A DNA stretch of 51,425 nucleotides, taken from positions 807-52,231 of the forward strand of contig NZ_KB902518.1 in assembly GCF_000379525.1 (NCBI RefSeq), given 5' to 3'. This DNA is from Lamprocystis purpurea DSM 4197. Its GTDB lineage: Bacteria; Pseudomonadota; Gammaproteobacteria; Chromatiales; Chromatiaceae. Every line of letters begins with the position of its first letter. Position 1 is the stretch's first letter. The position numbers were made by a program, and so were the translations under genes. Below the pieces are notes generated by a model, which worked only from the letters and a program-made list of their open reading frames with translations, did no database searches and was not told the DNA's origin. Shown here in pieces: positions 1-51,425 of the stretch.

Positions 1-25
1 CCTTTCCCGAGTTGGAGTGGATTAG

Positions 26-2485
26 GTGGTCGGGATTCCCGGGACAAAGAAATCGCGCGAAAGCCCATGGTTTTTGTATTGCCGCAAGAAAGGCAGGGAA
101 TCGTGGTCTGTCCCCGGTATTCCGCTGCCGAGCGTCCCGCCCCCCGGGCGCGCCGCCCTGATCGACCTCTTCGAGCGGGTCGCCTTCCACCCGCTCTCCA
201 TCCGGGTGCTGGCGCAGCAGCTCAAGGACCGCGGCCCGGAAGCCCTGGGCGAGCGCCTGGAGGCCTTGCTCAAAGGAGCCGGGGCGTCCCGCCCCGACGC
301 CGCAGGCGAGACGCCCGCGTCCCTCCACGCCTCCATCCAACTCTCGCTCGACCGCCTGGACCCAACCGCCCGCGCCCTGATCCCGCGCCTGGGCGTCTTC
401 CAGGGCGGCGCCTGCGAGGACGACCTGCTCGCCGTCACCGGGCTGGGCGTGCCGGACGAGGCGCCGCCGGACGCGCAGGGACGCGCCCAGTTGCAGATGC
501 TCCTGGAGGCGCTGGAGTCCGGGGACCTGGGGCCGGTCCTGCGGGCGAGCGGGATGCCGGAGGGCACCGTCCTGCCGCCGGAGGTCCTGGCGCAGATTCG
601 CGACCAGATCGCGGGGCAGGTCGATGAACTCCGCGCCCGGCTCGCCGCCCCAACCCCGGCCCCGGCCCCGGCCGCAGCAGGGGGCAGGGGAGAGGCCGTC
701 GCCTGGACCCAGGTCCGCGACCAACTCGTGGCCGCGGCCCTGATCGAGCCCGAGCCGCTTCCCGGCGTCCGCTGGCCCTATCTGCGCTTCCACCCCAGCC
801 TGGCCCCGCTCCTGTGGTCCGAATTGGACGCGCCCGAGCGGGAGCGGCTGACCAAGGCACACCGGGCGCGCTATGCGCAGACGGCCCGCTACCTGTATGT
901 CGAGGACCCCAAGCATCCGCACCAGGCCCGGGCCATCGCCCGGCTGGAACTGCCCAACCTGATCCACGCCTGCCATGGCGCACTGGCCGCGGGGGAGCCG
1001 GGGGCGGTCGACTTCGCCGACAGCCTCAACCGGTTCCTGGGCGTCTTCGGGCTCGGCCGGGAGTCCGACGACCTGCTCGCCCGCGCCGGTGCCGCCGCTC
1101 GGGTGGACGACCAGGCAGACTGGTACCTGGCCGAGTTCAACCGGGGCGAGCGGCTGCGTACCTCCGGCCGGATCGGCGAGGCCATGGGGTGCTTCGAGTC
1201 GATCCTGGCCCGGCTCGGTGAGGCACCGGGCTATCAGCGCGCCGTCATCCTGGGTCTGCTCGGCAGCTGTCTGACGGCCGACGGCCGGCCGGACCTGGCC
1301 GCCGCGTGCCAACGCGCGGAAATCGCGGTACTGGACCGGCTGGAACAGACGGATCAGGTCAGGCGCGAGCGGGGGTTCGCACTGACCGAACTGGCCGATG
1401 CACTCACCAATAGCGGGGACTATGCCGGGGCGCGGCGGGCCTATGAGGACGGGTTGGAGGTCGCAAAGGGCCTGAGCGACGAGCGCGCTCAGGGCGTCAG
1501 CCTCGGCCAGCTCGGCACCCTGGCCATGCGGGAGGGCCGGCTGGACGAGGCGGAGCGCCGCTACCGCGAAGCCCTGGACCTCTTCCAGCGGCTGGGCGAG
1601 CCCGCCAGCGAGGCGGTCTTATGGCACCAACTCGGCGTGGTCTATCAGGATGCGCGCCGCTGGGACGACGCGGAGCGTCACTACCGCGAATCGGCGCGGA
1701 TCAAGGAGCAGCGTGGCGACCTGGCCGCCGCCGCCCGGACCTGGAACAACCTCGCCATCGTCACCATGAACGCCGGCAGGCCGGAGGCGGCCGAGCACTG
1801 GTACCGCAAGGCCATTGAGGGCTCCCGCGCCGTCGGCGACCGGGTCAACCAGTCCAATGGTCTTGGGAACCTCGCCAACCTGCTCCAGTCCCAACCCACC
1901 CGACTCGCCGAGGCCAGGCGCCTGGCGGAGGAGTCGCTGGCAATCAAGGAGACCCTGGACCCGGGCGCCGCCGAGATCTGGAACACCCACGACATACTCG
2001 CCCAGATCACCGACTGCGAGCGCGCCGCCGCCCCGGACCCCGCGACTGCCGCCGCGCTGGCCGCCCAGTCCAGCGCCCACCGCCGCCGCGCCCGCGCGGC
2101 CCTGCGCGCCTTCCCCGGCACCCGCCACCGGCTCCAGCCCCACCTGCCGCTGATCCGCCTGGTCGTGCAGGCCCTCGCCGCCCCGGCCCCCGGGCGGGCC
2201 GGCCGACTCGCCCGCCTGCCGCTGATCGGCCGGCTGCTCCGGCGCGCACCCGCCCCCGGCCCCGCCGCCGCGCACCTCCAGGCCGAGTTGGAGCAGGCCC
2301 TGCCGCAACTGGAGGCCAAGGGCCGGACCAACCTGGCCGCCGCCATCCGCCTGCTGCGCACCGGCGAGCGCGACCCCGACACCCTCTGCGCCGCCCTGGA
2401 CCCGGAGGACGCCGTCATCATCGACACCATCCTCCAGGCCATCGCCGACCCCGCGACCCTCGCCGCCCTGACCGACCCCCCGTAG
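26..2485 (+). pseudogene. 5'-truncated NB-ARC/TPR regulatory ATPase-like protein
   Basis: The open frame begins with GTG directly after an in-frame TAG (23-25). Its first ~38 residues look like translated repeat DNA rather than protein. From about residue 40 the sequence resembles the winged-helix end of an NB-ARC/STAND ATPase (FHPLSIRVLAQQL, then RLGVFQGGACEDDLLAVTGL). It continues into a run of tetratricopeptide repeats, roughly residues 360-640, with typical 'EAERRYREALDLFQRLGE' helices. An Ala/Arg-rich helical tail follows. No P-loop or upstream effector domain is present, although STAND proteins normally carry both before this point. I infer that the 5' half was lost at the repeat-like element at 33-122. 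The remaining 780 codons have normal GC-rich coding character, so the loss is probably recent. It could still be expressed as a TPR scaffold. Confidence 0.7.
33..122. repeat. Imperfect inverted repeat, REP/MITE-like
   Basis: The two ends, around 33-48 and 97-122, are roughly reverse-complementary. Both carry a GG-A-TTCC/GGGACA-type block, and the right arm reads as a 'GGTCTGTCCCC' motif. The base and codon character differs from the GC-rich coding sequence that follows. The element lies where the truncated TPR gene loses its homology, so it may mark the breakpoint. Family assignment is by appearance only. Confidence 0.4.
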
Positions 2486-2799
2486 GGTCCGCTGTGCGGA
2501 CCAACGCCCTCGCGTTGACCATGACCGTGCGGCACCGCCCCGGTGGGAGCGGCTTCAGCCGCGACGCGACCTGGGGAAATAGGGGACGTACCACGAAATG
2601 CATTTCTGATCGCCCCGCAAGCGCGGGCAAGGGGGCACCGGCGGGCCGCTTGCGCGCGAGCGGTGAGCGGCTGGAGGTGCGGATGGACTGAGGCCGCCGG
2701 GGTGATCCGCCGGATCGAGGCGGCTGCGCCGCCCTGCAGGTGCCCGCACAGGCGCCCATTGCGCTACAATGTATCTCATCCCGCTGAGCAGAGGACCCT
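2486..2799. repeat. Intergenic stretch with REP copy and relB promoter
   Basis: It contains a REP-like palindrome at about 2543-2564 (GTGGGAGCGGCTTCAGCCGC) of the same family as the three copies at 36.1-36.3 kb. A 'GGGGACGTACCACGAAATG' sequence at about 2582-2600 resembles another dispersed element. The end holds a good -10 box, TACAAT, at about 2765-2770, which should serve the antitoxin gene; no convincing -35 was found. No gene is evident. Confidence 0.5.
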
Positions 2800-3078
2800 A
2801 TGACGACCACATCCATGATCCATGTGCGGATCGACGAGCAGGTCAAGGCACAGGCGAACGCGACGCTGGCAGCGATGGGCCTGACCATGTCCGATGCCGT
2901 TCGCGTATTCCTGACGCGCGTCGCCGCCGAACAGCGGCTTCCCTTCGCCCTGGAGGCGCCGAACGCCGAAACCCGCGCGGCGATGTCCGAGGCCGATACG
3001 ATCGCCCGTCAGCACCACGCCCGTTTCACCACCGCGGCCGTTCTGTTCGATGACCTCGACAGGGCCAGCCGCGAGTAA
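2800..3078 (+). CDS. RelB/DinJ family antitoxin
   Basis: This is a 92-residue protein beginning MTTTSMIHVRIDEQVKAQAN and continuing ATLAAMGLTMSDAVRVFLTRV. That is the ribbon-helix-helix DNA-binding domain of RelB/DinJ antitoxins, followed by a C-terminal toxin-binding tail. Family members bind and neutralise a YafQ/RelE-type mRNA interferase and repress their own promoter. A toxin-like frame overlaps its 3' end by 29 nt, the usual antitoxin-toxin order. An upstream TACAAT box is a plausible autoregulated promoter. The partner toxin appears broken, so the antitoxin may be an orphan kept for regulation or cross-neutralisation. The family call is secure; the specific partner is inferred from adjacency. 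Confidence 0.88.
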   Translation: MTTTSMIHVRIDEQVKAQANATLAAMGLTMSDAVRVFLTRVAAEQRLPFALEAPNAETRAAMSEADTIARQHHARFTTAAVLFDDLDRASRE

Positions 3079-3379
3079 GCGTGCAATCCCGCCGCGTGCG
3101 GCGGACTACACGAAGTCGTTCCTCAAGGACTGGCAGCGACTGACGCGATCCGGGCGGTTCGACATGCGGAGGCTGAAGGAAGCGATGTTGCTCCTGATCG
3201 CCAACGACGGCCCCTTGGGGCCGGAGTGGCTGGATCACCCCTTGGTCGGCGACTGGGAGGGGCATCGGGAATGCCACAGTCGAGGCGATCATCGATTTCC
3301 AGATGGATGCGCGAGCCGCCGGAACGCGACGGCGCCTGATCGCCGTCTCCTAGCTCCTGATGCGCCCCACTTCACATAG
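3050..3379 (+). pseudogene. YafQ-type mRNA interferase toxin with replaced C-terminus
   Basis: Residues ~10-75 match the YafQ family: RAADYTKSFLKDWQRL, LKEAMLLLIANDGPLGPEW, then LDHPLVGDWEGHRECH. In YafQ toxins the next segment is a '(I/V)GGDFLLIY' strand and a terminal 'RxGTHxxLF', which supply catalytic residues. Here the sequence changes abruptly after HRECH, at about 3275, into an unrelated Arg/Pro-rich tail, and no continuation of the family appears in any frame before the next gene. I therefore read it as an inactivated toxin whose 3' end was lost by rearrangement. In another frame the tail reads VEAIIDFQMDARAAGTRRR, possibly a piece of a different gene. Only one start (ATG 3050) is available in this frame, overlapping relB. 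Confidence 0.7.
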
Positions 3380-3428
3380 AACGATCAATCGGTGGCAAAA
3401 GGGCACCAGGTTGTAGCCGCAACTCCAG

Positions 3429-5546
3429 TCAGGCCAGGGGCTCCCGGACGTAATCGGGCTCGCACGATACGGGCACCGTGGGCGGCGGCACATGCCCGAA
3501 CCCCGCAAGCGTTACCAGCAAGGGGGCGAGATCGGCGTCCAGGGCAGTGATGCGCGCCTCCAGGTCGGCCCGTGGCGCCTGCACATGCAGGGCCGTTTCA
3601 AGTTCCTGCGCCCGCAGGCACACGGCCGCGGCCCCGAGGGTAGCGGCGGAGCCTTTTAGGGCGTGAGCCAACCGCAGCACCTCGTCTAGCGCACCGGTCG
3701 CCAGGTGCCGACGCAGTGCGGCAATGTCGTCGGCGTGGCACTGCGTGAACAGGGCCAAGAATCGCATGTAACTCGACAGATTGCCGCGCACGCAGCGCAA
3801 CCCGGCCTCCAGGTCGATTCCGGCGATGCCGTCTAAAGTCTGTCGTAAGGTCACGTCCTCGGACTGCGCAGCCGGTGCGGTCACGTCGGCCAGTCCCGGC
3901 GCGGCGGGTCGCGGCAGCCAGCGCAACAGGACCGCATAGAGCTGTTCGGGTTCCACCGGTTTGCCGATGTGATCGTCCATGCCGGCGTCCAGACAGCGTT
4001 GCCGATCCTCCGCAAAGGCATTGGCGGTCATGGCCAAGATGGGCAAGCGGGCATGTCTCGGCTGCGCGCGGATCCGGCGGGTCGCCTCCAACCCGTCCAT
4101 CTCCGGCATTTGCACGTCCATCAGCACCAGCGCGTACTCCCTCGCCATGGCGCGCTCGACCGCCTCGTGACCCGTTGCGACCACGTCCACGACCAGACCC
4201 AGGCCGCTCAAGATCTCGCACGCCACCTCCTGATTGACCGGGTCGTCCTCCGCCAGTAGCAGGTGCACACCCCGGTAATCGCGCGCCAGGACCACCTCCG
4301 GGGGCTCCGCCCCTGGCCCCATCCCGGCGCACGCCGGCGCGGCCTCCGGCACCGCGACCCGGGTCAGCCGGGCCGTCGCCCAGAAGGTGCTGCCCTGGCC
4401 CGGGGTACTCGTCACGCCTACGCCACCGCCCATCAGGTTCGCCAGGCGGCGGCAGATGATCAGCCCCAAACCCGTACCACCGAAGCGACGGGTGGTCGAG
4501 TCGTCGGCCTGGGCGAACGCCTCGAACAATCGCGCCTGTTGGTCCGCCGTCAGTCCGATCCCCTGATCCTCCACCTCCAGACGCAGCAGCAGGGTCTCCC
4601 CCTGATCCTCCGCCACCCGGACACGCACCTGGACCCGGCCCTGCTCGGTGAACTTGATGGCATTGCCGATATAGTTGAGCAAGATCTGTCCCAGGCGCAG
4701 GGGGTCACCGCGCACCGCCGCCGGGACCGCGGAGTCGATGTCCCGCTCGATCGTCAGGCCCTTGGCGAGCGCCCGTTCACCCAGGATGCCGAGTGTATGA
4801 TCGACCACCTCGGCCAGGACGAACGGGACCTCTTCCAAGCTCAGTTGATCGGCCTCGATTTTGGACAGGTCCAGGATGTCGTTGATGACGCACAAGAGGT
4901 GCTGGCTTGCCTCACCGACCTTGGCCAGTTGTGCGCTGGACTGCGGGTCGGTGAGCCGCTTGCGCAACAGATAGGTCAGGCCGACGATGGCGTTGATGGG
5001 GGTGCGGATCTCGTGGCTCATTCGGGCCAGGAAGGCACTCTTGGCGCGGGTGGCGGACTCGGCCTGGTCGCGGGCCTCCACCAATTCTGCGGTGCGCTGC
5101 GCGACCAATTGTTCGAGGTGCTGCCGATAGCCTTCGAGATCCGCCTCCAGCCGCTTGCGGTTGACCCTCTGTTCGGCCTGCGCCAGGGCCCGCGTGACCG
5201 CCTCCGGCAAGCGGGAGAGCCGATCCTTCAGCAGATAGTCGCTGGCGCCCTGGTGCAGGGCCGCCACCGCCAGGTCCTCACCCATGGCGCCGCTGACGAA
5301 GATGAACGGCAGATCGGGGTCCCGCGCCCGGACCAGGGCCAGTGCACGGCCGCCGTCGAAGTCCGGCAGGTGATAGTCCGCCAGGACCAGATCCGGGCGG
5401 AAGGTGTCCAGCGCCGCGACGAAGTCCGCCTCGTGTTCGACCCGTCGCGACGCGAAGTCGATCCCGGCCTTGCGCAGATTGCGCTCGTTGAGCTCAGCAT
5501 CGGCCGGATTGTCTTCCAGCAGCAGGATGCGCAATGGGCAGTTCAC
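3429..5546 (-). CDS. Hybrid histidine kinase (REC-HisKA-HATPase-REC-Hpt)
   Basis: This 705-residue cytoplasmic protein starts with a receiver domain (residues ~5-125, [14 protein letters not shown]). A coiled coil follows, then HisKA with its phospho-acceptor at about H178 in MSHEIRTP. The HATPase has an N box ([13 protein letters not shown]) and a G box ([18 protein letters not shown]). A second receiver, about residues 425-545, carries [11 protein letters not shown], and a C-terminal Hpt domain carries AHALKGSA. There is no membrane segment or sensor domain, so input must come through the first receiver. The GTG start overlaps the stop of the upstream response regulator by 4 nt (GTGA), which indicates translational coupling. 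The three genes form an operon: membrane sensor, single-domain regulator, then this phosphorelay hub. The output target is not in the window. Confidence 0.92.
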
Positions 5547-6001
5547 GACGGCGAACGGATATCGGGCGGCACGCGATTGATCAGCACCCAGTACATACCG
5601 AGATCGGCCACCACCCGGGCGAACTCGTCGAACGCGACCGGCTTCGCGACGAAGCTGTTCACCCCGAGCTTGTAGGTGGAGACCAGGTCGCGCTCCTCCT
5701 TCGACGAGGTGAGCACGACCACCGGCAGATCGTGGGTCTGCGGATTGGCGCGGATCTGCGTCAGCACCTCGATGCCGTCGACCTTGGGCAGTCGCAGATC
5801 GAGCAGCACCACGCGTGGCAGGCCATTAGGCCCCGCGTACTGGCCGCGATGGAACAGATAATCCAGCGCGGCCTCGCCGTCCTTGACCCAGATGACCCGG
5901 TTGGCCAGGTTGTGTTTCTTCAGTGCGCGCAGCGCCAGCTCAGCATCGTTGGGGTTATCCTCCACCAGCAGGATATCGACCACCGAATCGGTCATGCTCA
6001 T
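5543..6001 (-). CDS. Single-domain response regulator, Rcp1-like
   Basis: The 152-residue receiver-only protein starts [22 protein letters not shown]. It has the acidic pocket, the phospho-acceptor Asp in [13 protein letters not shown], and the conserved Thr/Ser and Lys (VVVLTSS, FVAKPV). The long beta4-alpha4 segment and the [19 protein letters not shown] stretch are characteristic of Rcp1-type regulators that partner phytochrome-like kinases. It has no output domain, so it probably acts by protein contact or as a phosphate shuttle between the kinase just upstream (3 nt gap) and the hybrid kinase just downstream (4 nt overlap). The domain assignment is secure; the shuttle role is inferred from gene order. 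Confidence 0.92.
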
Positions 6002-6004
6002 GAT

Positions 6005-8194
6005 TCACTCCTTCCCGGACAGGGCCTGATCCGGTCTGACCGGAAGCCCGAAGCGGAACTTGGCCCCGACATTGACGGCACCCTCGGCCGCCACCTGTCC
6101 GCCGTGTTTTTGGACGAAGCGCTTGACGATGGCCAGGCCGACGCCGGTGCCGGCGAATTCGTCCATGCCGTGGAGCCGCTGGAACAGGCCGAACAGCTTG
6201 TCCCGATAGTCCGCATTGAAGCCGGCCCCGTTGTCCTTGACCTCAAACCAGATCAGGTCATGCCGGCGTTCCGCGCCGACCTCGATGCGCGCCGGGTCGC
6301 GGTGGCGGCTGAACTTCAGGGCGTTGTCGAGCAGATTCTGCCAGACTTGCTGTAAGGCGCGCCGATCGGCACAGACCGACGGCAAGTCGGCCCGATGGAA
6401 TTCGACCAGCCGCCCGGTACGTTGTTCCGCGAGCCCCGCCCAGACCGCGTCGACCAGGCCATTCATATCCAGCTGCGCCAGTTCCAGGTCCATCCGCCCG
6501 GCACGGGACAGGGCCAGGATGTCGTCGATCAATTGGGCCATCTTGCGGGCGTTGTCGCTGACCACGCCGAACAGCCGCAGCCCTTCTGCATCCAGTTGGG
6601 GCGCATAGTCTTCGCGCAGGATGGCGCTGAAACCGTCGATGGCGCGCAGCGGCGCGCGCAGGTCGTGAGAGACCGAGTAGCTGAAACTCTCCAGGTCCGC
6701 GTTGGCGGTTTCCAGCTCCTGGGTCCGGCATGCCACGTCGGCTTCAAGGCGAATCCGATAGGCACTGCGTTCCGCCTCCAACTGCTTGCGCACCGCGATG
6801 TCCTCGACCAGAAAGATGAAATGCAGCGCCTCGCCGTCGGTGCCCCGCACCAGCGAGATGGTCCGGTTGATCCAGACCAGGGAGCGATCCTTGCGGACAT
6901 AACGCCGCTCCACCGAATCGACCGGCCGCTCCCCCGTCAGGAGCTTGTGCATCGCCGCGGTATCGGACTCAAGGTCGTCCGGATGCTCGATGTCCTGGAG
7001 GGCGATGCGCGGCAATTCCTCAATGGGGTAGCCGAGGATCTCGCACAGCTTGTGGTTGACACGCAGCCAGCGCCCATCGACGCCGACATGGGCGATCCCA
7101 ATGGCGGCCTGCTCGAAGGTGACACGGTTGACCTCCTCGCTGGCAAACAGGGCCGCGGTGGCCTGCTGAGTCGCCAAGGCCTGATCCAACCCCTGTTGGA
7201 GGATGCGCGCGCGCCAGTGGCTGGTCTGGGCGCGCCACCAGGACCAGTTCACCCCACCCGCTGCGCCCAACAGCAACAGGGTGACCAGCATGACCCACAG
7301 CGCCCATTGCCGCAGCGGGGCATCGACCTCGCGTGTGTCCTGCTTGGCGACCAGGACCCAGGGTGTCCCCGTGACCCGGGCGGCGTAGCCGAGCACCGGG
7401 TCGCCGGCATAGTCGCGGGAGCCGCGCTGGATGCCGGACTCGCCACCCACAGCGCGGGCCGAGAGCAGTCCCGGCTGGTCGATCGGGACCCGGATGGTCA
7501 TCGGCGGCGCCTTGCGCGTGACAATGTTCAGGATGCTCTCGCCCTCGGGTCTGGCCAACACGGTCTCGCCGGTCTGGGAGGGCAGCGGCCAGTGCAACAG
7601 CAGCGGGAAGACTTGCCGCTGCGCGGGCGCGCCCAGATAGATGGCGCCGACGATTTGAGTGCCCTGTACCGCGATGCGTTTGATGGGTCCGACCATGCCG
7701 ATGCGGATCGGTTGGCCCGGCTGCCGGTGAAAGTCGACCAGTTGGGGTTGGTCCTGCCGCATTGCCGCGCTGGCCTGCGGCCCGAATTCCGCCTGGGAGG
7801 CAATCCCTTCGCTGCGAATGCGTTCATTGCCCGCGGCATCGAAGAGCGCAATCGTGTCATAGCCCACATTGCGTTTCATCGCGGCGAGACGCGCCTTAAT
7901 CTCCGCCAGTGCCGCCTCATCCTGTCCGTCCTGGCTCAACCAGCGATTGAAATCGCTCGCCAATTGCGAGTCCGACCCGAACAAGGCGACGTCCGCGGTG
8001 CGCTCATTCAACCAGGTATCGAGCTGGTCGATCTTCAGCTCGGCCACCGCCTGCAAGGCGGCCTCGACGCTGGCCTGGCGCTCGGCGCGCAGGCCATGGA
8101 AGACGGCCAGTGCGACCAGCAGCAACAAAGCCGCGCTGACCAGAAAAACGGTCAGCGGCAGGGTCGGTCGGCTCTCGGGTTCGGAGGCGGTCAT
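6005..8194 (-). CDS. Membrane sensor histidine kinase (Cache-PAS-HisKA-HATPase)
   Basis: This is a 729-residue kinase. One membrane helix (residues ~12-32, PLTVFLVSAALLLLVALAVF) leads into a large periplasmic region of the double-Cache type, which ends near residue 290. A second helix, ALWVMLVTLLLLGAAGG, follows. The cytoplasmic part has a PAS domain (about 355-475, with the IEHPDDLESD and FIFLVEDIAVRKQ motifs), then HisKA with about H510 in SVSHDLRAPLRAIDGF, then HATPase (FEVKDNGAGFNADYRDKLF, GTGVGLAIVKRF). This DHp/HATPase subtype (SHDLRAP, LFQRLHGMDEFAGTG) is the one usually paired with Rcp1-like regulators, and one is encoded 3 nt downstream. The ligand is unknown; Cache domains commonly bind small metabolites. 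It is the first gene of a three-gene operon and diverges from another kinase at 8434. Confidence 0.92.
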   Translation of the reverse strand: MTASEPESRPTLPLTVFLVSAALLLLVALAVFHGLRAERQASVEAALQAVAELKIDQLDTWLNERTADVALFGSDSQLASDFNRWLSQDGQDEAALAEIKARLAAMKRNVGYDTIALFDAAGNERIRSEGIASQAEFGPQASAAMRQDQPQLVDFHRQPGQPIRIGMVGPIKRIAVQGTQIVGAIYLGAPAQRQVFPLLLHWPLPSQTGETVLARPEGESILNIVTRKAPPMTIRVPIDQPGLLSARAVGGESGIQRGSRDYAGDPVLGYAARVTGTPWVLVAKQDTREVDAPLRQWALWVMLVTLLLLGAAGGVNWSWWRAQTSHWRARILQQGLDQALATQQATAALFASEEVNRVTFEQAAIGIAHVGVDGRWLRVNHKLCEILGYPIEELPRIALQDIEHPDDLESDTAAMHKLLTGERPVDSVERRYVRKDRSLVWINRTISLVRGTDGEALHFIFLVEDIAVRKQLEAERSAYRIRLEADVACRTQELETANADLESFSYSVSHDLRAPLRAIDGFSAILREDYAPQLDAEGLRLFGVVSDNARKMAQLIDDILALSRAGRMDLELAQLDMNGLVDAVWAGLAEQRTGRLVEFHRADLPSVCADRRALQQVWQNLLDNALKFSRHRDPARIEVGAERRHDLIWFEVKDNGAGFNADYRDKLFGLFQRLHGMDEFAGTGVGLAIVKRFVQKHGGQVAAEGAVNVGAKFRFGLPVRPDQALSGKE

Positions 8195-8433
8195 GGGGGT
8201 CCAGTCGGCGGTGCCGTTCAGCTGAGTTTAACCGTTCGCGCTCCCAATGGGCTCGGGGTCTCGACATCCTCTCAACGGTTGCGGCAACCCTTGCATAATC
8301 TTTCCGAAGATTGTCAGACCCCGCCTTCGACCGCAAGGGCCGCACGGCGTTTCCGTCGGCCTTGCATTCCCATCCGCATCGGGACTACCCTCGACCCTAG
8401 TCTCGCACTTAGACGGTTGGGTTTCCTCCCCGC
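8195..8433. promoter_or_regulatory. Divergent intergenic region between two sensor kinase genes
   Basis: This 239-bp region separates the two oppositely oriented kinase genes and must carry both promoters. It contains a short perfect inverted repeat AATCTT-tccg-AAGATT at 8297-8312, a possible operator or small hairpin. No confident -35/-10 pair could be assigned by eye. Confidence 0.35.
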
Positions 8434-11400
8434 ATGTTGGTCATTCTCGGAAGGTACCGCAGTATCATCCCGGCAATCGCGGCCTGGGGTCTTGCAGTAC
8501 TTTGCCTGCTGGTTGCCCCTGGCGCCAGAAGCGCGTCGCCTCGCCCGATCCTGGTCGGTTCCGAGAGCGGCTTCCCGCCGTATGCCGACACAGACGCGAG
8601 CGGCCGGGCGGTCGGCTTCTCCGTGGACCTCTTTTCCGCCGTCGCCCGCGTCATGGATATCCCGATCCAGTACCGGGTCAGCGACTGGGACCAGACCTGG
8701 AACGGGCTGCTGAACGGTAACGTCGATGCACTGCCGCTGGTGGCCCAGATCAAGGAGCGTGAAGGACTGGTTGAATTCGCCAAGACCCATACCAGCGGCT
8801 TCGATGCCTTCTTCGTACGCAAAGGCAGTCAGACGCTGGCCTCGATCGACGCCGCGCGCGGTCGGCAGATCATCGTTATGCGCTCTGATGCCGGCCACCA
8901 GGCCCTCGCCGGCCGGGGTTTCGCCAGTGACCTGGTGCTTGCCGACAGCTTGCCCGACGCCTTGGGTATGCTCGCCGCCGGCCGGCACGATGCCGTGCTC
9001 GCACCGCTGGTACAGGGGAGCCTGATACTTCGTAAGTACGGGCTCGATGGGATCGAGGCCGGTCCGCCGCTGAAGGAATACCGCCGCGATTACGCCTTCG
9101 CGGTGAAGAAAGGCGATACGATGCTGCGCGACCAGTTAGACCAGGGGCTGCTGATCGTCAAGACCAGCGGCGAATACCAGCAGATTTACGATCGCTGGCT
9201 GGGCATTTACGAGCCGTCACCGTTTCCGCTGAAACTGCTTGCCTGGGCGGGCGGCGGACTGGGACTGGCGTTGCTGTTGTTTGGGAGTTGGGCGTGGACG
9301 TTGCGCCAAAGCCGTGAACGTCTGAGAGTGAGCGAGACACGCTTCCGCCATTTCTTTGAGAAGAATACCTCGGTGATGTTGCTCATCGATCCGGCAAGCG
9401 GTGAAATCATGGCCGCCAATCAGGCCGCGGTCACCTATTACGACTACCCGCGGCCCGGCCCGGTCGGCATGCTCATCAGCGCGATCAACACCCTGCCCCC
9501 CGACGAGGTCGCGCTGGAGCGGCAACGGGCGCTGCACGAGGAGCGCAACTATTTTAATTTTCGGCACCGCATCGCGAACGGCGAAGTGCGCGATGTCGAG
9601 GTCTTTTCGACGCCGGTCGACGTCGGTGGCAGGCCGCTGCTGTTTTCCATCATCCATGACATCACTCAGCGCAAGCAGCAGGAGATTTCCCTGCTGGCGT
9701 CCAACGCGCGTCTGGCCTTGGCGCAAAGCACGGCCCATGCGGGCGTTTGGGATTGGGACATCGCCAGCGGCAAGCTGTCATGGTCGGATGAATTTTTTCA
9801 TCTCTTCGACCTCGATCCGGCCAAGACGGAAGCGAGCTTCAGCACCTGGCGGTCCGCGCTGCACCTGGAAGACCTGTTGACGGCTGAAGCACGTATCGGC
9901 GATGCCATGCGTGCCCATGTCCCACTGATCAACGAATATCGCATCATTCTGGGATCGGGACAGGTCCGCTGGATCTACGCAACCGGCGACACGACTTACG
10001 ATGCGCAGGGTCAGCCCCTGCGCATGACCGGCATTTGCATCGACATCAGCGCGCGCAAGCAGGCGGAGGCGGCATTACGCGATAGCGAGGAAACGTTCCG
10101 GACCTTGGCGGAATTGGCGCCGGTCGGCATTTATCTGACCTCGCCCGATGGCGGCTGCCTGTATGCCAACAAACGCTGGTGTGGCATGGCGGGGATGGCC
10201 CCGACGGCGGCGCTCGGGAACGGTTGGTTAGCGGCACTGCATCCTGAGGATCGCGCATCCGTTGCCTCGGACTGGCAACGGACGGTTGAGTCCGGTGGAA
10301 GTTGGGACCAGGACTACCGCTTCCGAACGCCGGGTGGGGTCATGACCTGGGTGCACGGGCTGGCTACGCCACAACGCGACCGCACCGGTACGATTGTCAG
10401 GTATATCGGCGTCAACCTGGACATTACCGAGCACAAACAGGCCGCCGACGTTCAAGCCTTTCTGGCGCGAACCAGCGGTCGATCTCCGGACGAGACATTC
10501 TTCCATGTCCTGGCACGCTACCTCGCCGAAACCCTGGATGTGTTCTATGTCTGCATCGACCGTCTGGAAGGGGATGGGCTGACGGCCCGCACCCTTGCGG
10601 TTTGGTGCGACGGACAGTTCGAGGACAACGTCAGCTATGCCCTGAGGGACACGCCGTGCGGCGATGTCGTCGGCAAACAGATCTGCTGCTTTGCCGCCGG
10701 CGTCTGCGAGTCCTTCCCGCGTGACCAGGTGCTCCAGGACTTGCGGGCGGAAAGCTACATCGGCACGACGCTGTGGAGCCATGATGGCCGGCCGATCGGC
10801 CTGATTGCGGTGATCGGACGGCAGCCGCTGCACAACCGCCAGTTCGCCGAATCCGCATTGAAGCTCGTGGCGGTGCGCTCCGCCGGGGAATTGGAACGGC
10901 TGTTGGCCGAAGAGTCACTCTACGCCAGCGAAGAGAAGTACCGCCGGTTCGTCGAGTCGGCCAACGAAGGCGTCTGGGCCACGGATGCCGCCGACCGCAC
11001 GATCTTTGTCAATGCTGCGATGTGCCGGATACTGGGTTATCTGCCCGCAGAGATGATGGGGCTGACCGTCGAATCGTTCATCGTCGAGCAACACTTGGCG
11101 GACCCGGATTCGCACATTCAGCAAGGGCATGCCGGCAAGGTGGATTCCCACGACGAACGCTGTTTCCGTTGCAAAGACGGTCGCGCCTGCTGGTGCCTGG
11201 TCAGTGCGACCGTGCTAAAGAACGAACAGGGCGAATATACCGGTTCGTTCGCCATGTTGACCGACATCACCGCCGCCAAAGCAGCCGCGGCGGAACTCGC
11301 CCTATATCGCGCTCAGCTCGAACAACTCGTTGAGAAGCGTACTGAACAACTGGCCGCCGCCAAGGACGCTGCCGAAGCCGCCAACGCGGCCAAGAGCGCG

Positions 11401-12522
11401 TTCCTCGCCAATATGTCGCACGAAATACGCACCCCACTCAATGCGATTACCGGCATGGCCTATCTGATGAAACGCGACGGCGTGTCCCCGAAACAAACCG
11501 AACGGCTCGACAAGATCGAGGCCGCCAGCCAACACCTGCTTGAAATCGTCAATGCCATTCTCGACCTCTCGAAGATCGAGGCGGGCAAGTTGGCTCTCAA
11601 GGAGGTAGAGGTCAACCTGAGTGCCATCGCAGCCAATGTGGTGGCCATGCTCACGAGCCAGGCGCAGGCCAAGAATATCCGGCTGCTGGTCGAGGTGCCG
11701 CCCATGCCCTGCAGGCTGCTGGGTGATCCCACACGGCTCCAGCAGGCGCTGTTGAACTACGCCAACAATGCGGTCAAGTTTACGCCAAGCGGTACCGTGA
11801 CGTTGCGTGCCGCCGCCGCGACGCAAGGAGCAGACAGCATCCTGGTGCGCTTTGAAGTCCAGGATACGGGCATCGGCATCGCGCCGCAAACCCTGCCCAG
11901 GCTGTTCTCGGCCTTCGAGCAGGCGGACAACTCCTTCACTCGACAATATGGCGGCACCGGTCTGGGCCTCGCTATCACCCGCCGCCTGGCCCAGTCGATG
12001 GGCGGGGATGCCGGGGCGCAAAGCATCCTCGGCAGCGGCAGCACCTTCTGGTTTACGGCACGGATCAAGATCGGCAAGTCGGCCGCGGCGACTGCAATCC
12101 CCCCGGTTGCCGATACCATCGAAGCCACTCTGTCGCGCGACTATTGTGGTTGCCGTATCCTGCTGGTTGAAGATGAACCGGTCAACATGGAGGTTTCACG
12201 AGAGCTGCTGGAGGCCGCCGGCTTGGTGGTGGAGGTCGCTGCCGATGGTGCCGAAGCGGTGGAACTAGCCAGTCGACACGCCTACGACGTGATTCTGATG
12301 GACATGCAGATGCCCAACATGGACGGGCTCGAAGCCACTCGGCGGATACGGCAGCAGGCGGACGGCTCTCGGGTTCCCATTCTTGCGATGACGGCGAATG
12401 CCTTTGCGCAGGACCAGGCGCTCTGTTTCGCTGCCGGGATGAACGATTACGTTGGAAAACCGATTGACCCGGATACGCTGTTCGCAACACTATTGAAGTG
12501 GCTGGCACGCCCTCGCGACTGA
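8434..12522 (+). CDS. BvgS-like hybrid histidine kinase with periplasmic SBP domain
   Basis: This 1362-residue protein starts with a signal/anchor sequence ([20 protein letters not shown]). A periplasmic bacterial solute-binding domain family 3 (SBP_bac_3) module covers about residues 38-255, beginning [17 protein letters not shown] membrane helix ([18 protein letters not shown], ~265-285) leads to the cytoplasm. There follow three PAS/PAC modules, a GAF domain (~675-830), a fourth PAS, a coiled coil, HisKA with about H996 (MSHEIRTP), HATPase ([18 protein letters not shown]), and a receiver with its Asp near 1290 ([12 protein letters not shown]). There is no Hpt domain at the C-terminus, so phosphotransfer must use a separate protein, possibly the Hpt of the neighbouring hybrid kinase (inference). 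The GAF domain has extra cysteines ([10 protein letters not shown]), which could be redox-active. Family 3 SBP modules usually bind amino acids or related polar solutes. Confidence 0.93.
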
Positions 12523-12684
12523 GGCGTTCCTCATCGCCGATGCGCCAGGTTGGCATTCAGGGATAAGAATTTCAATTGCCCGAGACCCGATATGCTCGGC
12601 GTCGACCTGCGTCAGATTTGTTAATGATCGACAGCACGACAACCAGTCGAGCCAGAAAGACCTGTACATTCTCCAGGCCCGCCG
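12523..12684. other. Intergenic region, no gene recognised
   Basis: This stretch lies between the hybrid kinase stop and the outer-membrane remnant. In the minus-strand frame of the remnant the translation loses its barrel-like pattern here, consistent with decayed sequence. No terminator of convincing strength was seen. Confidence 0.3.
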
Positions 12685-12840
12685 GTCCGGAAGGCTAAAC
12701 GACAATGGCGCCGAAACGCCATAGCGCTGGACGGTGCTCCAAGGCGCGGTAAGCCCCAGCGCGCCGGGGCTTGAGAATGAGTAGTCGAGATAGTCGTAGG
12801 TGAGCACGACGCCGACCGAGCCGGCGAGGCGTCGGCTTGA
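12685..12840 (-). pseudogene. Remnant of an outer-membrane beta-barrel gene
   Basis: Reading the minus strand from about 12840 gives a continuous, protein-like segment: RRLAGSVGVVLTYDYLDY, then SFSSPGALGLTAPW and YGVSAPLSFSLPD. Its alternating aromatic/hydrophobic pattern suits beta-barrel strands. No start codon or signal peptide precedes it, and after SFSLPD the translation becomes unrelated. The piece is about 50 codons, far below the size of any porin-like protein, so it is a fragment left by deletion. The parent family cannot be named from this length. Confidence 0.45.
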
Positions 12841-12867
12841 TGACCGAGACGCGACGCGTGCGGCCCC

Positions 12868-13953
12868 TCAGTGATCCGTTCCGGCTGCGTCCGGCTCCGC
12901 TGCCATGGCGTCCGCCGGCTCCTCGGTAATCGCCGGCCCCATCAGGATGGCGAGCGGGCGGGTATGCGGGCTCGCATCGAGCGCGATGATCAGTGCCGTG
13001 GTCAGCGGTACGGCCAGGAACATGCCGACGGTGCCGAACAGCCAGCCCCAGACCAGCAGAGCGATGAATACCGCAAGTGTCGAGATGCCGAGCCCCTGAC
13101 CCATGATCCGCGGCTCGATGACATTGCCGATCGCGGTGTTGATCACCAGGTAACCGGCCGCGACCAGCAGTGCCGTGGTCAAGTCAACCTGCACCAGTGC
13201 CAGGAGGACCGCCGGGATCATCATCAGGATGTTGCCGACCACCGGCAGGAAGTTCAGGAAGAAGGCCAACACGGCCCACAGGACGGCGAAGTCGATCCCA
13301 AAAAACCACAGCAGCAGCCAGACACAGACGGCGGTGGCGAGACTGGTCAGGGCCTTGATTTGCATGTAGCGATTGATGTTGTTCAGCATCCGCTGCAGCC
13401 GCGCCTCGCCGTCCTCCGTGATGTGAAAGGCTGCCCGCAGCTTGGGCGCCATCGTCGGCACTTCGAGCAGGATAAAGATGACGGTGAGCAGCACCAGGAG
13501 TCCGGTCGCGAAGACCCCGCCGGCGCTGGACAACAACCGCGGCACCAGGGCCATGAGCTTGCTCGGGTCCATCAGGTCCGTCGCCGCCGCGGCCGGGTTG
13601 TCGACACCGGTCCCCGCCATCAGGCCGCCGAAGTGCTGGGCCAGCAGCGCAAAGCGTTCCTGATAACTCGGGAGGCTGTCCTTGAAGCCCTCGAGCGCCC
13701 CGGTCGTCACCAACGCCAGCAGGCTGCCGACATCGAGCAGCACAAACGCGATCAGGAACAGGGCGCCCCATTTCGGCACGCCTTTGCGGCGCATCCAGGC
13801 CAGCGCCGGGGTGGCGACGATCGCGATGAAGATCGCGAGCAGGATCGGCGTCAGCAGCGGCGCCGCGGTCTTCAACAAGGTGATGACCAGCGCGACGGCC
13901 CCGGCGATGATCAGACCGCGGGCGGGCGCAGAGAAGGTGGATAGGACATTCAT
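12868..13953 (-). CDS. AI-2E family transporter (PerM/TqsA-like permease)
   Basis: This 361-residue integral membrane protein has the AI-2E/UPF0118 layout. Two helices lie near the N-terminus (LIIAGAVALVITLLKTAAPLL, LAIFIAIVATPAL), followed by a third. An extended loop with amphipathic helices comes next. A C-terminal block of about five helices includes the family signature PVVGNILMMIPAVLLALV and a last segment WLFGTVGMFLAVPLTTAL. Members export autoinducer-2 or act as Na+/H+ antiporters, and the substrate cannot be predicted from sequence. ATG 13953 fits the usual start, just before the first helix. It is monocistronic as far as can be seen, flanked by a decayed gene downstream and a 124-bp palindromic repeat upstream. 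Confidence 0.9.
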   Translation of the reverse strand: MNVLSTFSAPARGLIIAGAVALVITLLKTAAPLLTPILLAIFIAIVATPALAWMRRKGVPKWGALFLIAFVLLDVGSLLALVTTGALEGFKDSLPSYQERFALLAQHFGGLMAGTGVDNPAAAATDLMDPSKLMALVPRLLSSAGGVFATGLLVLLTVIFILLEVPTMAPKLRAAFHITEDGEARLQRMLNNINRYMQIKALTSLATAVCVWLLLWFFGIDFAVLWAVLAFFLNFLPVVGNILMMIPAVLLALVQVDLTTALLVAAGYLVINTAIGNVIEPRIMGQGLGISTLAVFIALLVWGWLFGTVGMFLAVPLTTALIIALDASPHTRPLAILMGPAITEEPADAMAAEPDAAGTDH

Positions 13954-14009
13954 GGCCGCAATGGCTCCTGCACTGGGGTTGAGTGAACTGGGTTGAGGTC
14001 AGGTCTAAG

Positions 14010-14133
14010 GGCCTCGATCAAGATTCCGGCCACTTGGCTTCGCCGGGTGCGTAGTCAGGCCATCCTGGCCTGATAGCGTCAGGGCTGGAAGCCCTGACTA
14101 CGCACGCCACTGGTCGGGATTACGATCAAGGCC
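14010..14133. repeat. 124-bp palindromic dispersed element (copy 1)
   Basis: The element starts GGCCTCGATCAAGATTCC and ends GGGATTACGATCAAGGCC, forming imperfect terminal inverted repeats of about 23 bp. An inner inverted pair, GTGCGTAGTCAGG...CCTGACTACGCAC, would fold into a long hairpin. A copy of the same length lies at 50447-50570 and differs at only a few positions. There is no coding capacity, so it is a MITE- or BIME-like element. Confidence 0.85.
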
Positions 14134-14136
14134 GGT

Positions 14137-14754
14137 CTAAGCAGCTTCGGGGAACTCACCGGCGGCCTGGGTGGTACGGAACATCAGCCAGAGACCCAAC
14201 ACCAGCGTAATCACCTCGGCAGCCAGCATCTGCAGCAGGGCCAACAAGCTCAACAGATCGACCGCGGAGACCCAACTGGCAGCCCCGCCGGCCGTCTGGA
14301 TGGTGGCGACTCCCGCCTGGGGGGCGGCGAGGAAATAGAAGAGGAGTTGCCCCACTTCCAGCAGCATCACCACCATGGAGAACAAAACGCCCAGACTGCT
14401 CGCGAGCAAGCCTGTCCACACGGTCGCGAGCACCGCCGACTCGGTCGGACGCGACTGGGGATCGGCAATCCGCCTGCCGAGACCGGTATAGCGATAGAAC
14501 CAGACGATCGTAAACAGGAGCACCAGCATATTCGCCAAGCTCAGCAGCCCGACAATCGGCAGGCCGCTGCGCGGGCCGGAGATGCTGCCTGAAAACACAA
14601 AGATATAGAAGGTAACCACCAGGGGGATCGAGCCGAGCACCACCTGGAGCCAAAAACCGATCTTCCCCAAACGGGAAAAGGTCTTGGCCAGACCCTCGAT
14701 CTTCGCGCCATGCAGACCCTCAACGATTCGCGTGAACATACTCATGACTGACAC
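14137..14754 (-). CDS. DUF3611 family membrane protein
   Basis: This is a 205-residue protein with four predicted membrane helices: about 33-53 (FWLQVVLGSIPLVVTFYIFV), 65-87, 110-140 and 165-190. The opening LAKTFSRLGKIGFWLQVVLG is typical of DUF3611 proteins, which are found in cyanobacteria, plastids and photosynthetic proteobacteria and are related to the Tic21 group. The biochemical function is unknown. ATG 14754 is followed by a plausible cytoplasmic N-terminus (MSVMSMFTRIVEGLHG). The gene stands alone between two dispersed repeats, with its stop only 4 nt from the 124-bp element. Confidence 0.8.
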   Translation of the reverse strand: MSVMSMFTRIVEGLHGAKIEGLAKTFSRLGKIGFWLQVVLGSIPLVVTFYIFVFSGSISGPRSGLPIVGLLSLANMLVLLFTIVWFYRYTGLGRRIADPQSRPTESAVLATVWTGLLASSLGVLFSMVVMLLEVGQLLFYFLAAPQAGVATIQTAGGAASWVSAVDLLSLLALLQMLAAEVITLVLGLWLMFRTTQAAGEFPEAA

Positions 14755-15091
14755 CTTGGCCGCGTTGCGGTCCGGCTGGGGGAGTGATCGAAGCAGAGCC
14801 GGGCGGCCCTGGTCGGGATTCTAGCGCGGTCTAGGCTGAAATTGGGCTAAGAAAGAAGAAAGGGAACTAAACCTCGCCCAGCGCGGTTCGCGATGTTTTT
14901 GGATGGGATCGGCCCAGGCTGCGGAGTCGACGATTGCCGCAGTTGGCGGGGTCTATAGCCTTCTCACCTGATATCCAGACAGACCCTTGGTGTAGGGCGG
15001 GTTTGAAACCCGACCCGATCGTGCGGTTATCGCGTTGGGGTGGGCTGCTCAAGGCGGCTCGCATCACAATGCGAGAGCGCGTTGGACTGGG
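14755..15091. repeat. Intergenic region with GGGCGGGTTTGAAACCC repeat (copy A)
   Basis: About 14951-15036 is a dispersed repeat: TATAGCC...ATATCCAGACAGACCC, then a hairpin core GGGCGGGTTTGAAACCCG, then a GCGGTTATCGCG tail. The same layout recurs at 32.93-33.09 kb and, inverted, at 39.38-39.48 kb. Copy A has lost part of the right hairpin arm. The rest of the region shows no gene. A purine-rich patch around 14845-14870 lies upstream of the DUF3611 gene and could be part of its promoter area. Confidence 0.7.
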
Positions 15092-15906
15092 TCATCCCAG
15101 GGTGGCGGCTATCGCGACGGCAGCGGCAGCGACCACCATCAAGCCCGCCAGCAGCGGCCACACGAAGCGCAGGTACTGGTCGTAGCCGACCTTCGCGATC
15201 GCCAGGCCCCCCACCACCACCACGTTGGTTGGGGAGGCCAGCAGGGCCAGGCCGTGGCCCAGGCTCCATGCAGTGATTGCCGTAGGACGGCTGACGCCCG
15301 CAAAGTCCGCGAGCGGCGAAAGCATCGGCATCGCCAGCGCCGCGTGGCCGGAACTTGACGGGATCAGGAACGCGAGCGGGATATTCGCAAGCAGCGTCAC
15401 GACCGCGAAAGCTCCCGCCGAGGCGCCGGTAATGAGTTGTTCCATCGCATGGAGGATGGTGTCGAGGGTCTGGGTGTTGGTCATGATTACCGAAACACCT
15501 CCCGCGAGCAGCATGACCATAGCGGGTCCCATCATGTCCGCGGCACCCGCGGCGATGAGCCGCACGATCTCCTTTTCCTTCATCTTCGCCACCCGAACAG
15601 GCGCCCAACCGTCCCGGTGTCCACAAATCCGCGCACGGGGCTCAGCAGGCCGTAGATGCCGTTGACCGGGGCCAGGATCAGTTGCTCCACCCGTTGGCCG
15701 GAGGTGAGCGGCGATTCGATCCGCTGGTAAGTGCCGGGGATCGGCGATCCGTCGGCGTCCCTGGCATACTGACCGGCGGGGATGACCAGGGCCGCCAACC
15801 AGACCAGGATGCTGACGATGACCAAGGTGGTGACGGCGCTCGGAAACTCGAATGTCCATTTCCGGGATTCAGGTGGCGCGGCAGCGCTCGCGGTTGGTTC
15901 GGACAT
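15092..15906 (-). pseudogene. YfcC/ArcD-type C4-dicarboxylate/basic amino acid antiporter, internally deleted
   Basis: The N-terminal ~105 codons (15906 to about 15590) give WTFEFPSAVTTLVIVSILVW and SPVRGFVDTGTVG, the start of a YfcC (DcuC superfamily) carrier. The C-terminal ~165 codons, in a different frame (about 15600 to 15092), give MKEKEIVRLIAAGAADMMG, FLIPSSSGHAALAMPMLSPL and WSLGHGLALLASPTNVVVVGG, the end of the same family. Full-length members have about 470-500 residues, so roughly 200-250 central residues are missing, and the two halves are out of frame at about 15580-15600. It sits near the arginine deiminase genes, where such antiporters often serve as arginine/ornithine exchangers. 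I infer that it was a second, now lost, exchanger. Confidence 0.8.
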
Positions 15907-15921
15907 GATCGCTCGTGAAGT

Positions 15922-16620
15922 CTAGAACGTTTTGCGGATCGTCAACCACAGCTCCGTCGAGCTGTAATTGCCCCCCACCGTAGTGCTCTCGTCGCGCAGA
16001 TACAGCACCTCCGGGCGCAGGGACCACCCCCGCGCGAAACCGTAGGTCAGTCCGCCGCCGAGTTCATAGATGTCGTCGCTACGGGTATAGACGGCGACGG
16101 GCTCGAAATCCGTATCGACGAGGGTGCGGTCGCCAAGATAGGCATTGTGTTCCCAGAGTCCGAACAAAAAGCCGCCGAGGCTTGGCGTAAAGTCCATACC
16201 AAAGTTGAACTCGGTCCCGAAGAAGGTGTTGTCGCCATCGGGTCTGTTGTGGGTCGCCCACTCACGACCGCCGTTGACCGCGAGGGTCAGCGACGCCCGG
16301 CCGTCCAGTAAGGCGCGCGTCCAACTGGCGGTGACCTCGGCGATGTCGCGACTGCGTTCACGCAGATCGGGCGGCAGGTTGTCGAAACGCAGTACCTGCT
16401 CGAATTCGAGGACCGCACGGGCATACTCGCCGCGCTCCAGATAGGCCCGGCCCAACGCCAGGTGAGTGGCGACCGGGTCGGCATCCGGGCTGACCGCGGC
16501 TAGTGTGACCGGCGGCGCGGCGTATCCCGCATCGGCCAATAGCAGCGAGGTCCCGAGAAGACCGGCTGCCAACCCGGCGCCGATCGGCCCGTCTTGATGT
16601 GTGCTCACGTCGCTCGGCAC
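15922..16620 (-). CDS. Small TPR/outer-membrane beta-barrel protein
   Basis: This 232-residue protein has a probable signal peptide (GAGLAAGLLGTSLLLADAGYA, cleavage near AYA-APP). A TPR unit covers about residues 48-82 (ALGRAYLERGEYARAVLEFE). About 115 residues of alternating strands follow (FFGTEFNFGMDF, GGFLFGLWEHNAYLG, YELGGGLTYGF), ending in STELWLTIRKTF. A terminal aromatic after alternating residues is the usual BAM recognition signal. TPR plus barrel resembles surface-lipoprotein-assembly (Slam/DUF560)-like proteins, but those are about twice as long, so this may be a shortened relative with perhaps eight strands. It follows arcA at 131 nt, and the gap holds an inverted repeat, so it is probably not in the arc operon. 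Function unknown. Confidence 0.6.
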   Translation of the reverse strand: MPSDVSTHQDGPIGAGLAAGLLGTSLLLADAGYAAPPVTLAAVSPDADPVATHLALGRAYLERGEYARAVLEFEQVLRFDNLPPDLRERSRDIAEVTASWTRALLDGRASLTLAVNGGREWATHNRPDGDNTFFGTEFNFGMDFTPSLGGFLFGLWEHNAYLGDRTLVDTDFEPVAVYTRSDDIYELGGGLTYGFARGWSLRPEVLYLRDESTTVGGNYSSTELWLTIRKTF

Positions 16621-16634
16621 CTCGCTTGCAGTCC

Positions 16635-16718
16635 CGTAGGTCGGGTCAGGCGCGCCTGAAACGGCCCATCAGATGAAACCGCTGTTAAGCGCGCGCCGTA
16701 ACCCGACATCGCGGCACC
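16635..16718. repeat. GGGTTACGGCGCGC-type inverted repeat
   Basis: The left arm GTAGGTCGGGTCAGGCGCGCC and the right arm GCGCGCCGTAACCCGAC face each other across about 45 bp. The same design, with GTGGGTTAGGCGCGCC/GGCGCGCCGTAACCCACC-like arms, occurs between gap and pgk at 40535-40610. Repeats of this type are common in proteobacterial intergenic DNA. Confidence 0.6.
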
Positions 16719-16751
16719 GCAAGCCGGGTTACGCTAGACCCCGCTCAAGGC

Positions 16752-18020
16752 TCAGAAGTCGACCGGGTCCCGAATCAGCGGGCACGTCATACAATGCCCG
16801 CCGCCCCGTCCGCGTCCCAATTCGGCACCGACAATGGTAATGACCTCGATGCCCGCCTTGCGCAACTCGGTATTGGTCCAGGTATTGCGGTCATAGGCAA
16901 CGACCACGCCGGGGGAGAGAGCGACCAGGTTGTTGCCGCTGTCCCATTGGCCGCGCTCTGCGGCATAGTGGTCGCCGCCGGTCTCGATGACCCGCAATTT
17001 CTTGAAGTTGAGCGCCTGCGCGACGACATCCGTAAAGGGCGCCTTCTCCAACGTCGCCTCGATGCCGGAAGGGCCATCGCCGGGTCGGATCGAGATGGCA
17101 TGCACCTGATCCATGATCGGCGGATAGAGGGTCACCAAGTCCCGGTCGGCGAAGGTGAAGACCGTATCCAGATGCATGGCCGCGCGCAGCTTGGGCATGG
17201 CCGCGACGATGACCCGCTCGGCGGCCCCCTTGGCAAAGAGTGCGGCGGCGGCCTGAGCAATGCCCTGGCGCGAGGTCCGCTCGCTCATTCCGATCAGCAC
17301 GACGCCATTGCCGATGGGCATGACATCCCCGCCCTCCATGGTCGCCGACCCGAAGTTCTGGTCCGGGTCGCCCCACCAGACCTTGATACCGGCGTTGGCA
17401 AAGCTCGGATGGAACTTGTAGATCGCCGCGGCCAGCAGGGTCTCTTCCCGCCGCACCGGCCAGAACAGCGGATTCAGCGTCACGCCGCCGTAGATCCAGC
17501 AGGTCGTATCGCGGGTGTAGATCGTGTTGGGGAGCGGCGGCAGCAGGTACTCGTAGACGCCATGGGCCTCGCGGACCAGTGAGAGGTACTCCGATTGGGC
17601 ATAGGCATCCGGGATATCGACGACCGAGAGCCCGCCGATCAGAAACTCGGCGAGCGCGCGCGGGTCGAGACTCTCCAGAAAGCCGCGCGTGTCTTCCAGC
17701 AACCCCAGGCCGACGTTATTGGCCGTGACCTTGCGATCCAGCAGCCAAGCGCGGGCCGCCGGGTCGGTGACGGTCTCGGCCAGCAGGTTGTGCATCTCCA
17801 CGACCTCGACTCCACGGTCACGCATCTTGGTCATGAAGTCGAAATGGTCGCGCTTGGCGTTCTGCACCCACAGCACATCGTCGAACAGCAGGTCGTCGTT
17901 GTTGCTGGGCGTCAGGCGCGTATGCCCCAGCCCAGGCGCACAAACCATCACCTTGCGCAGCGTTCCGACCTCTGAGTGAACCCCGTAGACCGGCGTATTC
18001 GCGTCACGAATCGAGCGCAT
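16752..18020 (-). CDS. arcA: Arginine deiminase
   Basis: This 422-residue enzyme hydrolyses L-arginine to citrulline and ammonia, the first step of the ADI pathway that yields ATP via carbamoyl phosphate. Family motifs are all present: the N-terminal [19 protein letters not shown], the substrate-pocket [21 protein letters not shown], the catalytic-His region [11 protein letters not shown], and the C-terminal [18 protein letters not shown], with the nucleophile at about Cys410. The length matches bacterial ArcA. It lies 78 nt downstream of an arginine/ornithine antiporter on the same strand, a probable arcDA operon. The ornithine carbamoyltransferase and carbamate kinase genes needed to complete the pathway are not in the window. 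Confidence 0.96.
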
Positions 18021-18070
18021 GGGACTGTCCTCTGGTGATGGATGTCGGTTATTGGATAGACGCTGCCGGA

Positions 18071-18114
18071 TGGCGATCAGCTGGCGATCAGCTGGCGATC
18101 AGATGGCGATCACG
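18071..18114. repeat. Four tandem 11-bp repeats over the arcD stop codon
   Basis: The unit TGGCGATCAGC occurs at 18071, 18082, 18093 (TGGCGATCAGA) and 18104 (TGGCGATCACG). The arcD stop (TGA on the minus strand, 18099-18101) falls inside the third unit. Because 11 is not a multiple of three, unit gain or loss would alter the C-terminus or its distance to arcA. Confidence 0.8.
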
Positions 18115-19565
18115 CCGGTGGCGAGCGCGTAGATACCGATGCCCGCCCCGCCGAGGATCACGGCGAAGATGGCGATCTCGGCCGCGGTGAACACCTGCCT
18201 GGCCTGCTCGCGCCGGGCGAAGATGAACAACAGCGTGCCGGGCGCGAAGAGGATGCAGGACAGCAGCACATGGGTCAGCCCGCCCGCGACGATCATGAAG
18301 ATGGTGTAGATGGTCGCGATCCCCGCCCAGGTCAGATCCCATCCCCGGTCCCGGTCGCCGGACAGATAGGTCTCCCGCGTGAGTGTCAGTTTGAGCGCGT
18401 AGCCCGCCACCAGCACATAGGGGATCAGGGTCATGGCGCTGGTCATCTCCAGCGCGAGGTTGAATGCCTCCTGGGCGAAGAGCGTCGAGATCAAGAAGAC
18501 TTGCACCAGGATGTTGGTCAACCAGAGCGCGGCGACGGGCACCTGATTCTTGTTCTCGATTCCTAGCCATTTCGGTACCAGTTCGCTCTTGGAGGCGGAA
18601 TACAAGACCTCCGCGGCGAGCAGCGACCAGGCCAGATAGGCACCCAGTACCGAGACGATGAGACCGACACTGACGAACCAGGCGCCCCAGTCCCCGACGA
18701 TGAACCGCAAGACCCCCGCCATGGAGGGCTGACGCAGCTCCGCCAATTCCGGCCGCAGCATGACGCCATAGGGAAGCAGGGTCACGAGGACGAGCAGACA
18801 GAGCACGCCGATAAAGCCCATCACCGTCGCCCAGCCGACATCCTCCCGCCGCTTGGCAAAGCGCGAGTAGACACTGGCGCCCTCGATACCGATGAAGACG
18901 AAGACCGTCACCAGCATGGTGCTGCGCACTTGGTTGAAGACCTCGCCGGCATTATAGGCGCCGCCGCCCCAGAAGCTGCCCGTAAACAAGTCCGCCTTGA
19001 AGGCGAAGGCGACGATAATGATGAACAGAAAGATCGGCAAAATCTTGGCGATCGTCACCACCTTGTTGATAAAGGCGGCCTCTTTGATGCCGCGCAGGAT
19101 CATAAAGTGAAAGGCCCACAGGATGACGGACGAGGCGGCGACCGCCTGCGGCGTATTGCCGTCGCCAAAGATCGGGAAGACCGCGCCCAAGGTGGACTTA
19201 ATCAGGACGAAGTACGTGGTATTGCCGAGACAGGTGCCGGCCCAGAATCCGAAGGCCGCGGCAAAACCCAGATAATTGCCGAAACCGGCCTTGGCGTAGG
19301 CATAGATACCGGCATCGAGATCGGGTTTGCGGATCGCCAGCGATTGGAAGACGAAGGCCAGCATCAGCATGCCGCCGCCCGCGATCAGCCAGGCGACGAT
19401 GGCGCCGAAGGGCCCGGTCGCCCCGCCAAAGCGTGCGGGGAGTGAGAAGATGCCGGCCCCGACCATGGACCCGACGACCGTCTCCGGGATCGCCGATTGC
19501 CCGCGAATAGTGACAAGAATTGAGAAAAAAGAAACCCCGTAGTCCGGGAGCGGGCTACGGGGCAA
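18099..19565 (-). CDS. arcD: Arginine/ornithine antiporter (APA family)
   Basis: This 488-codon frame encodes an amino acid-polyamine-organocation transporter of the basic amino acid antiporter subgroup. Characteristic segments are VVGSMVGAGIFSLPARFGG (first helix), RKPDLDAGIYAYAKAGFGNY, HFMILRGIKEAAFINKVVT, and EGASVYSRFAKRREDVGWAT. About 12-13 membrane helices are expected. It lies directly upstream of arcA, so arginine uptake coupled to ornithine export is the likely role. The start is uncertain. The first ~30 codons (MPRSPLPDYGVSFFSILVTI) read through a strong hairpin-plus-T-tract (19530-19560) and do not look like a family N-terminus, and no ATG occurs between there and GSMVGAG. Either a non-ATG start is used downstream of the hairpin, or the 5' end has been altered. 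Confidence 0.88.
   Translation of the reverse strand: MPRSPLPDYGVSFFSILVTIRGQSAIPETVVGSMVGAGIFSLPARFGGATGPFGAIVAWLIAGGGMLMLAFVFQSLAIRKPDLDAGIYAYAKAGFGNYLGFAAAFGFWAGTCLGNTTYFVLIKSTLGAVFPIFGDGNTPQAVAASSVILWAFHFMILRGIKEAAFINKVVTIAKILPIFLFIIIVAFAFKADLFTGSFWGGGAYNAGEVFNQVRSTMLVTVFVFIGIEGASVYSRFAKRREDVGWATVMGFIGVLCLLVLVTLLPYGVMLRPELAELRQPSMAGVLRFIVGDWGAWFVSVGLIVSVLGAYLAWSLLAAEVLYSASKSELVPKWLGIENKNQVPVAALWLTNILVQVFLISTLFAQEAFNLALEMTSAMTLIPYVLVAGYALKLTLTRETYLSGDRDRGWDLTWAGIATIYTIFMIVAGGLTHVLLSCILFAPGTLLFIFARREQARQVFTAAEIAIFAVILGGAGIGIYALATGVIAI
19520..19560 (-). terminator. Intrinsic-terminator-like hairpin in the arcD 5' end
   Basis: On the minus strand the stem CCCCGTAGCCCG pairs with CGGACTACGGGG (mostly complementary, short loop). 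It is followed by TTTCTTTTTTCTC. This is a textbook Rho-independent terminator shape, and it lies upstream of the conserved part of arcD. It could end transcription coming from polA, or act as an attenuator for arcD. Confidence 0.65.
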
Positions 19566-19787
19566 TCGCTTCCCCGGCTTGGCCGGCCGGGAATTAGGAA
19601 CCGCTGTCGGGGGGGATCAGCGGCTCCGAGCATTCGTCGCATGATCTTTCAGAGCGCCATATTCCGACGAAGTTCCTCTGCTGGTGGGGGCTGTTTGTCA
19701 AATTTCTTCTACCGTTCGTCGGATCAGACACGATGGACCCCGGTGCGCGCGGCCAGCCTCTTCTTCAAGCTGTCCGCGCCGGCCGGA
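19566..19787. other. polA-arcD intergenic region, nothing recognised
   Basis: Both flanking genes are on the minus strand. Apart from the hairpin at its left edge, no gene, known RNA or repeat family was recognised in any frame. Confidence 0.3.
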
Positions 19788-22493
19788 TCAATGCGCCTGA
19801 TCCCAGTTTTCGCCGATGCCGATGTCCACCACCAGCGGGACGGCGAGGTCGGCGGCGCCCTCCATGGCGGTGCGGATGCGCGCGGCGGCAGTGCCGCGGG
19901 ACTCCTCTGCGACTTCGAACACGAGTTCGTCGTGAACCTGCATGATCATGCGCACCGCCGGGCGTTCGGTTTCGATCCAGTGGTCGACGGTAATCATGGC
20001 GCGTTTGATGATGTCGGCCGCGGTACCCTGCATGGGGGCGTTGATGGCGGTGCGCTCGGCGGCGGCGCGGCGGGCCTTATTGCTGTGGGCGATCTCGGGA
20101 AGATGGAGGCGGCGGCCGAAGACGGTCTCGACATAGCGGTCGGCGCGCGCCTGGGTGCGGATGCTGTCCATGAACGTGCGCACCCCCGGATAGCGGTTGA
20201 AATAGAGGTCCACATAGTCCTGGGCGGCACCGCGCTCGATGCCGAGCTGGCGGGCCAGGCCGAAGGCCGACATGCCGTAGATCAGTCCGAAGTTGATGGC
20301 CTTGGCCGAACGGCGTTGATCCGCGGTGACCTGGTCCGGGGGAATTCCCATCACCTCGGCGGCGGTTGCACGGTGGATGTCCTGGCCGCTGGCGAAGGCG
20401 GCGAGCAGGCGTTCGTCGCCGGACAGGTGGGCCATGATGCGCAATTCGATCTGCGAGTAGTCGGCGGCCAGGATGTGATAGCCCGGCTCGGCGATAAAGG
20501 CGCGGCGGATGCGCCGGCCCTCCTCGGTGCGGATCGGAATGTTCTGCAGGTTGGGGTCGGTAGAGGAGAGCCGGCCGGTCGCCGCCACGGCCTGGTGATA
20601 GGAGGTGTGGACGCGGCCGGTGTAGGGGTCGATCTGCTGTGGGAGCTTGTCCGTATAGGTCGAGCGCAGCTTGGAGAGTCCGCGGTGTTCCAGGATCAGT
20701 TTGGGCAGTTCGTGCCCGTCCGCCGCGAGTTGTTCCAACACCTCTTCGCTGGTGGACGGGGCGCCGGTGGGGGTCTTGGCGATCACCGGGAGTTTGAGTT
20801 CGGTGAAGAAGATCTCGCCGATCTGCTTGGGTGAGCCCAGATTGAAACGGCGCCCGGCGTTCTCATAAGCCCGCAACTCGAGCGTGTGGATGCGCGCCGC
20901 CAGTTGTTGGCTCTGTTCAGCCAGCAGGTCGGGGTCGATGCGCACACCGGTGCGCTCGATGCGCGACAGCACCGGGATCAGCGGGACTTCGATCTCCTGG
21001 TAGAGCGGTGCCAGACGGCCGGTGCTTTCCAGCCGCGGCCACAGCGCCTGATGCAGGCGCAGGGTGATGTCGGCGTCCTCGGCCGCGTAATGGGCGGCCG
21101 GCTCCAGGGGAATCTGGTCGAAGCTGAGCTGTTTGGCGCCCTTGCCGGCGATCTGCTCGAATTGGACGGTGTCATAGTCCAGGTATTTCTTGGCCAGCGC
21201 GTCCATATTATGGCGCGTGGCGGTGCTGTCGAGGACATAGCTCTCCAGCATGGTGTCATGGGCGATGCCCAGCAGGTTGACGCCGTGGCGGGCGAGGATG
21301 CTCATGTCGAATTTGAGGTTCTGGCCGACCTTCGGGCGGCGCGGGTCCTCCAGCAGCGGCTTGAGGCGGGCGAGGACCTGCTCGCGGGGCAACTGATCCG
21401 GTGCGCCGGGGTACACATGGGCGACCGGCACGTAGGCGGCGCGGCCCGGCGCGATGCAGAACGAGAGCCCGACCAGTTCGGCGCGCATGTAGTCGAGACC
21501 GGTGGTCTCAGTGTCGAAGGCGAAGAGGTCGGCGGCGGCGAGGCGCTCGATCCAGGCGTCCAGTGCCGCGGTGGTGAGGACGGTTTCATAGTCCGCGGCG
21601 GGCGCCGGGTGTGGCGGCGCGTCAGGCGCGCTGCCCGCGGTGTCGTTCAGGCCGGCCAGGAGCCGGCGCGCGTCCAGCCGCTCGTACCAGGTGCGTAAGG
21701 CGGCGATATCCGGGGCGGCGGGGGTGAGGTCGGTTGGCGCCAGGTCCAGGGCGACATCGCGCTTGATGCTGGTCAGGCGCCGGGCGAGCGGCAGTTGGTC
21801 GAGCACTTGACGCAGGCTCTCGCCGACTTTGCCCGACACCCGGTCGGCATTGGCGATGACGCCGTCCAGGTCGCCATAGTCCTGGAGCCATTTCACGGCG
21901 GTCTTCGGGCCGCACTTGGGAACACCAGGTATATTGTCGCTCGTATCGCCCACCAGGCTCAGATAGTCGATGATCCGCTCCGGGGGCACGCCGAACTTGG
22001 TGATGACCCCGGCGCGGTCGAGCAGGGTGTCGGTCATGGTGTTGACCAGGGTAATATGCGCGTCGACCAGTTGTGCCAGATCCTTGTCCGCGGTGGAGAT
22101 CAGGGTCGGGATGCCTTGCGCCGCCGCCTGGGTGGCCAGGGTGCCGATCACGTCGTCGGCCTCGACATCGGGGATGACCAGCAGCGGCAGCCCCATGGCG
22201 CGGACGACGGCCTGCAAGGGTTCGATCTGGGCGCGCAGTTCATCCGGCATCGGCGGCCGCTGGGCCTTGTAGGCGGGGAAGATCTGGTCGCGGAAAGTCT
22301 GGCCGGGGGCATCGAAGACCACGCCGATGAATTCCGGGCGCTGCGCCTCGATCAGCTTGCGCAGCATGGAGAGCACGCCTACCACGGCGCCGGTGGGTTC
22401 GCCCTGGGAATTGGTCAACTTGGGCAGGGCGTGATAGGCGCGGAACAGATAGCCTGAACCGTCGATCAACAGCAGGGGATACTTGGCGGCCAT
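19788..22493 (-). CDS. polA: DNA polymerase I
   Basis: This 901-residue family A polymerase is used in Okazaki-fragment maturation and excision repair. The 5'-3' exonuclease (about 1-290) carries YLFRAYHALP, DVEADDVIGTLA and SLVGDTSDNIPGVPKCGPKT. The proofreading domain retains its acidic motifs, FDTETTGLDY near residue 325, GQNLKFDMSIL, and YAAEDADITLRLH, so 3'-5' exonuclease activity should be intact. The polymerase domain has motif A DYSQIELRIMAHLSGD (about 676), motif B RRSAKAINFGLIYG (about 730) and motif C QVHDELVFE (about 855). The length is slightly below that of the E. coli enzyme. ATG 22493 starts MAAKYPLLLIDGSGYLF, the standard N-terminus. Confidence 0.98.
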   Translation of the reverse strand: MAAKYPLLLIDGSGYLFRAYHALPKLTNSQGEPTGAVVGVLSMLRKLIEAQRPEFIGVVFDAPGQTFRDQIFPAYKAQRPPMPDELRAQIEPLQAVVRAMGLPLLVIPDVEADDVIGTLATQAAAQGIPTLISTADKDLAQLVDAHITLVNTMTDTLLDRAGVITKFGVPPERIIDYLSLVGDTSDNIPGVPKCGPKTAVKWLQDYGDLDGVIANADRVSGKVGESLRQVLDQLPLARRLTSIKRDVALDLAPTDLTPAAPDIAALRTWYERLDARRLLAGLNDTAGSAPDAPPHPAPAADYETVLTTAALDAWIERLAAADLFAFDTETTGLDYMRAELVGLSFCIAPGRAAYVPVAHVYPGAPDQLPREQVLARLKPLLEDPRRPKVGQNLKFDMSILARHGVNLLGIAHDTMLESYVLDSTATRHNMDALAKKYLDYDTVQFEQIAGKGAKQLSFDQIPLEPAAHYAAEDADITLRLHQALWPRLESTGRLAPLYQEIEVPLIPVLSRIERTGVRIDPDLLAEQSQQLAARIHTLELRAYENAGRRFNLGSPKQIGEIFFTELKLPVIAKTPTGAPSTSEEVLEQLAADGHELPKLILEHRGLSKLRSTYTDKLPQQIDPYTGRVHTSYHQAVAATGRLSSTDPNLQNIPIRTEEGRRIRRAFIAEPGYHILAADYSQIELRIMAHLSGDERLLAAFASGQDIHRATAAEVMGIPPDQVTADQRRSAKAINFGLIYGMSAFGLARQLGIERGAAQDYVDLYFNRYPGVRTFMDSIRTQARADRYVETVFGRRLHLPEIAHSNKARRAAAERTAINAPMQGTAADIIKRAMITVDHWIETERPAVRMIMQVHDELVFEVAEESRGTAAARIRTAMEGAADLAVPLVVDIGIGENWDQAH

Positions 22494-22759
22494 GGACGCA
22501 GTCCTCGCGGGGTAAGATACAACGGTAGCATGGCGGTCGCGGGTTGGGCAGTCGCGCGCGTGACCAGCGCCCCGGCTGTTGCCGGGCGTCTGATCGGACG
22601 GGAGTCTTCCCGATGCACCCGCGCCAGGCGCCGCCGGCCTCGGCGATGTGTAAAAAAGACGATTATTCGCTGAATAGCAGAACTAGGCGACACTTCGCGC
22701 GTGATTGACGGCCTAACATCCATCCATAAGCTCCATTCCTGATCGTCGACTGTTTCCAG
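22494..22759. promoter_or_regulatory. Divergent region between polA and the propeller gene
   Basis: This 266-bp region must hold the polA promoter (minus) and the promoter for the secreted repeat protein (plus). The stretch around 22647-22690 (GTAAAAAAGACGATTATTCG) is the most AT-rich part and a likely promoter location. No specific boxes are assigned. Confidence 0.35.
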
Positions 22760-24247
22760 ATGCGAAGTACCTGTCTCATCCTGGCGGCCTTGATGGCGTG
22801 CACCGTCGCTGTCGCCGCTCCCCCTGACGGTGCGCCGGCGGCCGCGGCGCCGGAGGGCACGCGTGTGCCCGCGGATGAGTTCTGGTCGGATGAGCCGCAA
22901 TTGCTGATCACCGGTGTCACCCTGGACCCGGAGACGCGGCGGCTGACCATCAACGGCCAGAACTTCGGCGGCCACCGCTTGCCAACGGTCAAGCTGGGTG
23001 CGCTCTTCCTGAGTTTGTCCCGATCCACCGATAACATGCTGGTCACTGACCCGCTGCCGCGGGCGCTGGATGTCGGCACCCATCTGGTGACGGTGGTGGC
23101 GGGTAACGACCGGACCCGCTTCGATGTCTACAGCCTGGTCGTCGGCCAGCAGTCCGCGATCATCGCGACCGCGGCGCAGGTTCGGCCGAATCAGGTGCGG
23201 ATTCTGGATTCGACCGGAGACGTGGGTTGGCACACTGCGACCGCGGTGGGCAGTGACGGCAATCCGCTGGTTGCCTATCTCGATTACACCAACCGCGACC
23301 TGAAGGTCATCCAGTGCCAGGACCCGTCGTGCGGCAGCGCGAGCACGCACGCGCTCGATCGGGAAGGCGACCAGGGCTGGTGCAACGCGCTGGTGGTGGG
23401 CGCCGACGGCCTGCCGCAGATCGCATATTTCGACAATACCAACAAGGATTTGAAATTCGCGCGTTGCCAGGACCCGGAGTGCCGGGTCTTCCAGCCACAG
23501 GCGATCGATACCGAGGGCCAGGTCGGTCAGCATGTCTCACTCCTGCTGGGGAGCGACGGACTGCCGGTGATCAGCTATTACGACAAGACCCGCGGCGATC
23601 TGAAGGTGGCGCATTGCCGTGATCCGGACTGCACGGAGGTCACTCACACGGTGGTCGACAGCGCGGGTAATGTGGGCTGGTACACGAGCATGGCCATCAG
23701 TGCCAAGGGCTATCCGATCATCAGCTACTTCGATGTGACGCGGCGTGACCTCAAGGTGGCGCATTGTGAAGATCCGGCCTGTACGTCCGCGACGGTCACG
23801 GTGCTGGATACCGGTGGGGTCGGTCTGGGGACCGGCATCATCGTGCCCGACGACGGACTGCCGTTCATCGTCTACTGGGATTTCTTCAACGACGACCTCA
23901 AGCTTGCGCACTGCGCCAACCCGGAGTGCACCAAGGCCAATGTGCGGGTCATCGACAGCACCGGAGCGGTCGGCTCCAATGCCGCCATCGCCCTGGGCCG
24001 CGACGGCCATCCCATCATCGGCTATCACGACCATACCAACAGTGACCTCAAGGTCGCCTACTGCGAGGATCCGCGCTGTGCTCGGGTGCGGATCTCCGCG
24101 CCGGACACCGAGGCGTCCGTGGGGTGGCATATCAGTATCGCCATCGGCGCCGATGGACTGCCGATCGTGAGTTACTACGACGAGACCAATGGGAATCTCA
24201 AATTCCTGCACTGCGGCAATCCGGCCTGTAGCGTGACGGATGATTAG
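22760..24247 (+). CDS. Secreted seven-repeat protein with CxxPxC pairs, probable beta-propeller
   Basis: This 495-residue protein has a short signal peptide (RSTCLILAALMACTVAVA). LMAC could be a lipobox; otherwise cleavage is near AVA-APP. Residues ~45-130 resemble an IPT/TIG-like beta-sandwich (LLITGVTLDPETRRLTINGQ NFGG). Seven repeats of 47-50 residues follow, with the consensus (I/V)DS-G-VGW-(T/S)-AIG-DG-P-I-SY-D-TN-DLKVAHC-DP-C. Each repeat ends in a two-cysteine motif: CQDPSC, CQDPEC, CRDPDC, CEDPAC, CANPEC, CEDPRC, CGNPAC. Seven units of this length suggest a seven-bladed propeller, with a disulphide or metal site per blade. No enzyme motif is seen. The stop codon overlaps the metF stop by 3 nt on the opposite strand. 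Confidence 0.85.
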   Translation: MRSTCLILAALMACTVAVAAPPDGAPAAAAPEGTRVPADEFWSDEPQLLITGVTLDPETRRLTINGQNFGGHRLPTVKLGALFLSLSRSTDNMLVTDPLPRALDVGTHLVTVVAGNDRTRFDVYSLVVGQQSAIIATAAQVRPNQVRILDSTGDVGWHTATAVGSDGNPLVAYLDYTNRDLKVIQCQDPSCGSASTHALDREGDQGWCNALVVGADGLPQIAYFDNTNKDLKFARCQDPECRVFQPQAIDTEGQVGQHVSLLLGSDGLPVISYYDKTRGDLKVAHCRDPDCTEVTHTVVDSAGNVGWYTSMAISAKGYPIISYFDVTRRDLKVAHCEDPACTSATVTVLDTGGVGLGTGIIVPDDGLPFIVYWDFFNDDLKLAHCANPECTKANVRVIDSTGAVGSNAAIALGRDGHPIIGYHDHTNSDLKVAYCEDPRCARVRISAPDTEASVGWHISIAIGADGLPIVSYYDETNGNLKFLHCGNPACSVTDD

Positions 24248-25101
24248 TCGCTGAGACCCAGGTCGTTCCACAACCGCAGCGTCGGGCCGGACTGATTCAT
24301 GGTGTAGAAGTGCAGACCGGGCGCACCGCCGGTCAGCAGGTTGCGGCACAGACGCAGAACGACCTCGTGTCCGAAGGCGCGTACCGCGTCCAGATCGTCC
24401 CCGCAGCCTTCCAGCCGGCGCCGCGCCCAGCGCGGGATTTCGGCGCCGCAGGCATCGGAGAAGCGGGCCAATTGGGTGTAGTTGGTGATCGGCATGATGC
24501 CCGGGATGATGGGGATCGCGATGCCTTGGGCGCGGGCATTGTCGATGAAGCCGAAATAGGCATCGGCGTTGTAGAAGTATTGGGTGATGGCGGAGTCGGC
24601 GCCGGCCTGCACCTTGCGTTTGAAATGCTGCATGTCCTGTGTGGGGTTGGGGGATTGGGGGTGATACTCCGGATAGGCCGCGACCTCGATATGGAAGTGG
24701 GTGCCGCGCTCGGCGCGGATGAACTCGACGAGTTCGTTGGCGTAGCGGAAGGCACCGGCGGTACCGGTCCCGGTGCCGGAAGGCAGGTCGCCGCGCAGCG
24801 CGACGATGCGGTGGATGCCCTGCGTCTGGTAGCGAGCGAGGATGGCACGCACCTCGTCCGGGTTCGAGCCGATGCAGGCGAGGTGCGGGGCGGTGTCGAT
24901 GCCCTGGCCGCGTAGCCAGGCGACGGTCTCGAAGGTCCCGTCGCGGGTGGATCCGCCGGCACCGTAGGTGACCGAGAAATATTCAGGACCGACGGCGTTG
25001 AGTTCCGCAATCGTGGTCTTGAGTTTCTCCATGCCCTCGGGGGTCTTGGGCGGGAAGAGTTCGAAGCTGAATGAAGGTTTGGAACCGGTTGGCGAGGACA
25101 T
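24244..25101 (-). CDS. metF: Methylenetetrahydrofolate reductase
   Basis: This 285-residue FAD-dependent TIM-barrel enzyme reduces 5,10-methylene-THF to 5-methyl-THF, the methyl donor for methionine synthesis. Diagnostic stretches are the start SFELFPPKTPEGMEKL, FSVTYGAGGSTRDGT, HLACIGSNPDEVRAIL, HRIVALRGDLPSG, and ADSAITQYFYNADAYF. The tail GLHFYTMNQSGPT is also conserved. The length matches bacterial MetF. It follows ahcY on the same strand with a 178-nt GC-rich gap, completing a metK-ahcY-metF methyl-cycle block. Its terminal TAA overlaps the TAG of the convergent propeller gene. Confidence 0.97.
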   Translation of the reverse strand: MSSPTGSKPSFSFELFPPKTPEGMEKLKTTIAELNAVGPEYFSVTYGAGGSTRDGTFETVAWLRGQGIDTAPHLACIGSNPDEVRAILARYQTQGIHRIVALRGDLPSGTGTGTAGAFRYANELVEFIRAERGTHFHIEVAAYPEYHPQSPNPTQDMQHFKRKVQAGADSAITQYFYNADAYFGFIDNARAQGIAIPIIPGIMPITNYTQLARFSDACGAEIPRWARRRLEGCGDDLDAVRAFGHEVVLRLCRNLLTGGAPGLHFYTMNQSGPTLRLWNDLGLSD

Positions 25102-25279
25102 GCGTGGGGAGCCTCCAGCCGCCGGCCGCCGGCCGCCGACTCGGGATCAGGGGTAAAACCCTGAGCCGCGAGTGGCCGCGGGTGGTCGGAGGTCAAGCAA
25201 ACGGTGGAGCCAGCCCCAGCCGCCGTCGACCGGGCCTTGCGACCCCCCGCTGGCGGCGGGCGGCGGGCGGCTTAGTACC
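25102..25279. other. metF-ahcY intergenic spacer, GC-rich
   Basis: The 178-bp spacer has GCCGCCGGCC-type runs near 25119-25139 and a CGGCGGGCGGCGGGCGGC run near 25255-25272. No gene or recognised RNA lies in it. The G/C runs could form hairpins between the two cistrons. Confidence 0.35.
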
Positions 25280-26686
25280 TCAGTACCGATAGTGCTCGGG
25301 CTTGTAAGGCCCATTCACCGGGATGCCGAGATAGTCAGCCTGTGTCTTGGTGAGTGTGGTGAGCTTGGCGCCGATCTTGCCCAGATGCAGCCGCGCGACC
25401 TCCTCGTCCAACTGCTTGGGCAGGATGTAGACCCCGATCGGATACTTCTCGGTGTGGGCATAGATCTCGATCTGCGCCAGCACCTGGTTGGTGAAGCTGT
25501 TGGACATCACGAAACTCGGGTGGCCGGTGCCGCAGCCCAGGTTCACCAGACGCCCTTCGGCCAACAGGATGATCCGCTTGCCGTCCGGGAAGATGATGTG
25601 GTCGACCTGCGGCTTGATGTTCTCCCACTCGTACTTGGCGATGCCGGCGATGTCGATCTCGTTGTCGAAGTGACCGATGTTGCAGACGATCGCCTGATCC
25701 TTCATGGCGGCCATGTGGTCGTGGGTGATGATGCCCAGGTTGCCGGTGGCGGTGACGAAAATATCGGCGAGCGGCGCGGCCTCTTCCATGGTGACGACGC
25801 GGAAGCCCTCCATCGCGGCCTGCAGGGCGCAGATCGGGTCGATTTCGGAGATCCAGACGGTGGCGCCCAGACCGCGCAGTGACTGCGCGCTGCCTTTGCC
25901 CACGTCGCCGTAACCGCAGACCATGGCGATCTTGCCGGCGATCATCACGTCGGTGGCACGCTTGATGCCGTCCACCAGCGACTCGCGGCAGCCGTAGAGG
26001 TTGTCGAACTTGGACTTGGTGACCGAGTCGTTGACGTTCATGGCGGGGAAGAGCAGGGTCCCGGCCTTGGCCATATCGTAGAGGCGGTGCACGCCGGTGG
26101 TGGTCTCCTCGGTCACGCCCTTGATCGCCTCGGCCAGATGGTGCCAGTGGCGCGGATTGCGCTGGAAGGTGCGGGAGAGCACGCCGAGGATGGCGGTCCA
26201 CTCCTCGTTATCGTCCGCCGTGGGGGCGGGGACGCGCCCGGCCTTTTCGAATTCCACGCCTTTGTGGACCAGCAGTGTCGCATCGCCGCCGTCGTCCAGG
26301 ATCATGTTGGGGCCGCCGCCGTCAGGCCAGTTGACCACCTGCTCGGTGCACCACCAGTAGTCTTCCAGACTCTCACCCTTCCAGGCGTAGACCGGCACGC
26401 CGGCCGCGGCGATGGCGGCGGCGGCGTGATCCTGGGTGGAGAAAATGTTGCAGGAAGCCCAGCGGACCTGGGCGCCGAGCTGGACCAGGGTCTCGATCAG
26501 CACCGCGGTCTGGATGGTCATGTGCAGGCTGCCGGTGATGCGCGCCCCGGTCAGCGGTTTGGACTGACCGTATTTCTTGCGCAGGGCCATCAGGCCCGGC
26601 ATCTCGGTCTCGGCGATGCGCATTTCCTTGCGGCCCCAATCGGCCAGGGACATGTCCGCTACTTTGTAGTCGGTGAACTCACTCAT
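25280..26686 (-). CDS. ahcY: S-adenosylhomocysteine hydrolase
   Basis: This 468-residue enzyme reversibly cleaves S-adenosylhomocysteine to adenosine and homocysteine, relieving product inhibition of methyltransferases. Features are the substrate-domain start [36 protein letters not shown], and the insert-containing long form ([19 protein letters not shown]). The NAD-binding segment is [17 protein letters not shown], followed by [13 protein letters not shown]. The C-terminal KPEHYRY supplies the Lys/Tyr that contact NAD of the neighbouring subunit. A well-conserved SAH riboswitch lies in its 5' leader, so expression should rise with SAH. Confidence 0.98.
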
Positions 26687-26713
26687 GGGTTTAAGCTCCA
26701 GTGTTAAACGTGA

Positions 26714-26794
26714 GTGAGCGCCGTTGTCAGAGTCGACCCGGCCGCCGAGCCTGGCCTGGAGCCGTCAGGTCCCAGGTCGCAACGCTCCTCGGTG
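26714..26794 (-). ncRNA. SAH riboswitch in the ahcY leader
   Basis: On the minus strand the leader reads CCGAGGAGCGTTGCGACC ... GGCCAGGCTCGG ... CAACGGCGCTC, the consensus core of the S-adenosylhomocysteine aptamer. P1 is CCGAG (26792-26788) with CTCGG (26749-26745). The pseudoknot joins GAGCGTTG to CAACGGCGCTC (26726-26716), with GG bulged. The aptamer ends about 28 nt before the ahcY ATG, so ligand binding can influence ribosome or terminator access. Known SAH riboswitches switch genes on. Confidence 0.93.
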
Positions 26795-26809
26795 GCGAGG
26801 TGTTGGAAA

Positions 26810-26960
26810 AATGTTCGTCCGCAGATGGACGCGAATCAGCGCAAATCAAGTCCGCGGGCCAGCCGACGCCCGCCGGCGGCGAAGACGGCCCAGGTCCGCT
26901 CGAGGCTTGCCGACCAGCGGATCCTACCGCATCACTCAGTTCGCGTCTGTCTGCGGTCGC
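26810..26960. repeat. Degenerate CGCAGATGGACGCGAAT inverted repeat
   Basis: CCGCAGATGGACGCGAATC near 26819-26837 faces TTCGCGTCTGTCTGCGG near 26939-26955. It is an imperfect long-range palindrome between metK and the SAH riboswitch. It resembles the widespread 'ATCTGCGTCCATCTGCGG' intergenic repeat. Confidence 0.5.
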
Positions 26961-26967
26961 CGGCGGC

Positions 26968-28158
26968 TTAAATTCCGGCTGCCGCGCGCAGCGCCTCGGC
27001 CTTGTCGGTGCGCTCCCAGGAGAAACCCGGCTCGGTGCGTCCGAAGTGACCATAGGCGGCGGTGGTGCGGTACTTGATCAGGTCGCGGTTGCCCAGATCG
27101 AGCATGCGGATGATACCGTAGGGCCGCAGATCGAAATGTTCGCGGATCAGCTCGATGATCCGGTGTTCGCTGACATTGGCGGTGCCGAAGGTGTCGATCG
27201 AGACCGAGGTCGGCTCGGCGACGCCGATCGCATAGGAGACCTGGATTTCGCACTTGTCGGCCAGGCCCGCGGCGACGATGTTCTTCGCGACATAACGCCC
27301 GGCGTAAGCCGCCGAGCGGTCGACCTTGGATGGGTCCTTGCCGGAAAAGGCGCCGCCGCCGTGCCGTGCCATGCCGCCGTAAGTGTCGACGATGATCTTG
27401 CGTCCGGTGAGTCCGCAGTCGCCGACGGGGCCGCCGATGACGAACTTGCCGGTCGGGTTGATGTGGTACTGGGTCTCGCCCTTGAGCCAGCCGGTCTCGC
27501 TCAGCACGGGCTTGATGATCTCCTCCATGACTGCTTCGTGGAGCATTTCCTGGGTGACGTCGGGGCTGTGCTGAGTCGAGAGCACCACGGCCTGGACCGC
27601 CACCGGCCGGCCATCCTGGTAGCGGAAAGTGACCTGTGATTTGGCGTCCGGACGCAGCCAGGGCAGGGTGCCGTTCTTGCGCACCTCGGCCTGGCGCTTG
27701 CACAGGCGATGCGCGTAGTCGATCGGCGCCGGCATCAACAGGTCGGTTTCGTTGGTTGCGTAGCCGAACATGAGCCCCTGGTCGCCGGCCCCCTGCGCTT
27801 CCTCGGTCTCCCGGTCCACGCCCTGGTTGATGTCCTTGGATTGCTCGCCGAGGGCGACGAGCACCCCACAGGTGTGACCGTCGAAGCCGACCTCCGAGTT
27901 GTCGTAGCCGATCTCGTTCACGACCTGACGCACGACGCGTTCGTAGTCGATTTTCAGGTCGGCGTCGGTGAGGGTGATCTCACCGGCCAGCATGACGAAG
28001 CCCGTCTTCACCAGGGTTTCACAGGCGACCCGCGCCTTCGTGTGATTGGGGTCGCGCCGGTAGATCTCGTCGAGCACCGCGTCGGAGATCTGGTCGGCCA
28101 TCTTGTCGGGGTGGCCTTCGGAAACGGACTCGGAGGTGAAGATGTAATCTTTGCTCAT
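26968..28158 (-). CDS. metK: S-adenosylmethionine synthetase
   Basis: This 396-residue enzyme makes SAM from methionine and ATP. Signatures are the N-terminal [34 protein letters not shown], and [16 protein letters not shown] (MAT hexapeptide region). Others are [20 protein letters not shown] and the phosphate-binding [19 protein letters not shown]. The length matches proteobacterial MetK. It is the first gene of the minus-strand methyl-cycle block. ahcY, 281 nt downstream, probably has its own transcript start because a riboswitch leader separates them. No SAM riboswitch is recognisable upstream of metK. Confidence 0.98.
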
Positions 28159-28474
28159 GGACTTGAATTGGTTTGTTCGGCCAAGTGTGGAAAACCCAGC
28201 CGCTAAGGATAAAGCTTCGTCGGGAGAGATCCTAGCCCCGCGACGGCAGTTCCAAATTCGGGTGGCCGCCGCCGGCAGCGTGTCGGCAGCGATGCTGATG
28301 GTGGATGCGCTGCTCCACCCGACGAAACCTATCCAGCGCCGGGCGCGGCGCGGCGCGTAGCGGGACGGTGACGACGGTTGCCATTTTGCCGCGTGGGTAG
28401 CTTATGCTTATCGTCAAATCGGGCCGTCCGGTCGGGGCGTCAGCGGGTACGCGCCCGGCTGACGGGGAGTTCAA
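28159..28474. promoter_or_regulatory. Divergent promoter region between metK and a hybrid kinase
   Basis: The 316-bp region separates divergent genes. No gene is seen in it. A relatively AT-rich patch at about 28396-28420 (TAGCTTATGCTTATCGTCAA) is a candidate promoter for the kinase. No known riboswitch consensus was found on the metK side. Confidence 0.35.
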
Positions 28475-31400
28475 GTGCATTTCACTCAAGAGATTATCGA
28501 GGGTCTGACCCAGGGCGTGGCGGTCTACCGGCCGACCCCGGATGGTCAGGACTTTCTGCTGACTTACCTCAATCCGGCGGCGGCCCGTCTGGTGCGCCGC
28601 GACCGTGCCGAACTGATCGGGCAGACGCTGCGCGAGGCCTTCCCCGGCGCGGCGGCCATGGGTTTGCTGGAGCTGTTGCGGCAGGTCCACGCCACCGGCG
28701 AGCCCGGGCTGATCGAGGCCAGCCGGTATCAGGACGACCACCTGGACATGTGGGCCGCCAACCGGGTGTTCCGCCTGGCCTCGGGCGAACTGGCGACGGT
28801 CTTCGAGGATCAGTCCTCACGGGTGGCCGCGGACCGCGCCCAGGTGTCCATTCGCAACCGCTACCGGTCGGTCTTCGAGAACAGCCTGATCGGCATCTTC
28901 ACGGTGAATCGCGAGCGGGTGATCGAGGAGATCAACCAGCGCGCCTGTGAGATTTTCGGTTTCACCGTCGAGGAGGCCGTCGGCAGTTCGGTCGCGCTGC
29001 TCCATTGCTCCCCCGAACACTACCGGCGCTTCGGTGTCCAGTTCTTCGCCCAGGTCGACGAAGGGGGCGTGTTCAATATCCGCTATCCCCTACGGCGCGC
29101 GAACGGCTCGGTTTTTCCGGCCGAGTTGTCGGGTAAGCCGCTGAACGGGCGCGATTTGACCGACGGGGTGGTCTGGGTGGTCGCCGACCTGTCCGAAGCG
29201 CAGGCGATCGAGGCGGCATTGCGTGAGAGCGAGTCGCGTTACGCCCTGGCCGTGGCCGGTGCGAATGACGGTCTGTGGGACTGGAAGGTCCCCGAGGATC
29301 AGGTGTACTACTCGCCGCGCTGGAAGGCGATGCTGGGCTATGACGACGCGGAGCTTCCCAGTCGCTTCGAGGAGTGGCGCACGCGGGTGCACCCCGACGA
29401 TCTGCCGGGTGCGCTGGCGGCCATCGATGCCCATCTGCAGGGCGCCGTCGATCACCTGGACATCGAGTTCCGGATGCGCCACAAGGACGGCACCTGGCGT
29501 TGGATTCTGGCGCGTGCCGCCTGCGTGCGCGATGCCGACGGCCGGCCCCTGCGGATGGCCGGGTCCCACACGGATATCACCGAACGCAAGCGCGTTGCCG
29601 ACCAACTTCAGGAGAATGAGCACCGCCTGCATGCGGTCTTCACCGCCGTGCAGACCGGGATCGCCATCATCGATCTGGAGGCGCACCGTGTCGTCGATGC
29701 CAACGAGAAGGCGTCTGAAATCCTGGGGATCGACCGTCAGGCGCTGGTGGGTGCGCGCTGCTACGCGCATTTTTGCGCCGACCCGCTCGCCTGTCCCTTC
29801 CTGTCCGACCTGCACCAGCGCAGTCATAACGAGATCAGCCTCAGTGGTCCTGATGGGCGCGCCATCACCGTGCTGAAGAGCGGGGTCGCTCTGGATCTGA
29901 GCGGGCGGCGCCTGCTGGTGGAGAGTTTCGTTGATATCACGGAGCGCAAGCTGGCCGAGCAGGACCTGCGGGCCGCCAAGGAGCAGGCCGAGCAGGCGGC
30001 CCTGGTCAAGAGCGAGTTCATGGCCAAGATGAGCCATGAGATCCGCACGCCGATGAACTCGATCATCGGCATGACCAAGCTCACCCTGGACAGCGACCTG
30101 GACGCGGAGCAGCGGGAAAATCTGGAGATCGTCGAAGCCTCGGCCGAGGCTTTGCTGTCGCTGATCGACGATGTGCTGGATTTTTCCAAGATCGAGGCCG
30201 GGCAGGTCGAGCTGGAGGCGGTGGACTTCGAACTGGCCGGGGTGGTCGAGGACGTGATGGACAGTTTCGGCTACCGTGCCGCTCAGAAGGGGATCGAACT
30301 GGTGCACCTGATCGAGCATACGGTGCCGGCCAGTCTGTGTGGGGATCCCAGCGGTCTGCGCCAGATTCTGGTCAATCTCATCGGCAACGCGCTGAAGTTC
30401 ACCGAGACCGGCGAGGTGCTGCTCGAAGTGGCCCCGGAGATCCAGGACGCGGGGGGCCTGATGCTGCGCTTCACGATCACCGACACCGGTATCGGTGTGC
30501 CGGTGGACAAGCGCGCGGCGATCTTCGAGGCGTTCATTCAAGCCGACAACGGTACACGTCGACGTTACGAAGGCACCGGGTTGGGGCTCACCATCAGCCG
30601 CCAACTGGCGCGCATGATGGGCGGGGAAATGGGTCTTGAGGGCCGTCCGGAGGGCGGCAGCCGATTCTGGTTCACGGCGCGCTTCGGATTGGCCGAGTCC
30701 CCGGCGCCGCCGGCGGATGGGGCGGCCGTGGTGCTGGCGGGGGCACACTGTCTGATTGTCGATGACAACCGCGCCAATCGGCTGGTGCTGGAGAAGACGC
30801 TGAGCGTCTGGTCCTGTCGGGTCGCCGCGGTGACCGGCGGGCGCGAGGCGCTGGTGGAACTGGCGCGGGCGGCCGCGGCCGGCACACCCTATGACCTGGT
30901 GCTGTTGGACATGATGATGCCGGATCTGGACGGCGAAGAGACCGCCAGACTGATCCAGGCCGACCCCGCCAGCGGCCGGCCGCGGGTCATCGTGTTGACC
31001 TCGGTCGGGCATCGCGGGGAGGCGCAGCGCCTGGCCGGTCAGGGTGTCGTGGGCTGTCTGCTCAAACCCATCCGCCGCGCCCAGCTCTTCGAAACGCTGA
31101 CCCAGGCCATGCAGCGGACGCCCGCGGTCGGCACGCGCGAGGGCCGGGAGCCGCCGCCCGCCGGGTCCGCGCGGCCCGCACGCGATACCAGTCTCGCCGG
31201 ATTGCGCGTCCTGCTGGCCGAGGACAAACCCTTCAACCAGCGCTTGGCGGTCCAGTTGCTGGCCCGGCGCGGGGTGCTGGTCACCACGGCGGACGACGGT
31301 CGACAGGCGTTGGAGATTCACGCGTCCGTGCCTTTCGATCTGATTTTGATGGATGTGCAGATGCCGGTGATGGACGGCTTTGATACCACCCGCGCGATCC

Positions 31401-32014
31401 GGGAGCGGGAGTCCGCGGCCGTCGCGCCGCCGGGCCGGCCCCAGCGGCGCACCCCGATCATCGCGATGACCGCCCATGCGCTGAAGGGCGATCGGGAGCG
31501 CTGCCTGGCCGCCGGCATGGACGACTATCTGACCAAGCCCATCGATGCCGAACGGCTCTGCGAGAAAGTCCGGCTATGGTCGGGACGCGCGGACGGGGCG
31601 CCGTCGCCGGTGTCCGCGGGGATCGAGCCGCGCCCCGCGGGGAGGGTGGGTGCGCCGATCCATCCCGACAGCGCGGTGGCGCTCGCGCGGATCGCGGCTG
31701 CCTTCGGTGACGACCCGTCGGGACTCGCGGGACTGGTCGCGCTGTTCATCGAAGATGCCGAGCGGGATCTGGCCGCTCTGCAGGCGGCCGCCATGGCCGG
31801 CGACGCGACCGCGATCGTGCGGCTCGCACATTCGCTCAAGGGCATGATTCGCAACGTCGGATTGAGTGAGTTGGGTGAACTGTTCAGCCGCATCGAGGGG
31901 CTGGGAGGCGAGGGGGCCGACGGGGCGGTCGCGGCCCCGGTGGCACTGGCCGCCCGGCGCATCCACGACCTGCTTGCCGGGCTGCGTGCTTATTTGGACG
32001 GAGCGGCACCATGA
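28475..32014 (+). CDS. Multi-PAS hybrid histidine kinase (4xPAS-HisKA-HATPase-REC-REC-Hpt)
   Basis: This 1179-residue cytoplasmic sensor (GTG start; no membrane segment) has four PAS modules: about 5-115, 125-240, 250-380 (DGLWDWKVPEDQVYYSPRWK, the PAS_3 type) and 385-500. HisKA follows with about H521 in [18 protein letters not shown], then HATPase (NLIGNALKFTETGE, GTGLGLTISRQLARMMGG). Two receivers (LLDMMMPDLDGEE; LMDVQMPVMDGFD) and a terminal Hpt (LAHSLKGMIRNVG) complete the relay. The fourth PAS has a cysteine cluster RCYAHFCADPLACPF (C429, C434, C440), suggesting a metal or redox function. The stop overlaps the start of the next gene (ATGA), so the kinase is coupled to a REC-GGDEF protein, its likely phosphotransfer target. 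Confidence 0.94.
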   Translation: MHFTQEIIEGLTQGVAVYRPTPDGQDFLLTYLNPAAARLVRRDRAELIGQTLREAFPGAAAMGLLELLRQVHATGEPGLIEASRYQDDHLDMWAANRVFRLASGELATVFEDQSSRVAADRAQVSIRNRYRSVFENSLIGIFTVNRERVIEEINQRACEIFGFTVEEAVGSSVALLHCSPEHYRRFGVQFFAQVDEGGVFNIRYPLRRANGSVFPAELSGKPLNGRDLTDGVVWVVADLSEAQAIEAALRESESRYALAVAGANDGLWDWKVPEDQVYYSPRWKAMLGYDDAELPSRFEEWRTRVHPDDLPGALAAIDAHLQGAVDHLDIEFRMRHKDGTWRWILARAACVRDADGRPLRMAGSHTDITERKRVADQLQENEHRLHAVFTAVQTGIAIIDLEAHRVVDANEKASEILGIDRQALVGARCYAHFCADPLACPFLSDLHQRSHNEISLSGPDGRAITVLKSGVALDLSGRRLLVESFVDITERKLAEQDLRAAKEQAEQAALVKSEFMAKMSHEIRTPMNSIIGMTKLTLDSDLDAEQRENLEIVEASAEALLSLIDDVLDFSKIEAGQVELEAVDFELAGVVEDVMDSFGYRAAQKGIELVHLIEHTVPASLCGDPSGLRQILVNLIGNALKFTETGEVLLEVAPEIQDAGGLMLRFTITDTGIGVPVDKRAAIFEAFIQADNGTRRRYEGTGLGLTISRQLARMMGGEMGLEGRPEGGSRFWFTARFGLAESPAPPADGAAVVLAGAHCLIVDDNRANRLVLEKTLSVWSCRVAAVTGGREALVELARAAAAGTPYDLVLLDMMMPDLDGEETARLIQADPASGRPRVIVLTSVGHRGEAQRLAGQGVVGCLLKPIRRAQLFETLTQAMQRTPAVGTREGREPPPAGSARPARDTSLAGLRVLLAEDKPFNQRLAVQLLARRGVLVTTADDGRQALEIHASVPFDLILMDVQMPVMDGFDTTRAIRERESAAVAPPGRPQRRTPIIAMTAHALKGDRERCLAAGMDDYLTKPIDAERLCEKVRLWSGRADGAPSPVSAGIEPRPAGRVGAPIHPDSAVALARIAAAFGDDPSGLAGLVALFIEDAERDLAALQAAAMAGDATAIVRLAHSLKGMIRNVGLSELGELFSRIEGLGGEGADGAVAAPVALAARRIHDLLAGLRAYLDGAAP

Positions 32015-32901
32015 AGATTCTGGTGGTTGAGGATCAGCGCTTCACCCGGCGGATGCTGGCCAGCTTTCTGACCAGCGCGGGCTATGCGGTGGCGGAAGCG
32101 CAAGATGGCTGCGAGGCCATGGAGGTGCTGGCCCGCGAACCGATCCGGTTCGTCATCACCGACTGGATGATGCCCTGTATGAGCGGTCTGGATCTGATCC
32201 GCGCCATCCGCGGGCGCAGCCTCGACCGCTGGGTCTATGTGATTCTGCTGACCGCCCGCGACGAGAAGTCGGGCATTGTGGAAGCCCTGGACGCGGGGGC
32301 GGACGACTTCATTCACAAACCGTTCGACAACGACGAACTGGCGGTGCGCATCCGCGCCGGACAGCGCATCATCGAACTCACCGAGCGGCTGGAGCGGCTG
32401 GCGATGACCGACCCCCTCACCGGGCTGCTGAATCGGCGCGGGCTGCAAGAGACGCTGGCGCACAGCTGTCCGGCGGACGCCCCGCTCGGATTCGCGGTGG
32501 CGGACATCGACCACTTCAAACGGGTCAACGATGCCCACGGGCACGATCGCGGCGATCTGGTGCTCAAGCAGATCGCCGGCCTGCTGCGCGGATTGTTCGA
32601 GCCTGACGGGATCGTCGCCCGGGTGGGCGGCGAAGAATTCTGGCTGGTGCTGCGCAACGGCGATCCGGCAGCGTTGTGCGGGCTGGTCGAGCGGGCGCGC
32701 GCGCGCGTTGCCGCGACCGCCCTGACCGATGAGGGGCATGACACCTTGAGCCTGACCTTGAGCTTCGGTCTCACCATGGTCCCCGCCCTGCAGGGACGTG
32801 ATATCACGACGCTGTTCAAAATCGCGGATGGTGCCCTGTACCGGTCCAAGCAGGACGGGCGCAATCGTGTGACCTATGTCGCGCCTGATGCGTGTCCCTG
32901 A
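32011..32901 (+). CDS. REC-GGDEF response regulator, diguanylate cyclase
   Basis: In this 296-residue protein, residues 1-120 form a receiver (ILVVEDQRFTRRMLASFL, FVITDWMMPCMSGLD, LLTARDEKSG, HKPFDN). A short coiled linker (LTERLERLAMTDPLTGLLNR) leads to a GGDEF domain with the active-site form VGGEEFWLV and the metal/GTP-binding motif VADIDHFKRVNDAHGHDRGD. GGEEF is catalytically competent in the family, so c-di-GMP synthesis is expected. The product-inhibition I-site (RxxD just before the signature) is not conserved here: the segment is LFEPDGIVARVGGEEF. The 4-nt overlap with the hybrid kinase indicates a dedicated kinase-cyclase pair. Confidence 0.93.
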   Translation: MKILVVEDQRFTRRMLASFLTSAGYAVAEAQDGCEAMEVLAREPIRFVITDWMMPCMSGLDLIRAIRGRSLDRWVYVILLTARDEKSGIVEALDAGADDFIHKPFDNDELAVRIRAGQRIIELTERLERLAMTDPLTGLLNRRGLQETLAHSCPADAPLGFAVADIDHFKRVNDAHGHDRGDLVLKQIAGLLRGLFEPDGIVARVGGEEFWLVLRNGDPAALCGLVERARARVAATALTDEGHDTLSLTLSFGLTMVPALQGRDITTLFKIADGALYRSKQDGRNRVTYVAPDACP

Positions 32902-33259
32902 GGGTGCTTCGCTGTTGTCGCCTTTGCACCTGATATAGCCTTCGTACCTGATATCCAGGCAGACCCTTGGTGTAGGGGCGGGTTTGAAACCCGCCCCTAC
33001 GTCCGGTTATCACGTCCGAATGCTATGTCCGAACATGGCCTTGGCGTAGGGGCGGGTTTGAAACCCGCCCCTACATTCGGTAATTGCATTGGACGCTGAT
33101 CAGCACCGGAAATACTGCTATGCTGATTCACACAGTCGGGGCAACGAATTTCGAGCCGGCGCGGACCCGTCGTGCCGGCCGATTCGAGGCCGGCCTGACT
33201 GCAACCGCTTCCCAGGGTTTCCGGCAACGGCCGGTCCCGGTCGACCATAGGTGCAAGAT
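32902..33259. repeat. Intergenic region with double GGGGCGGGTTTGAAACCCGCCCC repeat (copy B)
   Basis: About 32931-33092 is a fuller copy of the repeat seen at 14.95 kb. It has a TATAGCC...GATATCCAGGCAGACCC left part and two perfect palindromic cores, GGCGGGTTTGAAACCCGCC, centred near 32986 and 33060, each flanked by GTAGG/CCTAC. CCGGTTATCACGTCCGAA lies between them. The remaining ~160 bp upstream of the SnoaL-like gene shows no other gene. Confidence 0.85.
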
Positions 33260-33724
33260 ATGACTTCCAGACCTCTATTGCTCGCGGCCGTCCTTTCGGC
33301 GTGCTGGGTTCCGGCCAGCGCCGCGGACGCACCGGTACCCGGCTTGCGCGAGGTGTTCGAGGCCCACGAAAAGGCACTCGACGCCCACGACCTGGCCGGT
33401 GTGATGAAGCTGTATGCCCCAGGTGAGACGACCGTGGTCATGGGTACCATCCCCGCCGAGCGCTGGGTCGGCAGTGCGCAGATCGAGGAGGCGTATCGGA
33501 ACTTCTTCGCGGACTTCGACGCCGGCTCAGTGAAGCGCAGTTGCCCGTGGGTGATCAGCGACAGCAGCGGCGATGTCGGCTGGCTCACGGCCACCTGCGA
33601 TTACCAGGATGCGCGCAAGGGTGCCCCCCGCACCTTTACACTGAATGTCTCGGTGGTCCTCCAGAAACTGGACGGGGCCTGGAAGCTGCGCACCATGCAC
33701 TACTCCAATCCGACGCCGCCTTAG
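33260..33724 (+). CDS. Secreted NTF2/SnoaL-like protein
   Basis: Starting at ATG 33260 (better than the GTG nine bases upstream) gives a 154-residue protein. Its signal peptide, TSRPLLLAAVLSACWVPASA, is cleaved near ASA-ADA. The mature part has the SnoaL-like/NTF2 cone-fold pattern: a first helix VFEAHEKALDAHDLAGVMKL, then YAPGETTVVMGTIPAERWVG, the mid-helix EEAYRNFFADFD, and closing strands VSVVLQKLDGAWKLRTMHYS. Family members can be enzymes or binding proteins; no catalytic set is evident. Two cysteines (SCPW, TCDY) could form a disulphide. It ends 57 nt before the RiPP precursor on the same strand, so it may share that transcript. Confidence 0.75.
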   Translation: MTSRPLLLAAVLSACWVPASAADAPVPGLREVFEAHEKALDAHDLAGVMKLYAPGETTVVMGTIPAERWVGSAQIEEAYRNFFADFDAGSVKRSCPWVISDSSGDVGWLTATCDYQDARKGAPRTFTLNVSVVLQKLDGAWKLRTMHYSNPTPP

Positions 33725-33781
33725 TGAACGGTCCTTTTAGAGTGCAATCGTGAGGCCAACAGTGTCCGCTGCGGAGAATCC

Positions 33782-34054
33782 ATGATGAGCGATAAGCCTG
33801 TAACCGTGCCCGATCCCGACCTGGACCACCTCGACGAACCAGGTCGTCGGGACTTCCTGATCGGCCTGGGTCGCTGGTCGAAGATCGCGATCGGTGTCGC
33901 GGTCTTTGGCGGCCTGGCCGGGGGCGGGACGAACGCCGAGGCCGGCTGGATCAACCGCCGCGGCGGCGGGGGCGGCTGGATCAATGGCGGGGGTGGCGGT
34001 TGGATCAACCGCCGGGGTGGTGTTGGCGGCGGCAGTTGGATCAACCGGCGCTGA
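33782..34054 (+). CDS. Putative radical-SAM-modified RiPP precursor with four WIN core motifs
   Basis: This is a 90-residue peptide. The acidic N-terminus is followed by a twin-arginine-like motif GRRDFLIGLGRW (R22, R23) and a hydrophobic stretch KIAIGVAVFGGLAGGG ending NAEA. The tail from G55 is made only of Gly, Arg, Val/Ser and four Trp-Ile-Asn triplets (W56, W66, W74, W86): GWINRRGGGGG, WINGGGGG, WINRRGGVGGG, SWINRR. Aromatic-X-Asn triplets in Gly-rich tails next to a radical SAM/SPASM enzyme are the hallmark of cyclophane (triceptide) precursors such as the GrrA group, where the enzyme joins the aromatic ring to the Asn side chain. The precursor role is inferred from composition and from the partner and maturase genes downstream. 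A GGAGA ribosome-binding site precedes ATG 33782. Confidence 0.82.
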   Translation: MMSDKPVTVPDPDLDHLDEPGRRDFLIGLGRWSKIAIGVAVFGGLAGGGTNAEAGWINRRGGGGGWINGGGGGWINRRGGVGGGSWINRR

Positions 34055-34159
34055 TCGACACGGTTTGGACTCACCTGGGCTTGGTTCTGGTCGCCGACTC
34101 GATGGTGCCGCCATGGCCATGAGCGCCGTTGCGGCCACCGCGACCACTCGGATTTATCC

Positions 34160-34957
34160 ATGATGGTCTACAACATCCCGGCGGCCCTGTTTCGGACCTT
34201 CCCGGATCGCCCGCTGATCGTGCGGGCCGCTGCCGCCGCCGAGTTGCGGGGGGCATTGGGGGATGCGGTCCCCGACGGGGTGGCGTTCGTGCAGCTCACC
34301 GCCCTCACCGGCGACATGGCACCGCTCGCGGACTGGGGCGACGGGCTGGCGGTCGATCTGGTCATGGCGGATCCCGCGACTGAGCTGCCTTTACTCTACG
34401 GCTGCACGCCATTGTTGGCCCGGCATCCGGTGCGGGTGACCATCCCCTGGTTGCCGGGTTTGGCCCGGGCCGTCAAGCTGGCTGTTTCGCTTGGCTTTCC
34501 GGTCCGTCTGGCCGGCGCTCAGCCGGCCGCGGAAGCTGCCGCCGAGGCGCGCCGGGCGCTCGATTTGTTCCTGCACAACCCCACCGTGGCCCAGCCCGTG
34601 GAGCCCTTTCACGGGTTGCTCAGCGGGTTCCTCCACGACACGCCGGTCGATCTCTGGGACCTGCTGGAGCGCGATCCGGAGCAGACCTGTGTTCTGGACG
34701 CGCGCGGCGAGGTTCTGCCGGACCAGGGGCCGGCGTCCGTCACCGCGTTTCGCGAGACCCTGCTGGCCGCCGGGGCCGAGTGTTGCGGGTGTCCCTGGTT
34801 CGCCTCCTGCGGCGGGTACTTCAAGTGGCCCCGGACCGATGTTGCCTGCGACGGGGTCAAGCCGTTGTTCGCGGATCTGGCGTCCGCCGCCGCCGAACTG
34901 CGCCAGGGTCTGGCGGCCTATGCCGCGCAGCGGGACGGACCCGGCGATGGGGCCTAG
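34160..34957 (+). CDS. RiPP maturase partner with SPASM-like cysteine motif
   Basis: This 265-residue cytoplasmic protein lacks the CX3CX2C radical SAM motif. Its middle (VRVTIPWLPGLARAVKLAVS LGFPVRL) looks like alternating strands and helices of a barrel half. The C-terminus carries CCGCPWFASCGGYF, where C208, C211 and C217 make CX2CX5C, the spacing of the SPASM CX2CX5CX3C set. C230 may be a fourth ligand (VACDG). The gene overlaps the radical SAM gene by 11 nt and follows the precursor by about 105 nt. I infer an accessory, cluster-binding subunit that recognises the precursor or holds an auxiliary Fe-S cluster for the maturase. I cannot name the family. Confidence 0.65.
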   Translation: MMVYNIPAALFRTFPDRPLIVRAAAAAELRGALGDAVPDGVAFVQLTALTGDMAPLADWGDGLAVDLVMADPATELPLLYGCTPLLARHPVRVTIPWLPGLARAVKLAVSLGFPVRLAGAQPAAEAAAEARRALDLFLHNPTVAQPVEPFHGLLSGFLHDTPVDLWDLLERDPEQTCVLDARGEVLPDQGPASVTAFRETLLAAGAECCGCPWFASCGGYFKWPRTDVACDGVKPLFADLASAAAELRQGLAAYAAQRDGPGDGA

Positions 34958-36098
34958 GGTCTTCTCGCTGATCCTGCTGCCGACGCTGCGGTGCAATGCC
35001 GATTGCGACTATTGCTTCGAGGACAAGGACGGGACCTGGCTGACGTTGGACCGCCTGCCGGTGCTGATCGGCAAAGTCCTGGATCATCTCGTGGCCAAGG
35101 ACATCGCCGAACTCCAGATTCACTGGCAGGGCGGCGAAGTCATGACGCTGCCGCCGTCCTGGTTCTCCCAGGCGCAGGGTCTGATCGACGCCGCCGCCGC
35201 CGCGCGCGGACGGACCGTGACCCATGCGCTGCAGACCAACATGATCGGCTACAGCCCGGCCTGGGACGGCGTGATCCGCGCGATGTTCGGTAACAGCCTC
35301 AGCACCTCGCTGGACTATCCCAATCACTACCGCCATCGGCGGGGACGGGAGCCGGCCGAGTATGACCGCATCTGGCAGCGTCACGTCCGCCTGGCCCGTT
35401 CAGTCGGGATCGAGGTGCAGGTCATCGCGGTGGCGAACCCGGCCACCCTGGATCTCGGCGCCGAGCGGTTCTACCGCTATTTCGTCGATGAACTCGGGGT
35501 CGACAGCTTTCAGGTCAACACACCTTTTCCGGGCGGGCAAGCCAATCCGGTCAAGCGTCTGTTACCCCTGGAGACCGAGGCATTGGTGCGTTTTTTCATC
35601 GCGTTGGCCGACCTCTGGCTGGAGCGCGGCGCTGCCGCGGGGGTGCGGATCGGACCCTTCGATGAATTGTTGCGCTATTTCAGCGGCGCTCACGCGGTGC
35701 TGCCCTGCATCTGGACCGACGATTGCACCAACCATCTGCTCGCCATTGATCCGCACGGCCATGTGGCGCAATGCGACTGCTGGGTCACGAGCTACCCCGA
35801 GTACCGGTTCGGTAACCTGTTCGCCGACGCGGACTTGGGAACGCTGCTGGCCGTCAGCTCCGCCAGGGAGGATTTCCGTCGACGCCCCGCCGCCTTGATG
35901 CAGGGCGACTGCATCGCCTGCGACTACCTGGCGCTCTGCCACGGCGGTTGCCCGGTGCGGGCCTTCACCGTCCATGGCACCCTGTTCGAGAAAGACCCTT
36001 ACTGCGCCCTCTATCGGGCGCTGTTCGCGCACATGAACGCCGCCGCGGTCCGCCGCGCCCGGCGGCGGCCGGAATATCCAAAAGCGCAGATCGGGTGA
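34947..36098 (+). CDS. Radical SAM/SPASM peptide maturase (cyclophane type)
   Basis: ATG 34947 gives a 383-residue enzyme; an upstream extension of the same frame only shadows the partner gene. The radical SAM motif is LRCNADCDYCFED (C16, C20, C23, CX3CX2C), followed by IHWQGGEVMTLP as the GGE-type SAM-binding strand and HALQTNMIGYSP. The C-terminal SPASM domain has AQCDCWVTSYPEYRFGNLF, then CIACDYLALCHGGCP, an exact CX2CX5CX3C, and a final DPYC. This is the architecture of GrrM-like maturases that form C-C crosslinks in aromatic-X-Asn motifs, so the WIN repeats of the precursor at 33782 are the expected substrate. Translation is coupled to the partner by the 11-nt overlap. Substrate and product are inferred. 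Confidence 0.9.
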   Translation: MGPRVFSLILLPTLRCNADCDYCFEDKDGTWLTLDRLPVLIGKVLDHLVAKDIAELQIHWQGGEVMTLPPSWFSQAQGLIDAAAAARGRTVTHALQTNMIGYSPAWDGVIRAMFGNSLSTSLDYPNHYRHRRGREPAEYDRIWQRHVRLARSVGIEVQVIAVANPATLDLGAERFYRYFVDELGVDSFQVNTPFPGGQANPVKRLLPLETEALVRFFIALADLWLERGAAAGVRIGPFDELLRYFSGAHAVLPCIWTDDCTNHLLAIDPHGHVAQCDCWVTSYPEYRFGNLFADADLGTLLAVSSAREDFRRRPAALMQGDCIACDYLALCHGGCPVRAFTVHGTLFEKDPYCALYRALFAHMNAAAVRRARRRPEYPKAQIG

Positions 36099-36399
36099 AC
36101 GGCGATCGTCAAGATCGCGCTTGGCCCCATCGCGGCCGGAGGCCGCTCCCACGGGAGATTATGACCTTCAGGGGCAGGTCGCGCAGCGACCCTGTGGGAG
36201 CGGCCTCCGGCCGCGATGCGATGTCGCGGTGAACGGCGATGGTCATGATCACGCGAGGGCCTATCGCGGCCGGAGGCCGCTCCCACGGGAGACTGTCAGT
36301 GCCATGCACACGGGGTTTGGAATCCCGATCAATTTGGTTACCATGGGGAACCTGGGTCGCCCGGACCCGACCGCCACTTCAAGAGACCGGAGGACTGCT
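36099..36399. repeat. REP cluster (three GCGGCCGGAGGCCGC palindromes)
   Basis: Three copies of TCGCGGCCGGAGGCCGCTCCCAC lie at about 36129-36156, inverted at 36191-36217, and at 36262-36290, a direct-inverted-direct arrangement like a bacterial interspersed mosaic element. A related copy is at 2543-2564. The cluster separates the RiPP genes from the thioredoxin gene, so they are probably separate transcripts. No ORF in it looks real. Confidence 0.85.
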
Positions 36400-36954
36400 A
36401 TGGCCTCGTTGCAAACCCCAGTCTGCGACTTCGGCGCTCCCGCGCCTGCTTTCTCACTTCCCGGCGTGGACGGCCGGATCTGGACCCGCGATCAGTGCGC
36501 CGGCGAGCGTGGGTTGCTGGTGATGTTCATTTGCAATCATTGCCCTTACGTCAAAGCCGTGCGCGAGCGCATCGTGCGCGACGTACGGGAGCTGCAGGCG
36601 CTCGGCATCGGCTGTGTCGGGATCATGTCCAATGATCCGGTCGACTACCCGGAAGACGGGTTCGAGAACATGCGGCAGGTGGCCGAGACCTTCGGTTATC
36701 CCTTTCCCTATCTGTTCGACGAGACCCAGGCGGTTGCCCGTGCCTATGGCGCGGTGTGCACCCCGGATTTTTTCGGTTACAACGCGGATCTGGGTCTCCA
36801 GTACCGCGGCCGGCTCGACGAGAGCCGCAAGGAAACCGCGCCCGCCGGGGTGCGGCGGGATCTGTTCGAGGCGATGCGGGAGGTTGCCGCAACCGGGCGC
36901 GGACCCGCCGACCAGATTCCCAGCATGGGCTGTTCGATCAAGTGGAAGACCTGA
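36400..36954 (+). CDS. Thioredoxin/peroxiredoxin-like family protein (CNHCPYV)
   Basis: ATG 36400, preceded by ACCGGAGG, gives 184 residues. A longer frame upstream runs through REP sequence and is rejected. The thioredoxin fold of the AhpC/TSA-redoxin type is visible: GAPAPAFSLPGVDGRIW, LLVMFICNHCPYVKAVRERI with the redox pair C45/C48, GIMSNDPVDYPEDGFENM, FPYLFDETQAVARAYGAVCT, and PDFFGYNADLGLQYRGRLDE. There is no signal peptide, so it is cytoplasmic. The family is widespread next to unrelated genes, and the natural substrate is unknown. It follows the RiPP genes but is separated from them by 300 bp of REP sequence. Confidence 0.88.
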   Translation: MASLQTPVCDFGAPAPAFSLPGVDGRIWTRDQCAGERGLLVMFICNHCPYVKAVRERIVRDVRELQALGIGCVGIMSNDPVDYPEDGFENMRQVAETFGYPFPYLFDETQAVARAYGAVCTPDFFGYNADLGLQYRGRLDESRKETAPAGVRRDLFEAMREVAATGRGPADQIPSMGCSIKWKT

Positions 36955-37325
36955 TGCCGGCGCGGCACGCCCGCCCGTCGCGCCGACTCCAAAAAGCGCC
37001 ATGATCTTTGTCAATATTGAATATTCTGATATCATGAATCGTCTTGTGCCGGCATCAATTTGTTTTGATGTCCCGGATACGGTCTTTCGGTCACAATACC
37101 GGGCCGCTGGAGAAGGTCGCCGTTGAGTCCGCTCGGCGGTAGAGTATCCCGTTTTCGCCCGTGGGCCGCGAACGGGCCGGCCCGGCGTCGGTCGCGGCCG
37201 AACGCCCGGCCTTAAGGTTTCCCGCATTGCGCCACCCGCATTCGTGCCGTCGCCCCCGACCTGTCGGGTCGGGGGTGTCGGGCCGCACAATTTAATGAGT
37301 CAGCTTACAACGATCAGGAGGGGCC
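36955..37325. promoter_or_regulatory. Candidate promoter/operator region of the tkt-fba operon
   Basis: A TTGTCA (37008-37013) to TATCAT (37030-37035) pair with a 16-bp spacer is the best sigma-70 promoter in the region and lies in its only AT-rich stretch. Just downstream, CATCAA-tttgtt-TTGATG (about 37053-37070) is a perfect 6-bp inverted repeat that could be an operator, for example for a LysR-type CbbR-like regulator (inference). This implies a leader of about 285 nt before the transketolase ATG. Strong ribosome-binding sequence AGGAGGGG precedes that ATG. Confidence 0.45.
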
Positions 37326-39332
37326 ATGTCCTCACGCAGAGAACTCGCTAACGCCATCCGCGCGCTCAGCATGGATGCGGTCCAGAAGGCCAATTCCGGC
37401 CACCCCGGCGCACCCATGGGCATGGCGGACATCGCCGAGGTCCTGTGGAACGATTTTATGAAGCACAACCCGGGCAACCCGCACTGGGCTGACCGCGACC
37501 GCTTCGTGCTCTCCAACGGGCACGGCTCCATGCTGATTTACTCGCTGCTGCACCTGACCGGTTACGGGCTCGGCATCGAGGACCTGAAACAGTTCCGCCA
37601 ACTGCACTCCAAGACCCCTGGTCATCCGGAATACGGCTATGCCCCCGGCGTGGAGACCACCACCGGTCCCCTGGGTCAAGGCGTCACCAATGCGGTGGGA
37701 ATGGCCCTGGCCGAGAAGATCCTGGCCGCCCAGTTCAACAAGCCGGGACATGCGATCGTCGATCACCACACCTACTGTTTCCTGGGTGACGGCTGTCTGA
37801 TGGAAGGCATCTCGCATGAGGCGTGTTCGCTGGCCGGCGCTTTGGGGCTCGGCAAGCTGATCGCGGTTTATGACGACAACAACATCTCCATCGACGGTGA
37901 GGTGCGCGGCCACGGCAACACCCCCGCCTGGTTCCTGGATAACACCCCCAAGCGCTTCGAGGCGTACGGCTGGCATGTCATCCCCAAGGTGGACGGGCAT
38001 GACGCCGAAGCCGTGAAGGCGGCCATCGAAGAGGCCCGGGCGGTCGAGGATCGGCCCTCGCTCATCTGCTGCCAGACCATCATCGGCTTCGGTTCGCCCA
38101 ACAAGCAGGGCAAGGAAGAATGCCACGGCGCGGCCTTGGGTGACGCTGAGGTCGCGTTGACCCGCGAGGCCTTGGGGTGGCCCTATGCGCCTTTTGAAAT
38201 CCCGGCCGACATCTATGCCGGCTGGTCCGCCAAGGAGAGCGGCGCCAAGGCCGAAGCGGAGTGGAACACGCGTTTCGATGCCTATGCCGCCGCCCACCCG
38301 GCGGAGGCTGCCGCGTTCAAGCGCCGCATGGCCGGTGAGCTGCCCGCCGACTGGAGTGAGCAGGCCAACGCCTTTATCGCCGCCGTGGTCGAGAAGGCCG
38401 AGACCATCGCCTCACGCAAAGCCTCGCAAAACGCCCTGAACGGCTTCGGCCCGCTGCTGCCCGAGTTTCTGGGCGGTTCGGCCGACCTGGCCGGCTCCAA
38501 CCTGACCCTGTGGAAGGGCTGCAAAGGCGTGGGCAAGGCCGATGCCTCGGGTAACTATGTCTATTACGGCGTGCGCGAGTTCGGCATGTCGGCCATCATG
38601 AACGGCCTGGTGCTGCACGGCGGTTTCATCCCCTACGGCGCCACCTTCCTGATGTTCTCCGAGTACGCCCGCAATGCGCTGCGCATGGCGGCCCTGATGA
38701 AGATTCCGACGATCTTCGTCTATACCCACGACTCCATTGGTCTGGGCGAAGACGGCCCCACCCATCAGCCGGTGGAGCAGATCCCGACGTTGCGCATGAT
38801 CCCCAACATGAGCGTCTGGCGCCCCTGCGATGCGGTGGAGTCCGCGGTTTCCTGGAAGCTTGCCATCGAGCGGCGCAGCGGGCCGTCCTGCCTGATTTTC
38901 TCGCGCCAGAATCTGGCCCACATGGCGCGGACCCCGGCCCAGGTGGCCGATATCGCCCGCGGCGGTTATGTGCTGCGCGATTGCGCCGGCACCCCGGACG
39001 CCATCCTGATCGCCACCGGCTCCGAGGTGGAGTTGGCGGTCAAGGCGGCCGACGCCATGACCGACAAGAAGGTGCGGGTCGTCTCCATGCCCAGCACCAA
39101 CGTCTTCGACGCCCAGGACGCCGCCTACAAGGAGTCCGTGCTGCCCAAGGCCGTGACCGCGCGGGTGGCCGTGGAGGCCGCGGTGACCGACGGCTGGTGG
39201 AAATATGTCGGCACCAACGGCGCCGTGGTCGGTATCGACCGCTTCGGCGAGTCCGCGCCGGCCGGTGCGCTGTTCAAGGAATTTGGTTTCACCGTAGACA
39301 ATGTGGTTGCCACGGTCCGGCGCGTCCTCTAA
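37326..39332 (+). CDS. tkt: Transketolase
   Basis: This 668-residue ThDP enzyme transfers two-carbon units in the Calvin and pentose phosphate cycles. It opens [29 protein letters not shown], the standard N-terminus. The ThDP-binding region is [20 protein letters not shown] with [17 protein letters not shown]. The pyrimidine domain shows [19 protein letters not shown] and [17 protein letters not shown], and the C-terminal domain shows [11 protein letters not shown]. Length is normal. It leads a five-gene block with gap, pgk, pyk and fba on the same strand, the arrangement found for Calvin-cycle genes in autotrophic gammaproteobacteria. Rubisco and phosphoribulokinase are not in the window. 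Confidence 0.98.
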
Positions 39333-40610
<1,278 letters not shown>

Positions 40611-40736
40611 GCACGGACGTCCCGGCACTGATCGCGGAGCGCTTCGCGCGCCCCGCGGCCAGTCCGCAGAGTCCTCCGGAAAGCCCCGCGGCTTTCCAGA
40701 TGGCTCGATTCACCACCAGATAAAGAGGGTTGCCCC

Positions 40737-41918
40737 ATGTCCTTCATCAAGCTCACCGACCTGGACCTCGCCGGCAAGCGGGTGTTGATCCGCTCCGACC
40801 TGAACGTCCCGGTCAAGAACGGCAAGGTCACCTCGGATGCCCGGATCACCGCCTCCCTGCCCACCTTCGAGCACTGCATCAAGGCCGGTGCCAAGGTCAT
40901 GGTGATGTCCCATCTGGGCCGGCCGGAGGAGGGCGTTTTCTCCGAGGCGGATTCGCTCAAGCCCGTGGCCGATGACCTGTCGGTGAAGCTCGGCAAGCCG
41001 GTGCGCCTGATCCGTGACTATTTCGAGCACACGCCGGAGGTCGCGAACGGCGAACTGGTGATGCTGGACAACGTCCGCTTCAACAAGGGCGAGGGCAAGG
41101 ACAACGAGGAGCTGGCCAAGAAATACGCTGCCCTGTGCGATGTCTTCGTCATGGACGCCTTCGGCACCGCCCACCGCGCCCAGGCGTCCACCCACGGGGT
41201 CGGGAAGTTTGCGCCGACCGCCTGCGCCGGCTTGCTGCTCGCCGAGGAATTGGATGCACTGAAGAAGGCATTGGCCAGTCCGGCGCGCCCCATGGTCGCC
41301 ATCGTCGGCGGCTCCAAGGTCTCCACCAAGCTCACGGTGCTCGAAGCCCTGTCGGAGAAGGTCGACCAACTCGTGGTCGGCGGCGGCATCGCCAACACCT
41401 TCCTGGCGGCGACCGGGCACAACATCGGCCATTCGCTGTGCGAGCATGACCTGATCCCCACGGCCAAGGCCCTGATCGAAAAGATGACGGCGCGTGGCGC
41501 CACCATCCCGATCGCGGTCGACGTGGTAACCGGCAAGAACTTCGCCGAGACCGAGCCGGCCGTCACCAAGGACGCCAACGCCGTGGTCGACGACGACATG
41601 ATCTTCGATATCGGCCCCAAGTCCGCCCAGCAGTTGGCCGATATCATCGCCAAGGCCGGAACCATCGTGTGGAACGGCCCCGTCGGCGTTTTCGAGTTCG
41701 ACCAGTTCGGCGGCGGCACCAAGACCGTTGCCATGGCCATCGCCAATGCCGCGGGCTTCAGCCTGGCGGGCGGCGGCGATACCATCGCGGCCATCCAGAA
41801 ATACGATATCTACGACAAGGTGTCCTACATCTCCACCGCGGGCGGCGCCTTCCTGGAGTACCTGGAGGGTAAGACGCTGCCGGCGGTGGCGATGCTCGAA
41901 GCGCGGGCCAAGGGCTGA
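40737..41918 (+). CDS. pgk: Phosphoglycerate kinase
   Basis: This 393-residue enzyme interconverts 1,3-bisphosphoglycerate and 3-phosphoglycerate with ADP/ATP. Motifs are the substrate-binding [65 protein letters not shown], and the hinge/nucleotide segments [35 protein letters not shown] and [18 protein letters not shown]. Length is standard. It sits about 200 nt after gap, with a dispersed repeat between them, and 24 nt before pyk. Confidence 0.98.
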
Positions 41919-41942
41919 GCGCGCCGCGCCGGGGGCACGATC

Positions 41943-43391
41943 ATGCGCATACCCAGACGTACCAAGATCGTCGCGACCCTGGGGCCGGCTACCGACCCGC
42001 CGGCCATGATGGACGCGATGATCGCCGCTGGTGTCGATGTGGTGCGGCTCAATTGCTCCCACGACACCCATGAGCGTCACCGCGAACGGGTGGCCCTGGT
42101 GCGTGAGCGGGCCGCGGCGGCCGGCCAGGAAATCTCCATTCTGCTCGATCTGCAAGGACCGAAAATCCGTATCGGCCGCTTCAAAGACGGGCCGATCGAC
42201 CTGGCGCTGGGCGACGCCTTCGCCATCGATACCGCCTGTCCGCTCACCGAGGGCGACCGCACCCGGGTCGGCACCACTTATACGACCCTGGCGGATGACG
42301 TCTACCCGGACGATACGCTGTTGCTGGACGATGGGGCGATCGAACTCTGGGTCGAGTCGGTGAGCAGCGGACGCATCGACTGCAAGGTCGTGGCGGGCGG
42401 CAAGCTCTCCAACAACAAGGGCATCAACAAGAAGGGCGGCGGTCTCTCCGCCCCCGCACTGACCGACAAGGACGAGGCCGACATCCGCCTGGCCGCCGAA
42501 CTGGGCGCGGACTACCTGGCGGTCTCGTTCGTGCGCAACGCCGCGGATGTGCAACTCGCGCGCGAACTGTTCCAGGCGGCCGGCGGCCGCGGCGGCATCG
42601 TCGCCAAGATCGAGCGGGCGGAGTCGCTCAACGCGGTGGACGAGATCATCCAGGCGGCGGATGTCATCATGGTCGCCCGCGGCGACCTGGGCGTGGAGAT
42701 CGGCGATGCCAAGCTGCCGGCGGTGCAAAAGCATCTGATCAGCCGCGCCCGCTCGCTCAACACCGTGGTGATCACCGCCACCCAGATGATGCAGTCCATG
42801 ATCGACAACCCCATCCCGACGCGGGCCGAGGTGTTCGATGTGGCGAACGCGGTGCTGGACGGCACCGACGCGGTGATGCTCTCGGCCGAGTCGTCCATCG
42901 GCAAGGATCCGGCCAAGGTGGTGGAAGCGCTCGACCGCATCTGCAGCGAGGCCGAGCGGCACGTCACCCGCTCCGGGCATCGCATCGACACGGTGTTCGG
43001 CCGGGTCGACGAGGCGATCGCCATGGCCACCATGTACACGGCCAATCATCTGGGGGTCAAGGCGATTGCGGCCTTGACCGAGACCGGTTCCACTGTGAAA
43101 TGGATGTCCCGTATCAGCTCCGGCATCCCCATCCTGGCGATGGCCCGCAATGCCGAGACCCGCCGCAAGGTGCGAATCTTCCGCGGTGTCTATCCGGTCA
43201 GTTTCGAGCTGGCGAGCAAGGATGTGAACGAACTCAACATGGAGGTCGTCGAGGAGCTGCTGCGGCGCGGAACCGTGCGCAATGGCGACCTGGTCATCAT
43301 CACCAAGGGTGACCGTTCCGGTGTCGGAGGCCAGACCAATATCATGAAGATCATGCGGGTCGGCGAGCACAAAACATTGGTGCGGGACTAG
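41943..43391 (+). CDS. pyk: Pyruvate kinase
   Basis: This 482-residue enzyme makes pyruvate and ATP from phosphoenolpyruvate. It opens RIPRRTKIVATLGPATDPPA and continues with VVRLNCSHDTHERHRERV, ILLDLQGPKIRIGRFKDGP, LSAPALTDKDEADIRLAAEL and the catalytic stretch VAKIERAESLNAVDEIIQAA. MVARGDLGVEIG, ITATQMMQSMIDNPIPTRAE and DAVMLSAESSIGKDPAKVVE follow. The C-terminal allosteric domain ends KGDRSGVGGQTNIMKIMRVG, as in the two-isozyme proteobacterial forms. Its place in a Calvin-type gene block next to fba suggests co-regulation of lower glycolysis with carbon fixation. Confidence 0.98.
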   Translation: MRIPRRTKIVATLGPATDPPAMMDAMIAAGVDVVRLNCSHDTHERHRERVALVRERAAAAGQEISILLDLQGPKIRIGRFKDGPIDLALGDAFAIDTACPLTEGDRTRVGTTYTTLADDVYPDDTLLLDDGAIELWVESVSSGRIDCKVVAGGKLSNNKGINKKGGGLSAPALTDKDEADIRLAAELGADYLAVSFVRNAADVQLARELFQAAGGRGGIVAKIERAESLNAVDEIIQAADVIMVARGDLGVEIGDAKLPAVQKHLISRARSLNTVVITATQMMQSMIDNPIPTRAEVFDVANAVLDGTDAVMLSAESSIGKDPAKVVEALDRICSEAERHVTRSGHRIDTVFGRVDEAIAMATMYTANHLGVKAIAALTETGSTVKWMSRISSGIPILAMARNAETRRKVRIFRGVYPVSFELASKDVNELNMEVVEELLRRGTVRNGDLVIITKGDRSGVGGQTNIMKIMRVGEHKTLVRD

Positions 43392-43455
43392 CCGCACCCG
43401 CTCGACCTGAATCAACCCCTAACCCACCTTTCCACCAAGAACGAGGAGAACCACC

Positions 43456-44520
43456 ATGGCTTTGATCACAATGCGTCAACTGCTGGACCATGCCGCCGAG
43501 CATGGCTACGGCGTCCCGGCGTTCAACGTCAACAACCTGGAACAGATGCGCGCGATCATGGAGGCCGCCGCCGAGACCAACTCCCCGGTCATCGTCCAGG
43601 CCTCCGCCGGGGCACGTAAGTATGCCGGTGCGCCCTTCCTGCGCCACCTGATCCTCTCCGCCATCGAGGAATGGCCGGACATTCCGGTGTGCATGCACCA
43701 GGATCACGGCACCTCCATGCCCATCTGCCAGCGTTCCATCCAGCTCGGCTTCTCCTCCGTCATGATGGACGGCTCGCTCGGCGAGGACGGCAAGACGCCG
43801 ACCTCCTACGAGTACAACGTCGACATCACCAAGGCCGTGGTCGCCATCTCCCATGCCTGCGGCGTCTCGGTCGAAGGTGAACTGGGCTGCCTGGGCTCGC
43901 TCGAGACCGGCCAGGCCGGTGAAGAGGACGGCGTCGGCGCCGAGGGCACGCTGGACCACAGCCAGTTACTCACCGACCCCGAAGAGGCCGCTGACTTCGT
44001 TGCCAAGACCAAGGTCGATGCCCTGGCTATCGCCATCGGCACCTCGCATGGCGCTTACAAGTTCACCCGGCCGCCCACCGGCGACATCCTGGCGATCGAG
44101 CGCATCAAGGAGATCAACGCCCGCATCCCCAACACCCATCTGGTGATGCACGGCTCCTCGTCGGTGCCCCAGGAATGGCTGGCGATCATCAACAAGTTCG
44201 GAGGTGACATGGGTGAGACCTACGGCGTGCCCGTCTCCGAAATCGTCGAGGGCATCAAGCACGGCGTGCGCAAGGTCAACATCGACACCGATCTGCGCAT
44301 GTCCTCCACCGGCGCCATCCGCCAGTTCTTTGCGGAACACCCGAAGGAATTCGATCCCCGCAAGTTCCTCGCGGTCGCCACCAAGGCGATGAAGGGCATC
44401 TGCAAGGACCGCTACGAAGCCTTTGGTACGGCCGGCAACGCCGGCAAGATCAAGGTACTCTCCATGGATGCCATGACCACTCGCTACGCCAAGGGCGAGC
44501 TTGATCCCCAGATCAAGTAG
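43456..44520 (+). CDS. fba: Class II fructose-1,6-bisphosphate aldolase
   Basis: This 354-residue zinc-dependent aldolase is of the CbbA/Fba Calvin-cycle type. It starts [26 protein letters not shown]. Zinc ligands are in [10 protein letters not shown], the following [34 protein letters not shown] and [15 protein letters not shown]. The phosphate-binding segment is [20 protein letters not shown]. The enzyme also accepts sedoheptulose bisphosphate in many autotrophs. A strong AACGAGGAGAA ribosome-binding site precedes the start. It is the last gene of the operon, followed within 2-50 nt by two hairpin terminators. Confidence 0.98.
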
Positions 44521-44522
44521 GC

Positions 44523-44575
44523 TTTTTTGGCTAGCGCCAAAAAAAATGAAGGGCGCCTCAGGGCGCCCTTTTTTG
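44523..44575 (+). terminator. Tandem intrinsic terminators after fba
   Basis: The first hairpin, TTTTTTGGC-tagc-GCCAAAAAA (44523-44544), has A/T-rich flanks that would work in both directions. The second, AAGGGCGCC-tcag-GGCGCCCTT (44549-44570), is a perfect 9-bp stem followed by TTTTG. Together they end the tkt-gap-pgk-pyk-fba transcript. Confidence 0.93.
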
Positions 44576-44601
44576 TTTGGCCTGATTCACTGAGTGAGCC
44601 A

Positions 44602-45039
44602 ATGACTGTCTCGACCTATGACCGAGATTTCCATGCCTGGTCGCAGGAGCCGGCGGACTTGTTGCGCGCTCAGCGCTTTGCCGAGATCGATTTGGATCAT
44701 CTGATCGAGGATCTCGATGCCATGGGCGCGCGCGAGCGTCGGGAATTGATCAGTCGACTGAAGGTGCTGCTGGCGCAGTTGCTCAAATGGCAATTTCAAC
44801 CGCAGATGCGGAGTCGAAGTTGGGAAGCGACGATCAAGGAGCAGCGCCTGTCGCTCCAAGACCTGGTGGATGAAAATCCCGGCTTCGAGGCGCTGCTGGA
44901 GCAGCAGGCGATCCCGAAGGCGTACCGCCTGGCCCGTCTGTTTGCGGTCAAGGAGACCAATCTTGAAGAGAGCACCTTTCCGCGGGATTGCCCCTATGCT
45001 TTGACGGAGACCCGCGACCCGGATTATTACCCCCAATGA
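44602..45039 (+). CDS. DUF29 family protein
   Basis: ATG 44602 gives 145 residues. The longer frame starting at 44527 reads through the terminator and is rejected. The DUF29 signature is clear: STYDRDFHAWSQEPADLLRA, FAEIDLDHLIEDLDAMGARE RREL, LKVLLAQLLKWQFQPQMRS, and SWEATIKEQRLSLQDLVDEN P. The tail FPRDCPYALTETRDPDYYP is also typical. DUF29 proteins are small, mostly helical, and multi-copy in cyanobacteria and Chromatiaceae. Their function is unknown. It stands alone, just after the fba terminator. Confidence 0.93.
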   Translation: MTVSTYDRDFHAWSQEPADLLRAQRFAEIDLDHLIEDLDAMGARERRELISRLKVLLAQLLKWQFQPQMRSRSWEATIKEQRLSLQDLVDENPGFEALLEQQAIPKAYRLARLFAVKETNLEESTFPRDCPYALTETRDPDYYPQ

Positions 45040-45649
45040 TCATCAAGGATGACCTATGCGCAATGGCCGACTGAGTTCTGCCCCGCATCGCCGTCGTCAG
45101 GAAGAATCTGTCACTGTATCTTGTTGGCCGCACGGCGGTATCAGCGTCCCGGCCAGTGGCCGGGCGTCACGCACTGGAGGCCGAGGCTTTAGCCGGTGGC
45201 GCACTGACCCCGACGGGATGGCCCAGTCGAACCGCATCGGGCTGAAGAAGAACACCCCCAACCGGAGGCCGAGGCTTTAGCCGGTGGCCCCATTCAAGGC
45301 AAGCACCGCCCTTCGGGCACCCACCGGCTAAAGCCTCGGCCTCCGGTTCTGCACCACAACCGGAGGCCGAGGCTGTAGCCGGTGGGGACCGACCAAGGCC
45401 CAGCATCTCGATCGTCGTTCCGGCCGCAGCGATCCCCCGGATTTATCCACAGATGACACAGATGTTCACAGATGAAGAATCTGTGTTCATCTGTGACATC
45501 TGTGGATGTAATTCCCGCCCTAGGGCCACAACGAAGCTGGCCGGTGCGACCACGCAGCTCTGCGCCGTCAGGGTGACCGTCACCAGCGGTCAGATAGCGT
45601 TTCGTAAAGGGGTTAGAATAACGAGCAGGTTGCTCACCGAGACTCCACC
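45040..45649. repeat. 610-bp repeat-filled intergenic region
   Basis: Four copies of a GGAGGCCGAGGCTTTAGCCGG element lie at about 45173-45199, 45261-45287, 45320-45347 (inverted) and 45358-45386 (GGCTGTAGCC variant). A related copy lies near 51020-51048. At 45440-45508 a near-perfect 67-bp palindrome, TTTATCCACAGATGACACAG on the left and CTGTGACATCTGTGGATG on the right, is a different widespread repeat. A small frame inside it is only the palindrome translated. The last ~100 bp should contain the promoter of the toxin-antitoxin pair (GTTAGAATAACG near 45611). Confidence 0.8.
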
Positions 45650-45877
45650 ATGAGCCAGTACAACATCGCCGAAGCCCAGACCCAACTTTCCGAATTGACC
45701 CGCCGCGCCTTGGCCGGGGAAGAGATCGTTATCGCGCGCGACAGCGTTCCCTTGGTCCGGCTTGTGCCGGTTCAGCCACCCAAGCGACCCAGGCAGCCCG
45801 GTTCAGGTAAAGGGCAATTGCTCTGGATGGCGCCGGATTTCGATGCCACCCCCAAAGAATTTGAGGATTACACCTGA
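45650..45877 (+). CDS. Phd/YefM-type antitoxin
   Basis: This 75-residue protein begins MSQYNIAEAQTQLSELTRRA and continues LAGEEIVIARDSVPLVRLVP, the Phd/YefM DNA-binding fold. A disordered Pro/Arg-rich linker and the toxin-binding tail MAPDFDATPKEFEDYT follow. It binds the PIN toxin encoded next and represses the pair's promoter. The stop codon and the toxin ATG share one base (TGATG), the usual tight coupling. The family call is secure. Confidence 0.92.
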   Translation: MSQYNIAEAQTQLSELTRRALAGEEIVIARDSVPLVRLVPVQPPKRPRQPGSGKGQLLWMAPDFDATPKEFEDYT

Positions 45878-46263
45878 TGCGGCTCTTGCTTGACACCCAC
45901 AGCCTCCTCTGGTGGGTGGACGATGATCCGCAACTCTCCCCGGAGGCCCGGCGCCAGATTGGCGACGAACAGAGCGAATGCTACGTCAGCTTGATTTCTG
46001 CCTGGGAGATGTCGATCAAGGCTGCCACCGGTAAGCTCAAGCTCGCCGTGTCCGTTGCGCGTTATTTTCATGAGAATCTCACGCCCAATGACTTTAAGCT
46101 CCTACCGATCGCGCTGGACCATGTGACCCGGGTGGAGACCTTACCTTTTCACCATCGCGACCCCTTTGATCACTTGTTGATTGCGCAGGCGTGGCAGGAG
46201 GGGCTGACCTTGGTGTCCGCCGATCGCATCTTTGATGCGTATGAGGTCACGCGTGTCTGGTGA
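45877..46263 (+). CDS. vapC: PIN-domain toxin (VapC family)
   Basis: This 128-residue ribonuclease-type toxin begins MRLLLDTHSLLWWVDDDPQL with the first catalytic Asp at D6. VSLISAWEMSIKAATGKL carries the conserved Glu, and FHHRDPFDHLLIAQAWQEG and LVSADRIFDAY carry the later acidic residues. All four PIN acidic positions are therefore present and the toxin should be active. The sequence belongs to the TLLWW/PIN_Sll0205-like subgroup that pairs with Phd-type antitoxins, as here. The target RNA is unknown. It lies 22-25 nt upstream of the restriction-modification gene. Confidence 0.93.
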   Translation: MRLLLDTHSLLWWVDDDPQLSPEARRQIGDEQSECYVSLISAWEMSIKAATGKLKLAVSVARYFHENLTPNDFKLLPIALDHVTRVETLPFHHRDPFDHLLIAQAWQEGLTLVSADRIFDAYEVTRVW

Positions 46264-46285
46264 ACGATGTTGGTAACGAGAATGC

Positions 46286-49200
46286 GTGATGGCCGATAAA
46301 TACCAGGATTACAGCAAGGACGAACTGATCCGGCTGCTGCGCGAGCGCGATCGGCGCCCGCGCTTCGGGTTGGTGTGGGAGCGCGACCTGATCGACCATG
46401 ACCGCTCGGTGAACGGTGATTTCGTAGCCCTCGATCTGGTGCCCGAGTTGTCGCATGGGGCAGCCCCGTTTGGCAATCTCATCATTGAGGGGGACAACTT
46501 CGATGCCTTGCGCAGCCTGCGTATGACCCATGCCGGGCGAGTCAAATGCATCTATATCGATCCGCCCTATAACACCGGCAATCGCGACTTCATCTACAAC
46601 GACCGTTTCATTGATCGGGAGGACAGTTTCCGGCACAGCAAGTGGCTGGAGTTCATGTATCGGCGGTTGGACCTGGCGCGGGAGTTGTTGGCCGAGGATG
46701 GGGTGATCTTTGTCTCCATCGATGACAATGAGGCTTTTCACCTCGGGATGCTGATGGATCAGGTGTTTGGCGAGAAAAATCGGGTGGCGATTTGCATTTG
46801 GCAGAAGGCGTATTCTCCGAAGAACAGTGCCATGCATTTTTCTGATGATCATGAGTACCTGCTGATTTATGCGCTCAATGGCGAGCGATGGCGTCCCAAT
46901 CCAATGCCACGGACCGCGGCGCAAGACAAAATGTACAAGAACGCGGACAATGATCCGCGCGGATTCTGGAAATCATCTGATCTTTCAGCACGCAATCCTT
47001 ATAGCCTTGGCACCTACCCGATAACCTGCCCTTCCGGGCGCGTTATTTTGGGGCCGCCATCGGGTAATTACTGGCGTGTTTCCGAGAAAAAATTCAAGGA
47101 ACTGGATGCCGATAATCGTATTTGGTGGGGCAGGGACGGAAACAACGTCCCGGCGATCAAGCGGTTCCTTTCCGAAGTCAAGCAGGGTGTGGTTCCGCAA
47201 ACACTATGGAAATATGAAGAAGTTGGTCATACGCAGGATGCGAAGAAGGAACTGCTGGACGTCCTTCAGTTCGACGATTCGGCATCGGTATTTTCAACGC
47301 CCAAGCCGCTGCGCCTGCTTGATCGGATCCTGCGTATCGCCACCAACCCCGGTGACCTCGTGCTCGACTTCTTTGCCGGCTCCGGAACCACCGCTCAGGC
47401 GCTGTTGAAGCTCAATGCGGAAGACGGCGGCGACCGTCGTTTTATCCTGGTCTCCAATACCGAGGCGACCGCGGATGAACCCGGCAAGAATCTGTGTCGC
47501 GATGTTTGCGCCGAGCGGGTGCGCCGGGTCATGGCCGGGTATTCCAACCGCAAGGCCGAACTGGTGCCAGGTTTCGGCGGTGACTTTGCCTACCTGCGCA
47601 CCCGCCGTATTCCAGCCGAGACGGTCTTTCGCGCCATCCAGCATGAACAGGTATGGATCGCACTCCAGTTGATCCACGGTGACACCCTGACACCACTGGA
47701 TCCGACGGCCGACATCCAGGTGCTTGCCACCAAACCGGCTAAAGTCATCTACCTGCCCCAGGTCAGCGACGCGGCCGTCACCGCGGTTGAGGCCGCGCTG
47801 ATGGGTGCCGCGCAGGTGGTGGTCTACTCCTGGCAGGCCCCGCTGCTCGCCCAACGCATCCACGATTCCCGCGCCAGTTTCGAGCCGATTCCGGAGTCTC
47901 TGGTCAGCCGCTTCGGCACGGGGGGGCGCGCGATGACTCGCATCGCGCCCAAGCGCTACCAGCACGATGCCGTCGACCAAGCGCTGGAGATTTTCCGCTA
48001 TGCGGAAGGGCAGATCCGCCGGGCGCCGGACGCGCAGGACCGACGTATCGCCAGCGCGTATAACGGCTGCGTCCTGCTGGAGGCGCCGACCGGCTCGGGC
48101 AAGACGCTGATGGCGGGGATGATTGCGGAAGCGCTCAGCCAACCGGGGCGGGAGGACAACCCCCGCATGGTCTGGTTTTGGTTCACCCCTTTCAAGGGCT
48201 TGGTGGATCAGGCGCGCGGCGCCCTGAAAAAGGACTTTCCCGGACTGCGGGTGCGCGACCTGCAGATCGACCGCACCACCCGCAACGCCCGGAGCGGGGA
48301 CTGCTTCGTCACCACCTGGGCGGCGGTGGCGGCCAACAACCAGGAGACACGGCGGGTGCGCAAGAGCAGCGATGCCAACGCCGCGCTGGATGACTTTATT
48401 GCGGAGTTGCGCCAGGACGGGTTCCGCATCGGGGCCGTGGTGGACGAGGCGCACCATACGTTTTTCAAGGCAACCAGTGAGGCGGTGCGGTTCTATCGCG
48501 AGGTTCTGGCGCCTGAGTTCACGCTGATGGTGACCGCGACCCCGAATGATCGGGATATCGAACGCTTCAAGCAGGCCGGCGGCATCGTCGAGGTCCACCG
48601 CAACGCGGTGAGCCGTCAGTCCGCCGTGGATGCGGGCCTGATCAAGGAGGGGGTGCAGTCGGTCGCCTTTCTGGCCGGATCAGAGCAACAGACGCTGGTG
48701 AATTTTGCCGAGAACGCGCTGGGCGCGGCTTGGGCAACGCATCAGGAGATCGCGCGCGGTCTGCGCGTGGCGGGCATCGACTTGGTGCCGCTGATGCTGG
48801 TGCAGGTGGGCAATAGCGATCAGGCGGTGGCGGAGGCCAAGTCACTATTGATGGGGTTGGGGGTGGCGGAGGCTGGTATCGCGTCCTATACCGCCAAGGA
48901 GCCGACCAATGACCTGCTGGCCGTCGCCCTGGACGAACAGTTTGAGGTCTTGATCTTCAAGGTCGCGGTCGCCCTGGGTTTCGACGCGCCGCGCGCCTTT
49001 GTGTTGGCCGCCCTGCGCGGAGCCAAGGATACGGACTTCGGGATACAGGTGGTGGGCCGCATCCTGCGGGTCCATCGGCTCCTGCAACCGGGGACCCTGG
49101 ACGGCACGCTGCCGACCGGTCTGCGCCGCGGCTATTGCTTCTTGGCGGACGCGGACAACCAAGCTGGCCTGACGAGCGCCGGTGAGCGAATCAATGCCAT

Positions 49201-50431
49201 TCGCGACGAACTGGCCAAGATTTGCCCCTCGACCATCGTGGTCCAAGTGGGAGGGGAGACCCAGGTTCAGGCCGCGGTGAATGGTCAAGCCAGTCTGTTC
49301 CGGGTCGAACGCAATCCTCCGGATTCGGCCGCAGACCCTGACCCTGCCGGGGAGACCGCGCCGATGGTAGTCGGGACGGGCCTACCGGTCGGTTTCGGCT
49401 ATTCCCTGCCGGGGATGGACGATTTGTTCGACGGGACTGGGGCTAGCCTTCCAAATGAGCGTTCGATCAAGCACCCTCCGCGCCTGGGTCAGCCGATGGC
49501 TGCGCCGGCCGGAGCGCCGCTACACCCCTTGCGGGCGGACGCGCAAGCGGTTCTGAATACCGAGCGGATGCCGATCTCCACCAGCCAGCTACTCGCCTGT
49601 ATCGCCGCCCGCATCGGCTTCGACGATACCGTGATCAACGCTGGTCTGCGGGTCAGCGTGACCCTGACCCGCAAGACGATCGGCGTGTTCGACGGCTCCG
49701 AGGAATTGGCAGAGGCGCCGGCGCGGCTGGAGGCCAAGGCGCTGGCCGCACGCGCGCAGTCTGAGTTGTTACATTTCGGGTGCCTGCACCCGGCGCACCT
49801 TTTTGAGGCCCTGCTCGGGCGGCTGCGGACCGAGTTCAGACATCGCGGCCTGCCCGATGACGAGAGGACGCTGGAGCGGGCGCTCAACCTGCTCATGGCG
49901 ACCCAGCCGGCCCTCTTGCGACGGGCCGAGCGGGAGTGTGCCGGCAGCTTCAAGGAGGTGGTTGATGCCGGGCGCTGGCCCGCGGCCATACCGGCGGTGA
50001 CTGAGCGTTCCCGATTGAACGTCTACGGGGTCATGCCGGATGGCCTGAATGCTCCGGAACTGGCCTTTGCCGCCCTGCTGGATGCCGACTTGTCCGGGAT
50101 CGTTGAATACTGGTACCGTAACGAACCGCACAAGCCCTGGTCGGTCGCCGTGGTGCGTCCCACCGGTTACCAGTTCTTTCCGGACTTCATCGTCAAGGTC
50201 AAGGGGCGCATCCGCGGCGGCGGTTTCGTGCTGGTGGAGACCAAGGGCGACTATCTTCTGAATAGCGCAGATACCATCGAGAAGGTCAATGCGGAGCACA
50301 AGTTCTATGGCCCCGCGTTATTCCTCAAGCAGGACGCCCAGGGCCGATTCATGACCGTTCGCTACATCGAAAAGACGAACCGCTGCGAAGAGGATCAGGT
50401 GTTTCGGTTGGAGAATTTGGCCGGGTATTGA
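46286..50431 (+). CDS. Fused Type III-like restriction-modification protein (Mod-Res)
   Basis: This is a 1381-residue open frame (GTG 46286 or ATG 46289). Residues 1-~549 are a beta-class DNA methyltransferase: IDPPYNTGNRDF (D92) precedes the target-recognition region and DFFAGSGTTAQALL (D361). Residues from M550 form a helicase-nuclease: TRIAPKRYQHDAVDQALEIF, Walker A LEAPTGSGKTLMAG (about 600), VVDEAHHTFF (about 720), VTATPNDRD, and a C-terminal PD-(D/E)XK nuclease (D1300, E1318, K1320 in VLVETKGDY). Mod and Res are normally separate genes. Here a run of seven G (47920-47926) lies 6 nt before an ATGA at 47933. With six G, Mod would end at that TGA and Res would start at that ATG. The fusion may thus be a one-base insertion, a slippage switch or a sequence error. 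Confidence 0.9.
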   Translation: MMADKYQDYSKDELIRLLRERDRRPRFGLVWERDLIDHDRSVNGDFVALDLVPELSHGAAPFGNLIIEGDNFDALRSLRMTHAGRVKCIYIDPPYNTGNRDFIYNDRFIDREDSFRHSKWLEFMYRRLDLARELLAEDGVIFVSIDDNEAFHLGMLMDQVFGEKNRVAICIWQKAYSPKNSAMHFSDDHEYLLIYALNGERWRPNPMPRTAAQDKMYKNADNDPRGFWKSSDLSARNPYSLGTYPITCPSGRVILGPPSGNYWRVSEKKFKELDADNRIWWGRDGNNVPAIKRFLSEVKQGVVPQTLWKYEEVGHTQDAKKELLDVLQFDDSASVFSTPKPLRLLDRILRIATNPGDLVLDFFAGSGTTAQALLKLNAEDGGDRRFILVSNTEATADEPGKNLCRDVCAERVRRVMAGYSNRKAELVPGFGGDFAYLRTRRIPAETVFRAIQHEQVWIALQLIHGDTLTPLDPTADIQVLATKPAKVIYLPQVSDAAVTAVEAALMGAAQVVVYSWQAPLLAQRIHDSRASFEPIPESLVSRFGTGGRAMTRIAPKRYQHDAVDQALEIFRYAEGQIRRAPDAQDRRIASAYNGCVLLEAPTGSGKTLMAGMIAEALSQPGREDNPRMVWFWFTPFKGLVDQARGALKKDFPGLRVRDLQIDRTTRNARSGDCFVTTWAAVAANNQETRRVRKSSDANAALDDFIAELRQDGFRIGAVVDEAHHTFFKATSEAVRFYREVLAPEFTLMVTATPNDRDIERFKQAGGIVEVHRNAVSRQSAVDAGLIKEGVQSVAFLAGSEQQTLVNFAENALGAAWATHQEIARGLRVAGIDLVPLMLVQVGNSDQAVAEAKSLLMGLGVAEAGIASYTAKEPTNDLLAVALDEQFEVLIFKVAVALGFDAPRAFVLAALRGAKDTDFGIQVVGRILRVHRLLQPGTLDGTLPTGLRRGYCFLADADNQAGLTSAGERINAIRDELAKICPSTIVVQVGGETQVQAAVNGQASLFRVERNPPDSAADPDPAGETAPMVVGTGLPVGFGYSLPGMDDLFDGTGASLPNERSIKHPPRLGQPMAAPAGAPLHPLRADAQAVLNTERMPISTSQLLACIAARIGFDDTVINAGLRVSVTLTRKTIGVFDGSEELAEAPARLEAKALAARAQSELLHFGCLHPAHLFEALLGRLRTEFRHRGLPDDERTLERALNLLMATQPALLRRAERECAGSFKEVVDAGRWPAAIPAVTERSRLNVYGVMPDGLNAPELAFAALLDADLSGIVEYWYRNEPHKPWSVAVVRPTGYQFFPDFIVKVKGRIRGGGFVLVETKGDYLLNSADTIEKVNAEHKFYGPALFLKQDAQGRFMTVRYIEKTNRCEEDQVFRLENLAGY

Positions 50432-50446
50432 AATGCTGAGGACGGC

Positions 50447-50570
50447 GGCCTCGATCAAGATTCCGGCCACTTGGGCGCGCCGGGTGCGTAGTCAGGCCAT
50501 CCTGGCCTGACACCGTCAGGGCTGGAAGCCCTGAGTACGCACGCCGCTGGCCGCGATTACGAACAAGGCC
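50447..50570. repeat. 124-bp palindromic dispersed element (copy 2)
   Basis: It has the same length and layout as 14010-14133, starting GGCCTCGATCAAGATTCCGG and ending GCGATTACGAACAAGGCC, with the inner GTGCGTAGTCAGG/CTGAGTACGCAC hairpin. It lies 15 nt after the stop of the restriction-modification gene, so it could act as its transcript end. Confidence 0.85.
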
Positions 50571-50655
50571 GGGACGGCCGCTGAAGAGGCGCGCAGACCG
50601 CTGCGTTCTTCGTAGGTGCTTTACTTTCCTCTGGCTTCGACCCCATTATCCTGCG

Positions 50656-50979
50656 ATGGACACGCCCACCCACCGTAAACATCTGCTGCTCAGCGCCCAA
50701 TCGAAGGGTCGTTTTGCGGGCCTGCGCTCCGTTGCCGTGCCCCCTCGACAGCAGGCTGAAGAGGCGTTGCTGCAAGGCCATGAGGTGGTTTTCGACTTCG
50801 CCGGTCTGGCGGTGACCCAGTCCTTTGTTGATGAGTTGATCGGCGCACTGATCCTGCGTCATGGTCCCGATATTCTTGACCGCATCGTCTTCAAGAACTG
50901 CTCGGACGACACGCGTGCCATTATCGAGTTCGTCGCGGCCGATCGCTGCGATCAGTGTTCGAGCGCCCGGCCTCACTGA
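50656..50979 (+). CDS. STAS-like (DUF4325) domain protein
   Basis: This 107-residue protein shows the STAS-like DUF4325 core: AEEALLQGHEVVFDFAGLAV TQSFVDELIGALI, with the conserved 'F-G...TQSFVDE' turn, then ILDRIVFKNCSDDTRAIIEFV. These small proteins resemble anti-sigma-factor antagonists and are often encoded beside a histidine-kinase-like ATPase, but none is present here. It may therefore be an orphan or part of a partner set lost to the adjacent transposon. ATG 50656 gives a short leader MDTPTHRKHLLLSAQSKGRF. A canonical promoter was not identified in the repeat-bearing upstream region. Confidence 0.75.
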   Translation: MDTPTHRKHLLLSAQSKGRFAGLRSVAVPPRQQAEEALLQGHEVVFDFAGLAVTQSFVDELIGALILRHGPDILDRIVFKNCSDDTRAIIEFVAADRCDQCSSARPH

Positions 50980-51186
50980 CGGCTATACCTCTTGCGGGCG
51001 GGCCTTGGTCATCGTTCCGGCCACTGGAGGTCGAGGCTTTAGCCCGAAGTTCCATCGAGAACCATTCTCATCTTGACCTTAAGTCTCTGATCTCTTAGAG
51101 CGTTGATCATTGGGGTCCGCTATCTTGACCATAAATGTACCCATGTAAATATCTCTTAGACACTTGTAAATCTGCGTATATGTTTT
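50980..51186. other. Region before the transposase, with one short repeat
   Basis: A single CACTGGAGGTCGAGGCTTTAG element lies at about 51020-51048, the family seen at 45.2-45.4 kb. From 51060 the composition turns AT-rich, unlike the rest of the window, which suggests that the left end of the insertion sequence and its promoter (TTGACC at 51125) lie here. The inverted-repeat end could not be defined because the other end is outside the window. Confidence 0.45.
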
Positions 51187-51425
51187 ATGCTTGTATGCAT
51201 GTACATTGACATCGTGCCGAACCGCAACTCCCCCCCGGCGATCTTGCTGCGCGAGTCGGTGCGCGAGGGCAAGCGGGTCATCAAGCGCACCCTGGCGAAC
51301 CTCTCATCGCTGACCCTCGCGCAAGCGCAAGCCATTCGGGCCGTCCTCAAAGGCCAGCCACTCGCTGCAGTCGATGAGGTATTCGAGATCATTCGCTCGC
51401 GCGCCCATGGGGCGGTCCAAGCGAT
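51187..51425 (+). mobile_element. IS1634-family transposase, 5' part (runs off the window)
   Basis: Reading from ATG 51187 (or 51199) gives MLVCMYIDIVPNRNSPPAIL, then LLRESVREGKRVIKRTLANL, LAQAQAIRAVLKGQPL and FEIIRSRAHGAVQA, with no stop before the window edge. The 'IVPNR-SPPAILLRES-REG-KVKKRTLANLS' opening is characteristic of IS1634-family transposases, followed in complete copies by a DDE domain of about 450 further residues. About 79 codons are visible. The AT-rich upstream DNA differs from the host genes, consistent with transfer. A minus-strand frame over the same bases is only its shadow. Confidence 0.82.

Follow-up and report, generated by a model that had tools for sequence, protein, structure and literature searches.

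A putative triceptide-type RiPP cassette with a twin-arginine-type leader and a radical SAM-like partner protein in Lamprocystis purpurea

A four-gene cassette was identified in Lamprocystis purpurea DSM 4197 in which genes for a repeat-bearing precursor peptide, a partner protein and a radical SAM/SPASM protein are adjacent and a gene for a secreted SnoaL-like protein lies upstream (positions 33260–36098 of the window, the whole 51 425-nucleotide stretch of DNA that was analysed). The cassette most likely represents a new family of triceptides (three-residue cyclophanes). Such a system would be expected to combine conserved aromatic-x-(N/D) units in the precursor core with a radical SAM/SPASM maturase adjoining the precursor, and both were found here.

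The product is probably a triceptide-like RiPP that is crosslinked by the maturase and its partner, exported by the Tat pathway and released by signal peptidase I. The maturase would join the indole of each Trp to the β-carbon of the Asn or Asp at position i+2, forming one bond with a mass change of −2 Da per W-x-N/D unit; four such bonds are predicted in the precursor P0001. The partner would work together with the maturase, most likely by holding the leader, and the leader would double as a Tat signal, with crosslinking in the cytoplasm followed by export through the ordinary Tat translocase. Cleavage at an A-x-A site by signal peptidase I would then free a Gly-rich, cationic 36-residue peptide, which the secreted SnoaL-like protein may meet outside the cytoplasm as a carrier or an immunity factor.

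Gene set and precursor

The cassette comprises the SnoaL/NTF2-like gene P0004 (154 aa, 33260–33724), the precursor gene P0001 (90 aa, 33782–34054), the partner gene P0002 (265 aa, 34160–34957) and the maturase gene P0003 (383 aa, 34947–36098), all on the plus strand; the partner and maturase genes share 11 bases at their junction. The last three open reading frames were all found where the original prediction had placed them (33782–36098), together with the claimed 90-residue precursor and its four WIN motifs; the SnoaL-like gene, which it had missed, belongs to the cassette. P0004 matched the Pfam model SnoaL_3 with 50.9 bits (cut-off 22), a Sec-type signal was recognized by eye at its N-terminus and 14 of 20 loci have a SnoaL-like homologue next to the cassette. 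The gene was not found in six of the 20 loci (one lying at the end of a contig, another being decayed) or in stretches L055 and L072 of genome G906. An Rfam search of positions 32800–36500 gave no match, and promoter and terminator scans of the locus gave nothing above shuffled sequences.

The neighbourhood survey proposed with the original prediction showed that the three-gene set recurs in relatives. The maturase clade was present in 18 of 210 genomes of the order of the host, in another gammaproteobacterial family and in a contig labelled Acidobacteria (L006, a 12.6 kb MAG contig at 4x coverage, which could be misbinned). The four-gene order is retained in this contig, and a precursor adjoins the partner and the maturase in diverged loci. 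Loci L001–L005 are five genomes already in the survey (same coordinates and E-values) and were counted once. The cassette as a set had no match in two family libraries; individually, P0004 exceeded the SnoaL_3 cut-off and P0003 the TIGR04085 cut-off. A description of it was not found in the titles and abstract starts of open-licence PMC papers, among the matches listed; network clusters 19 and 63, which according to the accessible part of PMC9062424 hold Aro-Asn or Aro-Xaa-Asn precursors, are a possible earlier, unlabelled sighting of the family.

The tryptophans W56, W66, W74 and W86 of P0001 each lie within a WIN motif (W56–N58, 33947–33955; W66–N68, 33977–33985; W74–N76, 34001–34009; W86–N88, 34037–34045; all plus strand). 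The first codon of P0001 may be extra and the true start the second ATG at 33785, because relatives start at the second Met. When the 90 residues were shuffled 100 000 times, at least four W-x-N occurred once and four WIN never; the same number of shuffles of the 36-residue tail gave two cases and none, respectively. Among 702 stop-to-stop stretches of 40 or more residues in the window, P0001 was the only one with four W-x-N, and a stretch of 740 residues contained three.

Conservation of the motif among homologous precursors was examined in 19 precursors, in which W-x-N/D holds 106 of the 113 core tryptophans (101 N and 5 D; 18 precursors contribute 96 of 100 and the 19th contributes 10 of 13), with seven outside such a unit. 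In the control, N or D stood at +2 of Trp in 19 of 144 cases in the maturases and 11 of 76 in the partners of the same loci. Three loci were left out of the precursor count: L005, in which the SnoaL-like gene and the precursor run together (apparently a collapsed assembly) and the partner is in two pieces, while the intact maturase was included in the analysis; L035, in which the contig ends inside the partner and the precursor was not seen; and L043, a decayed copy with a split maturase and a precursor without the usual start. Identical WIN motifs, previously taken as the unit, were rejected as the conserved element; W and N/D are conserved and the middle residue is free (ten kinds in 18 precursors). 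The free middle residue together with the long repeats suggests a tolerant, repeat-acting crosslinking enzyme.

The partner protein and the leader

The description of P0002 as a SPASM-motif partner stood in part: CX2CX5C plus one Cys is present (C208, C211, C217 and C230; 34781–34849, plus strand; one predicted Fe–S cluster site), whereas the CX3CX2C motif of the SAM cluster is absent and neither NCBIfam nor Pfam gave a match at E up to 1. The AF2 model of P0002 (pLDDT 89.1) had ChlB as its best PDB match (9gmc, E 6.9e-4, with a modest TM of 0.51), TIM-barrel aldolases coming next, and the C-terminal part of the protein gave a profile match to the maturase (probability 61%, E 8e-5). On this modelling P0002 resembles a degenerate member of the radical SAM proteins in which one SPASM cluster motif is retained, a relationship that had been missed before. 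Partner and maturase occur in the identical 18 of 194 genomes (Fisher p ~1e-25, counting related genomes as independent). A dispensable partner, as the L055 maturase without an adjoining partner might imply, was rejected, since this genome carries the partner elsewhere, beside a second precursor.

Somewhat doubtful, but possible, is that the partner serves as an electron-transfer or assembly subunit instead of a leader-binding chaperone. Its four cluster cysteines are invariant in all 17 partners aligned, which is more than peptide binding alone requires, whereas the Cys motif accounts for only a minority of the invariant residues. These data do not separate the two roles: that the partner binds the leader is conjecture, and electron transfer through its cluster fits equally. 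Tat chaperones hold back the export of cofactor enzymes, and a bolder scheme, advanced here tentatively and judged rather unlikely, is that the catalytically dead radical SAM paralogue docks on the Tat leader, offers each W-x-N to the active maturase and delays export until crosslinking has taken place, with Tat as the route of leader removal and export.

The leader was read on the textbook consensus sequences of the Tat motif and of signal peptidase. The twin-arginine-like character claimed for it is seen in RRDFL (residues 22–26; 33845–33859, plus strand), followed by GLGRWS, and both RRxFL and GxWS were found in 19 of 19 precursors. An A-E-A sequence (residues 52–54; 33935–33943, plus strand), predicted by eye to be the signal peptidase I site, ends one residue before the first Trp of P0001; A/V-x-A stands just ahead of the first Trp in 18 of the 19 precursors, likewise by eye, and L006 has T-A-A. 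The predicted mature peptide (residues 55–90, 36 aa; 33944–34051, plus strand) is Gly-rich and contains six Arg and no acidic residue. TatC was present in all five genomes picked, and RRxFL followed by A/V-x-A before the mature part in a TatC-bearing host is what would be expected of a Tat substrate.

It is unlikely that the RRxFL region is only a recognition leader for the maturase or a Sec/membrane anchor, with the peptide modified as proposed but staying in the membrane or leaving by another export route. In favour of such a role, the invariant GxWS goes beyond the needs of Tat function alone and Tat models hardly respond (one weak NCBIfam match among 17 precursors, TIGR02811 with E 0.031, and no Tat match in a Pfam search of P0001); a Sec-like leader was seen by eye in the Grr precursor L059, and Sec leaders are reported on MNIO-modified RiPPs in the available text of PMC12452194. 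It is opposed by the invariance of RR, F and L, by the A/V-x-A sequences and TatC, and by the flanks of 12 divergent loci, which revealed no exporter or protease in common when ORFs of at least 110 aa in the fetched flanks were clustered, a cut that leaves out the short precursors and any short gene. The only groups recurring in at least three of these loci were those of the cassette and one sensory-domain group.

If the proposed reading is correct, the cassette would define a triceptide family with three uncommon features: a twin-arginine leader with no dedicated protease or exporter seen, a maturase that in the genomes searched is always accompanied by a degenerate radical SAM partner, and precursors whose cores hold 4–18 tryptophans, nearly all in crosslinkable units. 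The part of PMC12452194 consulted calls Sec leaders highly unusual on RiPP precursors and states that a mechanism against early export must exist for precursors bearing them. Tat could explain why precursors that carry an export signal are not secreted before modification, and this version makes the question raised there testable in laboratory E. coli.

The maturase and the predicted modification

Both motifs predicted for the maturase were present in P0003 and in all 19 maturases aligned: CX3CX2C of the SAM-binding cluster (C16, C20, C23; 34992–35015, plus strand) and the exact SPASM motif CX2CX5CX3C (residues 322–335; 35910–35951, plus strand). P0003 further contains C-x10-G-x4-C (residues 260–276) and C353, and scored 51.9 bits against TIGR04085 (cut-off 27). 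The Asp after C276, which we take to be at the position of the catalytic Asp in the anaerobic sulfatase-maturating enzyme (anSME), is invariant with this Cys in 19 of 19 maturases.

Assignment of P0003 to a known family was rejected, as none of the curated NCBIfam cut-offs of the families considered was reached (bits/cut-off: Dyn 127.6/450, Dar 88.8/650, Xye 48.9/450, Fxs 43.8/370, Amc 68.4/425, Yhh 59.7/445, GrrM TIGR04261 77.1/310, anSME TIGR03942 123.1/349.45). DynA was the top-scoring model with anSME nearly equal, and DynA was also best for the other 18 maturases (E-values only). Samples of 143 and 274 genomes yielded no match over the DynA or XyeB cut-offs. In the tree, 20 maturase rows of the cassette family (including L005 and omitting L043) form one group with support 98/97, apart from GrrM (five rows, 100/100, one of which, L045, lies just below the GrrM cut-off) and anSME (two rows, 100/100); deep branching is without resolution, long branches come together there and many reference branches are long. 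The original prediction of a distinct type agrees with the missed Grr, Xye, Fxs, Dyn and Dar cut-offs, and its cyclophane interpretation is supported by the conserved W-x-N/D and by the placement of the maturase outside anSME, a protein oxidase, subject to the limits of the tree at depth. Plasmid and phage collections contained 188 and 10 distant relatives of P0003, all below 60% identity, with 29% and 27% as the best among the matches listed.

It appears unlikely that the product is a radical-SAM-modified RiPP whose W-x-N/D units carry something other than a three-residue C–C cyclophane, such as a hydroxylated or dehydrogenated Trp or Asn, an ether bond or the result of an anSME-like oxidation via the Asp after C276. 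Such a reading draws on anSME being the closest solved enzyme by sequence (88.7 bits, against 37.8 for ChlB), on the invariant C276–D277, on the DynA, DarW, DarE and anSME models all outscoring GrrM and on the ether link that DarE makes on Trp (PMC9055067, in part). Against it, the 18 precursor cores together contain 31 scattered Ser and two Cys, and thus offer no recurrent target of the anSME type; the OscB and XncB substrates in the available part of PMC11002830 have exactly this W-x-[N/D] spacing; and ChlB tops the structural matches of the P0003 model by a narrow margin (9gm3, E 1.2e-14, 18% identity in the structural alignment; anSME 6.3e-14). Gly-rich repeats are common, but an ordinary secreted Gly/Trp/Asn repeat protein beside unrelated radical SAM genes is extremely improbable given that partner and maturase share their genomes, that diverged loci also have a precursor next to the two and that the contig labelled Acidobacteria preserves the order of all four genes.

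Comparison with known systems

The cassette interpreted here as a triceptide system resembles GrrM/OscB with GrrA/OscA in its Gly-rich precursor, aromatic-x-Asn units and single radical SAM/SPASM maturase. OscB is described in the accessible text of PMC11002830 as linking Trp C7 to C-β of Asn or Asp, which fits the tolerated Asp of the cassette precursors. P0003 differs from GrrM in its low score (77 bits against 310) and its own tree group outside the GrrM clade, and P0001 reached 14.2 bits against a cut-off of 31 for GrrA (TIGR04260), although eight of 17 precursors match this model at E up to 1 (E-values only, best 3.6e-5). Unlike in Grr/Osc, a Tat-type leader, a predicted degenerate radical SAM partner and a SnoaL-like gene belong to the cassette here.

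ChlB, a multiple cyclophane synthase (9gm3, 9gmc), heads the structural matches for the model of the maturase and for that of the partner. It is known from an rSAM/HExxH-fused system (PMC12636437, in the part available), whereas P0003 shows only Radical_SAM and SPASM in Pfam, both below cut-off. The dynobactin and darobactin enzymes DynA, DarW and DarE (128, 109 and 89 bits with P0003) share Trp-centred crosslinks, but cut-offs of 450 and 650 are missed and the cassette has repeated W-x-N in a long tail and not one short core. anSME, the closest solved relative by sequence, has the fold and the layout of cluster cysteines in common with P0003; it differs by score (123 bits against 349), by its separate tree group and by the repeat peptide that adjoins P0003. 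Bufferins and other MNIO-modified RiPPs are alike only in how they work, with an export signal as leader, a maturase with a dedicated partner and general export machinery (PMC12452194, in part); they use an unrelated enzyme family, mostly Cys chemistry and Sec instead of the Tat route proposed for the cassette.

Gene order and the precursor core

The cassette's four genes follow one another in the same direction on the + strand of the window (contig C155 of genome G000): a SnoaL-like protein gene (33260–33724), the 90-residue precursor gene (33782–34054), the 265-residue partner gene (34160–34957) and the radical SAM/SPASM maturase gene (34947–36098). Gaps of 57 and 105 bases flank the precursor gene on its 5′ and 3′ sides, and the partner and maturase genes overlap by 11 bases. 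Re-reading of the sequence placed the four WIN motifs of the precursor where the original prediction had put them; among 100,000 shuffles of the precursor, at least four W-x-N motifs occurred in one and four WIN motifs in none. The cassette is judged to be genuine and conserved and to encode a RiPP of the triceptide kind, with crosslinks predicted from sequence. That kind is already known; what is judged new is the architecture, namely a Tat-type leader and a degenerate radical SAM partner. Within the cassette no NCBIfam model apart from the SPASM domain was matched over its cut-off, and no published description of it was found among the matches listed in the open-licence literature.

Seventeen precursors were aligned; an eighteenth (locus L055) was added for counting and a nineteenth (locus L072) was found later. 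Across the 18 precursors, 96 of the 100 core Trp residues stand in W-x-N/D (93 Asn, three Asp), 93 of the 97 core Asn residues sit two positions after a Trp, and the four non-fitting Trp residues are in WGG. The middle residue is Ile (33), Val (31), Ala (8), Leu (6), Phe (6), Tyr (4), His (4), Gly (2), Ser (1) or Asn (1). For L072, 10 of 13 Trp residues fit (eight Asn, two Asp), the others lying in WGW and two WGG. As background, Asn or Asp stands two positions after 19 of 144 maturase and 11 of 76 partner Trp residues. Core Trp residues number 4 to 18 per precursor. A constant Trp and Asn/Asp set against a changing middle residue, spacer and repeat number is the pattern that would be expected from selection for a two-residue reaction.

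The L072 precursor (6640–7059, contig C18 of G906, a genome of another gammaproteobacterial family) is a second precursor. It sits next to a partner gene, apart from the maturase, and mixes W-Y-D, W-N-N and other W-x-N units; in this genome a single maturase may act in trans on two precursors.

Maturase and partner

Among the 25 NCBIfam families listed for the maturase (P0003), only the SPASM domain model scored above its cut-off. The named families gave (bits, with cut-off in parentheses) DynA 127.6 (450), anSME 123.1 (349), DarW 109.1 (650), DarE 88.8 (650), GrrM 77.1 (310), AmcB 68.4 (425), YhhB 59.7 (445), XyeB 48.9 (450) and FxsB 43.8 (370). All 19 aligned maturases match DynA, anSME, DarW, DarE and GrrM in the same best-E-value order as P0003, one methanogen-type model intervening in the order for the 19. 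In a 37-row tree the 20 rows of the P0003 family formed one group (98/97), as did five GrrM rows (100/100) and two anSME rows (100/100); the joining order of these groups was not recovered, and many reference branches are long. By sequence the closest solved protein was anSME (88.7 bits), followed by ChlB (37.8). The AF2 model of P0003 (pLDDT 81.5, poor around residues 319–349) matched ChlB first (E = 1.2e-14, TM 0.69), with anSME near-equal (6.3e-14, TM 0.70).

The partner (P0002) matched no NCBIfam or Pfam model at E up to 1, and a profile search of solved sequences with the partner returned nothing at E up to 5; the 17 partners gave only weak family matches, HxsC (3) and SPASM (2) among them. 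None of the 17 partners has CX3CX2C and all 17 have CX2CX5C, with C208, C211, C217 and C230 invariant in the alignment. The AF2 model of P0002 (pLDDT 89.1) had ChlB as best match (E = 6.9e-4, TM 0.51) and sole match at or below 0.001; anSME ranked 11th, with TIM-barrel aldolases between the two and after. By profile–profile comparison, the C-terminal part of the partner aligns to the maturase (61% probability, E = 8e-5). From the motifs, the structural match and this alignment, the partner is therefore most likely a radical SAM/SPASM paralogue that has degenerated and retains one cluster site. It looks obligatory: partner and maturase occur in the identical 18 of 194 genomes, and in G906, where the partner is not beside the maturase, it lies on another contig adjoining the second precursor. 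Two roles were considered, holding of the leader and electron transfer. Elsewhere in the genome of the window (L008, 160–2592 of contig C177), an 810-residue protein looks by eye like a single chain made of two radical SAM/SPASM halves.

Leader, flanking genes and distribution

All 19 precursor leaders carry RRxFL followed at a fixed distance by G-x-W-S; equally invariant are an Ile five residues past the GxWS Trp and, beyond it, a pair of Gly. By eye, 18 of the 19 precursors have A/V-x-A 0 to 3 residues ahead of their first core Trp; the exception, L006, on an Acidobacteria-labelled MAG contig, has T-A-A. TatC was found in five of five picked genomes, and a Tat-target model gave a weak match in one of 17 precursors (E = 0.031). 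Flank genes (ORFs of at least 110 aa) were clustered in the fetched flanks of 12 divergent loci, and groups present in at least three loci were counted: maturase (12), partner (11), SnoaL-like (9), longer precursors (7) and sensory-domain proteins (4), the remainder being overlapping or antisense frames of the same genes. No exporter or protease was among these groups. Given the leader features, TatC and this result, the simplest reading is that the cell's general machinery, Tat and signal peptidase, would export the peptide and remove its leader. The invariance of GxWS suggests that this leader stretch may also be recognised by maturase or partner.

Of 20 loci, 14 have the SnoaL-like gene next to the cassette. 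One of them is L006, where the protein starts like a lipoprotein by eye. No such gene was found in L003, L004, L031, L032, L035 (contig end), L043 (decayed) or either G906 stretch. Our guess for its product is an extracytoplasmic carrier or immunity factor. Directly 3′ of the maturase gene (36133–36286) lie three copies, two direct and one inverted, of a REP-like, 20-base GC-rich palindromic element (mean 0.00 in 100 shuffles). Next comes an AhpC/TSA-type redoxin gene (36301–36954); among the eight loci compared, only L001 and L002, the two closest relatives, share it. Upstream (28475–32901) are, by eye, a long hybrid sensor kinase and a GGDEF-type response regulator; L036, L037 and L055 have related signalling genes close to the cassette as well.

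A genome-contig scan with the maturase gave six loci (56–92% identity), on MAGs labelled Chromatiaceae, Lamprocystis and Thiodictyon (two), an unassigned gammaproteobacterial MAG (one) and an Acidobacteria MAG (one). In whole-genome searches the maturase turned up in 18 of 194 genomes sampled from the window's family, 18 of 210 searched in the order, one of 398 in the phylum sample (the window's own genome) and one of 247 in a sample built around the Acidobacteria genome (that seed genome). As far as searched, the family is therefore patchy and mostly within the window's own family. A GrrM-model search of a class sample (143 genomes) added one genome, G906. Plasmid and phage records held distant maturase relatives only; Pseudomonas accounted for 131 of 188 matched plasmid records, and a Pseudomonas plasmid (NZ_CP093017.1; L062, 1–5942) has three radical SAM/SPASM genes in a row after a set of type II secretion genes. 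A decayed cassette (L043, G476:C255, 2292–4373) has its maturase in two pieces with stops and a precursor lacking a usual start, with only two W-x-N units. A third partner gene persists as a remnant (L073, G473:C1, 4652–4902) in a genome with two full cassettes.

Comparison with known systems

According to the excerpted text of a review (PMC11002830), OscB forms a bond between Trp C7 and the Asn or Asp C-beta, and XncB one between Trp C6 and the Arg or Asn C-beta; the five W-x-D units in relatives of the window's precursor fit an OscB-like tolerance of Asp. In the plasmid collection, small ORFs next to two GrrM genes (L058, L059) likewise carry W-x-N. By eye, one of them lacks a signal and the other begins with a Sec-like stretch; neither has RRxFL with GxWS. 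The excerpted text of PMC12452194, a paper in which Tat as a whole word is absent, calls Sec leaders 'highly unusual' among RiPPs and proposes possible masking of the signal by the partner protein there until modification is complete. Set against the Sec-leader RiPPs as that excerpt describes them, the cassette looks like a Tat counterpart with a different enzyme family.
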